IMG/VR virus record: IMGVR_UViG_3300050011_000393
Coordinates: 1-64,000 of that record
Origin: a virus
Length of the DNA stretch: 64,000 nt
Direction: 5' to 3' (one strand)
Shown here piece by piece: positions 1 through 64,000 of this stretch (within the stretch, counting starts at the first letter, position 1; every line of letters starts with the position of its first letter). The notes below the pieces were generated by a model. The model saw only the letters and a program-made list of their open reading frames with translations, was not told the origin of the DNA and searched no databases. Position numbers and translations under genes: made by a program.

Positions 1-399
1 GCGGAAGATAAAGTTGCGGCGTTGCACACGGCCTACGCCGAAATGAAGCGCACGGGTTTGTATTTCCCGCAAGGAGATACAGCGCCAGTAGCGGCTGCGG
101 CGGCTGCGGCGGCTGCGACCGTCGCGGCTCCTGCCGCAGAGGTAACTGAAGCTGCGGTATTGGCCGCGCGTGTTGCTGCGGCAGCAAAAGTACAGTCCAT
201 GTCCTCTTCTGTGTTCGGAGCGAGCTCGGGTACAAGTGGCGCACCTGTCACTTCGCCTGCGGTTGCTGCTGCGAAAGCGATTGTTCCCGCCGATGCGACG
301 CCGCAAGAAATCATTCGTGCATATAACGAAGCGAATCTTGCAGCGGGCATCAACCCCGACGAGGCGTTTAAAAGTACCACTCGCGCCAACGTCCGCTAG
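1..399 (+). CDS. Head-associated protein, C-terminal part (5' truncated by window edge)
   Basis: The reading frame is open from base 1 and ends with TAG at 397-399, so only the last 132 residues are visible and the true start lies outside the window. The product is very Ala/Val-rich with long alanine runs, then ends in a charged segment (PQEIIRAYNEANLAAGINPDEAF). It lies upstream of the major capsid gene, where scaffold, protease or decoration proteins are often found. I see no catalytic motif and do not assign a specific function. Confidence 0.6.
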   Translation, partial: AEDKVAALHTAYAEMKRTGLYFPQGDTAPVAAAAAAAAATVAAPAAEVTEAAVLAARVAAAAKVQSMSSSVFGASSGTSGAPVTSPAVAAAKAIVPADATPQEIIRAYNEANLAAGINPDEAFKSTTRANVR

Positions 400-406
400 T
401 ATTTGC

Positions 407-434
407 TTGACTCTTCTTCGCAAGGTAGTATAAT
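407..434 (+). promoter_or_regulatory. Sigma70-like promoter for the first HNH gene
   Basis: TTGACT (407-412), 16-bp spacer, perfect TATAAT (429-434). It lies between the end of the head gene and the HNH gene at 529 and would start transcription near 441, directly at the first hairpin of the leader. Confidence 0.75.
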
Positions 435-440
435 CGAGTT

Positions 441-499
441 GTGAACCTCGACGGAGGTTCACGTTAGCCGGGTGCCGGGAGAAGCCTCGAACTTCTCCC
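441..499 (+). promoter_or_regulatory. Structured 5' leader of the HNH gene: two perfect hairpins
   Basis: GTGAACCT (441-448) pairs with AGGTTCAC (455-462), and GGGAGAAG (477-484) pairs with CTTCTCCC (492-499). Short GGGT/ACCC segments flank the second hairpin. The transcript from the promoter at 407-434 would begin almost exactly at hairpin 1. There is no U-run, so these are not simple terminators. They may stabilise the mRNA or hold back translation of the endonuclease. Confidence 0.5.
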
Positions 500-528
500 A
501 ACCCAGGTCCCTTTCGAGGAAGGAAAAG

Positions 529-939
529 ATGCCAATTAAAGGTAGTCGAAAACCCCGAGTCTGTAAGTGCGGTGAAAACAACCCAAATAATTTTTATGCC
601 TCTCGTGCGTCGGAATGTAAGTTGTGTCTGCAAGCTAGAACCAGCAAATATCAAACAGGAAATAGCGCCTTCAACCGCAGGCGTCATTTAAAGCGAGAGT
701 ACGGGTGGACCCCTGAAAAATATAATGCCGAGCTAATTAAGCAGCATGGACTTTGCGCGTTATGTGGGAAACCACCTCTTCTGGATGAAGTTCTTCGCGT
801 CGACCACAATCACGATACCGGAGACACCCGAGGATTAATTCATCAGCATTGCAATTCCCTCCTCGGATTCGCCAAAGAGGACACCTCTATTTTGTTAGCC
901 GCTATCGCATACATCCTTCGATATAAAACCAAAAACTGA
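529..939 (+). CDS. Freestanding HNH homing endonuclease (endonuclease VII fold)
   Basis: 136-residue protein. The N-terminal half carries a zinc knuckle (VCKCG...CKLC). The C-terminal half has the recombination endonuclease VII signature: CALCGK, then RVDHNHDTGDTRGLIHQHCN, where DHNH provides the catalytic/metal-binding histidines. ATG at 529 is chosen because GAGGAAGG lies just upstream; the frame is open to 472 but without another good start. The gene sits between the head gene and the capsid gene with its own sigma70 promoter, typical of a mobile endonuclease. The family spreads by cutting endonuclease-free alleles; the target here is inferred to be the capsid locus. Confidence 0.85.
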   Translation: MPIKGSRKPRVCKCGENNPNNFYASRASECKLCLQARTSKYQTGNSAFNRRRHLKREYGWTPEKYNAELIKQHGLCALCGKPPLLDEVLRVDHNHDTGDTRGLIHQHCNSLLGFAKEDTSILLAAIAYILRYKTKN

Positions 940-960
940 CTTATCAAATCATAAGTAGAA
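938..960 (+). promoter_or_regulatory. Candidate phage late promoter, copy 1 (capsid gene)
   Basis: GACTTAT-CAAAT-CATAAGTAG, starting inside the TGA stop of the HNH gene and 65 bp before the capsid start. Same layout as the elements at 23316, 34298, 36770, 44172 and 49719. It has no correctly spaced sigma70 -10 box. Confidence 0.6.
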
Positions 961-1024
961 GGCACTCCTTGAGCAAGAGACTTCGCAAGATTCGCGCTGA
1001 TTACAGCGCCCAAGGAGCACTACC

Positions 1025-2020
1025 TTGATACTGCCGCCTGGAGTTCAGTCAACAACATTAGCTGGCTTTCCGCAAATTGCCTATGATCGAACTGCGATTA
1101 TGGAGTGGCAATTTAATACGCCTTTCTTAGAGGAATTGTGCGACTTCCGTCCTCTGGCCCGTCGGTCAGGTCGAACAATACAGTTTTACGGGCAGACCCC
1201 GTTTGCTGCTGCGACCTATGACTTGTCCGAAGGCGTTCCTGGTCCGTCGCTCCAACTGAACCAAGTGTTCAGCGATTCTTTCGCCGACGAATACGGCGAC
1301 TGGATTGGCGTGAGCAACGTGGCTCAGCAAATGTTCCTCGCGGACATCACGCTGGATGCAGCCCGCAACCTGTCTTATCGCGGCGCTCTGACCAGCAACC
1401 TGATTGCGATTAACGCTTTCGAAGCGTCCGCAACCAACAACACCTCGGCCCGCATTGACTTGCTCGACAACGAGTACATGCTGTCCAACACCATCCGCAA
1501 GTGCGAGTCCCAGTTGATGGGCAACGCAGTGCCAGGTCGCGATGGCGGAATGTACACCTCGGCCATGCACCCTTACGTTGTGTACGACTTCATGTCGGAC
1601 AACAGCGCAGGCTCGGCCGTCGACACACTGAAGCGTTCGGATTCCGGCGCGGGAGTTCTGAAGTCGGACATGACACGCGGCTACTCCGTTCTCGAATGGA
1701 GCGGCGTCCGCATCATCCGCACCCCGACCGTTCCGACGTACTCCAACTATCCTTCCGTCGGTAAGACGGGCTACGCGACATACGTTGTGGGTCGTGAAGC
1801 GGTCATCGCATCTGAACTGTTGGGCGTCAAAGTTCCACGCAGCCCCAGCTTCAAGGTGAACGTCAAGACCTTCGGCGATAGCGACATCGATCTTTCGAAC
1901 CCGATGTTGCAGACACGCGCGATTGTTTCTTATGACTGGTTTTTAGGGGTGGTCGCACGCCCAAATACGAACAATACAACAGGCTTTAGGCGCGTTCGCG
2001 GAGAAGTTTCCGCCGTCTAA
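1025..2020 (+). CDS. Major capsid protein, N4 gp56 family
   Basis: 331 residues; forms the icosahedral shell (HK97-like fold known for this family). The order of conserved segments fits: RRSGRTIQFYGQTP near the N-terminus, then LSEGV, the segment YGDWIGVSNVAQQMFLADIT, a TSNLIAINA helix, DGGMYTSAMHPYVVYDF, and a C-terminal beta region ending FLGVVARP. The start is TTG at 1025 with AAGGAG at 1012-1017; the usual family length is about 300-400 residues. A late-promoter element lies at 938. HNH genes flank it on both sides. Confidence 0.88.
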   Translation: MILPPGVQSTTLAGFPQIAYDRTAIMEWQFNTPFLEELCDFRPLARRSGRTIQFYGQTPFAAATYDLSEGVPGPSLQLNQVFSDSFADEYGDWIGVSNVAQQMFLADITLDAARNLSYRGALTSNLIAINAFEASATNNTSARIDLLDNEYMLSNTIRKCESQLMGNAVPGRDGGMYTSAMHPYVVYDFMSDNSAGSAVDTLKRSDSGAGVLKSDMTRGYSVLEWSGVRIIRTPTVPTYSNYPSVGKTGYATYVVGREAVIASELLGVKVPRSPSFKVNVKTFGDSDIDLSNPMLQTRAIVSYDWFLGVVARPNTNNTTGFRRVRGEVSAV

Positions 2021-2024
2021 ACGC

Positions 2025-2053
2025 TTGACTCTGAAAGAGATTCGGGTTAGTAT
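2025..2053 (+). promoter_or_regulatory. Sigma70-like promoter for the second HNH gene
   Basis: TTGACT (2025-2030), 17-bp spacer, TAGTAT (2048-2053), starting just after the capsid stop codon. It would give a short leader with GGAG before the ATG at 2072. Confidence 0.7.
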
Positions 2054-2071
2054 GGCATTGGAGAAACTCTG

Positions 2072-2521
2072 ATGCCATACAAAGACCCAAATAGTCCAGC
2101 AGCAAGAGCGAACCTCGCCAAACGCACCAAAAAATGGCGGGAAGCGCATCCGGAAAAATGGGCTGCGATTAGCAAAAGAACAAGCCGTACTCGGTACTAC
2201 AAGCATATGCACGGTATTACTGAAGCCGAGTTCGAATCGCAGATTGAAACGCAACATGGTCTTTGTCCGATAGGGAATCATCCCTTCGGGCCGCGAGGCA
2301 AAACAGCAGGCGCTCCGTGCCAAGACCACAACCACACAACAGGCGAGAACCGCTTGATTCTGTGCCGAGAACACAACGTGGGTCTCGGATGCTTCAAAGA
2401 TTCAGTGCCTGAACTTGAGGCAGCAATTTTGTACTTGAAATCTTTTGAGAAACAAACAGGAGAACTACCGTGCCAAACGCATCCACAATTCGTCGGCAAG
2501 TCGCAGGAACGCAGCAACTGA
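2072..2521 (+). CDS. Freestanding HNH endonuclease (endonuclease VII type)
   Basis: 149 residues. Basic N-terminus (PEKWAAISKRTSRTRYYK), then LCPIGNHPF, DHNHTTGENRLILCREHNVGLG, the endonuclease VII catalytic region. The first CxxC has only one cysteine (CPIG) and CREH takes the place of the second, so zinc binding may be altered. It has its own promoter and GGAG ribosome site. Its last 52 bases overlap the next structural gene in another frame, and that gene's ribosome site lies inside it, which suggests insertion tightly against the neighbour's 5' end. Confidence 0.82.
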   Translation: MPYKDPNSPAARANLAKRTKKWREAHPEKWAAISKRTSRTRYYKHMHGITEAEFESQIETQHGLCPIGNHPFGPRGKTAGAPCQDHNHTTGENRLILCREHNVGLGCFKDSVPELEAAILYLKSFEKQTGELPCQTHPQFVGKSQERSN

Positions 2522-3081
2522 CTATCGCTCCGTTGGTTGGCGCGACGGTCAGCACTACCGCGACCGCGTTTCAGCTCAACAACAACGGCCTGACTCTGAC
2601 TGGCGGGGGCGTTATTCCTCTGTCCGCAGGCGTCACGGGTTTGTATCAGGGAACTGGCCAGGTGCTCTGGATTCATTGTGCGGGCACGGTTACGGGGTTC
2701 ACCGCGAACTCAAGTACGCTGGCCCTGCAGTTGTATCAAGTGCCAGCATCTTTGCTGCCTATTGCTAACACACTGGCAGCGGCGCAGTCATTTACGAGCT
2801 GGAACAGCATCGGCTCGCAGTCGGCAGCTTCTTTTGGAACTACAGAAACCGCCGGGTCTTTCACGTTTGACGCATATGTCCAACTCGATGCTCAAGGGAA
2901 CCTGATGGGTTATTACGATGCTAACATCGGGGCAACGACCAAGGCTCAGACCGTCATTACGCCAATCACAGGTTTGGTCGGCGAACAGGATCTGAACTTT
3001 GTGCTTGTGGCTACCATCGGCACAGCGGCCCCTGCTGGCGCAATCGTTACACTCGACGAACTTTCTTTGAACTACGTCTAA
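2470..3081 (+). CDS. Putative head/virion structural protein
   Basis: 203 residues starting at GTG 2470, with AGGAG at 2458-2462 inside the upstream HNH gene. Rich in Thr, Ala, Gly and short beta-like stretches, without charged catalytic clusters, signal peptide or membrane segment. It follows the capsid gene and ends in a rho-independent terminator, so a head decoration or head-completion role is likely. I do not recognise a named family. Confidence 0.7.
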   Translation: MPNASTIRRQVAGTQQLTIAPLVGATVSTTATAFQLNNNGLTLTGGGVIPLSAGVTGLYQGTGQVLWIHCAGTVTGFTANSSTLALQLYQVPASLLPIANTLAAAQSFTSWNSIGSQSAASFGTTETAGSFTFDAYVQLDAQGNLMGYYDANIGATTKAQTVITPITGLVGEQDLNFVLVATIGTAAPAGAIVTLDELSLNYV

Positions 3082-3118
3082 AACGCTCGGCAATAGATTC
3101 GGGCGCAAGCCCAATTCA

Positions 3119-3150
3119 CCACCTTGGGACTTGTCTCAAGGTGGTTTTTT
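3119..3150 (+). terminator. Rho-independent terminator after the capsid operon
   Basis: CCACCTTG (3119-3126) and CAAGGTGG (3137-3144) form an 8-bp stem followed by TTTTTT. A minor GGGC/GCCC hairpin lies just upstream. Confidence 0.85.
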
Positions 3151-3172
3151 ATTTATCTGAGGAGGAAATATC

Positions 3173-3547
3173 ATGCCATGCGCAGGAAATGTGCCAGTCA
3201 TTGTCGCAAGCGGGTCAATCAATCAACCTAGCGGCGGAGATATCAGCACTACTACCTTATTCACACCAGCGGCAGACGGGGTTTTTCGAGTTTCGCTCTA
3301 TTTTGATGGGGTTGTTGCATGGGCAGGCAACGCCACGAGTGTTATTTTCTCTTGGACGGACGATAGCGGAGCGCAACATATCACCATGCCAATGAGTAAT
3401 CTGCCCTACGGTTTTAGTAACAGTCCTCACTCTGCGGCAATTGCAATACCAATTCACGCGGCCGCTGCCGTCATCACTATTGCGACGAGCGGCAATACCG
3501 ATACCAACAACTACACACTATACTACATCGTCGAGCAATTAGCGTAA
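3173..3547 (+). CDS. Small beta-rich structural-like protein
   Basis: 124 residues, ATG preceded by GAGGAGG. The sequence alternates hydrophobic and polar residues (FRVSLYFDGVVAW, NYTLYYIVEQLA), as in a compact beta sandwich. No enzyme motif is visible. It lies after the capsid terminator and before the tRNAs; a virion decoration or fibre-associated protein is plausible but unproven. Confidence 0.65.
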   Translation: MPCAGNVPVIVASGSINQPSGGDISTTTLFTPAADGVFRVSLYFDGVVAWAGNATSVIFSWTDDSGAQHITMPMSNLPYGFSNSPHSAAIAIPIHAAAAVITIATSGNTDTNNYTLYYIVEQLA

Positions 3548-3555
3548 GGAGAAAA

Positions 3556-3738
3556 ATTATATCAGGATTACTATTCAACCAGGGCGGCTTCCACGCCCAA
3601 GGAACTGAGATCAACGGTAAAGGCGTCAGCGAAGAGCAGGTGACTATTGGAAAAGTGGTGACCGTGAACAGTTTATCGCTTAGCCTTACTGAATTAGCCA
3701 CAGCCGTGACCAATAAACGCACGGCCGGGAAAGCCTAA
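3556..3738 (+). CDS. Small protein with apparent non-canonical ATT/ATA start
   Basis: About 60 residues (GLLFNQGGFHAQGTEINGKG...TNKRTAGKA). A strong AGGAGA lies at 3547-3552, but no ATG, GTG or TTG occurs at workable distance; ATT at 3556 or ATA at 3559 are in frame. The residue mix looks coding and the frame ends just before the tRNA cluster. Alternatives: a frameshifted extension of the preceding gene (the frame is open upstream inside it) or a sequencing error. Confidence 0.4.
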   Translation: MISGLLFNQGGFHAQGTEINGKGVSEEQVTIGKVVTVNSLSLSLTELATAVTNKRTAGKA

Positions 3739-3744
3739 AAGTTT

Positions 3745-3820
3745 GGGCGTGTAGCTCAATCGGGAGAGCGCCGCATTTGCAATGCGGAGGCAGTCGGATC
3801 ATAACCGACCATGTCCACCA
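3745..3820 (+). tRNA. tRNA-Ala (anticodon TGC), unusual T-loop
   Basis: Acceptor GGGCGTG pairs with CATGTCC, followed by ACCA (CCA encoded). The D-arm is GCTC...GAGC; the anticodon stem CCGCA/TGCGG has loop TTTGCAA, giving TGC. The T-stem GTCGG/CCGAC is intact but the loop is ATCATAA instead of the normal TTCRANN, so modification or tertiary contacts may differ. Confidence 0.8.
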
Positions 3821-3822
3821 AT

Positions 3823-3900
3823 AGGGGAATAACGCAGTCTGGTCAGCGTGCTTGCTTTGGAAGCGAGAAGCCGCAGGTTCGAATCCTGCTTCCCCTACCA
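3823..3900 (+). tRNA. tRNA-Pro (anticodon TGG)
   Basis: Acceptor AGGGGAA pairs with TTCCCCT, then ACCA. Anticodon stem CTTGC/GCGAG with loop TTTGGAA. T-arm GCAGG-TTCGAAT-CCTGC is canonical. It begins two bases after tRNA-Ala. Confidence 0.9.
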
Positions 3901-3909
3901 ACTTTATGC

Positions 3910-3938
3910 TTGACGGCGCGCCCGAAGCGCAGTAAGAT
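3910..3938 (+). promoter_or_regulatory. Sigma70-like promoter for the HNH gene in the tRNA cluster
   Basis: TTGACG (3910-3915), 17-bp spacer, TAAGAT (3933-3938). The start codon at 3945 is only 7 bp beyond the -10 box, so the transcript is likely to be leaderless. Confidence 0.65.
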
Positions 3939-3944
3939 ATTGAT

Positions 3945-4268
3945 ATGTATGATCGACCAGAATGGAAACATAAATACGAACAGTTTCTTGTTGATTGGCT
4001 GTCTGGTCGCAGAAAAGGGACTCGTGGTCAAACGAACATTTCACAATTCATCCGTTACTGGCTAGTTCAAACCCGAGGCGAAAAATGCGAGGGGTGTGGA
4101 TGGGCGGAACGCCACCCTACCACAGGGCGTATTCCAATCGAAATCCATCATATGGATGGACAATGGGATAATAATCGCCCAGAGAATTTGCAATTTTTAT
4201 GTCCTAACTGTCATTCGCTGACTGAGACATTTAGAAATCTCAACAGCAATTCTGGACGGGACCGTTAG
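3945..4268 (+). CDS. HNH endonuclease inserted in the tRNA cluster
   Basis: 107 residues. Classic HNH: CEGCGW, then IPIEIHHMDGQWDNNRPENLQFLCPNCHSLT, with two CxxC zinc ligands around HH and the N/H residues. No Shine-Dalgarno precedes the ATG, which fits the leaderless promoter at 3910. The TAG stop overlaps the first base of tRNA-Thr (4268), so the gene is wedged between tRNA-Pro and tRNA-Thr, an insertion that leaves both tRNAs intact. Confidence 0.85.
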   Translation: MYDRPEWKHKYEQFLVDWLSGRRKGTRGQTNISQFIRYWLVQTRGEKCEGCGWAERHPTTGRIPIEIHHMDGQWDNNRPENLQFLCPNCHSLTETFRNLNSNSGRDR

Positions 4269-4341
4269 CCCGATTCGTTCAGTGGCAGGACGGGGAGCTT
4301 GTACCTCCCAGACCAGCGTTCGATTCGTTGATTGGGCTCCA
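4268..4341 (+). tRNA. tRNA-Thr (anticodon TGT)
   Basis: Acceptor GCCCGAT pairs with ATTGGGC, discriminator T, CCA at 4339-4341. Anticodon stem GGGAG/CTCCC with loop CTTGTAC. T-arm CAGCG-TTCGATT-CGTTG. It directly abuts the HNH stop codon. Confidence 0.85.
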
Positions 4342-4361
4342 CATTAAAGAAACGAGCTGAC

Positions 4362-4976
4362 ATGTTTAACATGGACCCAAGCCGAGAGACAGTCGGATAC
4401 CTTATCAGACACGGCGAGTTAACCGACATGGGCGTATGGGACGGCTGGTCAGACCTCAGTCTCTCAGAAAAAGGCGAGGAGCAGGCCGCTACCGCCGCGC
4501 GCTGGCTTTCCTTCGAGCCTATCGGCCGTGTAATTTCCTCAGATGTCCCGCGCACAATGCATACCGCGCAATACCTTATGGACACTGGTTGTGTCTCCTG
4601 CCCGTTTATGGCCTGTGAGCCTAACCTCCGCCCCTGGTTTGTGGCGGGATTTACGGGCAAGGAAAAAACACCGGAGCGCATAAAGGAATTTCAAAAATAC
4701 CTCGATAACCCTGAACTAGTGATTCCGGATGGCGAAAGTCATAAGCAGTTCGAGACCCGCATCCAAGTTCTTTTTCAATATTTGGCCACCCCATACAACG
4801 CGCTTCCAACCGCGTTTTTTATTCACAATTCTGTGATTAAAGGTGTCATGGGGATTCCTGATGTGAAAGAGAGTGTTTTGCCTGGCGGCATTGTTCGCGT
4901 GTCAATGGACGAACGCGGCGAACTATATTTCGACGTGGTACTCGGCCATGTTGAACCTGAGATAGGAGTGAGCTAA
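4362..4976 (+). CDS. Histidine phosphatase (phosphoglycerate mutase-like) superfamily protein
   Basis: 204 residues. The N-terminal LIRHGE gives the catalytic RHG motif; LSEKGEEQA and SSDVPRTMHTAQ follow as in the family, and a second histidine lies in FFIHNSVIKG near the C-terminus. Family members are phosphatases or mutases that pass phosphate through the RHG histidine; the substrate is unknown. ATG 4362 is chosen over longer frames because those run into tRNA-Thr. ATG 4371 is an alternative. It is followed at once by the next gene (TAA then ATG), suggesting an operon. Confidence 0.8.
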   Translation: MFNMDPSRETVGYLIRHGELTDMGVWDGWSDLSLSEKGEEQAATAARWLSFEPIGRVISSDVPRTMHTAQYLMDTGCVSCPFMACEPNLRPWFVAGFTGKEKTPERIKEFQKYLDNPELVIPDGESHKQFETRIQVLFQYLATPYNALPTAFFIHNSVIKGVMGIPDVKESVLPGGIVRVSMDERGELYFDVVLGHVEPEIGVS

Positions 4977-5549
4977 ATGAGCACACCGCAATCGCCATTT
5001 CAAGACCACGCATCGCCGATTCTCCAGGGCGAGCCCACAATAAATGATCAGCAACGGTCAGAACTCTGGGATACCTTCCACCAATCCAAGGACCCGAACG
5101 AGTTGGTGCAGAAACTCACGCCGCTGGCTATTCCTGACGATTTGAAGCACAAACTGTTCCAGGCTAAGCAGACATCTATGCCCGCGCCGCCCCCCGTCGA
5201 CAAAGTGACCGAAGCTGTGCAAAAAATGGTCGCGCTGGACCCCAAAGTGTTGGACGTGGCCGAAGCGCATCCGAACCTTCTGAAGGCATTTACGACCGCT
5301 GCCACAACCGAGCCTAAAGCCCCCGCCGAGCCCGCTGCAGCATCCGCGCCAGCAGGGAAGGGTAAGACGGCATCCGCAGCGCCAAAGACGCCCCTGACCC
5401 CTAGGGCCGACGGACAGCCCCATTTCCCGCCTATCCCTGACGGTCACCACCGCGTTTTGAGCAGCAACGGCGGCGTTTATGACGTGCCGCAAGAAAATAT
5501 CGACAAGGCCCGCGAAGCGGACCCGAACCTGCACGTACTGAACCCGTAA
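4977..5549 (+). CDS. Hypothetical Pro/Ala-rich protein
   Basis: 190 residues, abutting the upstream phosphatase gene. Helical charged N-terminal half, Pro/Ala/Lys linker near residues 105-140, and a short C-terminal motif (HHRVLSSNGGVYDVPQENID) of a kind that recurs in phage virion proteins. It directly precedes the giant polyvalent protein gene, so co-packaging in the capsid is possible. No enzymatic motif was recognised. Confidence 0.65.
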   Translation: MSTPQSPFQDHASPILQGEPTINDQQRSELWDTFHQSKDPNELVQKLTPLAIPDDLKHKLFQAKQTSMPAPPPVDKVTEAVQKMVALDPKVLDVAEAHPNLLKAFTTAATTEPKAPAEPAAASAPAGKGKTASAAPKTPLTPRADGQPHFPPIPDGHHRVLSSNGGVYDVPQENIDKAREADPNLHVLNP

Positions 5550-5562
5550 TTCGGAGACCCTT

Positions 5563-8500
5563 GTGGCTGACGAGACGACCCAGACCCCTGCGCCTGCACC
5601 AGTACCCGACTCGATTCCGATTGACTTGGAGCCGTCTGCTGCTCCTGCATCTATTCCTATCGACTTGAACCCAACATACGACCCGACTCAGGACAAGCGC
5701 GCGCCGTTCCTCAAGACGAATCTAAATCCAACGGGCCCAACCATCCAAGAGGCGCATAAACCTCTGACACAACGCGTCAAAGAAGCAGTCACAGAAAACA
5801 TTCCTGAATTTTCGCAGAGGACTGTCAACGACCCGAAGTACGGCACAAAATCTTTCCTGCCTGACTCAGATGTAATGACTCAGCAGGAACGGAAAGACCT
5901 GCCCGTTGTCGCGGGAGCCATGGACGTGGCCAGTGAGCTGGCTTCCCCTGGGACTATTGGCACCATCGCTGCGACGGCGGGCTTAGGGGAGGCTCCTGCG
6001 ATAGTTTCGAAGGTCGCGTCTGCGTTATTCGCTGGCCAAATTGCCAAATCCGTTTACGACCAGTACCCGGCGCTGCAGGCGGCCGTCGACAAGGCCCAGC
6101 ACGCGAAGTCTCAGCAAGAACACGATGATGCTTTTGCGGATGCGCAGAAAATCCTGACGCACATGGGCGTCGACACCGCGTTCGGGTTGCTGGCGGCGAA
6201 GCACGGCGCGGAGGGCGCGAAAGATTTGCTGGATGCAACCACGGGCAGCGGAGTGCCTGATGAAGCGTCTACCCTGAAAGCGAAGTATCAAGAGAACCAA
6301 ATTGCACCCCGCGCGCCAGAACCGGAAGAGAAACCCGCTGCGCCTGAAGACGTTCATCCCGAGATGAATCGGCAGACGGTCAAGGAACTGCAGCATCTGG
6401 GGTATTCAACGCAACACATTACCAATTTCAATATCACTGAAATTCGCGACATTCTCAAAAATCAAACACCTGCATCTGAATATAAATTTTCCACGACCGA
6501 CCGTCGGTGGAATCCTGATCTACCAAATCCGGCAACAGCCAAGCCCGCTCCTGAGCCAGATAAGTTCGCCGACCAAGGCGGCAAGCTAGTTGGGCCTCAA
6601 CCAGAAACTGAAGCAGCCGCCGAAAAGCCTTCTCAGACCGCCGAAAACGCCACGGAAACCGCAGACCCCGTCGAAGACCTTATCATGTCCGACAAGATTC
6701 AAGGTAAGAAAGTGAAGGGTGCGACACCTAAGGTTGAGCCGACCGAATTGGCGCGCAGCGCGGGGCCGACCCCGAGCGGATTGATTGAGCGTACAACAGG
6801 CGACCCGAAGTCTGACGCCGCCATCAAGGCGGGAGGTGCGGTTCCCGCAGGCACAATGCTTGGGCTAGTCCAGTTTCACGACCCGAAAACAGGCAGCACC
6901 TTGGCGCTAAAGCCCGAGGCGGTCACGCCCGAAGCGGTCCAGCAACATCTCGCCGCGTCCCGCAAAGCCTTTGGCCTGACTCCGGAGCCTGATGCGCTGG
7001 CGGGAGTCGGCGGTAAGTTTGTAGGCCAGCAGCCTGCTGCGGCACCAGCACCTTATCATCCTGACTTACAAAAGGTTATTGATGATAACGGCGGTACGCA
7101 CTCAAGCGCAGCCAAAGCGGTTTCGCCAGACGAAGGGTCTTTTATTACGCCTGACGGAAAATTTGTTAGCGTAAAAGGGACCCATGATATTGCTATTGGC
7201 CGCGCGAATCCAAAAGACCGACCAGAAGGCCGCATCGATAATCGCCCTAGTTTTTTAGATGATACTGGCGCGATACGTACCAGAATGCGTGTTACCAAGG
7301 CGGGTAGTTCATTAAGTGTGACTGTCCCTAAAAACGGGATTTCTCCTGAACAATTAGATGCGTTGCGGCGGTCAGTCCAAGCTATGGGGCCGTACGGGAA
7401 TTTGGTAATAGAACGTTCAGATATCAGCCGAAATAACAGGGACACCGCCAGCACAACGAAAGAGCAGGTAAAGCCCTACCAAGTTGAGGACGCCCTCCGC
7501 GAAATCGGCGCGCATCCCGAGCAGCAAGATATTCTATCCAAAGAACTCCATACTCCGCACAAACAAACATATGGGATGGAAGTCACAGACGCTGAAGGCA
7601 AAGTTCAGAATGTGCCAATCGAAGCGCATTCTGCCAAGCAGGCGCTCAACACCATCGTAAAGAAATTCCCAGACGCGCATCGCTGGCGTTTGGCGACCGC
7701 GCCTGAAGAAAAGGCACCCTCAACTGACTACTCTGTACCTGCAGGCAAGATACAGAAAATGAAAGAGTCGGCAGGACGGTCTGAGATTCACACTATCCGT
7801 CACGAATTAGGACATATATTCGCAGGGGCGGCTGTGGGCATGAAAACTAACGGGATGCTTAGTTCTTCGCACCCCGCTATGCCGAGCGATGCGCGCGCTG
7901 CGGTTGCTTGGAGTTCTGACGGTTTGTATGAGAAGGGGCGCATCAAACCCGACAAAAGACTGGCGGTAATTCAGGCGTCTCTGGGCGGCATCGCCGCCGA
8001 CAAAGTGTTCAATGATACCCCGCGTTCCGCGAATCATAATTTCGATATCCGCGCTGGCGGGGATGGAACAAAAGCCTACGAACTGTTGCGCGACGCAGGG
8101 TATAATCATGCGGACGCGATGGAAAAAATGCACGAGCTAATTGATACAGAAGTCGAACGTCTGAGTCATCCAGCAATCATGTCCGTTATACATGAGAACG
8201 CAGGTGTGCGCGAGCCAGGTTTGTCGCGGCAGTATCACTACAGTCCCGAGCGGCTAAATTCAATCGTGGCGGAAGCCAATAGGAGAATGACCGATGAAAA
8301 ATATACCGAAAAGCGTGACAACGGAGCAGCTAATGGGGCAGTTAACCAAGGACGTGAAGGCGATGTCGCCCGAACAGAAAGCGGAGTTTCGCCTGCAGTT
8401 GGAAGCGAGCCTAAAAAAGAAGGGGTAATCAATGACAACGGAGCAACTGGGTCAGGCGGTTCTGAAATCAGTCCAGCAGATGTCGCCAACGGAAAAAGCG

Positions 8501-11316
8501 GAAGTCCTCAAGGAACTGGAGAAGGCGTTCCAGAAAAAGAAGACCTAGGCCTCGCCAAAGGAGAAGAGGACGGCATAATCTCCGAAGAGAAGATCAAAAA
8601 GGCCAAGGATTCCGAAGAGCCGCCTGAAATTGAGCCGAACAAAAAACTTCAAGCATCTGCGCAGCGATACGCCAAAGCACAAGGCATGGCTCCCATTAAT
8701 CACGAGCCTGTTGAAGCGGACCCTGAGCACGCGCGAGAAATCGCCAAAATTTACGAAGAATCAAAACATGAACCAAATAACCCGCGCGTGAAGGCGGCGT
8801 ACGATGCGTTGAAAGCAGAGACGCTGGCTCAATTCCACCATCTCCGTGACGACCTCGGTTTGAAGTTCAAGCCGCAAGAGGAGGACCCTTACAACTCCGC
8901 AGAACAAATGATGGATGACATCCGCAAGAACAATACTTTGAAAGTTTTCACTGGCTCGAGCACGGGCGAGGATCATCCTCTGTCCGCTATCGCCCCAGGA
9001 ACTGGCGGCCAGTCATACAACACTGTCTTCCGTTGGGTTCATGACGCCATGGGCCATGCTGCTGGCGGAAACGACTTCAGTGAAAACGGCGAGAAGTCTG
9101 CGACCGAAGCGCACGCACAAATGTATAGTGACACCGCGCGCCCCGCGATGCGCAACGAGACCGAAGGCCAGACATCGTGGTTCTTCCACAACCCTGAAGT
9201 TGAATCTGGCGCGAAACAGCCCGGCGACTTTGCGGAACAAAAAGCCGCACTCATTCAAGATGTCTCTCACGACTGGCATGAAACAATTGGTAAGGCTGCA
9301 GCCGAAGACGAAGCGGGCGGCATTAATCCTCGGACAGGAAAATCCGACACGATGGGCATCGGAACCGAGATTTTGCCTGAGTTCCGGCAGCCACTTGGTC
9401 ATGCGCCGACGCCTGCGGATTTCCAGAAGTTTTATGACAGGCATAAAGATTTATTTGATCAGCACCCAGAATTGCGCGTTGGTTTTGATAACATGTCGGC
9501 CGTAGAAGGCGGGCACGAGATCAATATTGGAGCGGTAGGTCCGAACGCCGCGAAGGTCGCCGCGAAGTTAGATCAAAAATCCGCGTTCGATATCAAGAAG
9601 GGTGAAGTCATTCCGACGGGCGGCAGCGGTTTGAAAACTGACTTCAAAGATTATCCTTTGGAAGACCGCATCAAGGATTTGAAGAGCACTCCTACACGCG
9701 CGGATAAACTCGCAGTCCGAGCGCAGCGCACAATCGCGAAGTGGAGACAAAGCGCCGCGTTTGACCCATCGGATGGAGGCACCCCGCAGGCCCCTGCAGC
9801 GCCGCCAGCACCTAAGGGATCGGAGAATATTCCGACAGTCAGCACTCGTACGCCCAGCATCACCGCGAACAAACAAAGCATCGAGAACCACTCGGATAAC
9901 TCACTGACTTCGGATATGCAAGCGGCCGCTGCGGCCCCGGGCTTCCTGAAGAAATTGGCCGACCGTGTCAGCGACATTCCTGGCTTCATTGACCCAGGCG
10001 GAGATGATCACGAAGCGCGCACCAACGCATACATCCGCCATGTCGCGGACAATACGAAATTCGTTCAGAGCAAGGTCACGCCGGAAGAGCATGCGACTGA
10101 TAGTCAGTGGTATCCAGTCGGCGCGCACGAGCGCGGCATTGACGTCGCGAAGAAACACGGGCTAGATGTTCATCAAGCATATGCCATCACGGCGGCACTT
10201 TCACCTTTGACCGACTGGGACCAGAACACCGCCCAGGCGGAGCGCGCGGCGGAAATCTGGAAGAATCAACAAGACACCAAGTTCGATACGAAAATGCGGA
10301 AGGCGGCCGACGAGATTTTGACCGTCCCTGAGATGGAACATTTCCGAAAAATATTCAAGAGTCTCGAAGGAAAAAAACTGGGAGAACTGAAGACGGAAGG
10401 CGAGCAGGCATGGTGGTTACGCCTGTACGAAGAGGGCCACTACGACCGCTCGTTTCAAACATGGAATCCGGATGGCACCTCTGCAGGGCTGGCCATGAAC
10501 TCTGACGGGGTTACTCCGAAGGCAATGAGCTGGAGTTTCCAAAGTCTGATTGAGAACGCTATCAGTATTATGAAGGATGGGTCTCCCGAGAATATCAGCA
10601 AGTCTCTTGGAGAAGGGCACAAAGTTCGAAATTTCTATAACAACCAGTTGTCTCCTGATGACCCGCGTTTTTTAACAGTTGACACACACCAGGTCAATAT
10701 AGGACAATTGAGGCCGATGTCCGGTTCGTATCCCGATGTGGCTGATAACTTTGGTACGCCGACCAACGTGCCGCATGGCTTGAGCGGCACTTATGTGCTG
10801 CACGATGCAGGGACGCGCCTGGCCGCCAAGGAGCTCGGGATCGACATTCCTAGCCGCTTGCAGTCATCCGGCTGGGTGAAGATTCGCAAAGTATTCCCGA
10901 ACAAGTTTAAGACGGAAGAAAATCTCGCGGTCATAGATGCGATATGGAAGGAGCACACAGATGGAAAAATCACAGCCGACGACGCCAGAAACAGAATCTG
11001 GGACTTCGCCGAAGGATGGAACCGAGATGCTGCTCGAAAAGTTCGGAATCCCAGTAACTCGGGAGAATTATCTGAACCTGGCGTTCGCGGGGAAGCCTCC
11101 GCAGCCAATGGATGGGGAGATCGAGGCGATGCTGCCGAGGAAGTTTCGGAACCAGGAGTAGATGACACCTCTTTCGACTTCGGGGCGAACGAGAAGCCTG
11201 TAGTGGCGGCCTCGCGCAAGAGTAAAGGGTCCGAGAAATCATATGCCAAGAAGGCAGCCGAAGTGCAGGGCTTGATCGCAGCCCTACATGATCTCAAGAC
11301 CCCAGGTAAAAAATAA
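5563..11316 (+). CDS. Giant polyvalent protein with M41-like zinc protease region
   Basis: 1917 residues, GTG start after GGAG. Ala/Pro-rich low-complexity N-terminus. Around residues 735-860 lies a protease-like region: IRHELGHIFAGAA (HExxH at 747-751) and later ASLGGIAADKVFN, the pair seen in FtsH/M41 peptidases. Around 1145-1225 comes NTVFRWVHDAMGHAAGG...AHAQMYS...AMRNETEGQTSW, a block I associate with phage large polyvalent proteins. Near 1545-1600, AYAITAALSPLTDWDQNTAQAE is another recurrent phage domain. Known polyvalent proteins enter the host with the DNA and act on host functions. That role here is inferred from length and domain mix, not shown. Confidence 0.75.
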   Translation: MADETTQTPAPAPVPDSIPIDLEPSAAPASIPIDLNPTYDPTQDKRAPFLKTNLNPTGPTIQEAHKPLTQRVKEAVTENIPEFSQRTVNDPKYGTKSFLPDSDVMTQQERKDLPVVAGAMDVASELASPGTIGTIAATAGLGEAPAIVSKVASALFAGQIAKSVYDQYPALQAAVDKAQHAKSQQEHDDAFADAQKILTHMGVDTAFGLLAAKHGAEGAKDLLDATTGSGVPDEASTLKAKYQENQIAPRAPEPEEKPAAPEDVHPEMNRQTVKELQHLGYSTQHITNFNITEIRDILKNQTPASEYKFSTTDRRWNPDLPNPATAKPAPEPDKFADQGGKLVGPQPETEAAAEKPSQTAENATETADPVEDLIMSDKIQGKKVKGATPKVEPTELARSAGPTPSGLIERTTGDPKSDAAIKAGGAVPAGTMLGLVQFHDPKTGSTLALKPEAVTPEAVQQHLAASRKAFGLTPEPDALAGVGGKFVGQQPAAAPAPYHPDLQKVIDDNGGTHSSAAKAVSPDEGSFITPDGKFVSVKGTHDIAIGRANPKDRPEGRIDNRPSFLDDTGAIRTRMRVTKAGSSLSVTVPKNGISPEQLDALRRSVQAMGPYGNLVIERSDISRNNRDTASTTKEQVKPYQVEDALREIGAHPEQQDILSKELHTPHKQTYGMEVTDAEGKVQNVPIEAHSAKQALNTIVKKFPDAHRWRLATAPEEKAPSTDYSVPAGKIQKMKESAGRSEIHTIRHELGHIFAGAAVGMKTNGMLSSSHPAMPSDARAAVAWSSDGLYEKGRIKPDKRLAVIQASLGGIAADKVFNDTPRSANHNFDIRAGGDGTKAYELLRDAGYNHADAMEKMHELIDTEVERLSHPAIMSVIHENAGVREPGLSRQYHYSPERLNSIVAEANRRMTDEKYTEKRDNGAANGAVNQGREGDVARTESGVSPAVGSEPKKEGVINDNGATGSGGSEISPADVANGKSGSPQGTGEGVPEKEDLGLAKGEEDGIISEEKIKKAKDSEEPPEIEPNKKLQASAQRYAKAQGMAPINHEPVEADPEHAREIAKIYEESKHEPNNPRVKAAYDALKAETLAQFHHLRDDLGLKFKPQEEDPYNSAEQMMDDIRKNNTLKVFTGSSTGEDHPLSAIAPGTGGQSYNTVFRWVHDAMGHAAGGNDFSENGEKSATEAHAQMYSDTARPAMRNETEGQTSWFFHNPEVESGAKQPGDFAEQKAALIQDVSHDWHETIGKAAAEDEAGGINPRTGKSDTMGIGTEILPEFRQPLGHAPTPADFQKFYDRHKDLFDQHPELRVGFDNMSAVEGGHEINIGAVGPNAAKVAAKLDQKSAFDIKKGEVIPTGGSGLKTDFKDYPLEDRIKDLKSTPTRADKLAVRAQRTIAKWRQSAAFDPSDGGTPQAPAAPPAPKGSENIPTVSTRTPSITANKQSIENHSDNSLTSDMQAAAAAPGFLKKLADRVSDIPGFIDPGGDDHEARTNAYIRHVADNTKFVQSKVTPEEHATDSQWYPVGAHERGIDVAKKHGLDVHQAYAITAALSPLTDWDQNTAQAERAAEIWKNQQDTKFDTKMRKAADEILTVPEMEHFRKIFKSLEGKKLGELKTEGEQAWWLRLYEEGHYDRSFQTWNPDGTSAGLAMNSDGVTPKAMSWSFQSLIENAISIMKDGSPENISKSLGEGHKVRNFYNNQLSPDDPRFLTVDTHQVNIGQLRPMSGSYPDVADNFGTPTNVPHGLSGTYVLHDAGTRLAAKELGIDIPSRLQSSGWVKIRKVFPNKFKTEENLAVIDAIWKEHTDGKITADDARNRIWDFAEGWNRDAARKVRNPSNSGELSEPGVRGEASAANGWGDRGDAAEEVSEPGVDDTSFDFGANEKPVVAASRKSKGSEKSYAKKAAEVQGLIAALHDLKTPGKK

Positions 11317-11756
11317 TGACTCAGGCCCAAAAAGATCGAGCTAAAGATCTCAGTCTTCAGCGCAAGTACGGCATCACCCTTATCCGACAAAACGAAATCA
11401 GAGCAGAACAGAACAATCGATGCAAAACCTGCGGAGTAGAGTTCACCGCAGAGAATCCTGCCTGTACCGACCATTTTCACTTTCGCATTACGACACGAAA
11501 ACTTGGTAAAAAGAACTGGGAAGCTGTTAGCATGGACGAACGCGGGGTCGTGAGCGCAATCGTCATCTCAGGTCGTCTTACCCAGAAAGCGGCGCGGGCA
11601 GATATGCGTGGCGTTATGGTCCCTCGCTCGGTGCGCGGGCTCCTCTGCAGGAAATGTAATCGCGGACTCGGATATATCGAGCGATTCTTCGACGCCGCCC
11701 GCCATCCCGAAAATCTCCTCCCTGTCATCGAATATTTGAAATCCCGCTTGACATAG
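11316..11756 (+). CDS. HNH endonuclease (endonuclease VII type)
   Basis: 146 residues; its ATG overlaps the TAA stop of the polyvalent gene. CKTCGV and GLLCRKCNRGLGYIERF frame the zinc site; the central D-H-x-H appears as CTDHFHF, and the segment between is expanded compared with other copies here (RITTRKLGKKNW...PRSVRGLL). Organisation matches recombination endonuclease VII. No separate promoter is evident upstream; one lies just after the gene. Confidence 0.8.
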   Translation: MTQAQKDRAKDLSLQRKYGITLIRQNEIRAEQNNRCKTCGVEFTAENPACTDHFHFRITTRKLGKKNWEAVSMDERGVVSAIVISGRLTQKAARADMRGVMVPRSVRGLLCRKCNRGLGYIERFFDAARHPENLLPVIEYLKSRLT

Positions 11757-11776
11757 GCGCGGGGTTTTGATACCTT
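11748..11776 (+). promoter_or_regulatory. Sigma70-like promoter
   Basis: TTGACA (11748-11753), 17-bp spacer, TACCTT (11771-11776), overlapping the end of the HNH gene. It would drive the membrane-protein gene at 11793, whose GGAGG ribosome site follows. Confidence 0.65.
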
Positions 11777-11792
11777 ATTTTCTGGAGGACTT

Positions 11793-12560
11793 ATGTCTAC
11801 CACCCCTGCACCGACTCCCGCAGCAACAACAACTCTCGCAACAATAGAAAAGGATATCACCTGGATTCGTGGTCATATCATCATCGCGCTGTTGGCCGTC
11901 GCGATAATTGCAGGCAGCATTATCGGCGGGGTCTCGTTATTCGAGAGCTTGATCGAACGGCATGACGCGCGTGTCGCGGCCGCGCAACTCCAAAAAGAGG
12001 GCGTCGACACCGCTACACAGACCGCGTTCCTAGCCCAACTGGAGCAGGACCGAGCTGCTAATACTGCCCGCGACACTCAGCAGGCCGCGTTAATTCAAAC
12101 TTTGGTCTCTCAGATGGCCCAGCAACACGCCCAGACGGCGAAGCAGATTCAGACTGACGCCACCCTTGACGCAAAGACCGCAGCCGCGCGCCTAGTTTCG
12201 CAGATGAAAGCAAGCTCGAGTGACGTAACGGTCACTAATGACCTGGTCACGCTGACGTTACCGCTTACTCGAAACGTGGTCGCCAGCCTTGATTTATTGC
12301 CTCAAGCACAGAGCGATGTGGTCAACCTTCAAGGCCAACTTTCCGCGCAGCAAATCCTGACTTCTGATGCTAAAGTAGAGGCTTCTGACGCCCAGAAAGT
12401 CATAGCGGCGGACAAAGTTGAACTCATTGCAACCATTAAAGCTGATAATTCCGCGTGCGATGTCCGTATCGACAAGCAGGCCCGAAAAGACTTGAAGCGC
12501 GGGTTCTGGGCGTCGGTGGTCAGTATTGTCGGCGGAATCCTTATTCGTAGCGCGCTGTAA
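11793..12560 (+). CDS. Putative membrane protein with coiled coil
   Basis: 255 residues. A hydrophobic helix at about 28-50 (IIIALLAVAIIAGSIIGGV) follows a short cytoplasmic-type N-terminus; a long Gln/Ala-rich helical region follows (55-215), and a second hydrophobic stretch ends the protein (WASVVSIVGGILI). This resembles phage spanin-like or virion membrane proteins, but no outer-membrane partner or lysis neighbours are adjacent, so the role is open. Its own promoter lies at 11748-11776. Confidence 0.6.
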   Translation: MSTTPAPTPAATTTLATIEKDITWIRGHIIIALLAVAIIAGSIIGGVSLFESLIERHDARVAAAQLQKEGVDTATQTAFLAQLEQDRAANTARDTQQAALIQTLVSQMAQQHAQTAKQIQTDATLDAKTAAARLVSQMKASSSDVTVTNDLVTLTLPLTRNVVASLDLLPQAQSDVVNLQGQLSAQQILTSDAKVEASDAQKVIAADKVELIATIKADNSACDVRIDKQARKDLKRGFWASVVSIVGGILIRSAL

Positions 12561-12582
12561 AAATCTAGCTTAGGGAGTAAGA

Positions 12583-12870
12583 ATGCCACTACCTGCAGGT
12601 TTTAAATTGAATGGTCATATTACTACCAAACAGACTCACGTATCGCCGCGCATCCGGAAGATCCTGTCGATTCTGGATAAGTTGCCTCTAAATGAAGTGA
12701 TGACCACAATGGAGCTCAGTATTCGGCTGGGAATGTCGGTTAGCGGCAATTTCACGAATCAGCCAGTGTTGGAGCCCTACCGAGAAAAAATAGACAATAA
12801 ATTGTTTTGGGGTAATCGCAAGACCGTAGAATCATTGCGGAAGCAGTTAGCTACCTGCGAGGCGCGCTAA
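12583..12870 (+). CDS. Small protein with winged-helix-like segment
   Basis: 95 residues, basic. The middle (ILDKLPLNEVMTTMELSIRLGMS) has the helix-turn-helix rhythm of a small DNA-binding domain; the C-terminus is charged. GGGAG precedes the ATG. The TAA overlaps the ATG of the next gene, implying translational coupling. DNA binding is inferred from pattern only. Confidence 0.6.
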   Translation: MPLPAGFKLNGHITTKQTHVSPRIRKILSILDKLPLNEVMTTMELSIRLGMSVSGNFTNQPVLEPYREKIDNKLFWGNRKTVESLRKQLATCEAR

Positions 12871-14405
12871 TGTCGAAGATTAAAGACCTTCTCAAAAAGA
12901 AGAAAGTGACCGCAGCCCGAGCGAAACTGAAAAAGCCGACGAAGCCGTTCTCCAAAGGGACGATTCACGGCCTGGTGATGGAAACGCTGCCTCTTCCGCA
13001 AAAAGGGAATATTAAGCGGTACATTTTGACATCCGCGCAAAACAATACTCCCGTGCATGCAGGGACATGGAAAAATATCCTTGCTCTGGCGAAACACTAC
13101 GAAGCAGAAATTTTTGTTGGGACTTTTACTTACGATAAAAACTCTTATGGGCCGATGGCCGTAAAAAAGGATACATTCCAGGGCGGCGATACGATGCCGT
13201 GGTATGCCCCTGAAGTGATGCCTTATTTTAAAGACTCTAGAATTCAACTTGGCGCTGGATTAATCTGGTGTGGAGAAGCTAACATCATCCCTACTGCAAG
13301 CGATCCGCTATCAGGATCTGAAATCTACGAAGGGCGTCAATCAATCATCTTCCCGCACGCCAAAATCTCGATGCGGAGCATCGCCTCGACTGGCGGCAGC
13401 GGCGCTAAATTAGCATACACCACAGGCACCGTCACGCAGCGCAACTATATTCAAAAACGCGCGGGAATGAAGGCCGAGTTTCATCACACGTATGGCGGAC
13501 TGCTAGTGGAAGTTGACAGCACGGGAGTCTGGCGCGTGCGACAGTTAGATGCGGAAACCTCGACAGGTACAATTCATGACTTGACCTTGAAAGCGGAGAA
13601 CGGGGTAGTCACGGACGGCCATTCCGTCGAAGCGATTGTTTGGGGAGATATCCACGCGACGCGCATTGACCCGTCAGTATTGACCCTGGCCGCGACGGGC
13701 AAGGAAAATATGCTGGACGTGCTGAAGCCTAAATACCAGTTCATTCACGACTTGATTGAGGGGGCTTCGGTTAATCATCACGACGCTCGGAAACCACTCG
13801 AACGATTCAAGACGTCCCTTCGCGGCTTGACCGTTGTGCGAGATGAACTCCAAATCAGCGCGGATGTTCTCAAACTCTACCACCGCGACAACACGGAAAT
13901 GGTAGTAGTGAATTCCAATCATGACCGTTGGCTGGACCGCTGGTTGGACAACTTCAATCCCCAGTTCGATGACCCGCGCAACGCTGAAATATATTACGAC
14001 GGTAATGCCGCTCGCTATCGTTCTGCGCGGGACGGCGGCCACTTGAATGTGTTAGAGTACTTGCTGCAACGCCACACCGACTTCGCTATTCCTGCCCGTT
14101 TTTTGCAGATGGATGAATCTTTCTTGATATGCAATAAGCGCTTGGAGTGCGGCCAACACGGGGATCTTGGAGCCAACGGGTCGGCGGGATCTCCAAAACA
14201 GTTATCGAAAGTCGGACGGCGCGCTATCACCGCACACACGCACACCGCAGGCATTTATGACGGCCTTTATGTTGCGGGAACCAGTACAGCATTTCGCTGG
14301 GGATATAACCACGGCCCTAGTTCGTGGACCCATAGCCATGTCTTGGTATACCCGAACGGCAAGAGAGCCATTATCACCATGTTTGATGGTGCCTGGCGAG
14401 CCTAG
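12870..14405 (+). CDS. Metallophosphoesterase-like protein (cf. T5 A1-type)
   Basis: 511 residues. Calcineurin-type motif order: VWGDIHA (GDxH) near residue 261, [11 protein letters not shown] (GNH(D/E)-like) near 350, and ITAHTHTAG (GHxH-like, A replacing G) near 455. The N-terminal region contains a planar series of short hydrophobic strands ([20 protein letters not shown]). Phage T5 A1 and relatives share such an enzyme domain and act in host takeover; that parallel is tentative. Coupled to the upstream small gene and followed by recA. Confidence 0.65.
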
Positions 14406-14422
14406 TTTTCAAGGAGCACCAC

Positions 14423-15418
14423 TTGAGCGATAAAGAAGAACCAAAAGGTTTAAGCGAAGTATTAGCCAGCATTGAAAAAACGCACGGCAAGGGATCTGTG
14501 ATGATGCTTGGCAGCAAGAAATTTGTGGCCATGGACGTGGTTCCTACTTCCTCCTTGGCGTTGGATAAGGCCCTTGGCGTTGGAGGCATCCCGCGCGGGC
14601 GCGTTGTCGAAATCTACGGTCCTGAATCTGGTGGCAAAACAACTCTGGCGCTCCACATCATCGCCGAAGCACAAAAACTCGGGGGCCAGGCTGCGTACAT
14701 CGACGCAGAGCACGCCATGGACCCTGTCTATGCCCGCCGTCTTCACGTAGATGTTGATCACATGATCATCTCGCAACCCGACAACGGCGAGCAAGCTCTG
14801 GAGATTACCAAGTCACTGGTGGAGTCGGGCAAGGTCGCTATTGTGGTGGTGGATTCTGTTGCCGCTTTAGTCCCGAAGGCGGAACTAGAGGGGGATATGG
14901 GCGATCCGCAGATGGGTCTCCAGGCGCGCCTGATGTCGCAAGCCCTTCGCAAACTGACGGGGATCACAAACCAGTCGAAGACGATTTTAATTTTCATTAA
15001 TCAGATTCGTGAAAAGATTGGCGTCATGTTCGGCAATCCTGAAACTACCACGGGCGGGCGCGCACTGAAGTTCTACTCCTCCATTCGCCTAGACATTCGT
15101 AAAACCGAGTTGATCAAAGACGGCGACAAGGTTATCGGAGCCAAGACTCGCATTAAAGTCGTCAAGAATAAAGTTGCTCCTCCGTTCACTGAAGCGGAAG
15201 TTCGCATTATGTATGGACATGGTATTTCCCACGAAGCGGATCTGATTGTTCTTGGTGAATCGCAGGGCGTGCTCGAAAAGACAGGCTCGTTTTTCTCATA
15301 TAAAGGCCAGAAAGTAGGCCAAGGATTCGAGCAAGTTCGCAATTTCTTGTTGCAAAACGCAGAAATTGCTGCTAAAATCGAAGCGGATTTGAGAGCCATC
15401 ATTTTCAAAAAGGAATAA
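14423..15418 (+). CDS. recA: RecA recombinase
   Basis: 331 residues, close to full bacterial RecA length. Walker A GPESGGKT (66-73), Walker [13 protein letters not shown], loop segments [11 protein letters not shown] and TGGRALKF, and [16 protein letters not shown]. It forms ATP-dependent filaments on single-stranded DNA and catalyses strand exchange. Start is TTG 14423 with AAGGAG at 14411-14416. It opens the replication block; together with the ERF protein and a Cas4-like nuclease it points to recombination-dependent replication or repair. Confidence 0.95.
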
Positions 15419-15421
15419 ATC

Positions 15422-15772
15422 GTGACTCATCCCATTACCAATAAAACAAATGTTCTTCCGACCGATGCGGCCGAACGCAAGGGAATTCCTATCGCAACGG
15501 GAGTGCTGGATTATTTCCCCGCCGCACTGGCCGAAATCGCCAAGGTCTCGAAGGTCGGGAACGACCAGCATAATCCCGGCGAACCCTTGCACTGGGCGCG
15601 CGGCAAGTCCACTGATCAAGACGATACTATTATCCGCCATTTCTTGGAGCGTGGGACAATTGACCCGTGCGATGGACAGCGGCACACGGCGAAGTTAGCC
15701 TGGCGGGTTCTGGCGCTGCTGCAGCTCGAACTAGAGGATGCAGGCGCGCCAATAGCTCGGGGGGCAAAATGA
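15422..15772 (+). CDS. DUF5664 protein, dATP/dGTP diphosphohydrolase-like
   Basis: 116 residues, GTG start 3 bp after recA. The segment GVLDYFPAALAEIAKVSKVG, then NDQHNPGEPLHWARGKSTDQ, then RHTAKLAWRVLALLQLE matches the DUF5664 pattern: conserved His, Glu and Asp residues placed like an all-alpha NTP pyrophosphohydrolase. Proposed activity is hydrolysis of a purine deoxynucleotide. It overlaps the MazG-like gene by ATGA, so the two are probably co-translated. Confidence 0.75.
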   Translation: MTHPITNKTNVLPTDAAERKGIPIATGVLDYFPAALAEIAKVSKVGNDQHNPGEPLHWARGKSTDQDDTIIRHFLERGTIDPCDGQRHTAKLAWRVLALLQLELEDAGAPIARGAK

Positions 15773-16119
15773 AAAACATCGACGATTACGGCCAGTTCAC
15801 CTCTGATATGTGGTTTTCTGGAAAGAGGCCAGAGGGAACTCCGCTATTTACTCCAGACCAAGAACGGGAGTTAGCCATCATGGCTCTCGGGCTCGCGGGA
15901 GAAAATGGAGAGGTCTTGGAGCATATCAAAAAAGTCATCCGCGATAATCATCTTGACCGAGACGAATTAAAAAAGGAACTCGGCGATGCGGTATTTTATT
16001 GGGCGCGGCTTTGCATATTTTTTGGTTTCGAACCATCAGAAGTTTTGTCCGCAAACAAAGAGAAGTTGGAGTCTCGTCGAGCGCGCGGAGTCTTGCGGGG
16101 CGACGGAGACAATCGATAA
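15769..16119 (+). CDS. MazG-like nucleotide pyrophosphohydrolase
   Basis: 116 residues. ALGLAGENGEVLEHIKKVI and ELGDAVFYWARLC give the ExxE...ExxD metal-binding helices of the all-alpha NTP-PPase family. Such enzymes convert (d)NTPs to monophosphates; in phages they reshape the nucleotide pool or lower alarmone levels. ATG 15769 is chosen because it overlaps the stop of the preceding gene (ATGA). The C-terminus is basic and probably disordered. Confidence 0.8.
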   Translation: MKNIDDYGQFTSDMWFSGKRPEGTPLFTPDQERELAIMALGLAGENGEVLEHIKKVIRDNHLDRDELKKELGDAVFYWARLCIFFGFEPSEVLSANKEKLESRRARGVLRGDGDNR

Positions 16120-16164
16120 ACGTCAAGTTTATGCGCTTAAAAACTGGACACATGGAGGAGCACC

Positions 16165-16569
16165 ATGCGAGTATATCTGGCCGCGCCGTATGTAAAGAAA
16201 AACGAAATTAAGGCCTACGCCACTGAATTGCGAGCAGGCGGAGTTGAAGTGACTTCCTCTTGGCTAGATGAGCCACATGATCCGTCCATGGGTCCCAAAG
16301 ACCTGACCCCCAAACAGAATCAGAAATACGCGGTGACCGATGTGTTCGATGTGCGCCGCGCCCAAGTCTTTGTGCTGTTTACCGATAAGACCAAGGCGGT
16401 CATCCGCGCAGGGCGGCACGTCGAGTTTGGAGTTGCAGTCGAGCGCAGTATGCCTATTTATGTGGTCGGAGAAGAGCGCGAGAACATCTTTCACTACCTG
16501 CCGTTTGTTACGCACGTCGATTCATGGGAACGGCTGCGGGACTACCTGATCGCCATGGCGGCGCGTTGA
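16165..16569 (+). CDS. Nucleoside 2-deoxyribosyltransferase-like protein
   Basis: 134 residues, ATG after GGAGGAG. MRVYLAAPYV at the N-terminus, DVFDVRRAQVFVLF in the middle, and GRHVEFGVAVERSMPIYVVG toward the end match the deoxyribosyltransferase fold, with E in HVEFG as likely nucleophile. Members transfer deoxyribose between bases or hydrolyse nucleotides. The third consecutive nucleotide-metabolism gene before the polymerase. Its TGA overlaps the TTG start of the polymerase gene. Confidence 0.75.
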   Translation: MRVYLAAPYVKKNEIKAYATELRAGGVEVTSSWLDEPHDPSMGPKDLTPKQNQKYAVTDVFDVRRAQVFVLFTDKTKAVIRAGRHVEFGVAVERSMPIYVVGEERENIFHYLPFVTHVDSWERLRDYLIAMAAR

Positions 16570-18893
16570 ACTATACATATCTTTACGCAGATTACGAAAC
16601 CTTCTCCCTGGCCGATCTCTCGGAAGTGGGTATCGACAACTACGCCAAGCACCCTTCAACAGGCATCAGCATGTGCGGCTGGGCGCTGGATGACGAAGAC
16701 GTTGATGCGTGGCTGCCCCATAAGGGCGCGATGCCGTCAAAACTTCTCGACGCCTTTCTGAACCCTAAAATCACTATCATCTCTTGGAATGCCTCGTTTG
16801 AATACAACATCACAAATCGCGTTGCGTTCGGTACACGCTACACAGGTTGCGGCGAGATTTTGCCGATGTCTCGATTCCGTGATCCAATGGTCTTGGCGCA
16901 CAATCTATCACTGCCCGGGTCGCTTGAAAAAGTTGCCATCATTCTCAAAATGGCCGAACAAAAAGACCCACGCGGAGATGAACTCAAATTTATGTTCTGC
17001 GAACCCGTCAGCAAGGGCGGAGAAATGACGCTGTTCGGTATCGCGCCGCCCCTGTTCCGCGATCACGTCAGCCATCCCCGAGAGTTTGCCGAATACATCG
17101 AGTACTGCAAACAAGACGTCCGCGCCGAGCGCGCGCTGTGGCTGCGCATGCTAAAGATAGGATTTCCTGAACGCGACTGGCAAGGGTGGCTGCTCGATCA
17201 GAAAATTAATCAATACGGTATTCCTGTCCGCCGAGACCTTTGCGAAAAAGGTTTGCGTCTGGCGCTGCGCTACATCAAAGACCAGCGCGATCTATGCAAG
17301 AAACTTACTGGGTTGGAAAATCCTAACTCTGATGTGCAGATGAAAGCCTGGGCCAAGGAGCGAGGATATACGCTGAACTCCATGCGCGCGAATACGGTCG
17401 CGGCCGAAATCGCCAACCCCAACTCTACTTTGACTCCTGAATGCAAGATTGCGCTCAGAGCGCGGGCATTTGCTCGTAAGTCTTCGTATACTAAAATCGA
17501 GAAATGTTTAAACCTGATGTCTCTCGATGATGACCGCATTCGATATCAGCTTCGATACATGGGTGCAGCGCGCACGGGGCGATGGGCGAGCGGCGGCGGC
17601 GAAGACGCTTCCATGCAGGTGCAGAATTTGCCGCGCGGCATGAAAGCGGTCAAGAAAAAACTGGCGCTTGCCTTGCAGTTGCTCGAAGCCGAGGATTACG
17701 AGGGTATCATTAAAGAGTTTACTGACACCAAGGACCCTAAGGATTCGATTTCTGTTGTGGATTTCGTTATCACGCTGCTGCGCTCGCTCTTTCAGGCGAA
17801 ACCTGGCAAGAAGTTTCTCGTCGCCGACAAGAACGCTATTGAAAATCGCATGCTGGGATGGGCTGCGGGCTGCAAGGCGATCTTAGACGTATTTCGCACA
17901 TGTACTGACTGCGGATTTGTGGTTGATGACCTCGACGGACCATTTTTATGTCCGAAGTGCGGCGGCAAGAAAGCCCGCTGCCCGTATATTTCGTTCGGGA
18001 CTCACCTATACTCCAAACCCTACGCCGAACTTTGGAAGAATTACCTCGCAGGCCAGGAAGAGGAGCGCCAGAATTCGAAGCCCCCAGTGTTGGGCGGGGG
18101 CTATGGCCTTGGTGGCGGAGAACTATATATCAATGAGTATGGTGACGAGGTTCGCGGCGGGTTGTGGGGCTATGCATTAAGCGTATGCGGCGTAGATATG
18201 CCGAAAGAACTAGCCCATAAAGCCGTCGAGATTTTGCGTAAGGCGTGGCCTGAAGTAGTTCAATTTTGGACCGATTTGGAAGAGGCGTTCAAACAGGTCT
18301 TCAAACGCGGCGGCAGCATTAAAGTTGGCGAAGTGACTTGGGACAAGAACGAGCACGCCTGGGTCGAGCACCCGACAAAGGGCAAAGGCTGTGTCATCAC
18401 ATTCCGTCGCATCAAAATGGATGACGGCCGTTACACTATCCGCATGGAGCTTCCGTCTGGCCGTGCGCTGCACTACATGAACGTCACTATCGAAGAAGAA
18501 AATCGCATCAGCAAAAAGACAGGCAAGCCCTACACCACGCACACACTGTATTACGATGGTGTAGAGCACAGTGCGACCCAGGGCAAGGATGGTAAGACTG
18601 AGAAGAAACGCCATAAATGGGGACGCGTTAAAACTTACGGCGGAAAAATCTGCGAGAACGCGATTCAGGCTATGTCGCGCGACGACCTTTTGAATAGCAT
18701 GCTGCTGGCCGACGACATGGGTTTTCATCTGTGGGGTTTGTTCCATGACGAACTTGCCGCAGAAGAGGATGACACGTTTGATGGTCTGCAACTGGCAGAC
18801 TTGATCTGGTGCATGACGCAAGTTCCTGATTGGGCTCCTGGCCTACTACTTGGCGCTGAGGGATTCGAGTCGCAGGTATATAAAAAAGGATAG
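16566..18893 (+). CDS. Family A DNA polymerase with 3'-5' exonuclease and zinc-finger insert
   Basis: 775 residues from TTG 16566 (MNYTYLYADYETFSLAD); longer frames only overlap the upstream gene. The N-terminal exonuclease has DxE in DYETFS and a later YCKQDVRAE. The polymerase part shows AARTGRWASGG, FLVADKNAIENRMLGW (motif A region), LGGGYGLGGG (motif B region) and LFHDELAAE (motif C HDE). Between motifs A and B lies a four-cysteine insert (CTDCGF...FLCPKCGG) that is not part of standard phage Pol A. This is the replicative polymerase of the phage. Confidence 0.9.
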   Translation: MNYTYLYADYETFSLADLSEVGIDNYAKHPSTGISMCGWALDDEDVDAWLPHKGAMPSKLLDAFLNPKITIISWNASFEYNITNRVAFGTRYTGCGEILPMSRFRDPMVLAHNLSLPGSLEKVAIILKMAEQKDPRGDELKFMFCEPVSKGGEMTLFGIAPPLFRDHVSHPREFAEYIEYCKQDVRAERALWLRMLKIGFPERDWQGWLLDQKINQYGIPVRRDLCEKGLRLALRYIKDQRDLCKKLTGLENPNSDVQMKAWAKERGYTLNSMRANTVAAEIANPNSTLTPECKIALRARAFARKSSYTKIEKCLNLMSLDDDRIRYQLRYMGAARTGRWASGGGEDASMQVQNLPRGMKAVKKKLALALQLLEAEDYEGIIKEFTDTKDPKDSISVVDFVITLLRSLFQAKPGKKFLVADKNAIENRMLGWAAGCKAILDVFRTCTDCGFVVDDLDGPFLCPKCGGKKARCPYISFGTHLYSKPYAELWKNYLAGQEEERQNSKPPVLGGGYGLGGGELYINEYGDEVRGGLWGYALSVCGVDMPKELAHKAVEILRKAWPEVVQFWTDLEEAFKQVFKRGGSIKVGEVTWDKNEHAWVEHPTKGKGCVITFRRIKMDDGRYTIRMELPSGRALHYMNVTIEEENRISKKTGKPYTTHTLYYDGVEHSATQGKDGKTEKKRHKWGRVKTYGGKICENAIQAMSRDDLLNSMLLADDMGFHLWGLFHDELAAEEDDTFDGLQLADLIWCMTQVPDWAPGLLLGAEGFESQVYKKG

Positions 18894-18900
18894 AATAGTC

Positions 18901-18930
18901 TTGACACCCGTATTAGTACTTTGGTACTAT
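18901..18930 (+). promoter_or_regulatory. Operator-overlapped promoter for the ERF gene
   Basis: TTGACA (18901-18906), 18-bp spacer, TACTAT (18925-18930). The palindrome AGTACTTTGGTACT (18915-18928) covers the spacer end and the -10 box. The GTG start at 18937 is 7 bp past the -10 box, so the mRNA is probably leaderless. A repressor at the palindrome would block RNA polymerase. Confidence 0.75.
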
Positions 18931-18936
18931 GCCTGA

Positions 18937-20151
18937 GTGAGCGAACTTATCCTGCAAGACCAAACCATTGAGTTTGCAAAACTGGTCGTGGCTGCTGGAT
19001 GGGAGTGGTGCGGCCTGCAGGAAGCAATTCCACCCGCTCCGCCCGTTCTGATTATTCAGAAATGGGGCGTCATAAAACGAATTCCGGTTGACCCAGAAAA
19101 TTTTGATCCTGTAAAGACGGCAACTCTGTATATCCCCCCACTGGAGAAGAAAATGACCGACAAACCGAAATTGAATTTGCGCCAGAAGTTGGTTCAGATC
19201 TATAAGAACCTCGACCACGTCGCCAAGGCGGGAGAGAACAAGAAGCAAGGATATAATTTCGTCCGCGCGGCCGACGTTCTGCGCGCAATTCGCGACGAGT
19301 TTGCGACGCTGGGAATCTATGCCGAAACGAATTTTGAATACCTCGGCAGCTATGACATCAAGACCAACAGCGGCGGCAATATGCACACTGCAACGGTAAA
19401 AGCGACGCTTAAACTGTACGATTGCGATTCCGATGAAACTAAGGTGATAAGCGGACTGGGCGACGGAGCAGACGGCGGCGATAAAGGCATATACAAGGCC
19501 CAAACAGGCGCGGTGAAAAACGCGCTCCGCAACGGCACTCTCTTGCCCGACGAAGGGGACCCGAATGGCGGAGACCCTGAAGGCGACCAAAACGTCGACG
19601 AGCAAACGACGGGGAACTATTCCCACAACAGCAGCACAACCGCGATTCCTGACTTTCACGAGGCACAACACGCTTCTCCGAAGCCGAACCCAGCCCCGAA
19701 GGCTCAGAAGCCTACAGAGGCTCCCAAAACGGCTCCTGTGAAGCCAGAACCAGTGCCCTTGCCGCAGACGTCTATGACCCCGGCCGTTGCGCAGGCGTCT
19801 ATCGCGGCTCCTGAGAATGTCCCTGGGAAGGGTGATGCATACGAAGGGCCAGAAGACACCACCCTGCCGACGGAAGCTGAACTGGTCGAATACCGCGCAC
19901 GGTTCAAAACCCTAGCTGATGATCTCTCAACTGCAGGTAAACTAAAAACCAGTCGCGGTCTACCTATCAACCGCAAGCTGCTGGTGTTCTTGATTAGCAT
20001 TACCAAAGCGGCCGATGCGAAGAACATTTCCAAATCGCAATGGGATAATTTTTTTAGTCGAGTCGATGCTGCGAAATCCAATGAAGCGGTCGGCCTAATC
20101 GGCCTCGCTAAGTTGGTAAACAAAGCAAACGGTCTCGACGAAAAGAAGTAG
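18937..20151 (+). CDS. ERF-family single-strand annealing protein
   Basis: 404 residues from GTG 18937. The ERF core spans about 80-210: LVQIYKNLDHVAKAGENK, YNFVRAADVLRAIRDEF, and GDGADGGDKGIYKAQTGAVK. A Pro/Ala-rich linker (230-300) leads to a charged C-terminal domain. ERF proteins anneal complementary single strands in phage recombination. An internal ATG at 19153 has GGAG upstream and would give a more usual ERF N-terminus; the 72-residue extension may be made only from the leaderless transcript. Confidence 0.85.
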   Translation: MSELILQDQTIEFAKLVVAAGWEWCGLQEAIPPAPPVLIIQKWGVIKRIPVDPENFDPVKTATLYIPPLEKKMTDKPKLNLRQKLVQIYKNLDHVAKAGENKKQGYNFVRAADVLRAIRDEFATLGIYAETNFEYLGSYDIKTNSGGNMHTATVKATLKLYDCDSDETKVISGLGDGADGGDKGIYKAQTGAVKNALRNGTLLPDEGDPNGGDPEGDQNVDEQTTGNYSHNSSTTAIPDFHEAQHASPKPNPAPKAQKPTEAPKTAPVKPEPVPLPQTSMTPAVAQASIAAPENVPGKGDAYEGPEDTTLPTEAELVEYRARFKTLADDLSTAGKLKTSRGLPINRKLLVFLISITKAADAKNISKSQWDNFFSRVDAAKSNEAVGLIGLAKLVNKANGLDEKK

Positions 20152-20194
20152 TCATACGCCCCTTCGGGGGAAACTCAAATAAAGGTGGTGTAGA

Positions 20195-20656
20195 ATGGCT
20201 TCATCAGTGAACAAAGTGATCTTGGTCGGACGCCTGGGCAAAGACCCCGAAGTCCGATTCACGCAAGGAGGCAAGGCAGTCGCAAACTTCAGTATCGCAA
20301 CCGACGAATCCTTCAAGGATGCCAGCGGCGAGAAGCAGAAGAAAACCGAATGGCACAACATCGTTGTATGGGGCAACTCCGTCGAGGCTTTCGTACAAAA
20401 GTATTTGCATAAGGGGGATATGGTGTACATCGAAGGCAAGCTGCAGACGCGGTCATGGGAAAAAGACGGCGTGAAGAAATACACGACCGAAGTTAACGTG
20501 ACCGACATCAAGGGCCTGGTCCTGGGCGATAGCGAGAGTCAGCCCGCAGCGCAGCAGCAACAGCGTCCTGCGGCCACCCAGTCCCGTTCAGCGGTTGTCC
20601 GACGAGATACTGCGCCTATGGCGGCGCAAGTGGACGACGAAGACATGCCGTTCTAA
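20195..20656 (+). CDS. ssb: Single-stranded DNA-binding protein
   Basis: 153 residues. OB-fold sequence from residue 5 (NKVILVGRLGKDPEVRFTQG, WHNIVVWG, YIEGKLQTRSWEKDG), Gln/Ala-rich linker, and acidic tip DDEDMPF, the tail that recruits partner enzymes in bacterial SSBs. ATG preceded by AAAGGTGG. Lies after the ERF gene and before two tandem hairpins, the second a strong terminator. It coats single-stranded DNA during replication and annealing. Confidence 0.95.
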   Translation: MASSVNKVILVGRLGKDPEVRFTQGGKAVANFSIATDESFKDASGEKQKKTEWHNIVVWGNSVEAFVQKYLHKGDMVYIEGKLQTRSWEKDGVKKYTTEVNVTDIKGLVLGDSESQPAAQQQQRPAATQSRSAVVRRDTAPMAAQVDDEDMPF

Positions 20657-20677
20657 CGATACGAACGGGGCGGCCTC

Positions 20678-20739
20678 GGTAAAAGGGCCCGATTTTACCA
20701 GTCAGCATCTACGGGGCCGAGATGCTGACATTTTTTTTT
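20678..20739 (+). terminator. Tandem hairpins ending the ssb transcript
   Basis: First hairpin: GGTAAAA (20678-20684) with TTTTACC (20693-20699). Second: GTCAGCATCT (20701-20710) with AGATGCTGAC (20720-20729), a 10-bp stem followed by nine T (20731-20739). The second is a textbook intrinsic terminator. Confidence 0.9.
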
Positions 20740-20748
20740 GAGGAAAAT

Positions 20749-20919
20749 ATGCTGCATCGCATCTATGACCGAATTTCTTCTGGCTTTTGGCAAGGACTTG
20801 GGCTAGAGTTATCCTTCCTGATGCTCTGGTTCGGGTCATGGCTCCTGCACTCGCGGGTAGGCCATCGACTCGAACCCGGGCATTGGTTTCATAAAATCCA
20901 CGACTATTTCACCAAGTGA
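20749..20919 (+). CDS. Small single-span membrane protein
   Basis: 56 residues starting ATG 20749 with GAGG just upstream; an in-frame ATG at 20722 lies inside the terminator stem and is unlikely. A hydrophobic helix (LGLELSFLMLWFGSWLL) is followed by a basic, aromatic tail (HRLEPGHWFHKIHDYF). It lies between ssb and the helicase gene. Function unknown. Confidence 0.55.
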   Translation: MLHRIYDRISSGFWQGLGLELSFLMLWFGSWLLHSRVGHRLEPGHWFHKIHDYFTK

Positions 20920-20926
20920 GGCTGCT

Positions 20927-23293
20927 TTGTTCCAACGAAACCCAGACCAGCACCAAGTTATCTGCGACCACTTGGGGCCGCGTTCAGTTGTGGCTGGGCC
21001 AGGTAGCGGCAAGAGCAGTACGATGGTTGAATTTATTAAAGATTTGATCTACAAACATGGCGTATCTCCTTCCGAAATTCGGGCCGTCACCTTCTCGAAA
21101 GAGATGGCCACGGTACTGGAAAAGAAAATCAAAATCCCAGGCATTGCGTCCACGTTCCACAGTTTGGGCTACCTGATCTGTTCCGAGACAGAACGCAAGC
21201 CCGTTGAGCCTGAGCTGCGGTATCGGTTGATGTGCCAGCTATGCAAGAAGTGGGGACTGGATTACAAAGAACTGGATCACTTCATCGCCAAAATGCGCCG
21301 CAGTAACATCACCCCGACCGAATGCATTGAAAGTGGCGAGTATGATTATGGATATGCCAGCGCGTATGTGACATACGAAAATTCCCGCGCCGAACAAGGC
21401 TGGATGGACTTTGATTGTCAGCCCCCTGAAACGCAAGTTACCATGGCGAATGGTGAAACAAAGCGGATGGACGCTCTGCAAGTTGGAGACTCCGTGCTTT
21501 CGTGGAATCGAAGAAATCAGGCGTTTAGGAGTCGCCGTGTTTCTGGTATTTCTAGACACGCACACTATGGAAAACTCGTTACGGTGCGGTGCGGAAACAA
21601 AAAGACCCGAGCCACCCGCAATCACTGGTTCTGGGTAAAATTCAACGAAGCTGCTAAAAATCAGTACGCAGTTTACCTGATGTGGCGAGAGGGCTTTGGA
21701 TTTCGCGTCGGGCAGTGTAAATTCTTTTCTCGCGGATACTCAAACTGGACTACTCGGATGAAACATCAAGTTGCCGACAAAATGTGGGTCTTGAGTGTTA
21801 CTACAGATTATTACGAGGCGTTGACCCGCGAAGCGGAGGTCTCAGTTAAATATGGCATCCCTCAGACGGTATTTGTGGGGGCGCGCGGGTACCCGACGTC
21901 TGAGGCTATTAATCGCATATTTCTGGCAGCCGATACACAAAACGGAATACGCTGTCTCGCGGACTATGCCTTGCAGTGGGACCGACCGCTTATAGCGAAG
22001 CAAGCAAAAATGCAGCAATGGACTCGCAAAAAAGGCGGGTTTATAAAGGTCTCTGCGTGCAATCTTCTCCCGCATATTATGTCCCTGCCGGACGACGGAG
22101 CCATTACTGAGATTCAACGAGTTCCGTACACGGGCGATGTATACGGACTAAGCGTTGATATTGACCACACCTATGTGGCCGATGGACTTATTACAGGGAA
22201 CTCAATGCTGGCCGACGCCGTCCAGCTACTGGAAAAGCCCGATGTGCGCGCTAGATGGCAGCCCAAGTTCCTAGTCGTCGACGAAGCCCAGGATACTGAC
22301 GACTGCCAATGGCGTATGATGCAGTTAATGGCGGCGCAACACAACAACATCACGGTTGTCGGCGATCCCAACCAAGCTATCTACGGTTTCCGTGGCGCGA
22401 AGCCCGAAAACATCACCAACTTCAATCAGTGGTTTCCTGGCGGCCGAAAATACTACCTCGGCAAGAACTACCGCTCGACGCAGACCATCGTGAAGTTCGT
22501 GCGAGAGAACGCGCCTGAGGATACCCCAAAGGAATTGTTAGACCGCATGGTCGCGGCGCGTGCAGAGAAGGGCGCACCTATCGGATTGAAAATGTACTGG
22601 ACCGACGACGCGGAAGCTGAGTCCGCCCTGGCGCTGGCGAAGAAAGACCCGCTCAATTCAATTATTCTTGCCCGCACAAACCGCATGGTGGGGCTCTTAG
22701 AGCGGCTGTGCAATCGCCATAAGGTCCGTTACCATCTGATGGGTAAAACTGGGTTCTGGAAACAAAATGAAATCCGTAAAGCTATTGAAGCGATGAAAGA
22801 TTACCCGAACCTGTCGACCGAAGCGGCGTTCAACCTGGCGTTGCCTGACCTCGAAGCCAAGTATGCTGTCGCAGATCGGACAGAGCGAGACAACGACGCT
22901 CTGGATAATTTGAAAGTGATTCGCCTAATCGGGAAAGACTTTCGAACTGCGCGGGAATTTACGATCTATGGCAACAAGATGATGCATCGGCGCAATGACC
23001 CGAAGGGTGTGACTATCTCAACCGTGCATCAATCCAAGGGCGGTGAGTGGAAGAACGTGTTCATCATCGGCGCGAACGCCAAGGGGTTCCCGCACACGAA
23101 GGGCGACCCTAAAGAAGAGAAGCGCATATACTTCGTGGCCATCAGCAGGGCCATTGATAATCTGCGCATCTCTTTCTCCGGTACTCCTAGTCCGTACTTG
23201 CGAAAATATCTCACAGATGAAGTGCTCGATAAATTACGCGAGCACGCCGAAGAGGTGGACCACCTGCAGGAACAGCATAAACTTTTCGTTTAA
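20927..23293 (+). CDS. UvrD/PcrA-type helicase interrupted by an intein
   Basis: 788 residues as translated, about 526 after splicing. Walker A GPGSGKSS (24-31), then FSKEMATVLEKK; after the intein FLVVDEAQDTDDCQW (motif II), VVGDPNQAIYGFRGA (motif III), NYRSTQTIV (IV), TISTVHQSKGGEW (V) and YFVAISRA (VI). A superfamily 1A 3'-5' DNA helicase for replication or recombination. TTG 20927 follows GTGAGG. The intein interrupts the DFD-[S]-ML segment before motif II, so splicing is needed for activity. The adjacent Cas4-like nuclease could be its partner. Confidence 0.9.
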   Translation: MFQRNPDQHQVICDHLGPRSVVAGPGSGKSSTMVEFIKDLIYKHGVSPSEIRAVTFSKEMATVLEKKIKIPGIASTFHSLGYLICSETERKPVEPELRYRLMCQLCKKWGLDYKELDHFIAKMRRSNITPTECIESGEYDYGYASAYVTYENSRAEQGWMDFDCQPPETQVTMANGETKRMDALQVGDSVLSWNRRNQAFRSRRVSGISRHAHYGKLVTVRCGNKKTRATRNHWFWVKFNEAAKNQYAVYLMWREGFGFRVGQCKFFSRGYSNWTTRMKHQVADKMWVLSVTTDYYEALTREAEVSVKYGIPQTVFVGARGYPTSEAINRIFLAADTQNGIRCLADYALQWDRPLIAKQAKMQQWTRKKGGFIKVSACNLLPHIMSLPDDGAITEIQRVPYTGDVYGLSVDIDHTYVADGLITGNSMLADAVQLLEKPDVRARWQPKFLVVDEAQDTDDCQWRMMQLMAAQHNNITVVGDPNQAIYGFRGAKPENITNFNQWFPGGRKYYLGKNYRSTQTIVKFVRENAPEDTPKELLDRMVAARAEKGAPIGLKMYWTDDAEAESALALAKKDPLNSIILARTNRMVGLLERLCNRHKVRYHLMGKTGFWKQNEIRKAIEAMKDYPNLSTEAAFNLALPDLEAKYAVADRTERDNDALDNLKVIRLIGKDFRTAREFTIYGNKMMHRRNDPKGVTISTVHQSKGGEWKNVFIIGANAKGFPHTKGDPKEEKRIYFVAISRAIDNLRISFSGTPSPYLRKYLTDEVLDKLREHAEEVDHLQEQHKLFV
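21416..22201 (+). other. In-frame intein (262 residues) in the helicase gene
   Basis: Residues 164-425 of the helicase frame. The N-terminus is Cys (CQPPETQVTMANGETKRMDA), with the block-A pattern followed by LQVGDSVLSW; block B is likely KKTRATRNHWFWVK. The C-terminus reads DIDHTYVADGLITGN with Ser as the first residue after it (HN-type end with G before N). No LAGLIDADG pair is visible; the middle (WREGFGFRVG...EALTREAEVSVKYGIP) may be a degenerate or different endonuclease module. Extein residues GWMDFD and SMLADAV join to a normal UvrD sequence. Confidence 0.88.
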
Positions 23294-23315
23294 TTTATTT
23301 TGGGACATACTTCTT

Positions 23316-23338
23316 GACTTTTCATATCATAAGTAGTA
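23316..23338 (+). promoter_or_regulatory. Candidate phage late promoter, copy 2 (HNH gene)
   Basis: GACTTTT-CATAT-CATAAGTAG, 11 bp before the ATG of the HNH gene. In this copy TTGACT plus TAGAGT at 17 bp could also act as a weak sigma70 promoter. Confidence 0.55.
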
Positions 23339-23348
23339 GAGTAAAAAT

Positions 23349-23825
23349 ATGAAGATATGTTCGAAATGCAAAACTCCTAAACCTGCGGTACATTTCCGCA
23401 AAGACCCTCGGTATAGGGGGGGACGATTCTGCTGGTGTTACGACTGCACAAAAGCGTACGGCAGTAGCCCAGAAAAACTCGCAAAAGACCGCGCTAGGCG
23501 CAGAGAGAGATTTTCCGACCCTATGATTCGAGAAGTCCACAACGCGGATTGTAGGGCAAGGTATGCAACACCCGCAGGAAAGCGGAGACATAAAGATGAG
23601 ATGTACCAGCGGAAATATGGAATTACCCTTGATTTTTTCGAATCGGAAGTAAAAAACCAAAATAAATGTTGCAAACTATGCGGGAAACGACGTAGACTCG
23701 TGGCAGACCATAACCACAAAACCGGGAAATACCGAGGCGCAATCTGCGGCATATGTAATGTGGCGGTTGGGCGAATCGAAGCGGTTCCAGATTTTATTCC
23801 AAAAGTTCAGGAGTATATTCAATGA
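23349..23825 (+). CDS. HNH endonuclease (endonuclease VII type)
   Basis: 158 residues. N-terminal zinc ribbon (KICSKCKTPKP...CWCYDC), basic middle, then CKLCGKRRRLVADHNHKTGKYRGAICGICNVAVG, the full endonuclease VII catalytic region. It sits between the helicase and Cas4-like genes, overlapping the latter by 4 bp, and carries its own upstream element. The N-terminal ribbon is shared in style with the copies at 529 and 29458, suggesting common descent within this phage. Confidence 0.87.
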   Translation: MKICSKCKTPKPAVHFRKDPRYRGGRFCWCYDCTKAYGSSPEKLAKDRARRRERFSDPMIREVHNADCRARYATPAGKRRHKDEMYQRKYGITLDFFESEVKNQNKCCKLCGKRRRLVADHNHKTGKYRGAICGICNVAVGRIEAVPDFIPKVQEYIQ

Positions 23826-24943
23826 GCCTAATGAAACCCCATCTCTACATAAATAGTCGCGGTTTTTTTGTAACCCGTCACAGCTACAGCGGGTCCGAAT
23901 CATTTGGTTTTTGTCCCCGCAAATATTATCTGGAGCGCGTGCAAGGCTGGTCCGAAAAAGTCGACCGCGCCGCGCGCTACTTCGGTATTGCGCTCGAAGC
24001 GGGTGTGACTTTCTGGCATCAGCATCGCCAGGACGGCCCTGCGGCCGTGACGGAATTTGTGCGCCTGTGGGCGGAGCACAAAGACAAGCCCTACGTATAC
24101 TCCAAACCAGAGCGTGACTGGGACTGTCTGAACCTGACTGGTCAGGAACTCCTTCGCCTTTACTTTGTCCGCTACCCGACTTTCCCATACATTGTGAATA
24201 ATCCGCAGGATTTCCAGGTCCAAACCAACTTCGAAGTTTTTCCTGGCACAAAGCTGGCAGGCCTTGAATTCACTTCGTACATCGACTTGATTGCCCAATT
24301 GAAAACATCCTTCCGAGACCTGATTATTGATATCAAAACCTCGGGCAAGGATGTTCCTGAACTGACAGTTCTCGATCCGCAGTTGCGCAGTTACTCATGG
24401 GTCAAGAATATTCCTGACGTAGCGTTCTTGTGGTTCCGAAAAATGGGTCGTGAAATCTCGAAGGGCGACCGAGCGACGATTCTGGAGTCTTATGCCGGAT
24501 TTGAGCCTGGTGCCGATGTAATCGTACTATCCACGGATGACTTCGGAGCGTGGGTCACGGCGGACCCCGCTATTGAAGAGGCCATGGGTGCTCTGTTCAC
24601 TGATAAGAAAAAAGCGACTGAGCTCGCCAAGCAGGCGTACATCGAAGCCAACGGAAAGCACGTCGTCGAGACGGCGCTCACCAAGCAGCGGGTTCAATTC
24701 AAGATGGCTACCATCTCGAAAGAGAGCGCGGAGGACGTCGGCCGCTCGATCAAACGGGATGTGATCAACATTGCGGCATCTAACGAGAAGGATTTCTGGC
24801 CCCTTCAAAGCGGGGTGAGATTCCCAAATGAAAAATGCCCAAATTGCTGCATGCGGGGTATTTGTGCTGAAAAACCGGAACTTAGGGATCTACTCGTGGA
24901 ACGAAAGCAGGTAGATGAGTTTCGAGATTTTGACCATGAGTAG
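23822..24943 (+). CDS. Cas4/RecB-like PD-(D/E)XK nuclease with Fe-S cysteines
   Basis: 373 residues. Catalytic core: GLEFTSYIDLI (Asp155), DLIIDIKTSGK (Asp170-x-Lys172) and LDPQLRSYSW (Gln187). One cysteine near the N-terminus (FGFCPRKYY, Cys31) and three near the C-terminus (CPNCCMRGIC) match the four-cysteine iron-sulfur clasp of Cas4 and AddB nucleases. It probably resects DNA ends to give single strands for ERF, SSB and RecA. ATG overlaps the HNH stop (ATGA). Confidence 0.85.
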   Translation: MSLMKPHLYINSRGFFVTRHSYSGSESFGFCPRKYYLERVQGWSEKVDRAARYFGIALEAGVTFWHQHRQDGPAAVTEFVRLWAEHKDKPYVYSKPERDWDCLNLTGQELLRLYFVRYPTFPYIVNNPQDFQVQTNFEVFPGTKLAGLEFTSYIDLIAQLKTSFRDLIIDIKTSGKDVPELTVLDPQLRSYSWVKNIPDVAFLWFRKMGREISKGDRATILESYAGFEPGADVIVLSTDDFGAWVTADPAIEEAMGALFTDKKKATELAKQAYIEANGKHVVETALTKQRVQFKMATISKESAEDVGRSIKRDVINIAASNEKDFWPLQSGVRFPNEKCPNCCMRGICAEKPELRDLLVERKQVDEFRDFDHE

Positions 24944-25487
24944 GCCCACCATGGTCATAGAGAACGGGACCCGTTTCGGAAAACTGGTCGTGCGCAGTCG
25001 AGTTACCGAAGGGAGAAACCGAGATTCAAAATATCTGTGTGATTGTGATTGCGGAAGATCATCCACTCCCACAGGTACAAGTCTAAAAACCGGGAATTCC
25101 AAAGGGTGTGGGATTTGCTATAAACTCAACTATTGTGTGCCAGACTCCGCATTGAGTCGGGCCTACCGCACGTATAAACGCGGGGCTAATAAAAAAGAAG
25201 TATCGTTTCAATTAACCTTTCCTGAATTTGTTTTTCTAACTAAACAGTCTTGCAGTTATTGCGGCGCGGCACCTAGTGTAAACTCATATTCCGAAGATGC
25301 GAAAGTTAAAGTACCAATGAACGGAGTAGACCGAGTCGACTCCGCGCAAGGGTATTCTCTAATCAACTGCGTTCCGTGCTGCACGACTTGTAATTTAGCG
25401 AAATTGGATACCAACGTCGTAGAGTTTATGGCATGGATTCAAAGGGTTCATGCACACCTGTTTGACTTTGGCAAGGAATCAGAGTAG
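24936..25487 (+). CDS. HNH-type endonuclease with N-terminal zinc DNA-binding domain
   Basis: 183 residues from ATG 24936; ATG 24951 is an alternative. N-terminal module GTRFGKLVVRSRV...LCDCDCGRSS...LKTGNSKGCGIC is the zinc module often fused to phage homing endonucleases. The C-terminal half has CSYCGAAPS, MNGVDRVDSAQGYS and CVPCCTTCN, the HNH variant in which DRVD replaces the first His strand. It overlaps the Cas4-like gene by 8 bp and precedes the primase gene. Codon use is more AT-rich than its neighbours, supporting later acquisition. Confidence 0.8.
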   Translation: MSRPTMVIENGTRFGKLVVRSRVTEGRNRDSKYLCDCDCGRSSTPTGTSLKTGNSKGCGICYKLNYCVPDSALSRAYRTYKRGANKKEVSFQLTFPEFVFLTKQSCSYCGAAPSVNSYSEDAKVKVPMNGVDRVDSAQGYSLINCVPCCTTCNLAKLDTNVVEFMAWIQRVHAHLFDFGKESE

Positions 25488-25513
25488 AGTCAGTAAGCCT
25501 GCAGAGACAACCT

Positions 25514-27766
25514 ATGCCAAAAGATAAATTTTCTGATGAAGATTTATCGCGGTGGAAGCGTGAAATAAATCCTGCTCCCATTATCAGCTCGCGTGTAAAG
25601 CTGAGCCGCGATAACTCGGAATGGCTGGGCCTATGCCCATTTCATCCCGAAAAAACTCCGTCGTTCAAAGTGTGGAAACTCGACGACGGCGTATGGGGAT
25701 TCAAGTGCTTTGGGTGTCCGACGGGGGACCCCAAGAAGCCGTCCTCGGGGAACGTATTTCAATTCGTGCAGAGGTTCGACAAGATCCCATTCTCCGCAGC
25801 CGTGGAGAAGGTACTATTCGAAGCGGGCGTTGCTGGCTGGGCGGACGGGACCCCCCAGTCCGATCCATCCATGCCCGAAAAAGTGCATCGAGAGATGGTC
25901 ACGTTTCCGATTGCACAATATACTCCCACTGAAAAAGCCCTCGCTGAATCTGCGGCCGGAAAAGCGTGGCTCGCGGCGCGCGGCATCAGCATGGAGACCG
26001 CGCGGGCGTTCCATATCGGGTTCGTTCAAGACGCTACGGTCACGTGCGGCACAAGCAACCCTTGGGCGAAACTGGGATGGGTCTTGTTTCCAACCCTGTC
26101 TGCAGACGGTCACTCTGTAATTTCTGTAAAGTACCGCAGCATTGCAGGAAAGAAAAAGAAAATAGACGGCAAAAACATCGGCGGAATCTACCGCGCGCAA
26201 GACACAGTCACCGTGCTGTTTAATCTGCAGGAAATCAAAGCCGCCGACGATATCTGGGTAGTCGAAGGTGAACCCGACACCCTAGTGCTGGCGCAGGCGG
26301 GCTGCCTGGCCGTCGGATATCCTATGGCGGGATACCAGCCCACCGAGGAAGAATGCGATGCACTGTCTACCGCCAAGCGTCGATTCCTTGCGGGAGATAG
26401 CGATGCCCCGGGCGTCAAGGCGATGGCCCAACTGAAAGACAGGGTGCGCGGCGCGACGTTCCTCATCAAGTGGCCGAACAATCGCAAAGACGCGAACGAC
26501 GTACTGACCAACGAATGCGGCAACGACACGGGCAAGTTTAAGGTCCTGCTCGAAGAACTGAAAGAGCGCGCGACCCAGACAGAAAGTATTTCCATTGTCC
26601 GCCGAGCCTGCGATATCGTTCCTAAACAGATTCGGTGGCTGTGGCAGGAAAAAATCCCTTACGGTAAGATCACACTGTTCGCGGGGAATCCAGACAACGG
26701 AAAATCGCTGGCGAGCACGAAAGTCGCAGCAGCCACAAGCACGGGGGACCCTTTCGGGGAAGAGAACTTCGTCCGCAAACCTGCCGACGTCTTGATGCTT
26801 ATCGGGGAAGACGACGCGGAGGACACTGCAGTGCCGCGTCTCATGGCGGCGCAAGCGGATTTGAGTCGCATTCATTTTCTGGAATCAGTGCGCCCTATTG
26901 CATCTGAAGACCGCGAAGTCCGCTTGGATATGGATATCGCCGCGATTGAGCGCAAGCTGGAAGAGATCCCTGATGCGCGTCTGTTGATTATCGACCCTAT
27001 CAGCAATTACCTAGGCGATGTCAGCATGGTGGCGGAACAAGAGGTGCGCTCGATTCTAATTCCTTTGAAGCGCCTGGCTGAAAAATTCAACATCGCCATC
27101 GTGATCGTCATGCACTTAAACAAGAAAAATGATATGGATGCGATCTCCCGTGTTGGCGGCGCGATGGCTTTTATCGGCGTGGCTCGATGTTCGTGGCTTT
27201 TCGCGCGCAACGTGCAAGAAGAGAAACCGGAAGGGGAAGACGTTACCGCCCCTGTCGAAAAAAAGCCCGATACCTTCTCCATGCTTCGAATTAAGAACAA
27301 CCTGGTCTCCTCCAGCCGCGCAGGCATGGCCTACAGTGTCTTGGTCAGGCCGATTGAAATCGAGGGGGATAAAATCATGACCCCTTATGTCGTGTTCGGG
27401 AAAACTATCGAAGGGAACGCTGACGATGCGCTAAACCGCAACAGTCGCGGACAGAAGAATGACCCTTCTGCTCCTCCGCGCGCCGTGGGACGCCCGAACG
27501 ATAAGCTGCAGGCCGCAGTACGATGGCTGGAAAACGCGCTACAAGACAACCAGCCGCAACGCACTAAAGTTTTAAGGGAGAATGCCAAGGGGGAGGCGAA
27601 CATCGCATCAGATACCTTGGATCGCGCCTTTACGACCATTGGCGCGAAGTCGTTGAAGATTGCAGGTCATTGGAACTGGAAGTGGACTCCTCTGAGTGAA
27701 CCTGATGAGAACGACGGTGAAACAGCCCAGCAAAGTATGTTGATTCAGGTCGAGGGGGCGGAATGA
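25514..27766 (+). CDS. Primase-helicase fusion
   Basis: 750 residues. N-terminal CHC2-type zinc finger (CPFHPEKTPSFKV...CFGCPTG, residues about 41-75), a Toprim-like region (DIWVVEGEPDTLVLA, then FLAGDSDAPG, about 240-300), and a RecA-like ATPase starting at FAGNPDNGKSLAS (Walker A near 391) with LLIIDPISNYLGD as Walker B. The order matches bifunctional phage primase-helicases with RepA-like ATPases; it would unwind DNA and lay primers. A winged-helix-like C-terminus follows. The gene runs directly into a repeat cluster that may be the origin. Confidence 0.9.
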   Translation: MPKDKFSDEDLSRWKREINPAPIISSRVKLSRDNSEWLGLCPFHPEKTPSFKVWKLDDGVWGFKCFGCPTGDPKKPSSGNVFQFVQRFDKIPFSAAVEKVLFEAGVAGWADGTPQSDPSMPEKVHREMVTFPIAQYTPTEKALAESAAGKAWLAARGISMETARAFHIGFVQDATVTCGTSNPWAKLGWVLFPTLSADGHSVISVKYRSIAGKKKKIDGKNIGGIYRAQDTVTVLFNLQEIKAADDIWVVEGEPDTLVLAQAGCLAVGYPMAGYQPTEEECDALSTAKRRFLAGDSDAPGVKAMAQLKDRVRGATFLIKWPNNRKDANDVLTNECGNDTGKFKVLLEELKERATQTESISIVRRACDIVPKQIRWLWQEKIPYGKITLFAGNPDNGKSLASTKVAAATSTGDPFGEENFVRKPADVLMLIGEDDAEDTAVPRLMAAQADLSRIHFLESVRPIASEDREVRLDMDIAAIERKLEEIPDARLLIIDPISNYLGDVSMVAEQEVRSILIPLKRLAEKFNIAIVIVMHLNKKNDMDAISRVGGAMAFIGVARCSWLFARNVQEEKPEGEDVTAPVEKKPDTFSMLRIKNNLVSSSRAGMAYSVLVRPIEIEGDKIMTPYVVFGKTIEGNADDALNRNSRGQKNDPSAPPRAVGRPNDKLQAAVRWLENALQDNQPQRTKVLRENAKGEANIASDTLDRAFTTIGAKSLKIAGHWNWKWTPLSEPDENDGETAQQSMLIQVEGAE

Positions 27767-27999
27767 CCACCCCCACGAGTGAGAATTATACACTTGATCC
27801 CGAGATGGCATCACGGGTAAAATTAGTATCTCGGGTAGAAGTAGGGAATATATCCCGAGATGAAGATGCAGAAGGACTTAGAGGGAAAGAGTTAAAAAAA
27901 CTTTCAGGAAGGTCTTTAGAATCAGTGACTGATTTCATCTCGGGTATATTTACCGAGATCTCACACTTGGCTGGAGTCAGGGGATTTTCCCCGAGATGA
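27763..27999 (+). CDS. Small ORF spanning the repeat cluster
   Basis: 78 codons; ATG overlaps the primase stop (ATGA), which favours translation. The peptide is charged (SRDEDAEGLRGKELKKLSGR) and unlike anything I recognise. Base composition is more AT-rich than the neighbours, and the frame runs through six CCCGAGAT-type repeats in both orientations, so the DNA may serve as a binding-site array with the ORF secondary. A same-length frame exists on the other strand. Confidence 0.4.
   Translation: MTTPTSENYTLDPEMASRVKLVSRVEVGNISRDEDAEGLRGKELKKLSGRSLESVTDFISGIFTEISHLAGVRGFSPR
27798..27998. repeat. Six CCCGAGAT-type repeats, candidate replication origin
   Basis: Consensus TCCCGAGATG. Forward copies at 27798-27807, 27853-27862, 27952-27959 (ACCGAGAT) and 27990-27998; reverse copies at 27828-27835 and 27936-27944. 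Local sequence is AT-rich with an A-run at 27893-27900. Position directly after the primase-helicase gene is typical for an iteron-type origin or a repressor site array. Confidence 0.6.
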
Positions 28000-28060
28000 C
28001 TTTGTTGAAGTCCATGGGCCAATGGAACTGGATTTTGAATCCGAAACCGACGGAGGACAG

Positions 28061-28555
28061 ATGAACCTGATGAAAGAGTTGCCCAGAATCGCCGCCCGCG
28101 TACTCAAGAACACCCGAGGCGTCTATCCCGAGCTGAAAGCGCGCCTAGGTCTGGTTTCAGAAGCGTATGGAGCCAACCGCGTAGTTAGAGATTTTGAAGA
28201 ATGGTGCGCCACAGTGCTTGAGACGCCGCGCTACCCTATTTCCGAATATCTGAAGGTGGTCGACTCCCGTCTAGGTTCCGCCCCCGAGGAGCCGAAACTG
28301 GATATCAAGAATCCCGTGGTTGGGGAACTGGTCTCTCTCACTTATGAGATGACCGGGGTCCTTCCATCCGCCCTGTCGGTCGCGGACTTGCTGAACCAAT
28401 ACCCCGCCGAGGAAGTGCGCGCGGCTCTGGTTGAATTCGCCGAGGGGTTGACGGAGCGCGAACTGAAAACTTCGATCAAGATGTTTTTCGCAAACGGGGG
28501 AAGCGGAGCCTCGGCGGTTATTCTTGCCCGCAGACGGAGATCAAATGCCAAATAA
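28061..28555 (+). CDS. Hypothetical helical protein
   Basis: 164 residues from ATG 28061, chosen for CGGAGGACAG immediately upstream; an in-frame ATG at 28022 lacks such a site. Mostly helical, charged, ending in a basic tail (ARRRRSNAK). The pattern YPISEYLKVVDSRLG...LLNQYPAEEVRAALVEF recalls small replication-associated or DNA-binding proteins. It follows the candidate origin. No family recognised. Confidence 0.65.
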   Translation: MNLMKELPRIAARVLKNTRGVYPELKARLGLVSEAYGANRVVRDFEEWCATVLETPRYPISEYLKVVDSRLGSAPEEPKLDIKNPVVGELVSLTYEMTGVLPSALSVADLLNQYPAEEVRAALVEFAEGLTERELKTSIKMFFANGGSGASAVILARRRRSNAK

Positions 28556-28826
28556 ACTCGAACCTGCATTGGAGTATACGTTCCCGGGAGCCAGAGGAAT
28601 TTGTGGATTCTGTGGTCAAGAAGAAAATGGCTATGCCAAGCGCGATGCCGAGGGAGCATGGCAAGCGGCGTGTTGGGTATGTGTGCGCCCGGCAGTTCGC
28701 GCGAAGCAGGAGAAGCGCGCATTTGTCGGCACGGTCTACACTGAAGTTGATGCAGAAGAATTCGAGAAACCAAAGAAGAAAAATCCCGGTTTGGCCCCGA
28801 GCGGCCACCGCCCGAAGGTGAACTAA
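28545..28826 (+). CDS. Small zinc-finger protein
   Basis: 93 residues; ATG 28545 with GGAG upstream overlaps the end of the previous gene. CGFCGQ near residue 20 and CWVC near residue 43 form a likely four-cysteine zinc site. The Lys/Pro-rich C-terminus is probably disordered. Stop TAA overlaps the next ATG, so it is in an operon with the flanking hypothetical genes. Confidence 0.65.
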   Translation: MPNKLEPALEYTFPGARGICGFCGQEENGYAKRDAEGAWQAACWVCVRPAVRAKQEKRAFVGTVYTEVDAEEFEKPKKKNPGLAPSGHRPKVN

Positions 28827-29458
28827 TGGAAGAACCAAAAACAAGTGAGTACATCCTGAATCAAGTGAAGCACCAGGCCATCACCATGGCGGAAACTGAA
28901 GATGAGTGCGAGCGCGGTTATGCGCACCTCGGATGGATGCTGCTGGAAGTCGCCGATATGCAGTACTGGCGGGTCCAGCACGAAACTTTCCGCGACTACC
29001 TGCGCGCCGTCGCCATGGTCTCGAAGAAAACGCCAGAAACTCTCCATCGATATTTTCTTACGGTTCGAGATTTAAGCGACACATTTTCCGCCGCGCAGCT
29101 TGAGTCCATGGGAATCTCGAAAGCGATGAAATTAAGACAAGCTAAGGACTATGCAATCGTCATTCCTTCAGTTATTATTAACGCGGCGCTCGATTCAACA
29201 GTGACGATTAAAGAATTGAAAAAACTGATATCTACAACCCTTCGCATGCCTGAAGATGAGGGAGATTGGTTCGACCTCGGTGCGGAGTTTTATGTGTCTC
29301 CTGAGGAGCGAGCAACCATCGAAGACGCCATGAAAGCTGCTGAACATTGTGATCCAATAACTAAAAAAACCATAAGTATATCTATGCAAAGGAAGGATAT
29401 AGTGTTAAAATGGTGCATGAATTTTTTGGCGGACTATTCTCCCGAAGGTGGGTCGTGA
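28826..29458 (+). CDS. Hypothetical protein, possibly DNA-binding
   Basis: 210 residues, coupled to the upstream gene. N-terminal part AHLGWMLLEVADMQYWRVQH and TFRDYLRAVAMVSKKTPETL, central SMGISKAMKLRQA resembling the helix pairs of ParB/DUF3102-like regulators. No catalytic motif. An HNH gene overlaps its stop codon. Confidence 0.6.
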   Translation: MEEPKTSEYILNQVKHQAITMAETEDECERGYAHLGWMLLEVADMQYWRVQHETFRDYLRAVAMVSKKTPETLHRYFLTVRDLSDTFSAAQLESMGISKAMKLRQAKDYAIVIPSVIINAALDSTVTIKELKKLISTTLRMPEDEGDWFDLGAEFYVSPEERATIEDAMKAAEHCDPITKKTISISMQRKDIVLKWCMNFLADYSPEGGS

Positions 29459-29949
29459 TGCAGAAATACTGTCCGAAATGCAAACGAAATCGAGATACAA
29501 AACATTTCTTTGGTTCTCCGGCGCGAGGGGATAACCTTTCTTCTTATTGTAAACCATGCAACACTCAGAAGGGTAGAGAATGGTGCGCAGTGAACAGAAA
29601 ACGCAAAAACGAGAACGAACTGAACTATAGGCTTAAATTTCCACTTCGTCATATGTTGTATCGGGTGAGAACTACCGCTAAGCGGCGAGGATGGAAATGC
29701 AATTTAACGGAAAAAGACATCCAAGATTTATTTGTGGAGTTTTGTCCAATTTTGGGAATTCGATTAAATTACGACGGGCATCAAGGTCGTTCGGGACGTA
29801 ACTCCGCGTCTCTAGATAGAGTAGACAGTACGAAAGGGTACCTACGCGGCAATGTGGCGATTATCTCCGATAGAGCCAACTCTTTGAAAAATGACGGCAC
29901 TGCGGATGAGCATAGACGAGTCGCGGCGTATATGGAGGCACATCAATGA
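29458..29949 (+). CDS. HNH endonuclease with N-terminal zinc ribbon
   Basis: 163 residues from ATG 29458, which overlaps the TGA of the upstream gene. Zinc ribbon YCPKCKRNRDT...YCKPCN, basic linker, then CPILGIRLNY, NSASLDRVDSTKGYLRGNVA and SDRANSLKNDGT: the HNH variant with LDRVD and asparagine-rich end. The copies at 30854 and 62444 share this architecture. AT-rich, different in base use from its neighbours. Confidence 0.82.
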   Translation: MQKYCPKCKRNRDTKHFFGSPARGDNLSSYCKPCNTQKGREWCAVNRKRKNENELNYRLKFPLRHMLYRVRTTAKRRGWKCNLTEKDIQDLFVEFCPILGIRLNYDGHQGRSGRNSASLDRVDSTKGYLRGNVAIISDRANSLKNDGTADEHRRVAAYMEAHQ

Positions 29950-30296
29950 ATAACATGGTTTGGGTTGAGTTGAATGACGTGAACGCAACAGTGCGAATTT
30001 TCCGGAACCGCCGCGCAGCACATGCGTTTGGGAAAGAGTGGATTGCCGAGCAGAATCGTTCTGAAGCAGTGGCCGAAATTCGACATCAACTCTGGTGGCG
30101 ATGCAAAGGGGAATGTGAACTCTGTGCATCGCCAGTGACTGAACAGAGCGGCCACATGCATGAACAGGTGCATCGCGGCAAAGGCGGCGAAATATCCCTA
30201 ACGAACTCGGTGTTCATCTGTCCGAAATGCCATGGCCGCGCGCATGCAGATAGAAACCCCAGATTCACGAAGAAAACCCTTGACATTCCTGAGTGA
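29946..30296 (+). CDS. HNH endonuclease (classic CxxC type)
   Basis: 116 residues, overlapping the previous gene by ATGA. CELCASPVTEQSG, HMHEQVHRGKGGEISLTNSVFICPKCHGRAH is a compact HNH domain with two zinc CxxC pairs. N-terminal region contains a short substrate-binding-like strand set (VWVELNDVNATVRIF). Second of two adjacent nuclease genes; could be homing or a domesticated packaging-type HNH. Confidence 0.75.
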   Translation: MNNMVWVELNDVNATVRIFRNRRAAHAFGKEWIAEQNRSEAVAEIRHQLWWRCKGECELCASPVTEQSGHMHEQVHRGKGGEISLTNSVFICPKCHGRAHADRNPRFTKKTLDIPE

Positions 30297-30308
30297 TTCA
30301 GGCACATT
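30280..30308 (+). promoter_or_regulatory. Weak candidate promoter
   Basis: TTGACA (30280-30285), 17-bp spacer, CACATT (30303-30308). The -35 box is perfect but the -10 is poor. It precedes the small-gene cluster at 30391. Confidence 0.35.
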
Positions 30309-30331
30309 AGAAATTGTCAAGGGCGTGTCCA

Positions 30332-30356
30332 GCGGGCTCCTTGAGCAAGAGCCCGC
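30332..30356 (+). other. Strong 8-bp hairpin without U-run
   Basis: GCGGGCTC (30332-30339) pairs with GAGCCCGC (30349-30356); loop CTTGAGCAA. It is followed by A-rich rather than T-rich sequence, so it is a leader structure or processing site more than a terminator. Confidence 0.55.
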
Positions 30357-30390
30357 TTAACTCAAAAAAATCCTTGGCTCGGAGAATACA

Positions 30391-30603
30391 ATGGCGCATT
30401 CCGTCGGGCAGCAAGCAGCACGAGCAGTAGCGAATAGTCAAAAAGTTGTGGTGGAGAAGCGTACTCCAGAAGAAATCCTGAAAGGTATCCGCTCAAACCG
30501 AGCAGCGAAACTTTTTGTCACGCCAACCGACGTGGATTTTCTACTGAGTCAATACGACGAAGCGATGGTGCGAATTCGCGAGTTGCATGGAGATGAGGCA
30601 TAA
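30391..30603 (+). CDS. Hypothetical small protein
   Basis: 70 residues, helical and charged (TPEEILKGIRSNRAAKLFVT, DFLLSQYDEAMVRIRELHG). Stop TAA overlaps the ATG of the next gene. First gene of a set of small early-type genes. Unknown function. Confidence 0.6.
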   Translation: MAHSVGQQAARAVANSQKVVVEKRTPEEILKGIRSNRAAKLFVTPTDVDFLLSQYDEAMVRIRELHGDEA

Positions 30604-30854
30604 TGGGGGCCAGTTACGATAGCGCGAATCCGACCTGCGATGATTGTCAGTCCCAGGTCGGCTGTTGCACCGAATGCGGCGGATGTTTCAGCGAGCACTG
30701 CGAGTGCGATCCCTGCCAACACGGCAAGGCGCGGTCAGAAGAATGCGGGTTCTGTGTTCGAGGGTTGAAGCCGCTAGTAGAAGTGATGGTGAAACACGAC
30801 GGCATGGAAGATGACCTTGCATGGTTGCTAGGTCCAGACCAGGAGATGGCGTAA
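30603..30854 (+). CDS. Cysteine-rich small protein
   Basis: 83 residues with twelve cysteines in the first 55 (CDDC, GCCTECGGC, HCECDPC, CGFC). The spacing suggests two or three zinc sites. The acidic C-terminus (HDGMEDDLAWLLG) is helical. Its TAA overlaps the ATG of the HNH gene that follows. Confidence 0.6.
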   Translation: MGASYDSANPTCDDCQSQVGCCTECGGCFSEHCECDPCQHGKARSEECGFCVRGLKPLVEVMVKHDGMEDDLAWLLGPDQEMA

Positions 30855-31288
30855 TGTCGCAAAAGAAAGGCACGCCCAAAGAGAGGCGACATCGCGCATA
30901 TCAAAAACGGGTGCAGAAAGACCCAGATTTTATTCCAGGTATTATTCGGCACATGAAGATTTGGAAGGCGGCAAATCCAGAGCGGTATATTCTCAATAAG
31001 GCGCGGTGCCGTGCCAAACGATTGCGGAGACCTTTTACGATTACCCTCGCTGATATTCGGATACCTGCAATCTGCCCTGTGTTGGGGATTCCGTTGTTTT
31101 GGGGCGACGAGCAGAAGTCAGACAACTCACCATCCCTTGATTGTTTGCTTCCGCACCTCGGTTATACTCAAGGGAATGTGTTTGTGATTTCGATGCGCGC
31201 AAATAGACTGAAAGGCGACGGCTCCTGGGTTGAACTGGAAAAAATTGCAAATTGGGTTCGAGAAAAGGTGATTCATGCTGCGCGATAA
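30854..31288 (+). CDS. HNH endonuclease
   Basis: 144 residues from ATG 30854. Basic N-terminus (KERRHRAYQKRVQK), CPVLGIPLFWGDEQ, SPSLDCLLPHLGYTQGNVFVIS and MRANRLKGDGSW. The LDR(V/I)D motif of the sister copies is LDCLLP here, so a key residue may be changed. Overlaps the next gene by 14 bp. Confidence 0.75.
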   Translation: MSQKKGTPKERRHRAYQKRVQKDPDFIPGIIRHMKIWKAANPERYILNKARCRAKRLRRPFTITLADIRIPAICPVLGIPLFWGDEQKSDNSPSLDCLLPHLGYTQGNVFVISMRANRLKGDGSWVELEKIANWVREKVIHAAR

Positions 31289-31628
31289 AACAGGAAATCA
31301 ACTATTTCGGAGGGTCGAAGTCAAAATCATTTTCCCTAACGCGATTTTTCCCGATAAGAGGTTTGTGCAGCGCGCAGGCCCCCGCCAAGGATTTAACGCG
31401 ACGGGAATTGATGAAATTTTGATGAATATCGCAGACCAGCTTGATACTCTATACCCGTGGTGGAATTTTGCCGCCACGGAATTGACGCCAGTCGGGCGCA
31501 CCATTCGTTTCGTTTTTACGTTCGCAGGCAACCGCGCTGTTGCGCCCACTGCGCCCGTCGAAATTCATGAAAAACCAGTTCAAATACTTTCACCATCCGA
31601 CCCCCGCGCACTCGCGGCAGGAGAATAA
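31275..31628 (+). CDS. Hypothetical protein
   Basis: 117 residues, mixed alpha/beta; hydrophobic core segments (VEVKIIFPNAIFP, PWWNFAATEL, RTIRFVFTFAGN). No recognised motif. It overlaps the upstream HNH gene, which may have inserted at its 5' end, and precedes a broken RNA ligase. Confidence 0.55.
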   Translation: MLRDKTGNQLFRRVEVKIIFPNAIFPDKRFVQRAGPRQGFNATGIDEILMNIADQLDTLYPWWNFAATELTPVGRTIRFVFTFAGNRAVAPTAPVEIHEKPVQILSPSDPRALAAGE

Positions 31629-31630
31629 TC

Positions 31631-31840
31631 ATGACCGACTTTTTAGCCATGCCGAAGATTCCGCGCCTCTCCCGTCTCTGCACTATCACTGAAAAAATTG
31701 ACGGGACGAATGCCAGCATCTTCATCAGTGAAGACGGCTCCGAGTTTTTGGTCGGCAGCCGCACGCGCTGGATTACACCACAGGACGACAACTACGGATT
31801 CGCGCGCTGTTTGAGATTTGGGAGAACCCTATGCGCGTAA
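31631..31840 (+). pseudogene. Truncated ATP-dependent RNA ligase (N-terminal fragment)
   Basis: 69 residues. FLAMPKIPRLSRLCTITEKIDGTNASIFI carries the nucleotidyltransferase motif I (KIDGT; Lys is the adenylated residue), followed by GSRTRWITPQDDNYGFAR, as in phage RNA ligases of over 200 residues. After GFAR the similarity ends abruptly and the frame stops ten residues later. The rest of the enzyme is absent downstream, so a deletion has removed it. Confidence 0.7.
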
Positions 31841-31962
31841 CATTCCGCTGGCATGCGCAGATGGTGAGTTACGTCGCGCATTTCAACACCAAGGATGAGG
31901 CCGAACGATTTGTAGAGGCCGTGAAGATCTCTCGGGCAGCGGAGAAGCGTGCAGTTAAGTGA
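31831..31962 (+). CDS. Small hypothetical protein
   Basis: 43 residues; ATG 31831 preceded by GGGAG. Sequence MRVTFRWHAQMVSYVAHFN, then KDEAERFVEAVKISRAAEK. A beta-beta-alpha pattern with good codon use. It begins inside the end of the broken ligase frame, at the likely deletion junction, and could be a small neighbour brought close by that deletion. Confidence 0.5.
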   Translation: MRVTFRWHAQMVSYVAHFNTKDEAERFVEAVKISRAAEKRAVK

Positions 31963-32068
31963 TTTTGCCGCAGTCGCACAAGCAGGCCCAGAGATAATAT
32001 TTTCCGACTCTGGAGTGACCTACCCAGGATTGAACTAGTAATCTATGGAATCGGCGTCCCGTCAGATT
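31955..32068 (-). pseudogene. Remnant of an HNH endonuclease (zinc module only)
   Basis: Leftward frame encodes NLTGRRFHRLLVQSW...YYLWACLCDCGKIT and then stops. This matches the N-terminal module of homing endonucleases (compare GTRFGKLVVRSRV...LCDCDCG in the intact gene at 24936) up to the DCG motif. The HNH domain that should follow is gone, replaced by a rightward small gene. Confidence 0.55.
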
Positions 32069-32282
32069 CCATTTCGAAGGTATATTGTGACTGCCCCAGA
32101 AAACAGGCAGGCAGGCCGCACGGACATTTTTCGCAGACGGCTTCATAGGGCTCCCAGCACATCGTGATGATGCAAGACCACCGAGCATGACAGGTGGGGC
32201 ACTCATGCTCTTGGCTCCAACCAGGTTCTTCGGGGTTGATTTTTTTGGTCACTCCAAAATAATACCAGAAACCTCTTGACAA
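32043..32282 (-). CDS. Small zinc-ribbon protein (leftward), uncertain
   Basis: 79 residues from TTG 32282, or about 69 from GTG 32252. CPTCHARWSC and CEKCPCGLPAC give two likely zinc ligand groups; residues between look coding. It overlaps the HNH remnant slightly at its 3' end. No ribosome site is clear, and its start lies in the rightward promoter region. It could be a decayed gene. Confidence 0.4.
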   Translation of the reverse strand: MSRGFWYYFGVTKKINPEEPGWSQEHECPTCHARWSCIITMCWEPYEAVCEKCPCGLPACFLGQSQYTFEMESDGTPIP

Positions 32283-32305
32283 GGCAACTGGTACTTTCGT
32301 ACTAT
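32276..32305 (+). promoter_or_regulatory. Operator-overlapped promoter for the endolysin gene
   Basis: TTGACA (32276-32281), 18-bp spacer, TACTAT (32300-32305), with the palindrome GGTACTTTCGTACT at 32290-32303. Geometry is identical to the promoter at 18901. AGGAG and ATG 32324 follow. Confidence 0.75.
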
Positions 32306-32323
32306 TGACCTAGGAGAATTTAA

Positions 32324-32800
32324 ATGGCGGACTTTAATCCGGCGGTAGAGACCACCCTGCAGCATGAGGGTGGGTATGTAAACAATCCCAACGATAGCGG
32401 CGGGGAAACAAAATATGGAATCACCGCAAAGGATTTGCCCGGCGTGAATATCTCCGATCTCTCGGTCAGCGTTGCGACGAATTATTATCGCACACATTAC
32501 TGGAAACCGTTTTATGGTGAACTCACTTCCCAGGACGTCGCGAATAAACTTTTTGACATGGGCGTGCTGTTCGGTATCGGCGAAGCGGCCTATTTGTTAC
32601 AGAGGGCGTTGAATTTCGTGTCTTGGCAGTGGACAAAAACTTTCGATGACTCTACTCTCACGGCCGCGAACGAAGCCAACCCCGATACGCTTTTGACGTC
32701 TTATAGAAATCATTTGCGGACGCATGCCTTGAATTTAGCAAACGCAAATCCGAATGATCGAGAGTTTTTGACCGGATGGCTCTCGCGGATCAATTCATAA
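32324..32800 (+). CDS. GH108-type endolysin (muramidase)
   Basis: 158 residues. N-terminal HEGGYVNNPNDSGGETKYGIT is the hallmark of glycoside hydrolase family 108, with Glu15 as catalytic acid; LFDMGVLFGIGEAAYLLQRALN and GWLSRIN follow as in the family. It cleaves the glycan chain of peptidoglycan at lysis. No signal peptide, so a holin is needed. Expression under the repressor-type palindrome is notable for a late function. Confidence 0.88.
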   Translation: MADFNPAVETTLQHEGGYVNNPNDSGGETKYGITAKDLPGVNISDLSVSVATNYYRTHYWKPFYGELTSQDVANKLFDMGVLFGIGEAAYLLQRALNFVSWQWTKTFDDSTLTAANEANPDTLLTSYRNHLRTHALNLANANPNDREFLTGWLSRINS

Positions 32801-32803
32801 GGA

Positions 32804-32826
32804 GACTAAACCATCCATAAGTGTAA
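32804..32826 (+). promoter_or_regulatory. Possible late-promoter element, overlapping a small ORF
   Basis: GACTAAA-CCATC-CATAAGTG keeps the outer blocks and spacing of the late element, but it overlaps the start of the small ORF at 32813, so the match could be partly chance. Confidence 0.35.
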
Positions 32827-32953
32827 AAACAATTTGGGCGAGCGACGGCGCTACAAGGCTCTTCAGAAATTGGGGCCAGTCAAAGAAATACCGTCGCCCT
32901 TTTTTCGCATAGGACAGGTGGTGGGGCCATGGGAGCAACACGAAGACTTCTGA
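32813..32953 (+). CDS. Small basic protein with apparent ATC start
   Basis: 46 residues (HKCKNNLGERRRYKALQKLG, then PVKEIPSPFFRIGQ). AGGAG lies at 32800-32804 and an in-frame TAA at 32807, so the only codon at proper spacing is ATC at 32813; a TTG at 32834 lacks a ribosome site. The sequence looks coding and overlaps the next gene by 25 bp. Second case of strong ribosome site with ATH start (see 3556). Confidence 0.4.
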   Translation: MHKCKNNLGERRRYKALQKLGPVKEIPSPFFRIGQVVGPWEQHEDF

Positions 32954-33114
32954 CGTATAAATGCGAAAAAGGGCACGTAATGCAAAAAACATATCCTCTC
33001 GGGGTTCGGTTTGACGACGTAGACGAAACAACTTGTTCGGAGTGCTTGGCTGTGAGCGAAGTTAAAAAAGCCTTCCTGATGTTCGCGGAGGCCGTCTCAG
33101 CAGTCCGCAAATAA
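32929..33114 (+). CDS. Small zinc-binding protein
   Basis: 61 residues, ATG 32929. YKCEKGHVMQKTYPLG and TTCSECLA contain C-x5-H... CxxC, a likely zinc ribbon. The C-terminal helix is KKAFLMFAEAVSAVR. It lies in a run of tiny genes after the endolysin. Unknown role. Confidence 0.55.
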   Translation: MGATRRLLTYKCEKGHVMQKTYPLGVRFDDVDETTCSECLAVSEVKKAFLMFAEAVSAVRK

Positions 33115-33117
33115 AAA

Positions 33118-33417
33118 ATGACATCTGACTCACATCGGTACTATTGCCAGAGATGCGACCGTTTCCTCTACGGAGCATTGTTGGCGGACCTTATTTCAGC
33201 GGTGAATATCCACGCGAGTTGTTTTCATCCGTCGGATTTTTCGGCCTGGACCGAAAAAGGAATTATCTTGTCCGCTCAATACACTTATTTGGAGGGGGCG
33301 GTGCCGCCTTATTTACTATCGCAGGGAATTGTCGCCCCTCCTGCCGTTATCACTCTTCCGGAAATCACCGAGAACGACAGAAAAATGCTGGCCAAGGGGC
33401 ATGTGAAATGGGACTAA
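33118..33417 (+). CDS. Hypothetical protein with N-terminal CxxC
   Basis: 99 residues, starts 3 bp after the previous gene. YYCQRCDRFLYG and later HASCFHPSD could bind zinc. The remainder is hydrophobic/beta-like (IILSAQYTYLEGAVPPYLLS). Not recognised. Confidence 0.55.
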   Translation: MTSDSHRYYCQRCDRFLYGALLADLISAVNIHASCFHPSDFSAWTEKGIILSAQYTYLEGAVPPYLLSQGIVAPPAVITLPEITENDRKMLAKGHVKWD

Positions 33418-33500
33418 AACTCTTTTTGGTTTTTGTTTTTGTGTCGCTTCTTGGCGGGCTCTGCGACCGCTGGTACGCTGTTTGGAGGCATCGCAAATGA
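33408..33500 (+). CDS. Very small membrane protein (lysis region)
   Basis: 30 residues: a hydrophobic helix (LKLFLVFVFVSLLGGL) followed by a basic tail ending WRHRK. Overlaps the previous gene and is coupled by ATGA to the next. Topology fits a small holin-like or accessory membrane peptide near the endolysin, but this is only positional. Confidence 0.45.
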   Translation: MGLKLFLVFVFVSLLGGLCDRWYAVWRHRK

Positions 33501-33682
33501 CGGCTACCGAAGAAAAACTTCTTGAACTCGGAAATGCCTTGGCGCGCGCAACAGGCCATCATATTGCCCGAGGATGTCCGAAGATTTCTCCTGCGGTTCC
33601 GTGTACGTGTGGAGCAGGTCTAGAGCAAGCGAAGGCCCTAGACGCCTGGCAAAGATTTCTTGACCAAGTAAAGGAGCAGTGA
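33497..33682 (+). CDS. Hypothetical protein
   Basis: 61 residues; ATG 33497 with GGAGG at 33484-33488, overlapping the preceding stop. Helical; PCTCGAG and RGCPK provide three cysteines. Upstream in-frame TTG 33482 is an alternative start. Unknown function. Confidence 0.55.
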   Translation: MTATEEKLLELGNALARATGHHIARGCPKISPAVPCTCGAGLEQAKALDAWQRFLDQVKEQ

Positions 33683-34272
33683 TGCCGCTCGACTTATGGA
33701 GCCAGGACTACTATAATCAAAAATCGTGGAAACGTGTGCATGACGCGCGTCCTGATGATTTTTTGCCATATGACGAAGCAAAAGAAAAGTATATTGCAGA
33801 AAGTATTGAACCGACTCTCCAAAAGTATCGCCAGTCTGACCACGCCTGGTTCGCGGATTTTTCCCGCCGCAAAGGCGAAGTAATTCACTCCAGCGATTTA
33901 ATTTATCGTCTTCAGCAACTGAATCCACACATCTTCGTGCAGCAACAGTATAACTTTCCGTCGGACTGGGGGCTGTACACCTCGGCTCTTGGCCGCATTC
34001 AGTTTTTGACCGGGTTGCCTAAGGGGTGGTTGACAGAATTTTCTTACGCGATCACAGATGACCGAGATTTGCCGACAGAAGAGCGGCGGGGTTGGCGGAC
34101 AGTTTTGGTCTACGCTTTGATGAAAGGTGCGATTACCTGGGAGCAGGTGATTGCTGAATTCGGCGAGCCGCAGGACGGGTTTAACGAGCAACGGTGGTGT
34201 GAGGCCACCGCCGCATTTCGCCATGGCGGAGACCAGATATCGCAGCGAAATATCGCGAACGTCCTCGACTAA
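33682..34272 (+). CDS. Hypothetical protein
   Basis: 196 residues; ATG 33682 with AAGGAG six bases upstream. Aromatic-rich (LWSQDYYNQKSWKRVH, HAWFADFSRRKGE, QQQYNFPSDWGLY). No recognised enzyme motif, signal or membrane segment. Ends the cluster of small genes before a late-promoter element. Confidence 0.6.
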   Translation: MPLDLWSQDYYNQKSWKRVHDARPDDFLPYDEAKEKYIAESIEPTLQKYRQSDHAWFADFSRRKGEVIHSSDLIYRLQQLNPHIFVQQQYNFPSDWGLYTSALGRIQFLTGLPKGWLTEFSYAITDDRDLPTEERRGWRTVLVYALMKGAITWEQVIAEFGEPQDGFNEQRWCEATAAFRHGGDQISQRNIANVLD

Positions 34273-34297
34273 CTTCTTACAACTTATTACAGAAACT

Positions 34298-34320
34298 GAC
34301 TAATCAAACCATAAGTGAAG
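34298..34320 (+). promoter_or_regulatory. Candidate phage late promoter, copy 3
   Basis: GACTAAT-CAAAC-CATAAGTG, followed within 15 bp by TTGAGCAA as at copy 1 (971-978). Precedes the small gene at 34356. Confidence 0.55.
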
Positions 34321-34355
34321 AGCAATCCAGTTGAGCAATTTCAAAGGCTATTTCA

Positions 34356-34526
34356 ATGGGCACGGACAATCAAAACAATCGGTCTACGGCCATCACTCCC
34401 GAAATCGCAGGAAAAATCAACACAGACCTGCTCGCCGCCGTCAAGGAAGCATTCGAGGCAGGCGTAATCGCAGGACAGCAACAAATCTTGACCGCCATAC
34501 AAGAACGCATCGCCCGAGGAGAATAG
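34356..34526 (+). CDS. Small helical protein
   Basis: 56 residues from ATG 34356: TPEIAGKINTDLLAAVKEAF, then GVIAGQQQILTAIQERIARG. Amphipathic helical character suggests oligomerisation. A TTG-started frame at 34331 over the same DNA is Arg/His-rich and looks like a shadow. It is separated by one base from the next gene and lies just after a late element, so a virion role is likely. Confidence 0.55.
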   Translation: MGTDNQNNRSTAITPEIAGKINTDLLAAVKEAFEAGVIAGQQQILTAIQERIARGE

Positions 34527-34527
34527 C

Positions 34528-35055
34528 ATGTCGAACGAACAGAACAAACCGAACCCCGCAGTACCGCCCGAATTGATGACTCCCGCCGCGCAGGCGTATA
34601 TGAACTCGCAGTTGAAGGAAACCGTCGCCGCGATGTTTCGTGAATTTGCCCCTATGCTTCAGAGTATCGCTCTGACGCCCGATAAAATTCAGGCCATGGA
34701 AGAGGCTCGTCGTGCGCCCTCCGAGGAAGTGGTGAAACGCAAAGCCCGCGAGCTCCGAGAAAGAAAGATGCAGCAAGCGGACCTCGAAGAAGCCCGCCAG
34801 CGCCAGCAAGCACTGCAAGATTCTTGCCCGCATAAATATTCTAACGGCCAGTTGTCTCTGGCTGTGATCTCGAACCGTCCAGACCGCCAGCGCCTGCTGA
34901 TTTGTTTGAAAAATCATTGCATGATTGTGCCAGGCATGTGGGTTGTCGGACCCCCGACCGAAGACCATCCGCGCGGCCGGGTTTATTTCGAAAAACCGCA
35001 CCCCGACTATCGCCGTCTGATTCAGGAATACGATACGGTCCATCAAGAAGGATAA
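34528..35055 (+). CDS. Hypothetical virion-region protein
   Basis: 175 residues. Helical, Gln/Glu/Arg-rich middle (PSEEVVKRKARELRERKMQQ, coiled-coil-like) and a C-terminal domain with SCPHKYSNG, LLICLKNHCM and RVYFEKPHPDY. The Cys/His pattern may bind zinc. Ends just before an operator-bearing promoter. Confidence 0.6.
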   Translation: MSNEQNKPNPAVPPELMTPAAQAYMNSQLKETVAAMFREFAPMLQSIALTPDKIQAMEEARRAPSEEVVKRKARELRERKMQQADLEEARQRQQALQDSCPHKYSNGQLSLAVISNRPDRQRLLICLKNHCMIVPGMWVVGPPTEDHPRGRVYFEKPHPDYRRLIQEYDTVHQEG

Positions 35056-35061
35056 AATCTC

Positions 35062-35096
35062 TTGACATTTAGAGAAGTCAATAGTACTTTAGTACT
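35062..35096 (+). promoter_or_regulatory. Operator-overlapped promoter for the glycosyltransferase pair
   Basis: TTGACA (35062-35067), 17-bp spacer, TACTTT (35085-35090); palindrome AGTACTTTAGTACT at 35083-35096 covers the -10 box. GGAGG and ATG 35114 follow. Confidence 0.75.
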
Positions 35097-35113
35097 GCGG
35101 AGGGTTTAGGTTC

Positions 35114-35890
35114 ATGAGCGCACCAAAACCGAACGGTATCGTGCTGTTGATTCCGTCCAATGGGCGGAATACTTGTATTGAATGGGCGGCGGCCTTAGCG
35201 TCGTTCAGCTATCCAGTGGGAATGAACCACTTTCTGTACATGAGCAAGGCCGACCCGGACGGCGGCCACACGCGCGCAGAACAGCGTGAAATGCTGGCCG
35301 ATATGGCGGTCAAGATCAATTCCGAATACATGATGTGGATTGATGACGACACAGTCTGCCCCGCCACCACGATTCAAGAACTGTTCTACATCCTGGCACA
35401 AAACCCCAAGGCCGCTATCGCAGGCGGTATCTACTGCACGAAATCACACCCCTCCGAACCGATTGTGTTTTTGGAACTCGGCGGCGGTCCTCACTGGCTA
35501 TGGACCATGGGTGACGTATTTCCATGCAAGGGCCTCGGCACTGGGTGCATGATGGTTCGCACCAGCGTTTTGAAGGACCTCCCCAAACCGTGGTTTCAAG
35601 ACACGTCGAAATCGATTGCGGGGGAGACCGAAGTGCGCGGCGGAGAAACGATTAACGTCGCCGCCCGAACCGGAACCGATGACTTGTACTTCTGCAAGAA
35701 AGTTTCTGAAGCGGGATATGACATCATCGCGCACGGGGGCATTTTACCTGTTCACGTTGATTATTCAGTGAATCCCAACGTCCCCTATAAACTCCCGAAG
35801 AACAGCCATCCAGTGACCTCATATCAAGAGCGCCTAGACGCCTTGAACGCCACGCTGCCACCTGACCAGCAGAAAGTGTTGCTGCCATGA
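35114..35890 (+). CDS. GT-A type glycosyltransferase-like protein
   Basis: 258 residues. IVLLIPSNGRNTCIEWAAAL at the N-terminus, YMMWIDDDTVCP with an acidic DDD metal/sugar-nucleotide motif near residue 77, and KGLGTGCMMVRTSVL plus GTDDLYFCKKVSEAG, the acceptor-side motifs of GT-A enzymes. Substrate unknown; phage glycosyltransferases modify DNA bases, virion proteins or host surface sugars. Coupled to the next gene by ATGA. Confidence 0.75.
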   Translation: MSAPKPNGIVLLIPSNGRNTCIEWAAALASFSYPVGMNHFLYMSKADPDGGHTRAEQREMLADMAVKINSEYMMWIDDDTVCPATTIQELFYILAQNPKAAIAGGIYCTKSHPSEPIVFLELGGGPHWLWTMGDVFPCKGLGTGCMMVRTSVLKDLPKPWFQDTSKSIAGETEVRGGETINVAARTGTDDLYFCKKVSEAGYDIIAHGGILPVHVDYSVNPNVPYKLPKNSHPVTSYQERLDALNATLPPDQQKVLLP

Positions 35891-36771
35891 CGGACCTGGT
35901 GATCGGCTTCGCCGCAAATTTCACCTGGAAAGACCTCGAACCCTTCGCTGTTTCTCTTGCCCGATCAGGGTATACAGGAAAAAAAGTTTTGTTCGCGCAA
36001 CGGTTGACTCAAGAGGCATGCGACTTTTTGACGTCTTTCGGCTTTGAATTACTTCCTCTTCCCGTGCTTGAGTACTCCGACCCTGAAATTACGAAGGGCG
36101 GGTACTTCGCTTACGTGGCGCGCTTCCTCTTGATTCATCGCTACCTGTACGACAACCCCGATTATAGATTTGTGGTGTGCGCCGATACGCGTGACGTCAT
36201 ATTCCAGCACGACCCGATGGCATGGATCGAGAAAAATATCGGCGACAAAGGTATCGTCGCGGCGTCCGAACATATTTATCACTGGGCCCAAAAAGGAAAC
36301 ACTGACTGGGTCATGAAGAATTTCAAGGAAGTCGACTCTTGGATGATGTCTCAGCCCGTGTATTGTTCTGGTCTGATCTCGGGGCGCGCAGACTACATCC
36401 GAGACTTGGCCATGAGCATTTATTTGATGGGCCGCGCACTAAGCGGAAATACCTGGGGAGCAGACCAGCCATCATATAACTCAATCATACACCAGAAAGC
36501 GTACGCGGACGCAACTCTGGTTCCATCCATGTCCGATGCGTACTGCCTACACTTGGTAGTGGTGGCTTTTGAAGAATATCGCAAAATGATGACCGATGCT
36601 CCCCCTCCAGTTCAGTTTGGGACCTGCTCGTCTGATGGCATCAACCCGCCTAATATGTGGGACTACGACCTTCGGGACCTGTCTAATTTCTCGGTCATTC
36701 ACCAATACGACAGAATGCCGAAGCTGGCCGAACAGATTCGCGCGAAATATAAGATGGGTTCGGAAAAGTGA
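35887..36771 (+). CDS. Second glycosyltransferase-like protein
   Basis: 294 residues. LVIGFAANFTWKDLEPFAVS begins like nucleotide-sugar binding enzymes; FVVCADTRDVIFQHDP has the DxRD acidic site; QPVYCSGLISG, WGADQPSYNSIIH and FSVIHQYDR follow in the order of eukaryote-like GT families. It probably works with the adjacent enzyme on one glycan. Its TGA lies in the next late-promoter element. Confidence 0.72.
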   Translation: MTDLVIGFAANFTWKDLEPFAVSLARSGYTGKKVLFAQRLTQEACDFLTSFGFELLPLPVLEYSDPEITKGGYFAYVARFLLIHRYLYDNPDYRFVVCADTRDVIFQHDPMAWIEKNIGDKGIVAASEHIYHWAQKGNTDWVMKNFKEVDSWMMSQPVYCSGLISGRADYIRDLAMSIYLMGRALSGNTWGADQPSYNSIIHQKAYADATLVPSMSDAYCLHLVVVAFEEYRKMMTDAPPPVQFGTCSSDGINPPNMWDYDLRDLSNFSVIHQYDRMPKLAEQIRAKYKMGSEK

Positions 36772-36792
36772 CTTGTTCCTCCATAAGTAGAG
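36770..36792 (+). promoter_or_regulatory. Candidate phage late promoter, copy 4
   Basis: GACTTGT-TCCTC-CATAAGTAGAG, beginning in the stop codon of the glycosyltransferase gene and 49 bp before the structural gene at 36841. Confidence 0.6.
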
Positions 36793-36840
36793 AGCCACTA
36801 AGGTCTCCTGCAGGTTCCCTGTAGACAAGAGGAAAAGACA

Positions 36841-37812
36841 ATGGCAAATATCGTTAGCTCGCGCGGGCATAATTCATCCTTTCGAGGCGCATCTGCCCCG
36901 AGCGCATTTTATCAAATTTTGACGTCCGATTTCGGTGAACCAGTCCCAGCCGCTCCTGCGCTGACTGTTCGCACTGCTTCGGGCACGATTACCTCCACCA
37001 CTTCCAACATTCAGTTGACTTGGATCACAGCAGAAGGCGTTTCGCTTCCATCAACGAGCACAGGCGTCCTAGTGAACTCGGCCGACGGCGGTGTTTCTAT
37101 CGTACAGCCGACGGTGCCAACAAACGGCCAGACCGTCATCGGGTGGCAGATTTATTCGCAGGGTTCGACGGGCGCTCCGCTGTTGAATACGGCGGGCATT
37201 GTTCCTGCTCCTCAGAATTTTACGACTACGCAAGGCGTTGTGGTCGGGTTCCCTGTGAACACGACAACGGTTTTCCAGAACAGCCTTGGTACAGGCGCAG
37301 TGGTTCCTGCAATCGACCGCTCAGGTATTCAGCCCGCTCTGCCTTCGGTTGTAGCTGCGACTGGCAGCACGCAAGGCAATGTCGCAACTGCTACTTTCAT
37401 CGTGCCGAACAACGGCTCGCAATGGAAGACTTACAAATCTGTCGGTGTGATGCGCCCTGACTCGACTCCCGAAAACTTTGGGATCAGTTCCAATTATCCT
37501 TGGGATTGTCAAGCCCCTCTTTATCCTGGCGCAACACCCGGAGCCACCACTTACACGCAAGTGGCGGTGACCCCAGGAACTTATATGACGATGAACGGCA
37601 CGCTGTTTGTCTCCACTCTGGCAACCAACAGCACAGCCGCAACATTCGTCGGTGCAGCCGCATTTAACGTCGCCAAGGGGTCAACTGTAACAGATGGTTC
37701 CGTGACGTGGCTCTGCCTCGGAAAAGCGACGGTGATTAAGGCCGTCTTTGAGAACGCAGGCACAACCACTACCCAACCCGTGGCGCAGGAGTACGATTTG
37801 TACCAGAACTAA
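36841..37812 (+). CDS. Virion structural protein, beta-rich
   Basis: 323 residues. Thr/Val/Gly-rich with repeated short strands; FVGAAAFNVAKGSTVTDGSV then TWLCLG resembles the 'TDGSVTW' turn seen in phage tail appendage proteins (a related TVDGNYTWKNLG occurs in the large protein at 44875). AAGAGG precedes the ATG. Likely a tail or adhesion component. Confidence 0.65.
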   Translation: MANIVSSRGHNSSFRGASAPSAFYQILTSDFGEPVPAAPALTVRTASGTITSTTSNIQLTWITAEGVSLPSTSTGVLVNSADGGVSIVQPTVPTNGQTVIGWQIYSQGSTGAPLLNTAGIVPAPQNFTTTQGVVVGFPVNTTTVFQNSLGTGAVVPAIDRSGIQPALPSVVAATGSTQGNVATATFIVPNNGSQWKTYKSVGVMRPDSTPENFGISSNYPWDCQAPLYPGATPGATTYTQVAVTPGTYMTMNGTLFVSTLATNSTAATFVGAAAFNVAKGSTVTDGSVTWLCLGKATVIKAVFENAGTTTTQPVAQEYDLYQN

Positions 37813-37907
37813 AATTTCGGCACGGGCTCGCAGACGTTATCTGAGACTCTGTGGGCCCCTCGCCTTAAAATGCAGTAGAACTAAAAATTAAAACGGAGGC
37901 ACCATCA

Positions 37908-38258
37908 ATGAGCGAAACACAAGCCGTACCTGTTGCGGGGACACCCGCTCCAGTAGCAACACCGAAGCCGAACGCGATTCAACTTATCGAAGCCGAACTC
38001 GCAAATTTCATCAAGCAGGCAGAAGTAGCGGCCAAGAATACGGAACAGGCTGTCGCCAATGTTCACGCTATTCAGGGCGCGATTCAAGGCACCAAGCACC
38101 TGTTGGCCAAGCTGCAAGGTGCAGCCATTGCCGCCGAAGCTGAAGTGAAGAAGGTCCTCGGCGAAGCGAAGCCTGAAGCCGTGAAGATTGTGACGGAAGT
38201 CGAGACCGAAGAGAAAACGGTCGTCGCGGATATCGAAGCCGAAGCGAAGAAACTGTAG
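37908..38258 (+). CDS. Coiled-coil protein
   Basis: 116 residues, ATG after CGGAGG. From residue 22 a long Ala/Glu/Val/Lys helix (LIEAELANFIKQAEVAAKNT... EVETEEKTVVADIEAEAKK) with heptad spacing. A small virion-associated or scaffold-like helical protein is plausible. It is followed by a terminator. Confidence 0.6.
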   Translation: MSETQAVPVAGTPAPVATPKPNAIQLIEAELANFIKQAEVAAKNTEQAVANVHAIQGAIQGTKHLLAKLQGAAIAAEAEVKKVLGEAKPEAVKIVTEVETEEKTVVADIEAEAKKL

Positions 38259-38309
38259 TTATACCGATCTTCCAGAGACCTGCTGCTCACAGGACTGGAT
38301 TGCTCCGAA

Positions 38310-38348
38310 CGCCCTGCTTCGCTAAAAACGGAGCAGGGCGTCTTTATT
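38310..38348 (+). terminator. Rho-independent terminator
   Basis: CGCCCTGCT (38310-38318) pairs with AGCAGGGCG (38332-38340), followed by TCTTTATTT. An alternative pairing TGCTCCG (38301-38307) with CGGAGCA (38329-38335) is mutually exclusive, as in an antiterminator. Confidence 0.8.
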
Positions 38349-38362
38349 TCAGGAGAAAAAGA

Positions 38363-39760
38363 ATGAATTCGAACGGTGTACCAAACGTCAATCAGACCAC
38401 CACTCTCCAGGCGATGGCGGATCAATTACGCATCCATACAAAGCTCCAGAACTACTTTAATGTGGGCGGGGTCGACAGCCAACCGATGCTACGTTTGGCC
38501 GACAACGTGATGCAGATGTTGCTCACCAAGCGAATGCCGTGGAAATTTAACCGCGTTCAGATGGGGTCCAATAACCCTGCCGTCAATCCTGATTTTTTCG
38601 TCACGCAAATGGGTTTCCAAGATTTTAAACATGCGGGAGCTTCTTGTTTCGCTCTGATCAACAGCGTAACTCCTGGCGGCCAGCTTCCTGCAGGCGGCGC
38701 GGGCGTGGATTTAGCGCCAGGCGTGTACCAGAACGGCAACGCACGCATTACGTATGGGCCGTTCAACGGGGGTAATTCCTATGGGCCGACGGGAAATTGG
38801 CAAACCGCCGGAATAATATTCAACCCTACAACTGGTAATTTTACAGTTCAGTTTCTTGATCCCCACCCGTTTCAAGCCGGAAATATAGGGACGTCTCAAA
38901 TTCTTATATCGGGCGTCGTTAATCCGGCGTTCAACAGCACATTCACGTACAACCAATTAGCCCAGACCAGCCAATGGATCGGCAGCTATACCCTGGTCTC
39001 GATTCCCGACAATTTTCATATCGTACTGCAGGGCAACTCCAATCACAGCGGCGCAATCTCGAATATATCCGCTTCGGGCAGTATCACAACGGTCTCGGTC
39101 GCTCAGACCATGACGCCTGGCGACATCATGACGTTCACTGGCGTCACGACCAACAGCGCACTGAATGGGCTGACAGTCACGCTCCTGACCGCTACAGGCA
39201 ACGCAGTGACGTTTCTGACCCCATCAGGCGTAACGATCACGAACGGAGTTGATACGGGCACCATGTACGCGGCCCCGTCTGGCGCGCCCGGCATCTGGAA
39301 TCTGGGATGGGTCGAGTCGGCTGCAGTAATCGATATCAACAATCCAAGTTTTCCTCTACCTATATCTCCGATTGATGCGGTGCATCGTCTTGCTCCCGAG
39401 TATTCCAGTCGCGGAGAAGACATGAACCTGTCGTGCGAAATCGATTTCGGTAATGGAGTCGTGAAATTTAGATTGTCCGAGCCTGTCAGCACGTATCCAT
39501 TCGCTTTCAGCGTCAACTACCAAGCGAAGGCTCCGAAATTTACATCTGGCCAATCAATTTTTCAATGGCCTGATGATTTATCCTACGTGTTGTTTGAGAT
39601 GCTGCTTTGGCAGGGCATGCGCTTCGCGTACGGGATTACTTCGGCTGAGACCCAAGCACAGGCGCAGTCAGCGCAGATGGCGCTTATGGCGGCTCTGGCT
39701 TCCGAAGACCGCGAAGATAATGTTCAGGCGATTACGCCGAATCGTTCGCTGATGATGTAA
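38363..39760 (+). CDS. Virion/tail structural protein
   Basis: 465 residues from ATG 38363 with AGGAG upstream; the longer frame runs back through the terminator. N-terminal helical part (MADQLRIHTKLQNYFNVGGV, PMLRLADNVMQMLLTKRMPWK) then a central beta region of Ig-like flavour (TVSVAQTMTPGDIMTFTGVT) and a C-terminal region with DDLSYVLFEMLLWQGMRFAYG. Layout suggests a tail tube, neck or adaptor protein with an inserted surface domain. Confidence 0.65.
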   Translation: MNSNGVPNVNQTTTLQAMADQLRIHTKLQNYFNVGGVDSQPMLRLADNVMQMLLTKRMPWKFNRVQMGSNNPAVNPDFFVTQMGFQDFKHAGASCFALINSVTPGGQLPAGGAGVDLAPGVYQNGNARITYGPFNGGNSYGPTGNWQTAGIIFNPTTGNFTVQFLDPHPFQAGNIGTSQILISGVVNPAFNSTFTYNQLAQTSQWIGSYTLVSIPDNFHIVLQGNSNHSGAISNISASGSITTVSVAQTMTPGDIMTFTGVTTNSALNGLTVTLLTATGNAVTFLTPSGVTITNGVDTGTMYAAPSGAPGIWNLGWVESAAVIDINNPSFPLPISPIDAVHRLAPEYSSRGEDMNLSCEIDFGNGVVKFRLSEPVSTYPFAFSVNYQAKAPKFTSGQSIFQWPDDLSYVLFEMLLWQGMRFAYGITSAETQAQAQSAQMALMAALASEDREDNVQAITPNRSLMM

Positions 39761-39770
39761 TCGAGGATTT

Positions 39771-40115
39771 GTGATCACACTTACGGGCGGAAATATTGGA
39801 GTGCCGAACGGGTCCATCCGATTTCAGTTGAACCAGGATGCGCGGGTTGTCGCTGCACCATACGGCCAGGTTCCCGCAACTCTTGTGGTCACGTACCAGT
39901 TCGACGCCACGGGCAATCTGATTCAACCTTGTCCGCTATGGTCGAACGCAGAACTGACGCCACAGCTTTCGAATGTCTTGCTAGGGACTTTTTATCTTGT
40001 TGCAGTTTATTCGCAAAGCGGGGCGCTAGTATCGGGTCCGATGCGCTGGATTTTTCCGAACCCGAGCGGTTCAACTGTTGACATCGGAACGATGGTTGCG
40101 CTGGAAGTTGAATAG
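39771..40115 (+). CDS. Tail appendage domain protein, paralogue of the 42191 N-terminus
   Basis: 114 residues, GTG start after GAGG. VPNGSIRFQLNQDARVVAAPYG and GTFYLVAVYSQSGALVSGP match, in order, the first 115 residues of the protein at 42191 (VPNGSIRFQLNTDATIIAAPYG; GTYYLVTFYDQNGALL). So a stand-alone copy of that domain exists, implying duplication. Probably a connector or chaperone-like part of a tail fibre. Confidence 0.68.
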   Translation: MITLTGGNIGVPNGSIRFQLNQDARVVAAPYGQVPATLVVTYQFDATGNLIQPCPLWSNAELTPQLSNVLLGTFYLVAVYSQSGALVSGPMRWIFPNPSGSTVDIGTMVALEVE

Positions 40116-40124
40116 GAGTTTTAT

Positions 40125-42191
40125 ATGGGTCAAATTTATTATCCATCGCCGTTCACCTTCATACCTGAGCCGCCTAATGTTGTTCTGGCGGGTCCTGCTT
40201 CTGGGAGCTCGGCTTTGCCGACATTTCGCGCGCTCGTGGCGGCGGACTTACCCGCAGTCGCATCGGCGTCCGTTCAGTCGCTTGATGTGTCGACTTTCGC
40301 TGGCGCAGACTTGGGTGCGAAGTTACTTGCAGCCCAGGCAGTCGCTCCCGCTGCGGGATGTGTTCTCGACTGTCGCAACCTCACATCACCCCAGACTCTG
40401 TCCACTGCGGTCAACATTACTGGCCCTCACCGAATCTTGGCGACGGGCTTAGTTGTCACCCAGACGGCAACGATCACGTTGACAGGGAATAACTCGGGCG
40501 TCCTCGGCACGCCTGGCCGCGCGTTCATTTTCAACAAAGGCGCGAACCTTGCCCAGCAGATTATCATCACTGGTAATGACGTGGTTGTGGATAACGTAAC
40601 GCTGAACGGTGCAATAGGGTCTGGGTATACAGGCAACGGCATTCAGGTCACGCTAGGCGCGCTCCGTCCTATCATTTCTAACTCGACAATCACAGGTCAG
40701 TTCACCGACGCGATTCATGACTTGGGCTCAACGGACTTGGATCTTAGTTTTTGTGATCTCACCGCCTTCGGCGTGAATGGTTTCAACGCGACCTCGGCAA
40801 ATACCTTGTATGCACGCATCGTCGGCACCACAATTGTGGACTCTGCCACCTCGACAGGGAACGCGGTCGTGGTGCGCGGCGGTATATTCCTCACCGATTG
40901 TCGCATCCTCACCAGCAGCAATAATGTCTGCGTGAACAATATTGGGTCTGTCACAATCGTAAGCTGCTTCATCAGTAACACAGGCGGCAACAGTTGTTAT
41001 ACTGCTTCGGCGCACGTAGGAAACATCTCATCTTCTACCCTTAGCGGCGGTGGAACTGTATCGGCAGTTGTTCAACCTTGCGTCTATGCAACACAAGGGA
41101 CCCTGACCCTGACGGGGAACACGATCCAAGGTGCAGGTGTTGGCTACGCAGTCCATGCCGACAGTTTACAAAATGGAAACCTGATCATCGCCCATAACCA
41201 GCTCGGTCAGTCTTTTACTTCGCAGGGGTATGCCATCATTTGGTTATCCGGCGACTCGATTGGTATGGTCGTTCACCACAACTCCATTATATTTGCTGAT
41301 AACTCGCCTACGGGTGTTAACTACGGTATCTGGCTGCAAACACCTAACGGCGCTCACTGCATTCAACACCGTATTGAAGACAACATTTTCCGTGCTGGTG
41401 GCGGCGGTAGCCTCGACGATATCGGAATCTTGCTAGACAATACGACTAGCAACGGGGTAAGCAGCGGACACATCATCAGCAGAAACTCTTTTGTGGATAT
41501 GACGGTAGGCATTGCGCGGAACGATCCGCCGTCGTATATGACATGCCTTTTCGAGGAAAATACTACCAACACCGGACCTATTTTCCAGACTCCAGTCGCA
41601 GGTGGCACCCTAGACGTCATTATCTCGCACTATGTGCCTTTCACTGTCGCGACTCTTCCGGTTTGCGGTGCTGGCTCGGAAATCCTTGTATCTGACGGGT
41701 TGCCAACAAGTCCGGTTAGAGCAGGTGCGGGATACTATCCACAGACTACGATTGCGACCCCGACATCTGCCGGATGGGCTGCAATGACTTCGCCTGTTGT
41801 GGCTCAGGTCAACCTAACTGCGCAAACAGCTACGTTGGCTAACCAGTATATTCCGGCCTCCGCACCGTTTTATGCGTCCGGACAGTACTTACTGACGTGG
41901 AATGCCAAACTAACGACGGTCGGGTCGGTCTCATCCACGCTCGGTCAAATGTACATCATGTACACCGATCCAGATGGCACCGCTATAACTTTGAGCGCCA
42001 CGGCTATGATTCCCGCCGGGACCTTTGCTCTGACAAGCGCGGCCAACACGGTTGCAGGGGCGGTTCTAATCGGCATGCCGCTGCTGTTGAATGTTAAACA
42101 GGGCGCGCGAATTTTATACAGCTTTGTTTTCGCACAAAGCGGCTCTCCGGCCGCTCAGTATAATCTCAACATTTGTTTGGAGATTCGATAA
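40125..42191 (+). CDS. Tailspike/tail fibre with right-handed beta-helix
   Basis: 688 residues. The N-terminus has NVVLAGPASGSSALPTFRAL then VAADLP, a motif recurring in phage tail fibres. From about residue 90 to 500, repeated short strands (ITGNDVVVDNVTLNGA, IISNSTITGQF, TIVSCFISNTGG, LTLTGNTIQG, HIISRNSFVDM) form the ladder of a pectate-lyase-like beta-helix. The C-terminal part is a beta-sandwich-like receptor-binding domain. Likely binds or degrades host surface polysaccharide. Confidence 0.8.
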   Translation: MGQIYYPSPFTFIPEPPNVVLAGPASGSSALPTFRALVAADLPAVASASVQSLDVSTFAGADLGAKLLAAQAVAPAAGCVLDCRNLTSPQTLSTAVNITGPHRILATGLVVTQTATITLTGNNSGVLGTPGRAFIFNKGANLAQQIIITGNDVVVDNVTLNGAIGSGYTGNGIQVTLGALRPIISNSTITGQFTDAIHDLGSTDLDLSFCDLTAFGVNGFNATSANTLYARIVGTTIVDSATSTGNAVVVRGGIFLTDCRILTSSNNVCVNNIGSVTIVSCFISNTGGNSCYTASAHVGNISSSTLSGGGTVSAVVQPCVYATQGTLTLTGNTIQGAGVGYAVHADSLQNGNLIIAHNQLGQSFTSQGYAIIWLSGDSIGMVVHHNSIIFADNSPTGVNYGIWLQTPNGAHCIQHRIEDNIFRAGGGGSLDDIGILLDNTTSNGVSSGHIISRNSFVDMTVGIARNDPPSYMTCLFEENTTNTGPIFQTPVAGGTLDVIISHYVPFTVATLPVCGAGSEILVSDGLPTSPVRAGAGYYPQTTIATPTSAGWAAMTSPVVAQVNLTAQTATLANQYIPASAPFYASGQYLLTWNAKLTTVGSVSSTLGQMYIMYTDPDGTAITLSATAMIPAGTFALTSAANTVAGAVLIGMPLLLNVKQGARILYSFVFAQSGSPAAQYNLNICLEIR

Positions 42192-44167
42192 TGATAATCT
42201 TACAGAACGGATTTCCGCAATCACCAAACGGGCTGATTGTCCCGAACGGGTCGATCAGGTTCCAGCTCAATACCGACGCGACGATTATCGCCGCGCCGTA
42301 CGGATTTGTGTTCGCAGCGAATCCAGTCACTTTTCAATTCAACTCTGCAGGGCAGATCCAGCCGAACACTGGCGCATTCGCACAGATATGGTCCAATCAG
42401 GAGTTGAATCCTCAAAACACCTTCGGCCTCGGCACATATTACTTGGTGACGTTCTATGACCAGAATGGCGCTTTGCTGAACACGACTCCGCTCTGGTGGC
42501 AGTTTCCTGAAACAATCGGAACCACTGTTGACATCAGCAACATGACGGCCATCGCCACAATCGGCGGGAACATTATTTTTTACCCTACGAATTTTCTCGG
42601 CGGGACAGGAACCGTAACCAGCGTCGCGTTTGTCGGGGACGGCACAATCTTGTCCGCGACCCCATCGACGGCCGTGACTACTGCAGGAAATATTTCTGCG
42701 ACGCTGTTGACGCAGAGCGCCAATTTAGTGCTTGCGGGGCCTACGACAGGTATCGCGGCCTTACCAACATTCCGCGCGATTACTCTCGCGGATCTTCCCG
42801 CAGGCATAAATATTTGGAATGATCTGGGCGCACCAACCGGAAACCTAGTCCTAGCGACCACGACTTTTAACACGACATTCACGTCGACGACTCCGACGAT
42901 TTGGGCGTGGGCGAATATTACGGCCGCAACCAGCGGCGCGAATCAAAATTCTCCGGTTATTTCTTTTGCCGGAACGTATTGGACAGGCGCTACTAGTGCA
43001 AGCGATGCTTATTCCTTTCAAAATATAATTCCGCCGGGAATTAATCCAGCTACAATTTTTATTCTTGCCCATACAGGTTCAGGTGTTGGAAATTTCACCT
43101 TTAATGGGCAAGTAAATTTTGGATCCATCAATTCCGCGGCTAATATCACAGCCTCTACGAACATACGTGTTTCACCTACTACAGGCATAGCTACTAATAT
43201 AGCTAATGTTAATTCCAGTGTGCTTTCCATAAGCGGGGCCTATTGGACAGGTTCTGTATCTGCTGCAGATACATGGACGTTTAATGATATATTGGGGACC
43301 GGAACGAATCCAACTTCGACTCTCACAATAACCCAAACCGGGTCTTCAGGCGTTGCCTTGGTTCAAGTAAATAGCAGTATTAACATTCCTACAGGAAGCA
43401 CCTATCAAATTAACGGCGTACCTCTGAGTACTTCTAGTGCATTCAGTAGTTTAACGGGGGGTACGAATTCCGCAGCATCTATGATTGTGGGAACAGGGGC
43501 CAGTTTAGGGATATCTGGGTCAGGAACAATCACAGCTACAGGATTGACGGGAACTCCCGCTATTACCGTTGGCGCGATCACTAACACCGCGATTACAGCG
43601 AGCGGTCTCATCACTGGGAAAGCAAACATCCAATTAGGTGTTTCAGGAACTACTTCGGGAGTGATTACTCTAGAAGGATCTACTTCGGGGGCTTCTACTA
43701 TCACGGGACCTGCGGTTGCGGGAACGATAACAAATCCCATTGCTTTTAGTAATGCTATTTCTATAGCTGAAACCCTGATGTTTAATAACACCTCTGGTAC
43801 GCTAGGTCAAATTGTATTTGTGCCGAGTGGCGGCACTTACTTCGACTATTTGAACACTCTAAGTTTTCGATCTATTACAGATGGCCTAGCTTCACTTCTT
43901 GTTCTTGGAACGACAGCCGCAGCCGCTGTGACTGTCGCCGGAACAACAACGTCTTCGACTGTTGTGTTAACGGCAGCGACTCCAACTTCAACTACAGGGC
44001 AAGTCGGGCTAGGCACCACCGCGGGATTTGGAAACGGCACGCCAGCAACGCCGATGACAACTACAACAAAGAGTACGGGGACGGGCCCAACTACACCGCA
44101 GACCATTGTGAACTATCTTGAAATTGATATCGCGGGCACGAAATATTGGATTCCGCTTGTTCAATAA
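42191..44167 (+). CDS. Tail fibre protein
   Basis: 658 residues from ATG 42191, abutting the tailspike stop. N-terminal domain shared with the protein at 39771; then NLVLAGPTTGIAALPTFRAI and TLADLPAG, shared with the tailspike. The long C-terminal region is Thr/Gly/Ile-rich with strand repeats (TGTPAITVGAITNTAITASG) typical of trimeric fibres. Codon use shifts to AT-rich after about 43000, suggesting a swapped host-range segment. Ends before a late element. Confidence 0.75.
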   Translation: MIILQNGFPQSPNGLIVPNGSIRFQLNTDATIIAAPYGFVFAANPVTFQFNSAGQIQPNTGAFAQIWSNQELNPQNTFGLGTYYLVTFYDQNGALLNTTPLWWQFPETIGTTVDISNMTAIATIGGNIIFYPTNFLGGTGTVTSVAFVGDGTILSATPSTAVTTAGNISATLLTQSANLVLAGPTTGIAALPTFRAITLADLPAGINIWNDLGAPTGNLVLATTTFNTTFTSTTPTIWAWANITAATSGANQNSPVISFAGTYWTGATSASDAYSFQNIIPPGINPATIFILAHTGSGVGNFTFNGQVNFGSINSAANITASTNIRVSPTTGIATNIANVNSSVLSISGAYWTGSVSAADTWTFNDILGTGTNPTSTLTITQTGSSGVALVQVNSSINIPTGSTYQINGVPLSTSSAFSSLTGGTNSAASMIVGTGASLGISGSGTITATGLTGTPAITVGAITNTAITASGLITGKANIQLGVSGTTSGVITLEGSTSGASTITGPAVAGTITNPIAFSNAISIAETLMFNNTSGTLGQIVFVPSGGTYFDYLNTLSFRSITDGLASLLVLGTTAAAAVTVAGTTTSSTVVLTAATPTSTTGQVGLGTTAGFGNGTPATPMTTTTKSTGTGPTTPQTIVNYLEIDIAGTKYWIPLVQ

Positions 44168-44171
44168 TTAA

Positions 44172-44194
44172 GACTTCTTTCCCCATAAGTAGAG
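44172..44194 (+). promoter_or_regulatory. Candidate phage late promoter, copy 5
   Basis: GACTTCT-TTCCC-CATAAGTAGAG, 25 bp before the GIY-YIG gene and upstream of the 1454-residue virion protein. Confidence 0.6.
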
Positions 44195-44218
44195 GGGTCA
44201 TTCCCTCATCCAAAATTT

Positions 44219-44890
44219 ATGGCAACTGCTCCCATTTTCGGAGAAATCTACGTTCATATGAATGTATCGAATGGGAAGAGCTACGTCGGTCAGACAACTG
44301 TCGGCATGGCGAAGCGGTGGGCTGGCCACATAAAAGAGCGGCGAAATCGAGTTTTTTCACATGCTATTAGAAAGTATGGGGTTGAGTTTTTTGCCCATCA
44401 AGTTTTGTCTGTGGCGTCTTCCCAAGAGCAATTAGATAATTTGGAAAAACTCTGGATTATTCTTCTTCAAACCAAAACTCCAAACGGATATAACCTAACA
44501 AACGGAGGAGAGGCAGGAACTTTAGGGTATCGACATACTCCGGAATCTTTGGCTCTTATTACGGCAGCGTCAGCGGGGAGAAAAGCGTCTCCGGTCACTC
44601 GGGAAAAACTTTCCAAAATTCATATAGGTAAGAAAATGCCTCGCAGCGGGGTTGAAAAAATGGCGGCCAGCAAGCGCGGAAAAAAGCAGTCTTCCGAGAC
44701 TATTGCTAAACGTTCAGCCGCGATGTCTAAAGTGATGCTAGGAAAAAAGAAATCCGATTCTCATCGTCGAAATATCGGATTAGCCCAAAAAGGTAAAAAG
44801 CAAACCGCAGAGCGTAAAGCAAATACATCAAAGGTTATGCAGGCGTGGTGGGATGCGAGAAAGAAGGTATCGCCATGGCCCGCCGCATAA
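44219..44890 (+). CDS. GIY-YIG homing endonuclease with NUMOD3-type repeats
   Basis: 223 residues. EIYVHMNVSNGKSYVGQTTV is the GIY-YIG strand pair (as IYV...YVG), followed by RWAGHIKERR, NLEKLWIILLQTK and NGYNLTNGG, giving Arg, Glu and Asn of the active site. The basic C-terminus holds repeats of the GKKMPRSG / RGKKQSSET / LGKKKSDSH kind, NUMOD3 DNA-binding modules. It inserted in front of the large virion gene; its last 16 bases overlap that gene's start. Confidence 0.88.
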   Translation: MATAPIFGEIYVHMNVSNGKSYVGQTTVGMAKRWAGHIKERRNRVFSHAIRKYGVEFFAHQVLSVASSQEQLDNLEKLWIILLQTKTPNGYNLTNGGEAGTLGYRHTPESLALITAASAGRKASPVTREKLSKIHIGKKMPRSGVEKMAASKRGKKQSSETIAKRSAAMSKVMLGKKKSDSHRRNIGLAQKGKKQTAERKANTSKVMQAWWDARKKVSPWPAA

Positions 44891-47800
44891 GCCAATCTGA
44901 TCCGGCGCTAGAAATTCCGTTCTTTTTATCGGGATTTTACACGTTTAGATCTCAATTGTTCGCCCCGTACAAAGCAATTGGGGTGTCAATTGTGTCATAT
45001 CACGACCCCGTGCTAGACGGCGCAAATTTTGAGAATACGGATCTTTTTGAATGGCAGCGCCGCCCCGGGTTCTCTCGATACTGTCCGACATTGTTGCCCT
45101 CCAATGAAGTGATCAACCAGTTTATGTTCTTTCGAAATTTGAAAGGACAGGTCGTAGATTATTTCGATTCGACTGCCCGCTTGGCCACGTTCACATCAAC
45201 TGGCGTGAACACCATTGTTGCGAAAACCACCACCGCACAGGGGTATATTTCCACGCTGGGAAACATGACGTACTTTGCGGATGGAGCGGCCGCCGATTAT
45301 TCCAAATCGGACGGCACTAATACTTCTGCGTGGGGCATCGCCGCGCCAACAATTGTCCCTACATCCACAGGCATGGGGTTCTGGCAGCCAGAGGCTAAGT
45401 TCGTTCTTGGCGAGCCGATTCAAGATCCGAACGGTAATATCGAAGCAGTCTCCGCGATTCTGATTCCAAACGGCAGCGTGGAATCTCCTACTGCGTATAC
45501 TGAACTGGCACTTGCTGGCGGCATCGGGGCCTGGGGGTCGGGTTCGATTACGGCAGGCAGCAACATCTCCCAAACCATTGTGACGGTAGGTCACACCAAA
45601 TATTTGTTTTTATACGACTTCAATCTTTCCATTCCGGCAGGCGCAACCATTATAGGGATTTCGGCTAGCGTGCCTAAACAGATAATCGGCGGGACAGCGG
45701 TGGACCAATCCGTGAAATTGGTGGTTGGCGGTTCGGTGGTCGGGGCGGATCTCGCATCGGGCGCGCCATGGAGCACCTCGGCTTTCGTAACTTCGATATA
45801 CGGCGGCCCTACCAACACCTGGTCTTCATCCTTGACCGCAACGCAAGCGAGTACACAAGGCCCGAGTGGATTTGGTTTGGCGATTGCGGCCAATGTGACC
45901 AGCACGACGAACTATAATTTGGTGCAGAGCGGCACAAGCAATTCCTTCGTGTCCGCCAGCACGGTCTATACCTTCCCGAATCCTGTGACGGTCGGAAACA
46001 CCATTGTGATTGGTCTTTTGATGTTTCATGAGGGATTCGTTTCAATTTCCGATAACCATGGAAACGTGTATACTCAAGCCGTTTCAACGGTCAACGGTGA
46101 AGAGTATGTGGCAGTTTTTGTGGCCCCGGTTCTTACGACAGGCGCAACGACAATCACGGTTGTGACTAGCGGGCTGAATTTTAATACCATTACTGGTATT
46201 AACGCTCATGAATTTCATGGGGTTCTATCTGCTTCCGCGATAGCGACGACTGGAGCTAACAACACTCCCGCGTCACCATTTAATTCTGGGACGGTTACGG
46301 TTTCAAACGCGGACGATCTAATTTTCTCGTTTCTGTGGCAAAGCCCAGGAGCCACCATCCCAGTCGGATATACCCGTGCGACAGTTCAAGATATCTACGA
46401 TTCCCCGGGGGGCGCTCCTTTTACCGCGCAAGCCGCCGCAGCCTTCTACGCGCCTGGATCCACAGGGTCTTTTTCGCCAACTTGGAGTCAAGGTAGTATT
46501 GGCGTGACGGCGGTCCTCAAATCTGCGGAGAGCGCGACGGTTTCAGTCGGCGGCGGCGCTCCGAATTCCCCCATTATTACTATATATTACCAACTCCCGA
46601 CGGGTGTCGGCCCCGGGTTCTCTGGCCCTACTGAACCGATTTGGTCTACTACGACTGGCGGCACGGTTAATGACGCAGGATTGGCCTGGACGAACTATGG
46701 TCCAGTCGAAATCTGGTTTCCGCTGACGAACTATCCTGTGCCTGTAGTCGTGCTCGATTCGAACGGGAATTTGCAATTAGCGACGACAACCACTAATCCT
46801 GTCGCGCCATGGGATTCCGGCACAGGGTATGCCGTGAATGCCGTGGTGTCTTATGGTGGCGGGTATTGGATCAACGTTCTGGGGGCAACGAATACAGGAA
46901 ATCCCCCGAATAGTTTGGCCAGCACTGCAACTACGAGCGGCAGCACAACGATCACCACGGCATACTGGGCCGTGGCGTCTAATCCTGTTGTGACAGGCTT
47001 GATAGCTCCTGTCTGGCAAACAACTCTGGGTGCGCTTACCGTCGACGGAAATTATACATGGAAAAATCTGGGACCAGGCTCTCCGCTGGCCAGTTTCGGG
47101 CATGCCTACGTCTATGGATATCGAACAGTATACGGGCATCTCTCGACCTGCAGTCCGTTCAGCAATAATACGGGAGCCATTCTCGGGCCACTGAATGGCA
47201 GCATTTCATCCTACGCGATTTCATCGAACGTGGTCACATTCCAAGGAAGCAACAACTTTCAGATCGGTGATATTTTTACGGTCACTGGGCTGACCGTCGG
47301 CACGTATTTAAACGAGCAAGTTTTCACCGTAACGTCCGCTGTGCCGTCCGCGATCTTTCCGCTCACCTCAGTCGCGGTCAGCGGCAGCAACGTTCTGACG
47401 ATTTTAGCGATAAACAATCTGGTTGTCGGTCAAACGGTCACGTTCAGCAACGTCGCGAACGCCACATTTTTAAACGGGGTTACGGTCACCGTTCTCGCGA
47501 GCGGATTGAGCGCCACCCAATTCGAAGCTAACTTCACTCACGCATCCTACGGCGCAACGGCAGATACAGGCAGCGTTTTGATTAACGGAAGCTGGACGGC
47601 TAATTTTGTTTTCGCGGACACAAGTTCCACGTCGGACTCAGGGACGGCCGCCCCACTTCTCTCGACTATAGCCGGAGTCGGAACAGGCTCACCCCTCTGC
47701 AATTCTATCGCGGCCATCACCGCGTTCTCGGTCACGGCGAATATCATTACCCTGACCGCGAGTAATAATTTTCAGCCCGGTCTGTGGGTCACGCTTACTG

Positions 47801-49239
47801 GACTGTCGGTTGCAACCTTCTTAAACGGGCAACAAGTGCAGGTTATAGCCGTCGATCAGCCTGTAGGAATTCAGAATACGTGGTTCCAGGTTTATTTCCA
47901 GACGCCGAATTCAGTACAAACGCCGGATGCAGGCACTGCGACATTTAACGCGGTGGAGATCTACCGCACGTCCGACGGCGGCGGCACTTATTTGTTCGAC
48001 GGCGCGGTCACAAACCCGGGCTTGAATTTGCCGTGGGTATTCGATGATTTTGTGATTGATGCTAACTTGGATATTTTGTTGATTGCTCCGCTGTACCACC
48101 AGAATGACCCGCCGCCGGGCGCACCAGGATCCTCGATCAATACGGTCGGGGCTCTGTCGGTTTATTGGCAAGGTCGGATTTGGTTGGTCGTCGGCAACTA
48201 TGTATACTACACTTCAGGACCTGATTGCACGAACGGCATTCCGGAAGAGGCGTGGGCACCTGGAAATCGGTTCCAGTTTTCAGGTCCTGTGATGAATTTG
48301 CAGCCGACCGCAGACGGTGTCGCCCTGCTTGTTTTCTTGGCCGACAGTGTTAACGCGATTCTGGGCGGTCCTGAGACGATTAGCTTCTATGCTTCGGATT
48401 TCCTGAGTAACTTTGGGATCTCCAGCTCTAACGCAATTTTCCGTGATGGGTCCACCATCGGTTTGTTCACGACACAGAAGCAATATTTTGAACTTCTCGG
48501 CGCGCAAAAAGACGATGTTGGCAAAAACATTTCGAATTACTTGGCGGCGAATTTCGCGGCGGCAAAATCTTATGTTACTATGCATCGCAACGGTACGGAT
48601 GTAGGGCTGTTCATTAGCAATGGAGTAGACCGCATCCTGCGTTTTGGGCCAGATGTTCCGTCCTGGAGCGTTCCTGCATTTCCTTCCTTCGGCGCAGGTG
48701 CGATCCGCTCGGTCGAGACTTCGGTCGGAGAGTACAGCCTGCTGTTGGCGACACCGAACGGCGGCCCGAATAATTATATTTATGCGCGCGATTTGAATTC
48801 ATGGGGCGACAATAATACGACCCTTGGCGCAAATGACGGCGCGTCTTACCCCTCCTGCTATATCACGGTCGGCAGCATCACGTTGTCGCCTCTGGGAGGA
48901 CGCGGATTCCCTCTGCAGCATGTATCAGGGTATTTCGACGCGGTCGGAACTCTCGCGAATGGCGGCCCATCGCAGCCCAACATTTGGATTCTGCCGAACG
49001 AAGTCAGCGGCACTTCAGGCATCGGATTTATTCAACTGCCCGAGGTTGTTCAAGAACCGCCACAAGGGCAAAATTATCCGTCGACTACGCTCTTGGCTTT
49101 ACGGTGGAACGTTAATATGATGAACAGTAGTCTGGCATCGCAGTTCATGCATCATATCCAGGTGAAGATCCAATTTGAGAGCGAAAACGCCCCTAACACT
49201 ATCAAGGCGATTTCGTTCGGAGAGGATCAGTCCACATAA
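44875..49239 (+). CDS. Very large virion/tail protein
   Basis: 1454 residues from ATG 44875. N-terminal region: FYTFRSQLFAPYKAIG, HDPVLDGANFENTD, LFEWQRRPGFSRYC. The middle consists of many beta-rich repeats with Ig-like turns (ITGLTVGTYLNEQVFTVTS; VTFSNVANATFLNGVTVTVL; VTLTGLSVATFLNGQQVQV), three related units near 790-1010. The C-terminal 350 residues read as a structured domain (WQGRIWLVVGNYVYYTSGP, RILRFGPDVPSWSVPAFPSF). Probably the largest tail hub, tube or fibre protein; no lytic motif seen. Confidence 0.72.
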   Translation: MARRISQSDPALEIPFFLSGFYTFRSQLFAPYKAIGVSIVSYHDPVLDGANFENTDLFEWQRRPGFSRYCPTLLPSNEVINQFMFFRNLKGQVVDYFDSTARLATFTSTGVNTIVAKTTTAQGYISTLGNMTYFADGAAADYSKSDGTNTSAWGIAAPTIVPTSTGMGFWQPEAKFVLGEPIQDPNGNIEAVSAILIPNGSVESPTAYTELALAGGIGAWGSGSITAGSNISQTIVTVGHTKYLFLYDFNLSIPAGATIIGISASVPKQIIGGTAVDQSVKLVVGGSVVGADLASGAPWSTSAFVTSIYGGPTNTWSSSLTATQASTQGPSGFGLAIAANVTSTTNYNLVQSGTSNSFVSASTVYTFPNPVTVGNTIVIGLLMFHEGFVSISDNHGNVYTQAVSTVNGEEYVAVFVAPVLTTGATTITVVTSGLNFNTITGINAHEFHGVLSASAIATTGANNTPASPFNSGTVTVSNADDLIFSFLWQSPGATIPVGYTRATVQDIYDSPGGAPFTAQAAAAFYAPGSTGSFSPTWSQGSIGVTAVLKSAESATVSVGGGAPNSPIITIYYQLPTGVGPGFSGPTEPIWSTTTGGTVNDAGLAWTNYGPVEIWFPLTNYPVPVVVLDSNGNLQLATTTTNPVAPWDSGTGYAVNAVVSYGGGYWINVLGATNTGNPPNSLASTATTSGSTTITTAYWAVASNPVVTGLIAPVWQTTLGALTVDGNYTWKNLGPGSPLASFGHAYVYGYRTVYGHLSTCSPFSNNTGAILGPLNGSISSYAISSNVVTFQGSNNFQIGDIFTVTGLTVGTYLNEQVFTVTSAVPSAIFPLTSVAVSGSNVLTILAINNLVVGQTVTFSNVANATFLNGVTVTVLASGLSATQFEANFTHASYGATADTGSVLINGSWTANFVFADTSSTSDSGTAAPLLSTIAGVGTGSPLCNSIAAITAFSVTANIITLTASNNFQPGLWVTLTGLSVATFLNGQQVQVIAVDQPVGIQNTWFQVYFQTPNSVQTPDAGTATFNAVEIYRTSDGGGTYLFDGAVTNPGLNLPWVFDDFVIDANLDILLIAPLYHQNDPPPGAPGSSINTVGALSVYWQGRIWLVVGNYVYYTSGPDCTNGIPEEAWAPGNRFQFSGPVMNLQPTADGVALLVFLADSVNAILGGPETISFYASDFLSNFGISSSNAIFRDGSTIGLFTTQKQYFELLGAQKDDVGKNISNYLAANFAAAKSYVTMHRNGTDVGLFISNGVDRILRFGPDVPSWSVPAFPSFGAGAIRSVETSVGEYSLLLATPNGGPNNYIYARDLNSWGDNNTTLGANDGASYPSCYITVGSITLSPLGGRGFPLQHVSGYFDAVGTLANGGPSQPNIWILPNEVSGTSGIGFIQLPEVVQEPPQGQNYPSTTLLALRWNVNMMNSSLASQFMHHIQVKIQFESENAPNTIKAISFGEDQST

Positions 49240-49718
49240 TGAAAACTACAGCAGATGACGCGCGGACCTCTCAGCCAGGAGCAGTTCCTACAACTCCACT
49301 TGTATGGCCTGCGGACAGACAAAAATCTAATCAAATCCAACAAATTAAAGGGTCAGCCAAGCCGCAGGCCACTTTTGTGCTGCCGTCTACGCAACCGAAT
49401 ACGTCATATGTGCCCCCGCGCACCACGCCGCAGCATGTTTCGAATGTGCGGGTGATTTCCTCGAAGGCCGTTGCGGGAAATAAAACCGTAACGGTGCAAT
49501 TCAACCACCCATCAAATGACCCTTATTTTTCAGGGGCGAACGTGTATCTCAGGCGCGCGGGACAGCAGCCGACTTTAGTTGCTTCGGGCGCGAAATCTCC
49601 CCTGACGTTCACCGTTCCGGTTCACTCCGCTGCGCACGTCATTCATGTCAGCTCGGTCGGGAATTGGGGAGAGACCAGTGTGGCGACCAGCCCTGCCCAT
49701 CCAGTTCGTCTCGTTTAA
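49239..49718 (+). CDS. Fibronectin-III-like virion protein
   Basis: 159 residues, ATG overlapping the stop of the large virion gene. Pro/Gln-rich N-terminus, then one Ig/FnIII-like domain from about residue 65 (VSNVRVISSKAVAGNKTVTV, FSGANVYLRRAGQQPTLVA, HVIHVSSVGNWGETS). Such domains in phage tails bind carbohydrate or stabilise fibres. Confidence 0.65.
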   Translation: MKTTADDARTSQPGAVPTTPLVWPADRQKSNQIQQIKGSAKPQATFVLPSTQPNTSYVPPRTTPQHVSNVRVISSKAVAGNKTVTVQFNHPSNDPYFSGANVYLRRAGQQPTLVASGAKSPLTFTVPVHSAAHVIHVSSVGNWGETSVATSPAHPVRLV

Positions 49719-49741
49719 GACTTATTCAACCATAAGTAAGG
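49719..49741 (+). promoter_or_regulatory. Candidate phage late promoter, copy 6
   Basis: GACTTAT-TCAAC-CATAAGTAAGG, immediately after the FnIII-like gene; its downstream edge doubles as the AAGGGG ribosome site for ATG 49750. Confidence 0.6.
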
Positions 49742-49749
49742 GGCATCTT

Positions 49750-50226
49750 ATGAGCGCAACAGATGGTTGGAAGTTTCGGTTGGCGGGCCCAGAGGACGCT
49801 GAAGCGTTCACTCAGTGGACTTTAGCCAATCCGCAGATCGACCCGAAAGATATTGAAGCGGCTAAAAAAGACAACAACCCGACGGTGTTGTTTTTTGCTA
49901 TTGAAAACGCGGATGGAAAAGTTATATCTTTTGCGCCCGTATATATTCAATCAGTTCTCGCACATTTAGTTTTTAACCCTGAAGCCAGCGGGAAAGAGCG
50001 GCTGAACGCTTTGCAGATGACGCTGAATGGTGTCGCATCTTTTTCGGTCGGGCTCGGGATTCGGGAAATCACGACCCTGAGCAAACCAGAATACGGTGTT
50101 GCAAAGTGGGCAATGAAACACGGCTTTGAATTAGAGCCCAGGCAAGTTTTCAAGTTTGATATCAATAAGGTGCTCGCCGTAGCAAAGGAAGAAAAAGATG
50201 GCGTCGGTTTATCTACATACGAATAA
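49750..50226 (+). CDS. GNAT-like acyltransferase-fold protein
   Basis: 158 residues. WKFRLAGPEDAEAFTQWTLA at the N-terminus, VLFFAIENADGKVISFAPVY, then AHLVFNPEASGKERLNALQM and SKPEYGVAKWAMKHGFELEP, the usual order of GNAT strands and acetyl-CoA loop region. Such proteins occur among phage tail genes. ATG 49750 follows the late element; the longer frame overlaps the FnIII gene. Confidence 0.65.
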   Translation: MSATDGWKFRLAGPEDAEAFTQWTLANPQIDPKDIEAAKKDNNPTVLFFAIENADGKVISFAPVYIQSVLAHLVFNPEASGKERLNALQMTLNGVASFSVGLGIREITTLSKPEYGVAKWAMKHGFELEPRQVFKFDINKVLAVAKEEKDGVGLSTYE

Positions 50227-50442
50227 AGATAACGGCGCAGTCTATATAACGCGGGACGCTTTCGAGCGGGGGTTCCGCCCTTGGTGCACTACTTGAAGGG
50301 GCATAAACCCTGGAATGCGGGATTGTCGATGAGGCATGGCGGGTCTTTTGGGGTAGGTCACACTCCATATTGTAATCATCTAGGCGGATTTAATACTGGG
50401 ACGGTTTGCAGTCGATGCGGAAAAGAAAAACCATGCGAATAA
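50198..50442 (+). pseudogene. Frameshifted small gene
   Basis: Starts at ATG 50198 with AAGGA upstream (MASVYLHTNKDNGAVYITRD then AFERGFRPW), then stops at TGA 50294. One frame over, the sequence continues from about 50278 to TAA 50442: VHYLKGHKPWNAGLSMRH, GVGHTPYCNHLG and VCSRCGKEKPCE. The HKPWN-GL and CSRCG segments look like zinc/NUMOD-type phage modules. Joining the frames gives about 80 residues; a frameshift mutation or assembly error is the simplest explanation. Confidence 0.55.
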
Positions 50443-51158
50443 CGATTAATCCTGTGCTGGACATGGAGACTCTCTGCTGGGTATCTAATGGGGGGGTCTA
50501 CGATTACGACGGCCCTTTAATGTTGGCTTGTTCTTCCGGCGGAAAAGTAGCGGCGAATGACCAAGCCCTGCAAGACGCAAATCTTGCAGCGAATACGAAT
50601 TTCTTGAATGACGCGAAGACCTCTTTCGCGGAGCAGCAACAGATTCAAGCGAAGCAGACGGCTTTTGCGAATAACCTAATCGCGAATCCATTGGGATATA
50701 CCGCGCCACAATTGGCGAACGCGAATACCGCTATCAACGAGAATTTTGCGAACGCGGCCAAGGGCGCGCTCGGGTCTGCGGCAGCTTTCGCGGCTGCGCA
50801 TGGCAGTTCCGATATCGGCGGCGGCGCAACTGGACAAATAGCAGGACAAATTGGCGGACAAGCGGCAACGGGGGCGGCCGCAGCACGCGCCTCACTCTCG
50901 CAACAGAATGAAGCCTTGAAGCGAGAAAGCATGTTGACAGGTTTACAGGAATTGAACACCGCAGGTACAGGCGCGCAAGGCGCAGTCGGCGGATCAGTTA
51001 GTGGTGCGGGAACGACAGGCGAGACGACCACGAACGCAGGCACAGGTGTCACCGCCGCGCAACAAGCAGGATGGGGAGATGTTACAGGAGTTTTGAGCGG
51101 GATTAGTGGACTTGCAACCGCCGGGCTTTCGCCATTCAAAGCCAGCAAAACGATATAA
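50433..51158 (+). CDS. Virion interior/structural protein
   Basis: 241 residues from ATG 50433 (ATG 50415 also in frame). MRITINPVLDMETLCWVSNG then GVYDYDGPLML is an N-terminal motif I associate with phage internal virion proteins; the rest is Ala/Gln/Gly-rich helix (QIQAKQTAFANNLIANPLGY, GQIAGQIGGQAATGAAAARA). Probably lies inside the capsid or at the portal and is ejected with DNA. Confidence 0.65.
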   Translation: MRITINPVLDMETLCWVSNGGVYDYDGPLMLACSSGGKVAANDQALQDANLAANTNFLNDAKTSFAEQQQIQAKQTAFANNLIANPLGYTAPQLANANTAINENFANAAKGALGSAAAFAAAHGSSDIGGGATGQIAGQIGGQAATGAAAARASLSQQNEALKRESMLTGLQELNTAGTGAQGAVGGSVSGAGTTGETTTNAGTGVTAAQQAGWGDVTGVLSGISGLATAGLSPFKASKTI

Positions 51159-51171
51159 AAGGATTTTTATC

Positions 51172-51849
51172 ATGGCCGAAACAGTAAATCTTAAAAAATC
51201 ATATTCTGCTCTAAACGAGAGCCTTGCGAAATTGTTTGATGAAAGCGGCGTTCGCCGAAGTTTTACGGTGCCCTATGTTTTGGGGCAGGAAATGAAGGAC
51301 CACATCAACGCAGTTGGCACTGCTGCTTCGCAAAGCGGAGGACTGGCTACGAATTTTATCACGTCCGCGCATCATGCCGCAGGCAAAGGACACGGATCTG
51401 GTGACGGTCATACTCTCGGGCACCCTTCCGAGAAATTGCGCCAGACCATTATTCCGAAGGACGACGAGCGCGCCAAAGCCACCATCGAGGCGGCGCAAAA
51501 GTGCGTTAGCAATTTCAAATTTTTGCTCGGGGATGACGACCCGACAGTGAAGGAAGCACAAAGTCAATTGGACTTGGTTAAGCCAACGTTTGGGGCAGGT
51601 ATGAGCCTTTTTGACTTTGGTGTTTTGGTAATTAATATTTTGCATAAACCCACTCAAGCGGCGGCTCGAGCGCATAACGGCACCAAAGAAGGCGGCCACC
51701 AGCCGAGCCTTCGCGCGCCAGCCCAGCAGGAATCGCAACCAGAGGCGCAAGGCGAGGAGCAAGGGGACGGTGGGGCATCAACAGACCAATCAGAGGCTCC
51801 CGCGTCTCAGGGGGCTTCGGACGCCGCGCCACAACAGGCGCAAGGATAG
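51172..51849 (+). CDS. Hypothetical virion-region protein
   Basis: 225 residues from ATG 51172 (AAAGGA upstream; the longer frame overlaps the previous gene). N-terminal 150 residues are helical with His/Gly-rich loop (SAHHAAGKGHGSGDGHTLGH); the C-terminal 70 residues are Gln/Glu/Ala/Ser low complexity. Part of the block of interior proteins. Confidence 0.6.
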   Translation: MAETVNLKKSYSALNESLAKLFDESGVRRSFTVPYVLGQEMKDHINAVGTAASQSGGLATNFITSAHHAAGKGHGSGDGHTLGHPSEKLRQTIIPKDDERAKATIEAAQKCVSNFKFLLGDDDPTVKEAQSQLDLVKPTFGAGMSLFDFGVLVINILHKPTQAAARAHNGTKEGGHQPSLRAPAQQESQPEAQGEEQGDGGASTDQSEAPASQGASDAAPQQAQG

Positions 51850-51852
51850 ATC

Positions 51853-53670
51853 ATGGCTGAAAATACACCGCAGACCGCACCTGTCATCGACGGAATGAAT
51901 GCACCTGCCCCTTCTGTTATGGAATCGGTATCGCCTCCGAACCTGACGCAAGGCAACTTGCCCGCTTATGGTGAGCCTGGAGCCGCGTCTGAACCTTCAA
52001 CTGTTGTGTCTCCGAACACGCCAGCAGCCCAGCCAGCGGCCGCCCCTCCGAAGCACGCACATCTGCTCGCCATGGTTCAGGGTCTCGCTGATGGGCTTTC
52101 TGGTTTTTCTGCAGGTCTGGCCAGCAAAGGGAAAGTCTCGGGCGCTGAAGTTGTTCAAAACCTCGAAGCGCAGCGTCAGCAAGCAGCGCAGTCTAAGCAA
52201 GCCGCAGCAACGGCCCAGACAGCGGCGGACACAGAAAATCGACTGAAACAAGCTACGACGAACCAGATCAATTCCAGCACGATTCATAGCAACCAGACTT
52301 TTAAAAACGAAATGGCTCTGAGCGACATGAGCGTGCAAGAAAAAGCTACAAAAATAGCGTCTGACCAGTTCAATTTATTTGCAGGTACTGGAATGAATCC
52401 CGATCAAATCAACCAGCTAGTGAAGGGCGGCGCGGTCGACGCTAAAACTTCGAACATGCTGCAAGTGAATGCTCAGCAACAATACCGCATCGCTTCTCAA
52501 TTACTGCCCGAGGATAATCCGACGGTAGTGGCAATGAAGGGCGCACTAGCTGATCCAACCACGTCCCCTGCCACTCTGGTCCAACTGAACAATCGATTGC
52601 AAGCGGAACTGAAGGGTCAAGAAGGCGTAAACGACGCGAAGATCAAAGCCGCAACTGTTGCCGCGACCGCTCCGTTTGGCGATAAGGCCGCTGACTTAAA
52701 TAAAGCGCTGCTCGACCGCTACAAAATATCAAATCCAGGCGCAACTGAATTGCCGCAAGGATATGCGCTCGACGAGAAATCCACGCCGAAAGATTTTGAC
52801 CGCGTTGATAAAATAATGCAGCAGACTGAGTCCGCATTGGCGACAAAAGCCAATCGCGATATCGTCAATGGCATGCGCGAACAAATGCTGGACCTAGCCA
52901 AGGGAGTGAAGATTCCAGGCGACGAAACAAAAAGCGGAGCGGAATATCTTGCGTCTTTGCCTGTAGGATTACAGGGACCAGTGAAAGAAATCGGAGAAGG
53001 GCGCGCCGCGCCACCGCCGTCCGGTTCGCGCAGTCCTGCCGCTCAGACTCTTAATGCCGCGTTGAACCGCGCATACCCTGATTATGACGCGACAAAGTAT
53101 CCTGCCTATCTCGACGCGCGAAAGAAATTTACTTCGGGTCCTGAATCGAAGGGCATCAACTCTCTCAATACGGTTGAGACGCATTTGGGCCGCATGCTCG
53201 ACCACTTAAATGCACCGAACACATCGGGCGGTATTACTGGCCGCGTGACGGGGTTCTTCGGTGATAAGGACGTTCAGGCTCTGGATATTGATCGCACTGC
53301 GGTCTCTACCGAACTTTCGAAGGCGTATGCTGCAGGCCAGATTTCCGAAGGCGAAGTTCGAGACTGGGAAGCGAAACTTGATATTAGGCAGCCGGGTATG
53401 ACGACAGGCAAGATGGCGACTAACATCAAAGAAATTGATGGCCTGCTCGAAGGAAAACAGAAAGCATACCAGACGCAGTGGGCGACTGCAGCTCCCTCTG
53501 CCAGTATTGTGTCCCCTGTACCGATTATTAGTTCCGACGCCTCCGCCGCGCGCGCAAACATTCGTGGCGAAAAAGCCTCCGCGCACAACGTTGGTGATTC
53601 GGTCACATTAAAGAATGGCCAGACAGTCACTATCAAGACCATGAACCCAGACGGCACCTTCACTTACTAA
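51853..53670 (+). CDS. Large interior virion protein
   Basis: 605 residues. Pro/Ala-rich N-terminus, long helical Gln/Ala region (70-270), and a conserved-looking C-terminal part with VETHLGRMLDHLNAPN, DIDRTAVSTELSKAYAAGQI, a Pro/Ser linker, and a final small beta motif VGDSVTLKNGQTVTIKTMNP. No transglycosylase motif was found, so it is not an obvious lytic ejection protein. Position fits an ejected internal protein. Confidence 0.65.
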   Translation: MAENTPQTAPVIDGMNAPAPSVMESVSPPNLTQGNLPAYGEPGAASEPSTVVSPNTPAAQPAAAPPKHAHLLAMVQGLADGLSGFSAGLASKGKVSGAEVVQNLEAQRQQAAQSKQAAATAQTAADTENRLKQATTNQINSSTIHSNQTFKNEMALSDMSVQEKATKIASDQFNLFAGTGMNPDQINQLVKGGAVDAKTSNMLQVNAQQQYRIASQLLPEDNPTVVAMKGALADPTTSPATLVQLNNRLQAELKGQEGVNDAKIKAATVAATAPFGDKAADLNKALLDRYKISNPGATELPQGYALDEKSTPKDFDRVDKIMQQTESALATKANRDIVNGMREQMLDLAKGVKIPGDETKSGAEYLASLPVGLQGPVKEIGEGRAAPPPSGSRSPAAQTLNAALNRAYPDYDATKYPAYLDARKKFTSGPESKGINSLNTVETHLGRMLDHLNAPNTSGGITGRVTGFFGDKDVQALDIDRTAVSTELSKAYAAGQISEGEVRDWEAKLDIRQPGMTTGKMATNIKEIDGLLEGKQKAYQTQWATAAPSASIVSPVPIISSDASAARANIRGEKASAHNVGDSVTLKNGQTVTIKTMNPDGTFTY

Positions 53671-53680
53671 AGAAAAAATT

Positions 53681-54979
53681 ATGGGACAAGCCAGTATCGA
53701 CGACATCGTTTCGAATCAGGGCCCGGCTGTTGCGCCTCCAACAGCGGCTGCTGCCGCCGCGCCCGTGAGCGGGACTGCGCATGTCGATGACATTGTTTCG
53801 AATCAAGGTCCTGCGCCCGGGTCTATTACCGAAGCGAATCAGAAATATAATCAACCCTTTCAGCCCGTGCCAAAAGATCCCGTCGCTCCTCCGCAGGACC
53901 ACAAGGAAGAATTGGTTAAAAGCGTCGGCGGGGATCATGGGTTAGCTGCTTATCGTGCTGCCCGAAAAGCCGTAGATGGCGTGGAGTTAATGATTAAGGC
54001 TCCTGCTGCATCATATGACGCAGCTAAAGAATTAGTTCGAAATCTCGGTACGGACATGTTGTCTAACGTCAAAGCGAATCTGACGGAAACAGACCCAAAT
54101 CACGGACAGATGTACGCAGCGCCGATTTTTCCTGCGCCGGGAGTAGGCACGGCTACACAAGCCTTTGCCGATACAGCTCCTGCGGTAAGTACGACAGCTC
54201 CTATCGCCGCTGCTACCACCGCACCCGCAGGCGATAGTCTTATGACTCGACTGACAAATCCGTTTAAGAAATGGTTGGCAACGCCGAAAGACGCAGGTGC
54301 TGCAGCAACTCAGGAGCCTACTGCCGCAGCCGTGCGAGACGTGACTGGATCTCCCGCAAGCGCGCCGATTGTTTCTCGCGAAGCAGGTACAACCGCCGCT
54401 GACGATATGTTGAACAACCTCGGAGTTCAAAAAGACGCCGCATATAAAAAGATTGATGATATTGCGGAATTTGATTTGAAGGCGGAGAAACAAAAACTCT
54501 CCGATACGAAGTACGCCATCAAGCAGCCAGGCGCAGACGTCAAGGGGCTACAGGAAGAAATGGATCTAAGCAATCAAAAAATCGCCGATGCCAATAAAAA
54601 ATTGGTCAAGGCAGGAATCAATCCCAAAGACGCCGACGAACTCAACAAGGCGTGGGAAGCGACGAAATTATTTAAGCAGGATCTCGTCAGGGCTACAAAG
54701 GCTGACGGGACTCTGGACGTGAATGTCTTGTTGAAGCGCGCAAATAGCCGCTTCAATCCTCGGTATGGCGACCGCCTCGCCCAGGCGTTTGGTAAAGGTG
54801 ACGCGCAAGCGGGCAAAGCAATCGCCTCGAAATACATTCAAGGACTCGAAGCGGCCCAGGCCGCAGGTCAGCACGCGCTCAGCACCCAGCGATTCAAACT
54901 GTGGCTGACGGGGCTTGGCGCGACTGCTGGAATCGGGAGCGCAGGATATAAAACGCTCGAGACTTTACTTGCTCCCTAA
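53681..54979 (+). CDS. Interior virion protein with N-terminal tandem repeat
   Basis: 432 residues. DDIVSNQGPA occurs twice in the first 47 residues, likely a short interaction tag. Then a helical region (AAYRAARKAVDGVELMIKAP), an Ala/Thr/Pro linker (170-245), a coiled-coil stretch (DLKAEKQKLSDTKYAIKQ) and a hydrophobic C-terminus (WLTGLGATAGIGSAGY) that could insert in a membrane. Last gene of the rightward structural block. Confidence 0.65.
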   Translation: MGQASIDDIVSNQGPAVAPPTAAAAAAPVSGTAHVDDIVSNQGPAPGSITEANQKYNQPFQPVPKDPVAPPQDHKEELVKSVGGDHGLAAYRAARKAVDGVELMIKAPAASYDAAKELVRNLGTDMLSNVKANLTETDPNHGQMYAAPIFPAPGVGTATQAFADTAPAVSTTAPIAAATTAPAGDSLMTRLTNPFKKWLATPKDAGAAATQEPTAAAVRDVTGSPASAPIVSREAGTTAADDMLNNLGVQKDAAYKKIDDIAEFDLKAEKQKLSDTKYAIKQPGADVKGLQEEMDLSNQKIADANKKLVKAGINPKDADELNKAWEATKLFKQDLVRATKADGTLDVNVLLKRANSRFNPRYGDRLAQAFGKGDAQAGKAIASKYIQGLEAAQAAGQHALSTQRFKLWLTGLGATAGIGSAGYKTLETLLAP

Positions 54980-55041
54980 TCGCCGAAGCAATATAAAGTC
55001 CAGAACCCGCCAAGAATCGCACAGATAAATAGTAAAATCAT
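54976..55041 (-). CDS. Tiny hydrophobic peptide (leftward), uncertain
   Basis: 21 residues, MILLFICAILGGFWTLYCF. ATG overlaps the stop of the upstream leftward gene (ATGA), and the end overlaps the stop of the convergent structural gene. Single membrane-span candidate; too short to be sure. Confidence 0.3.
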   Translation of the reverse strand: MILLFICAILGGFWTLYCFGD

Positions 55042-55196
55042 GATTGCCTCTCTGCGTTGAGAATGGCGACTTCGGGTCCGTCGTTTGCAGGGTCTTGTTG
55101 CTCGATTTGATCCACCAAATCATTATAGCCCCCGAACCGCAGCGTCCGCTTGATTAAGATGTAATCATCTGAACTCACTTCTATTTTGAATTTCAC
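55038..55196 (-). CDS. Small hypothetical protein (leftward)
   Basis: 52 residues from GTG 55196, which has GGAGG seven bases upstream; a longer TTG start at 55235 has poor spacing. Sequence KFKIEVSSDDYILIKRTLRF, NDLVDQIEQQDPANDG. A repressor-type palindrome lies about 50 bp upstream with a TACTAT -10 box on this strand, so it is probably under the same control as other operator genes. Confidence 0.5.
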   Translation of the reverse strand: MKFKIEVSSDDYILIKRTLRFGGYNDLVDQIEQQDPANDGPEVAILNAERQS

Positions 55197-55247
55197 AGTG
55201 TTGCCTCCAATTCCTACAGTGTACAGATGTTTCAAATCCTTGGCAAT

Positions 55248-55261
55248 AGTACTTTAGTACC
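55248..55261 (-). promoter_or_regulatory. Operator palindrome at a leftward promoter
   Basis: AGTACTTTAGTACC on the plus strand. On the minus strand it continues into a TACTAT -10 box, the same geometry as at 18901 and 32276; the -35 box is weak. It faces the small leftward genes. Confidence 0.65.
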
Positions 55262-55279
55262 AAGAGTTTGGCGCTTTAA

Positions 55280-55302
55280 GACTTTTCATTACATAGTTAG
55301 TA
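55280..55302 (+). promoter_or_regulatory. Degenerate late-promoter element, copy 7
   Basis: GACTTTT-CATTA-CATAGTTAG; close to copy 2 (23316) but with CATAGTTAG for CATAAGTAG. It lies 13 bp before the ATG at 55315. Confidence 0.4.
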
Positions 55303-55314
55303 TAGGAGCGTGAC

Positions 55315-55512
55315 ATGGAGCGGTCACCAATCTGCCCGAACTGTCTCTCGAAGTTTAATGATATTCGAGGGTGCATTTACGTCGACGGCAAAGTGACAGG
55401 CCGCCGATGCGAAGATGATTGGCATCGAGGAATAGGGTACGATCCCAACAAATGGGACCTAAGCGAGTTCGATACTGAATTTTTATCTGAGCAGAAAGTT
55501 TCTTCAAGGTGA
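55315..55512 (+). CDS. Small zinc-finger protein
   Basis: 65 residues, ATG after AGGAG. ICPNCLSKFNDIRGCIYVDG and RRCEDDWHRG provide CxxC plus C and H ligands for one zinc. Acidic C-terminus. Followed 3 bp later by the holin-like gene. Confidence 0.6.
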   Translation: MERSPICPNCLSKFNDIRGCIYVDGKVTGRRCEDDWHRGIGYDPNKWDLSEFDTEFLSEQKVSSR

Positions 55513-55515
55513 CTT

Positions 55516-55788
55516 GTGACAGATTTCGAGACGCTGGTAATAAAAGAACTTGGCGACATTCGGGCAATCGGCACGGCCACCGCGCAAAGAGTCGAGTCAC
55601 TGGAGAATCGGCTATTCGATGGAAATTCCAGCGTAGTGAGCACTCTGCAGGCCGACATTCAAGAAATTAAAGACGACCGCAAGTCCGATGCACGCTGGAG
55701 TCGAATACACAACGTGGCACATTACAGCTTGACGCCTATCGTAGTTGCTCTCCACGCCATTGCTCGTCATTTTGGAATCGAAATTTAA
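55516..55788 (+). CDS. Coiled-coil protein with C-terminal membrane segment
   Basis: 90 residues, GTG start. Heptad-rich region (LGDIRAIGTATAQRVESLEN; LQADIQEIKDDRKSD) then a hydrophobic C-terminus (YSLTPIVVALHAIARHFGI). The layout, coiled coil followed by one membrane helix, is that of XhlA-like proteins that assist holins; function here is inferred. Converges on the leftward NusG-like gene with a 4-bp overlap. Confidence 0.55.
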   Translation: MTDFETLVIKELGDIRAIGTATAQRVESLENRLFDGNSSVVSTLQADIQEIKDDRKSDARWSRIHNVAHYSLTPIVVALHAIARHFGIEI

Positions 55789-57146
55789 TTCAAAATTCCC
55801 CAGAATTTGCGCTCGGCGGCAGGCGTTTTAGGCAAACGCTTAACGCTGGTTATATCCGCGCGCACCAAGAAATATCGGCCAGTAGGAAAATTCACCCGGA
55901 CGATTACGCCTTGTCGATCAATCTTCGTCACTGTGCCACAATATTTCGCCGCGTCTCCCGCTAGGATTTCGACAAAATCTCCGCCATGAACCCCCAATAA
56001 AGTTGGGGGATTGTGCCCACCCATCATTTGGAGCACGTCTGCATGTGGAACCTCGACGGCATGCATGAATGTGCCCTCGTCGTCGCAGACTGTAGCCATT
56101 TCTGCAATTCCTCGAATCCGAGTCAATTTGCGCGTCAGAGCGGCCGAGGAACTCCGCGCGAAGATATATCCAAATGCCAGTTCGCCATCGGCGTTCAGCG
56201 GCGCGAAAATTTGCGCGGGCTTCTTGCCGAAAATGCGTTTTCCTTGTTCGCGGAGCGTCGGCATAATTTGCGCCATGCGGTGCTCCGACGAGATCTCCAA
56301 CATGCACCACGGCGTGTCCTCGAGGCTATCGATGCGGCCGAACGACACGAGCGGAGAAGTCTCCAGCGGCGGCGCGGCAAAGCGCATAAATTTGACGCGC
56401 CGGTTTCGTGCCTGGCACCGTTTGCTGAGTCCTGCGCCAGTCAGAGAAGCCTGGTGAGTCAAACTGCGGAGATATGCGCCGACGGCAACGGCCTGTACAT
56501 TCTTGTCCGCAAGAAGTTTCTCGATCACGGGTCGAAAGATTTTACGGACGGCAGGGGTCGGCATAAGGAAATATCGGGCCACGTCCGAATAGTTCTGGGT
56601 CTCGGCATAGGCGACGATCATGTCCGTCAAGGACCCATGTTCCGTGGATTCTACGCCAGCTTTGCGGAGAATAGGTCGCAGAATCTCCGCATCCGGTTTC
56701 ACGCCCAACAAGATCAAGGACCCAATGGACTGTTCGATGATGCGCAAATTTTGCCATACCCTTGTTTGTATAAAGCCGTGAACCTGGCCGATGAAACTCT
56801 GCGATTTGCCCAAGAGCCAATATTCGGCGAACAGCTCCTGAAACTCAGGCCGCAGGCGTTCGAGCAACGGAATTAATTTGTCAGGATAATCACGCGCGAA
56901 CGATTTGAAGTCGATGATGCTGCTACTCTCAGGGAGAGTCTCGGCGGACAGCAGAGGATTCTCTTCATTGCGATTAAAGGCTTCGTAACTCGCAGCGTCA
57001 GAGACGTGGTCCATGTAGGATTGCACGCCCTGGGTACCATCCCCCTTCATGCGCGCTTTGCCGCGTAACCACTTGCCGCCCCAAGCGCCGTAACTTCTCC
57101 GGCCTAACCCCCGAGGTGCCCGCCACCCGCACGAATATGTCTTCAT
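55785..57146 (-). CDS. NusG/KOW-like transcription factor with long N-terminal extension
   Basis: 453 residues. The C-terminal part matches NusG layout: an NGN-like region at about 279-375 (PWCMLEISSEHRMAQIMPTL, IFAPLNADGELAFGYIFARS), and a KOW region at about 388-438 (GDFVEILAGDAAKYCGTVTK...VNFPTGRYFLV). NusG-family proteins bind RNA polymerase and affect pausing or termination. The first 270 residues are extra: basic Gly/Arg-rich start, then helical segments, two resembling helix-turn-helix (112-135, 186-207). It may be a phage antitermination factor. ATG overlaps the stop of the SprT-like gene. Confidence 0.65.
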   Translation of the reverse strand: MKTYSCGWRAPRGLGRRSYGAWGGKWLRGKARMKGDGTQGVQSYMDHVSDAASYEAFNRNEENPLLSAETLPESSSIIDFKSFARDYPDKLIPLLERLRPEFQELFAEYWLLGKSQSFIGQVHGFIQTRVWQNLRIIEQSIGSLILLGVKPDAEILRPILRKAGVESTEHGSLTDMIVAYAETQNYSDVARYFLMPTPAVRKIFRPVIEKLLADKNVQAVAVGAYLRSLTHQASLTGAGLSKRCQARNRRVKFMRFAAPPLETSPLVSFGRIDSLEDTPWCMLEISSEHRMAQIMPTLREQGKRIFGKKPAQIFAPLNADGELAFGYIFARSSSAALTRKLTRIRGIAEMATVCDDEGTFMHAVEVPHADVLQMMGGHNPPTLLGVHGGDFVEILAGDAAKYCGTVTKIDRQGVIVRVNFPTGRYFLVRADITSVKRLPKTPAAERKFWGILN

Positions 57147-57451
57147 AGATTTCTCAGCCCCTTGATTTTCTTCTGTGCGATTTTCCAGTATCGATTTACC
57201 ATTGTTTCAAAAACCGCGCCGTGTTCCAGCAGAGGCTCGGCCACATGTAACATCTCGTGGACCATGGTCTTTCCCCAGCGTTTGTGGCCCGCGTTTATAA
57301 AAATCACGGGGAGCATGAAGTCGTTGTCGAACAAGGTGACACCATTGCAGCGGGGAATCCAGGGGTCGTCAATGACGATGACGACCGCTGACGGGAGATT
57401 ATTCTTCCAAATGATTTTATTGAGTTGCTTGTATGCGGTTTCTGGCCTCAT
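57143..57451 (-). CDS. SprT-like zinc metalloprotein
   Basis: 102 residues. KTMVHEMLHVAEPLLEHGAV then FETMVNRYW contains HExxH plus a downstream His, the SprT-like metallopeptidase signature. Some family members process protein-DNA crosslinks; role here unknown. The ATG is 7 bp past the -10 box of the operator promoter at 57459-57487, with no ribosome site, so the mRNA is probably leaderless. Coupled by ATGA to the NusG-like gene. Confidence 0.72.
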   Translation of the reverse strand: MRPETAYKQLNKIIWKNNLPSAVVIVIDDPWIPRCNGVTLFDNDFMLPVIFINAGHKRWGKTMVHEMLHVAEPLLEHGAVFETMVNRYWKIAQKKIKGLRNL

Positions 57452-57458
57452 GAAAACA

Positions 57459-57487
57459 AGGGTACTAAAGCACTAGTACCCTGTCAA
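57459..57487 (-). promoter_or_regulatory. Leftward promoter with divergent operator copy
   Basis: On the minus strand: TTGACA (57487-57482), 17-bp spacer, TACCCT (57464-57459). The palindrome variant AGTGCTTTAGTACC (plus strand 57461-57474) overlaps the -10 box, with an extra GGTACTAG half-site in the spacer. Drives the SprT-like and NusG-like genes. Confidence 0.7.
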
Positions 57488-57655
57488 GTCTTTTTCTTCT
57501 TCGGTAAAATACCGCTCGATGCCGTCGCGATAGCGGCGTTTTACATTGCCCGCCCAGCCTTGTTCTGGGTGCTCGACCACAGCACGCTCTTCCCAGTCGC
57601 GCACTTTACCAGGAAGAGCGGGCGGGAATAGCCAAGATAGGATACGTGCAATCAT
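57473..57655 (-). CDS. Small hypothetical protein
   Basis: 60 residues. N-terminal hydrophobic stretch (ARILSWLFPPALPG) then a charged, aromatic helix (RDWEERAVVEHPEQGWAGNV, KRRYRDGIERYF). ATG adjoins the stop of the upstream gene. Possibly membrane-associated; function unknown. Confidence 0.55.
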   Translation of the reverse strand: MIARILSWLFPPALPGKVRDWEERAVVEHPEQGWAGNVKRRYRDGIERYFTEEEKDLTGY

Positions 57656-58053
57656 TATCGCTTCACAATCGGCTCACGCAGAGAGCCATCTTGCGCGTTA
57701 TCGAAGCGGCCATAACGGAAGCGGTCGCGGACCAGAACTGCGCCGTCGAAGCTCGGGTCGTAAATGTTGCCGCTGACTTTTTTCTTGTCGACCTTGCCGT
57801 AACCCATGATGCCATAGATGATACCAGTGGCGATGTCGACCATGAACGCGCCCGAGCTGCCGATGTCTAGGCGCGCATATTTCTTGCCGAAAAACCCATG
57901 GACCTGGTCGTTGGCGTGGGTGAACCCATGACGGTTGTAGTGATCACAGTTCGCGGCTATCTGCCACGCGGCTAGAATTTCGTTAAACCTATCGCGCTTC
58001 GCTGCAGGAATCCCTGTTGTGATGTTGCTGCTCATTGTGCCCGCTTCGGTCAT
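57655..58053 (-). CDS. Hypothetical protein under operator control
   Basis: 132 residues from ATG 58053 with GGAGG eight bases upstream; the longer frame crosses the promoter and is unlikely. Segments FNEILAAWQIAANCDHYNRH, KYARLDIGSSGAFMVDIATG and GIIYGIMGYGKVDKKKVSG. Similar phage proteins are common in early regions but I know no function. First gene of the leftward set starting at the operator at 58106. Confidence 0.6.
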   Translation of the reverse strand: MTEAGTMSSNITTGIPAAKRDRFNEILAAWQIAANCDHYNRHGFTHANDQVHGFFGKKYARLDIGSSGAFMVDIATGIIYGIMGYGKVDKKKVSGNIYDPSFDGAVLVRDRFRYGRFDNAQDGSLREPIVKR

Positions 58054-58103
58054 TGTGATTGCCTCCGTGCGTACAACAATACGAAATTGTACAAAAACAT
58101 GCA

Positions 58104-58127
58104 ATAGTACGAAAGTACTAGTTGACA
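58104..58127. promoter_or_regulatory. Operator in a divergent promoter region
   Basis: Perfect palindrome AGTACGAAAGTACT at 58106-58119. Leftward, it overlaps a TACTAT -10 box (58109-58104). Rightward, TTGACA lies at 58122-58127 with a weak CACCCT 17 bp downstream. One repressor dimer could control both the leftward gene at 58053 and the secreted-protein cassette. Confidence 0.65.
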
Positions 58128-58168
58128 GATGGTACTCGATGTGGCACCCTGATTGCAGGGGATACCTC

Positions 58169-58513
58169 ATGCGTCTGTTTTGGATTTTATTGTTGGCTCT
58201 TTGTTTGATTGGCTGTGCCCAGTCCAGTCCATCACCGATACCGACTACCCTGACGGTCACCCCGGCTAGTTTGCCCGTGGCGCGCGCTGGGGAGGTCTAT
58301 GCCGTGCAATTAACCGCCATAGGGGGTTCCGCACCATATTCTTGGTCCGTCGCCTCTGGCGGGCTCCCAGTAGGGGTTACGTTAAGTCCTGCAGGGGTCT
58401 TGGCAGGGGTTCCCCAGCAGTCAGGCTCGTTCAATTTCGTCATTCAAGTAACAGATTCGGCTACATCCGTGGCTAAAATTCAAATCAGGGGGAAGAAAGA
58501 TGCAAATTCGTAG
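58169..58513 (+). CDS. Secreted lipoprotein with putative-Ig domain
   Basis: 114 residues from ATG 58169. N-terminal signal MRLFWILLLALCLIGC ends in a lipobox-like LIGC, so the protein is probably lipidated at that Cys. One He_PIG-type domain follows: AVQLTAIGGSAPYSWSVASG, LPVGVTLSPAGVLAGVPQQS. Such domains mediate adhesion or carbohydrate contact on the cell surface. First gene of a three-gene secreted cassette. Confidence 0.7.
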   Translation: MRLFWILLLALCLIGCAQSSPSPIPTTLTVTPASLPVARAGEVYAVQLTAIGGSAPYSWSVASGGLPVGVTLSPAGVLAGVPQQSGSFNFVIQVTDSATSVAKIQIRGKKDANS

Positions 58514-59174
58514 ATGGTTATTCGCGTTTTTTATGCTGGTGTCGTTCGCACTGCCATGGCAGGCGAAGGCCCAGGACAAAGCAACTAAATCGCTGACGCT
58601 GACCGTCAATTCCGGCACAGTGGCAATTTCGACGGCCACGATTCCCGGGGGCATGGTCGGGTTGGCGTATTCCACAACGATTGCCGCGACTGGTGGCCTT
58701 TCGCCATATAATTTCACAGTGACTGCGGGAGCTCTTCCGGCAGGATTGACTCTCGCATCCACCACGGGAATTTTATCCGGAACGCCGACAACCGCAGGGT
58801 CCAGTACATTCACGGTTCAGGTGGTCGACGCCGAAACACCGACCGTCACTGCTACCCAGGCATACACTCTCGTCATTGTGCCTACACTCACGATCACGAC
58901 TTCAACCTTGCCCGCGGCTAACATCGGCGTCAATTACTCGACGACCATCGTGGCCACAGGCGGAGTGAGTCCGTACACATTCGCAGTCACGACAGGCGCG
59001 CTGCCTTCTGGCTTGACACTCTCATCGACGGGTGTAATTTCAGGGACGCCTACTTCTGCGGGATCCTTCTCGTTTACCATCACGGTCACCGACAGCGGGT
59101 CTAACATTGTCCGCTTGGAGATCAAAACAAACATCGAAATCGCGGCGGTCATTACGAAGGGCGACCGCTCGTGA
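58500..59174 (+). CDS. Secreted protein with two putative-Ig domains
   Basis: 224 residues. Signal peptide (WLFAFFMLVSFALPWQAKAQ, cleavage after AKA). Two He_PIG repeats: GLAYSTTIAATGGLSPYNFT...LPAGLTLASTTGILSGTP and GVNYSTTIVATGGVSPYTFA...LPSGLTLSSTGVISGTP. Overlaps neighbours at both ends, indicating one operon. Strongly resembles host-type surface proteins and may alter the infected cell's surface. Confidence 0.72.
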   Translation: MQIRRWLFAFFMLVSFALPWQAKAQDKATKSLTLTVNSGTVAISTATIPGGMVGLAYSTTIAATGGLSPYNFTVTAGALPAGLTLASTTGILSGTPTTAGSSTFTVQVVDAETPTVTATQAYTLVIVPTLTITTSTLPAANIGVNYSTTIVATGGVSPYTFAVTTGALPSGLTLSSTGVISGTPTSAGSFSFTITVTDSGSNIVRLEIKTNIEIAAVITKGDRS

Positions 59175-59512
59175 AATTGATTCGCACAGGGGTTTTGGCT
59201 CTCGCGTTGCTGGCTTCGGCCAGCGGCGCGGGGGCGCAGGACAAAACAACGCACTCGTATGCAGTCACTGTCGGGCATGTGGTGACCTTATCCTGGACTG
59301 CGTCAACGACCACGGACGTGACCGCCTATAATATTTATGTCAGCGGGACTTCAGGTGGGCCATACACTCGTATTGGGACCACGCCATTGCCGCAGTTTAT
59401 GGATTTAGGTGGAATCGCAGGCACAAAATACTTTTATGTTGTGACGGCGGTTGACGGCAACGGGGAGAGCGCATTTTCGAGCGAAGTCTCGGTCACACTT
59501 CCCACGCCATAA
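59171..59512 (+). CDS. Secreted fibronectin type III protein
   Basis: 113 residues, GTG start overlapping the upstream stop. Signal peptide (TGVLALALLASASGAGAQ), then one FnIII domain: HVVTLSWTASTTTDVTAYNI, GGPYTRIGTTPLPQ, KYFYVVTAVDGNGESAFSSE. The SWTAS...YN(I/V)Y wording is common in Acidobacteriota surface proteins. Third gene of the secreted cassette. Confidence 0.72.
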   Translation: MKLIRTGVLALALLASASGAGAQDKTTHSYAVTVGHVVTLSWTASTTTDVTAYNIYVSGTSGGPYTRIGTTPLPQFMDLGGIAGTKYFYVVTAVDGNGESAFSSEVSVTLPTP

Positions 59513-59518
59513 TAGTTC

Positions 59519-59546
59519 TTGACATTGTCCGAGAGTTTGATACCAT
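59519..59546 (+). promoter_or_regulatory. Promoter for the structured-RNA/tmRNA region
   Basis: TTGACA (59519-59524), 16-bp spacer, TACCAT (59541-59546). No ORF follows; the next 500 bp are non-coding and structured. Confidence 0.6.
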
Positions 59547-59585
59547 CAGATTTGCCGTTTAAGCGGCTGGTGGAAGGAAATGGTT

Positions 59586-59694
59586 CCACAAAGAGACTCG
59601 GATTGATGGGACGGTCCTAAAACCATAGGGACGAACAAAGGGATTGATGGTAGGCATCACTCCTAAATCCAACATCACCAGAGTCTCTTTGTGG
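59586..59694 (+). ncRNA. Structured RNA of unknown class, closed by a 14-bp perfect stem
   Basis: CCACAAAGAGACTC (59586-59599) pairs perfectly with GAGTCTCTTTGTGG (59681-59694). Inside, GGATTGATGG occurs twice (59600-59609, 59641-59650), and the second half folds as GGATT-[GATG-GTAGG-CATC]-...-AATCC. No coding frame is plausible. It sits between a promoter and the tmRNA. It is not a tRNA: no T-arm or anticodon arm is seen. Confidence 0.55.
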
Positions 59695-59720
59695 GGCCGT
59701 TTCGCCCCAAAAGTATAATC

Positions 59721-60056
59721 GTAGAAAGGCTATTGCTTATCATTCGGACGGGGCTTCGATGCCCCCGGGTCCACCCGAACGCTAGGAAACCGCAAGGAAG
59801 GTCGCCGCAGTGCGGTGGACTCTGAGCACCGTGCCTAGCGTTTCGGTGGGCCCGAATCGGTTTCGACGGATGCATGAGAGGTAGTGCTTATTCGGTTCGT
59901 CACGGACACGACGTTAAACTGTACCAAACAAACAACAGTCAAGCCCACAAAGCTGGCTAAGGTCCTGATGTTTGCGCGTCCTGCGGCATTCGTGCCACAG
60001 GCACTCGCAGCCTAAAGGGCTGGGCGGGAGAGCCCGAAAGGTTCTCCCGTTTTTTA
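59721..60056 (+). ncRNA. ssrA: Circularly permuted (two-piece) tmRNA gene
   Basis: tmRNA rescues stalled ribosomes and tags the peptide. Acceptor piece first: TATAAT at 59714-59719, helix-2 strand GCTATTGCTTATCAT (59729-59743), GGAC, T-arm GGGGC-TTCGAT-GCCCC, acceptor CGGGTCC (59766-59772) and ACC. A hairpin spacer (59776-59845) follows. Coding piece: acceptor GGGCCCG (59848-59854), D-like region with GGTTTCGACGG, helix-2 strand ATGCATGAGAGGTAGT (59870-59885), then a tag frame ending ALAA and TAA (60013-60015). The acceptor strands pair over 7 bp and helix 2 over about 14 bp across the spacer, which proves the permuted order. Resume codon uncertain (GCT at 59955 gives AKVLMFARPAAFVPQALAA). 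Confidence 0.82.
60025..60056 (+). terminator. Rho-independent terminator of the tmRNA
   Basis: CGGGAGA (60025-60031) pairs with TCTCCCG (60043-60049), then TTTTTT. An overlapping GGGCT/AGCCC hairpin (60018-60034) is an alternative fold. Confidence 0.85.
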
Positions 60057-60072
60057 ATTTACGGAGGGCTAA

Positions 60073-60303
60073 ATGAGTTCACACAGATTCGACGGATTCA
60101 CCAAAATTAATTCCGGCCATATCGATGGGGCGCAGTACAACGCTATCGACCATAAGATGCGCGTTCGCTATCAAAACGGGTATGTCTACGAGGTTCACGG
60201 AATTTCTTCGGAAGCCTATCAGGATTTTATGGGCGCGCCATCGCAAGGGGAACACTGGCATGCCCACATCAAGGACAATTACCATGTCGTGCGCGTGAGG
60301 TAG
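60073..60303 (+). CDS. KTSC-domain protein
   Basis: 76 residues, ATG after GGAGGG. HRFDGFTKINSGHIDGAQYN then MRVRYQNGYVYEVHGISSEA and YQDFMGAPSQGEHW fit the KTSC domain, a small beta-rich domain with conserved aromatic and Gly residues found in many phages; function unknown, though it is seen near nucleic-acid enzymes. The Lys-Thr-Ser-Cys positions are not all present. Confidence 0.65.
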   Translation: MSSHRFDGFTKINSGHIDGAQYNAIDHKMRVRYQNGYVYEVHGISSEAYQDFMGAPSQGEHWHAHIKDNYHVVRVR

Positions 60304-60460
60304 CGGATTTTTTAGTTATCATCGAGCATTGCGAGTCGCAGAAATGTGCTTCGTTGTCGCAGTTGCAGTGCCACGCCCAGCCGTAGATGCCATCCCACCA
60401 AAAAGGCTGACAACCATCCGCAATCGCCAGTTGGAAAATTTCGTCGTGTATCGTCATCAA
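60269..60460 (-). CDS. Small Cys/Trp-rich protein
   Basis: 63 residues. MTIHDEIFQLAIADGCQPFW, then DGIYGWAWHCNCDNEAHFCD with five cysteines in a cluster. Overlaps the convergent KTSC gene by 35 bp. ATG adjoins the stop of the upstream leftward gene. Function unknown. Confidence 0.5.
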   Translation of the reverse strand: MMTIHDEIFQLAIADGCQPFWWDGIYGWAWHCNCDNEAHFCDSQCSMITKKSATSRARHGNCP

Positions 60461-60729
60461 TCGTTCTCCGGCCGCGCAAGTTCCCCATAAACCGCAGCGG
60501 GCTGTTCTTCCCGCAAATCTGAAATCACCGCCCGCGCGTGCCGGGTCGTCGGGGAGTCCGGAATTTTGAAGACTCTCGCGGGACGATACTCCGCTATCTC
60601 TACCCGAAAATCGAAAGAGACTTCGGCTCCGCCATCAAGATGCGATATTGCTTTTGCCAATCGAATCCGCATTTCGCTGACGGTGGTCGGGACGCCTCGA
60701 CTGCCTATATTTATGTGCAATTTACTCAT
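60457..60729 (-). CDS. Hypothetical protein
   Basis: 90 residues, linked by 4-bp overlaps on both sides to its leftward neighbours. Mixed alpha/beta (VSEMRIRLAKAISHLDGGAE, VSFDFRVEIAEYRPARVFK). No motif recognised. Confidence 0.55.
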   Translation of the reverse strand: MSKLHINIGSRGVPTTVSEMRIRLAKAISHLDGGAEVSFDFRVEIAEYRPARVFKIPDSPTTRHARAVISDLREEQPAAVYGELARPEND

Positions 60730-61283
60730 ACGGCCTCCTCGGCGTCACGTTGCGCAGATTCTTTTCGGTTCTTCGGGGCCACGGCTAGGCGAGCTTCGCA
60801 CCGCGCGATGGCCTCTTTTGCGCGGCGAATCTCTCCGCGCCAGTATGAGACGTTCCACGCCCAAGTTCTGTGCTGCTTTTCTTTATACCCAAGGCGTCGC
60901 TTCTCTTCTGCTTCGTGTTCGGCCACGAGGGCTTCCGCCCGGCTAGCTGCCTCATCCGGAAACTGGAACAACTCCGCTTCTTTGGTGTAGCAACTCCCGC
61001 TGCCGATGGCGTAGGTTACTTCGGGGATATATTCAGGCCCTCGCACTTGCACCCCCGTAATGAGGTATGGAACAGCCTCCCCGACGTATTGATACGTCTG
61101 GATACGCCCTGGAGAGCCTTCGTAGCCTCTCTCGCAGCATACGCAGGCGATTGAGACTTCGGAGTCATCCCCGAGGATAACGCGCAGCCTGCCGCTTCCT
61201 AGGCACTCTGGACAGGTAATCCAGACCTGCTTCGAACCTACTCGGGCACAGTAAACCACATCACCGATCTGAAATTTAGTCAT
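60726..61283 (-). CDS. Zinc-finger and coiled-coil protein
   Basis: 185 residues. N-terminal CPECLGSGRLRVI...CVCCERGYEG has the CxxCxGxG half of a DnaJ-type zinc finger, set in a small beta domain (FQIGDVVYCARVG). From about 115 a long charged helix (DEAASRAEALVAEHEAEEKR) likely forms a coiled coil. Start ATG has GGAGCG upstream on its strand. Role unknown. Confidence 0.6.
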   Translation of the reverse strand: MTKFQIGDVVYCARVGSKQVWITCPECLGSGRLRVILGDDSEVSIACVCCERGYEGSPGRIQTYQYVGEAVPYLITGVQVRGPEYIPEVTYAIGSGSCYTKEAELFQFPDEAASRAEALVAEHEAEEKRRLGYKEKQHRTWAWNVSYWRGEIRRAKEAIARCEARLAVAPKNRKESAQRDAEEAV

Positions 61284-61291
61284 TTTCGCTC

Positions 61292-61849
61292 CTATGCGAG
61301 TACGAGATTGTCCATGGCATCTTGGGCCATAACACCATCATTTTCTTGTAGATAGACGAAAGCCGAACTCGGAGACTTGTGTCCCAAGAATTCACTGACC
61401 GCGCCGATGCGCTTCGTCACGGCATATACTGCCATGGCGGCACTGTGGCGGAAGACGTGCGAGTGAGCATAGCTGCTGTGAACGCCAGCAACGGCAAAAT
61501 ACCGAACCAGCGTTTCGTTGTAGTACTGGCGGCTGAGTCCGCCGAAGATCTTGGACAGACCCTTGGTCGCCGCCAGGGCGATCAGGGGAGTCATGTCGAC
61601 CGTCGGGTCCTCCGAGATGTGAAGGTTGCGCACGACAACTTTACCGCGCTTGGCTGCGCCGACCCGAACGACCCACTTGCCGTCGCGCTGGAAGATATCT
61701 TCCCCGCGCAGGTCCAGCATCTGGGAGACGCGCGTGCCAGTGTAGAACATCACCAGCATGGCCATGTGGTGCAGGTGGCTCTTCTCGGTCTTGGCTTCTT
61801 GCGCCGCTCGGAAGACTTTTGCCAGGTCGCTCTCGGGTAAGTAATTCAT
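61292..61849 (-). CDS. Minimal tyrosine recombinase (catalytic domain only)
   Basis: 185 residues from ATG 61849, with AGGAGG eight bases upstream. Catalytic set: Arg40 (YTGTRVSQ), Lys70 (KRGKVVV), His131 and Arg134 (HVFRHSAAM), His157 (LGHKS) and Tyr166 (FVYLQ). The core-binding domain of normal integrases (about 100 residues) is missing; the frame upstream is interrupted by the operator promoter. It could integrate the phage, resolve dimers, or invert DNA. Two palindromes lie at its promoter. Confidence 0.78.
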   Translation of the reverse strand: MNYLPESDLAKVFRAAQEAKTEKSHLHHMAMLVMFYTGTRVSQMLDLRGEDIFQRDGKWVVRVGAAKRGKVVVRNLHISEDPTVDMTPLIALAATKGLSKIFGGLSRQYYNETLVRYFAVAGVHSSYAHSHVFRHSAAMAVYAVTKRIGAVSEFLGHKSPSSAFVYLQENDGVMAQDAMDNLVLA

Positions 61850-61903
61850 GTCAGTTGCCTCCTGAACTGAACCCATTATGGGGGAATGACCTGGCCTAGC
61901 GCA

Positions 61904-61938
61904 ATAGTACGAAAGTACTGTTTTTCGACTAGTACTAG
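61904..61938 (-). promoter_or_regulatory. Double operator at the recombinase promoter
   Basis: AGTACGAAAGTACT at 61906-61919 overlaps a leftward TACTAT -10 box (61909-61904); a second palindrome CTAGTACTAG lies at 61929-61938, in the -35 region. Two half-turn-spaced sites would allow cooperative repression. Confidence 0.7.
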
Positions 61939-61944
61939 GGGTGG

Positions 61945-62361
61945 TTACTCTGCCCCTTTTGTCTTGATGAAGTGCTCGATTCTGTTTACGCCTGCGCGCG
62001 CCCTGCCTGCTTGGGATCTGGCTCGAACATACGCCGTTGCGTATTTGGCGGGCCACTCCGAACGAAAGAATAACCGAAGTCTTTGGTTTGCGGTTAGCCC
62101 AAGCGCGCGTGTTGCGAAGATCTCCACGGAATGGCCTGAAGGGAGATCGTCAAAGCTGCTGGGTTTCTTCAAATCGAGTTTGTGCTCGAGGACGTAAGCC
62201 GCTCCAGCCAGACAGCAGGCGGTTCCGCAGAGGGCTTTTTCATCCCCGAGAACAGAAGAGGACTTGGTTGGCTGCAGCCAGTCGGACATGTCAAATCGAC
62301 CTTTTTCTTGCAGGATGAATTTCTGAATCTTTCTCAGCAGCTTTGTATTAATTCCGCTCAT
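61945..62361 (-). CDS. Hypothetical protein
   Basis: 138 residues from ATG 62361 (AAAGGAG upstream); longer frame has no ribosome site. LLRKIQKFILQEKGRFDMSD then WL, ALCGTACCLAGAAYVLEHKL, and a C-terminal part rich in aromatic residues (LFFRSEWPAKYATAYVRAR). The CGTACCLAGAA segment recurs in phage and acidobacterial proteins of unknown function as I recall them. Lies upstream of the recombinase. Confidence 0.55.
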   Translation of the reverse strand: MSGINTKLLRKIQKFILQEKGRFDMSDWLQPTKSSSVLGDEKALCGTACCLAGAAYVLEHKLDLKKPSSFDDLPSGHSVEIFATRALGLTANQRLRLFFRSEWPAKYATAYVRARSQAGRARAGVNRIEHFIKTKGAE

Positions 62362-62443
62362 CGTCGTTTCTCCTTTGGTGTGCAAATGACAGCAGTCAAC
62401 AATAACACATGAAAAAAGCAAAGACCATACATTATCAGCATGA

Positions 62444-62857
62444 TTACCGTCTCCCGGCCAACGCTAGAATGCGTGTCGCGTTTTCTCGCTCGATGTAATC
62501 AATAACGATTTTAAGTTCAGCGAGCGTGGCATCACCCTTCACTTCATTGCAGCGGTAACAGATGACGCGGGTGTTTTCCAATGTATATCCTTCTGTGTTT
62601 TCCAGACGGTCGAGCGAGGGAGAACTTCTGCGTCCCTCGATACCTCGCCTCGTTGTGTACACCAGAGGGCGGTGACAACAGGCGCAGTCGAGCAGAGGAG
62701 ACTCTTTAAGGCGATATATTCTATCGTCGAATGGTATATTTTTTGCCCGCGCCCGCATTCTGGCCTGCCCAATCATATTTTGAAGGCGACCTGCGGGCGT
62801 AGCGTGATACCTGTCGCATCGGATGGCGGCTTTCGCCTTGTCTCTCGGGGACCTCAT
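62444..62857 (-). CDS. HNH endonuclease (leftward)
   Basis: 137 residues. CDRYHATPAGRLQNMIGQAR at the N-terminus, CACCHRPLVY, SSPSLDRLENTEGYTLENTR, VICYRCNEVKGDAT: the LDRL(D/E)-type HNH domain with two CxxC pairs. The only homing-type gene on the minus strand that is intact. Overlaps the transglycosylase stop by ATGA. Confidence 0.8.
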   Translation of the reverse strand: MRSPRDKAKAAIRCDRYHATPAGRLQNMIGQARMRARAKNIPFDDRIYRLKESPLLDCACCHRPLVYTTRRGIEGRRSSPSLDRLENTEGYTLENTRVICYRCNEVKGDATLAELKIVIDYIERENATRILALAGRR

Positions 62858-63447
62858 GGTTTGTGCGCCAAAGAGAGAATTCGTGAAGCATAACCACCAT
62901 CACATGAATCGCAGCCCACCCCAACGCCGTTGTACCTCTGAATGCCTGCCTGGGTGCCATAACGGTTGATAGAATCAGCCAAAATAGTTGCCCCCGTGCG
63001 CAGGCTGTCATATTTATTGAACAAGTTTACATCATGTCCGAAATCGAACTTCGAGGACCAAATTCGAAGCATGATCTGGGTGAGCCCGACTGCGCCACGA
63101 CTCGACACTGCGTATGGATTGCAGGCGGATTCTGTCGCTACAGTGGCAGCCAGGATTGACGGGTCCAGATTTGTGTCAATTGCGGCTTTCGCAGTCGCCT
63201 CGATCAAATCACTGTCCGCATCTGCGCAGCCCGGGGAACGGCCGAACACTTTTGCGACATCCAGCGGCGCGCTGCGCCAAATGGAATAGGTCAGCAAGGA
63301 TTCCTTCGGGTGCGGCATGTTTCGTAGCAAGATTGGCCGAATGTCTGCAGGCGATGGAAGCAGGTAGTGCCCAGCCACCGCTGGAATGGTGAAAGCCAGC
63401 AAGGGGGCCAACAGAACCAAGATGAGCATCATTTGTTTTGTGCGCAT
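62854..63447 (-). CDS. Lytic transglycosylase (SLT family) with signal anchor
   Basis: 197 residues. N-terminal hydrophobic segment (MMLILVLLAPLLAFTIPAVA) for export, then an SLT domain: ILAATVATESACNPYAVSSR (catalytic Glu in ATES), GAVGLTQIMLRIW, NLFNKYDSLRTGATILADSI and IQRYNGVG. It cuts peptidoglycan glycan strands. As an exported phage enzyme it may aid DNA entry, lysis or conjugation-like uptake. GGAG precedes the ATG on its strand. Confidence 0.82.
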   Translation of the reverse strand: MRTKQMMLILVLLAPLLAFTIPAVAGHYLLPSPADIRPILLRNMPHPKESLLTYSIWRSAPLDVAKVFGRSPGCADADSDLIEATAKAAIDTNLDPSILAATVATESACNPYAVSSRGAVGLTQIMLRIWSSKFDFGHDVNLFNKYDSLRTGATILADSINRYGTQAGIQRYNGVGVGCDSCDGGYASRILSLAHKP

Positions 63448-63485
63448 AGAATTATTCTCCTATGAGGTGAGTGTCCCTCTTTGAA

Positions 63486-63503
63486 GGCCCGATTGCTCGG
63501 GCC
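63486..63503 (-). terminator. GC-rich hairpin between leftward genes
   Basis: GGCCCGA (63486-63492), loop TTGC, TCGGGCC (63497-63503). On the minus strand it is followed by TTCAAAG, a weak U-tract, after the outer-membrane-like gene. Confidence 0.5.
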
Positions 63504-63521
63504 CTCTTAGAGAAGCACTAA

Positions 63522-64000
63522 CTAAAATACGTCATTCTCCTTTCCGCGATGGCGCGGGAATTCGAGTAAGACGGATACGTTGACGCCACCGCCAAGCGCA
63601 GGCCCGCGCTGGCACGTTACGGGTCCGCCGTTCGCGCCGTCGCAGAGAGGGTTGCCCTGGGTTAGCACTCGCCCGAAGACGAAGTCTTCCGAGTTGCGAA
63701 TACAGACCGCGCCAATACAGCCGAAGCGCACGGTGAATCCGAAGTCACCTCCCTGAAGTTGTGGAGTCTCCAGCCCTGTCGGGGACACGCCGTTGTTGAA
63801 TTCGCGGATATACGAAAGCGCAAATCGAGCAGGGAGCCCGCCCACAATGCCTCGATAGATGATGCCACCGAAAGCGTAGTCACCATCTTTTGAAATTTTG
63901 GTCACGTTGTATGACGAATCCTCGACGCGGCCAGTAAGACCCAAGGACGGAGTAAACCAGATATTTCCGCCCACGGATGCCAGGTTCGCGCGCCCGCCAC
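63522..64000 (-). CDS. Outer-membrane beta-barrel-like protein, C-terminal part (truncated by window edge)
   Basis: The leftward frame enters open from the right edge, so the N-terminus is missing; about 159 residues are visible. Alternating strands (GNIWFTPSLGLTGRVEDSSY, ARFALSYIREFNNG, GDFGFTVRFGCIGAVCIR, GGGVNVSVLLEFPR) and a terminal Phe, the outer-membrane insertion signal, suggest a barrel. Two cysteine pairs could form disulfides. A phage-borne surface protein could change receptors or exclude other phages; this is inference. Confidence 0.6.
   Translation of the reverse strand, partial: GGRANLASVGGNIWFTPSLGLTGRVEDSSYNVTKISKDGDYAFGGIIYRGIVGGLPARFALSYIREFNNGVSPTGLETPQLQGGDFGFTVRFGCIGAVCIRNSEDFVFGRVLTQGNPLCDGANGGPVTCQRGPALGGGVNVSVLLEFPRHRGKENDVF

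Follow-up and report, generated by a model that had tools for sequence, protein, structure and literature searches.

The array of short direct and inverted repeats that directly follows the primase-helicase gene of an environmental phage is probably the phage's replication origin, or one of several, and the repeats would be read by the helicase's own C-terminal winged helix. This reading is built on sequence comparison, structure prediction and analogy with known replication systems. The phage is known from environmental DNA, and the window, i.e. the whole stretch analysed, covers positions 1-64,000 (64,000 nucleotides) of a 96,667-base IMG/VR virus record. A candidate origin had been proposed at this place in an earlier note made from the sequence alone, and it is retained here as the best-supported reading; relatives carry arrays in the corresponding position, with units that differ from one relative to the next.

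The repeat array and its interval

The features of the region are as follows, in coordinates of the window.

25514-27766, + strand: primase-helicase gene, with DnaG-type zinc ribbon, Toprim, AAA_25 (RecA-fold) helicase and predicted C-terminal winged helix (Pfam Zn_ribbon_DnaG, Toprim_2, AAA_25)
27488-27700, + strand: predicted winged-helix coding part, proposed reader of the repeats (AlphaFold2 mean pLDDT 87.9)
27763-27999, + strand: small ORF of 78 aa, with an ATGA overlap with the helicase gene; probably no gene
27767-28021, no strand: repeat-array interval, candidate replication origin, 255 bp (9-mer test and whole-record ranking)
27769-27786, + strand: conserved left-edge motif ACCCCCACGAGTGAGAAT (17/18 in the window; 18/18 in L010 at 5188; 16/18 in L037 at 3287)
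27794-27823, + strand: weak sigma-70-like promoter match TTGATC-18-TAAAAT over the first repeats (9/12; shuffles mean 0.4)
27799-27806, + strand: CCCGAGAT copy, exact
27810-27817, - strand: ATCACGGG, weak copy
27828-27835, - strand: ATCTCGGG copy, exact
27854-27861, + strand: CCCGAGAT copy, exact
27880-27906, no strand: central AT-rich partial dyad AGAGGGAAAGAGTTAAAAAAACTTTCA between the two repeat groups, with a close match in L037
27937-27944, - strand: ATCTCGGG copy, exact, in a head-to-head pair with the copy at 27952
27952-27959, + strand: ACCGAGAT copy, one mismatch
27990-27997, + strand: CCCGAGAT copy, exact
28061-28555, + strand: neighbouring gene (MNLMKELPRIAARVLKN...), conserved in the phage group and serving as synteny anchor

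The 8-bp core CCCGAGAT is present in six copies within 27,799-27,997, five of them exact and one with a mismatch (27799+, 27828-, 27854+, 27937-, 27952+ with the mismatch, 27990+). Re-scanning with this core thus gives the same six repeats, four direct and two inverted, as had been reported earlier, and a seventh, weaker inverted copy lies beside them at 27810. As the 10-mer TCCCGAGATG occurs exactly only twice in the array (27798 and 27853), the true unit is nearer to (T)CCCGAGAT / ATCTCGGGTA. The position of the primase-helicase gene directly before the array and the ATGA overlap with the small ORF, both noted previously, are real.

The array is significant. The top 9-mer of the 255-bp interval reaches 6 copies. 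In 100 dinucleotide shuffles the mean is 2.4 and the maximum 4, and none of 149 other intervals sampled across the 64 kb reaches 6 copies in the same test. The array is also the top-ranked repeat cluster of the whole 96,667-bp record. The surroundings had been described as AT-rich, which holds in a mild form, the GC of the interval being 0.45. The six sites are of mixed orientation, with start-to-start distances of 29, 26, 83, 15 and 38, and the regular, helically phased direct-repeat spacing typical of iteron plasmid origins is absent among them. Three sites and the weak one lie to the left of the central dyad and three to the right; the L037 counterpart of this dyad, AGAGAGAAAGAGTTAAGAACTCTTTCA, forms the top local alignment between the window and L037 intervals. 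The predicted DNA folding of the interval beats shuffles (z -3.06), as is expected because of the inverted copies. No intrinsic terminator is found, Rfam gives no match across 27,500-28,300, and blastn detects no DNA similarity to known phages.

Just behind the array, the stretch 28003-28073 is similar to the helicase gene's 3' end (GQWNWIL against GHWNWKW, with TGAACCTGATGA occurring twice); the local score is 41 against a shuffle maximum of 32. The stretch is possibly the scar of a swap of C-terminus and array.

A reading in which the small ORF 27763-27999 is what functions and the repeats are a by-product of its codons is very hard to sustain. The ORF does overlap the helicase gene by ATGA, and its 78 codons remain open, as happens in about 1% of shuffles in that frame; however, another ORF of 78 aa is present on the opposite strand of the array, and neither PHROG nor Pfam gives a match to the small ORF. 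The forward copies sit in its codon phases 0, 1 and 2, so that the repeats encode no repeated peptide. Moreover, in L001, which carries the nearest helicase relative (59%), the corresponding overlapping start runs into a stop after 8 codons; the DNA of the interval is still alignable to the window despite this broken ORF, with a changed unit, ATGTCGGG for ATCTCGGG. No corresponding ORF is listed in L010 and none is at the same place in L037. The comparison of repeat and peptide conservation, suggested as a check in the earlier note, has this outcome: arrays recur with different, self-consistent units and the small ORF is not conserved. This favours the repeats being DNA-level signals, not coding sequence.

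Arrays behind AAA_25 helicase genes of relatives

Relatives were collected by protein searches and not via repeats. Their helicase halves fall into at least two types, A (window, L001, L010, L037 and L040) and B (L002, L004, L017 and L019). Arrays are present in the same place in L001, L002, L004, L017, L019 and L037, with a unit own to each, the units being ATGTCGGG, CATCTGAC, CTTYTGGAA, ACTTCTGGACA, ACTTCTGCC and TTYTGAGAC. In type A, the L037 array consists of 5 copies of CATCTGAC. Among the type B arrays, that of L002 contains 5 copies of CTTTTGGAA, that of L004 ACTTCTGGACA/ACATTTGGACA, that of L017 9 copies of ACTTTTGCC/ACTTCTGCC, and that of L019 9 copies of TTTTGAGAC/TTCTGAGAC, located beyond an inserted TnpA/TnpB-like pair. 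An AT-rich TGATTCTATTATATAT is common to L002, L004 and L017, and is reversed in L019. Throughout the full records of L004 and L017, every exact match to the own unit falls inside the array. L010 and L040 have a homologous helicase, yet no significant array right behind the gene in the 9-mer test, and no such array is found in the distant cultured relatives OkiRoe and Squash (mycobacteriophage and Microbacterium phage, 27-31% identity).

The association was quantified by calling an array when z > 4 within 250 bp behind a gene. Arrays are found behind 10 of 23 sampled AAA_25 helicase loci and behind 1 of the 114 other genes tested in these loci (Fisher p about 2e-8, computed before the following correction). 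The single control hit is L039, and as L039 and L037 are one and the same helicase locus, the controls are effectively 0/113. The 10 include two favourable choices, the window as the discovery case and L019, whose interval was chosen on the far side of the transposon; leaving these out, 8 of 21 AAA_25 loci have an array. Positive loci include L015, L021 from a Gammaproteobacteria MAG, and the Planctomycetaceae MAG loci L024 and L052, and L001 is just under the cut (z 3.9). In three gut phage-labelled contigs (MT839393, MT839352 and MT838296; L067, L069 and L071), TTGCA-like short repeats are seen by eye behind the AAA_25 helicase genes; the 9-mer test does not call them, or does so weakly (MT839393, 3/100 shuffles).

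Several side observations were made on these loci. The helicases of the three gut contigs have a tail of the same W-x-W type. L014 contains dense short repeats (GATGTCCCG / TGCCCG-like) at 5350-5430, from about 350 bp behind its AAA_25 helicase gene and outside the tested interval. The Planctomycetaceae MAG G003, the genome of L024, has an unusual abundance of AAA_25, with 34 helicase-profile matches, many of them on different contigs.

TnpA/TnpB-like genes (IS200/IS605-type, by eye) are inserted between the helicase gene and the array in L019 (5131-6575) and in L020. In L001 (8481-8891), L037 (3457-4014) and L040 (3484-3864), GIY-YIG-like or HNH-like genes lie beside the array or where one would normally be, which makes the interval look like a favoured insertion site. 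These HNH-like or GIY-YIG-like genes, together with the helicase-end-like stretch just behind the array of the window, could speak for another kind of cis-acting site, serving packaging, recombination or partition, or being the target or scar of a mobile element. Such a site would not be expected, however, to show the tight association with AAA_25 helicase genes across unrelated genomes, nor a unit changing together with the C-terminal domain of the helicase, and we consider it quite improbable.

The two halves of the primase-helicase can be told apart in their relation to the array. The window and L002 both have a DnaG-type primase half, different helicase types and different arrays. Conversely, L002 and L004 have helicase halves that are 78% identical and arrays that are alike; their primases differ, the primase half of L004 matching the NrS-1 type (Pfam). 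By sequence comparison, the array is found to track the AAA_25 helicase half, not the primase half. As to the primase halves themselves, an NrS-1/primpol-like one is present in L004 (1865-3769, Pfam) and similar ones, by eye, in L010, L017, L019 and L037; the window, L001, L002 and L040 have the DnaG type. The same comparisons indicate that primase halves are swapped while helicase halves are kept, i.e. active module shuffling.

L003 (by Pfam) and L042 (by sequence) have a DnaB-like helicase and no match to the helicase profile. Both have a separate small gene matching the PHROG 'replication initiation protein', the L042 match being weak (E 0.0011). A clear array, TTGGTTTGG x5, comes right after the initiator-like gene of L042; after that of L003, there is only a weaker, non-significant TTAGG-like stretch.

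The C-terminal domain and known systems

The helicase half of the window protein resembles RSF1010 RepA (1g8y), which is among the best folds (TM by target 0.67). In the AlphaFold2 model, the C-terminal domain has the secondary-structure order H-H-H-E-E, and most of its best PDB neighbours are winged-helix proteins, though their E-values are weak (0.15 or higher). This domain is more diverged than the core: type B helicases are 84-91% identical in the core and 34-51% in the C-terminal domain, and type A helicases 54-68% and 29-51%, a weaker contrast than in type B. The window and L001 both have DTLDRA in the predicted third helix, and their units differ by one base. In relatives, the change of unit is apparently matched to the changing helicase tail. 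The virus record also encodes a polymerase, RecA and SSB. Elsewhere in the window, a UvrD-like helicase gene (20927-23293) has an intein-like insert, with a Hint module match under the curated cut-off at residues 161-247.

The array could alternatively be an operator, at which a DNA-binding protein, either the primase-helicase as an autoregulator or another regulator, controls downstream transcription, without any origin. Sites used in that way would leave much the same traces as an origin, a promoter-like match does overlie the first repeats, the opposed copy pairs resemble operator dyads, and the L037 array holds, by eye, a promoter-like TTGACT-18-TATAAT. Nevertheless, when primases are swapped, the array stays with the helicase half, including the C-terminal domain, and the repeat unit varies among relatives as that domain does. 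In addition, an adjacent conserved regulator gene is absent, and six to nine copies with an AT-rich stretch exceed the needs of a simple operator. An operator is therefore judged unlikely, though less so than the other alternatives, and an origin read by the helicase tail remains our preferred reading.

Known systems provide precedents for such an arrangement. SaPI Rep and SCCmec Cch2 are AAA+ helicases, another superfamily. Their C-terminal domain recognises iterons directly downstream of their own gene, the SCCmec Cch2 origin being putative (PMC7581432). The phage shares with them the short repeats that immediately follow the helicase gene and the C-terminal DNA-binding domain on the helicase, here as a predicted structure only. 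They are encoded by mobile islands in which primase or polymerase is separate, whereas here a RecA-fold AAA_25 helicase is fused to a primase in a virus record. Membership of the SaPI Rep / SCC Cch family proper is ruled out, the helicase here being of the AAA_25 / RecA fold.

The helicase of phage P4 alpha belongs to SF3. The alpha protein is both primase and helicase, and the repeats at its origin are bound by its winged helix (PMC4234260). As in alpha, one protein combines a helicase with a primase of the Toprim type and with a winged helix, which is predicted here. In contrast to alpha, the phage has a RecA-fold helicase of RSF1010 RepA-like type, and its array follows immediately after the gene; the comparison with P4 is one of protein domains and layout. 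The P4 alpha family itself is ruled out by AAA_25 and the lack of an SF3 match in Pfam.

In RSF1010, which also has RepB' and oriV, iterons are bound by RepC, separate from the RepA helicase (PMC4234260). The phage resembles it in having a RecA-fold, RepA-type helicase with an iteron origin, which is a candidate here, and the fold agrees with RSF1010 RepA-like membership (AAA_25, and RSF1010 RepA among the best folds); in contrast to the separate RepC, the reading domain here appears fused to the helicase. Finally, pRN1 ORF904 is a primase-helicase whose C-terminal winged helix is proposed to act on a stem-loop behind its own gene (PMC4234260). Both systems thus combine a primase-helicase carrying a C-terminal winged helix with a candidate DNA target just downstream, the differences being that pRN1 has a large stem-loop and an SF3 helicase and that the phage has a repeat array. 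By analogy, the system appears to work like SaPI/Cch2 and P4 alpha, using the helicase type of RSF1010. In the open-access literature, the SaPI/Cch2 and pRN1/P4 precedents were found, but nothing that describes such arrays with AAA_25 helicases.

A candidate self-specific initiation module

Under the preferred reading, the repeats of the array would be the sites bound by the C-terminal winged helix of the upstream primase-helicase. Several subunits would bind the direct and inverted copies, and the RecA-type helicase ring could be assembled on the AT-rich centre. The DNA would then be opened, and the polymerase of the phage would start from the first primers, laid by the fused primase. Together, gene and array would form a single self-specific module, exchangeable between phages, in which domain and sites change together. 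GC skew had also been suggested in the earlier note as a check, and it does not point to the array: over the whole record, the cumulative minimum is at 6,690 and there is no switch at 27.8 kb. The skew appears to follow gene direction and is thus of no help with the origin.

A broader possibility, which we advance tentatively, is that primase-helicases combining an AAA_25 (RepA-like) helicase with a C-terminal winged helix form a class of self-specific initiators that is widespread and so far undescribed. In this class, the winged helix would co-diversify with the downstream array as an exchangeable specificity module, giving related phages the same enzyme but different origin 'passwords', which would perhaps help them to avoid competition or hijacking. 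If this is right, the origin of these phages would be readable from sequence, behind the AAA_25 helicase gene, and the diverged C-terminal domains with their matching arrays would be a natural set for deciphering a winged-helix recognition code. The origin compatibility of related phages would become directly testable, and RecA-type replicative helicases may carry their own origin recognition, without a separate initiator like RepC of RSF1010.
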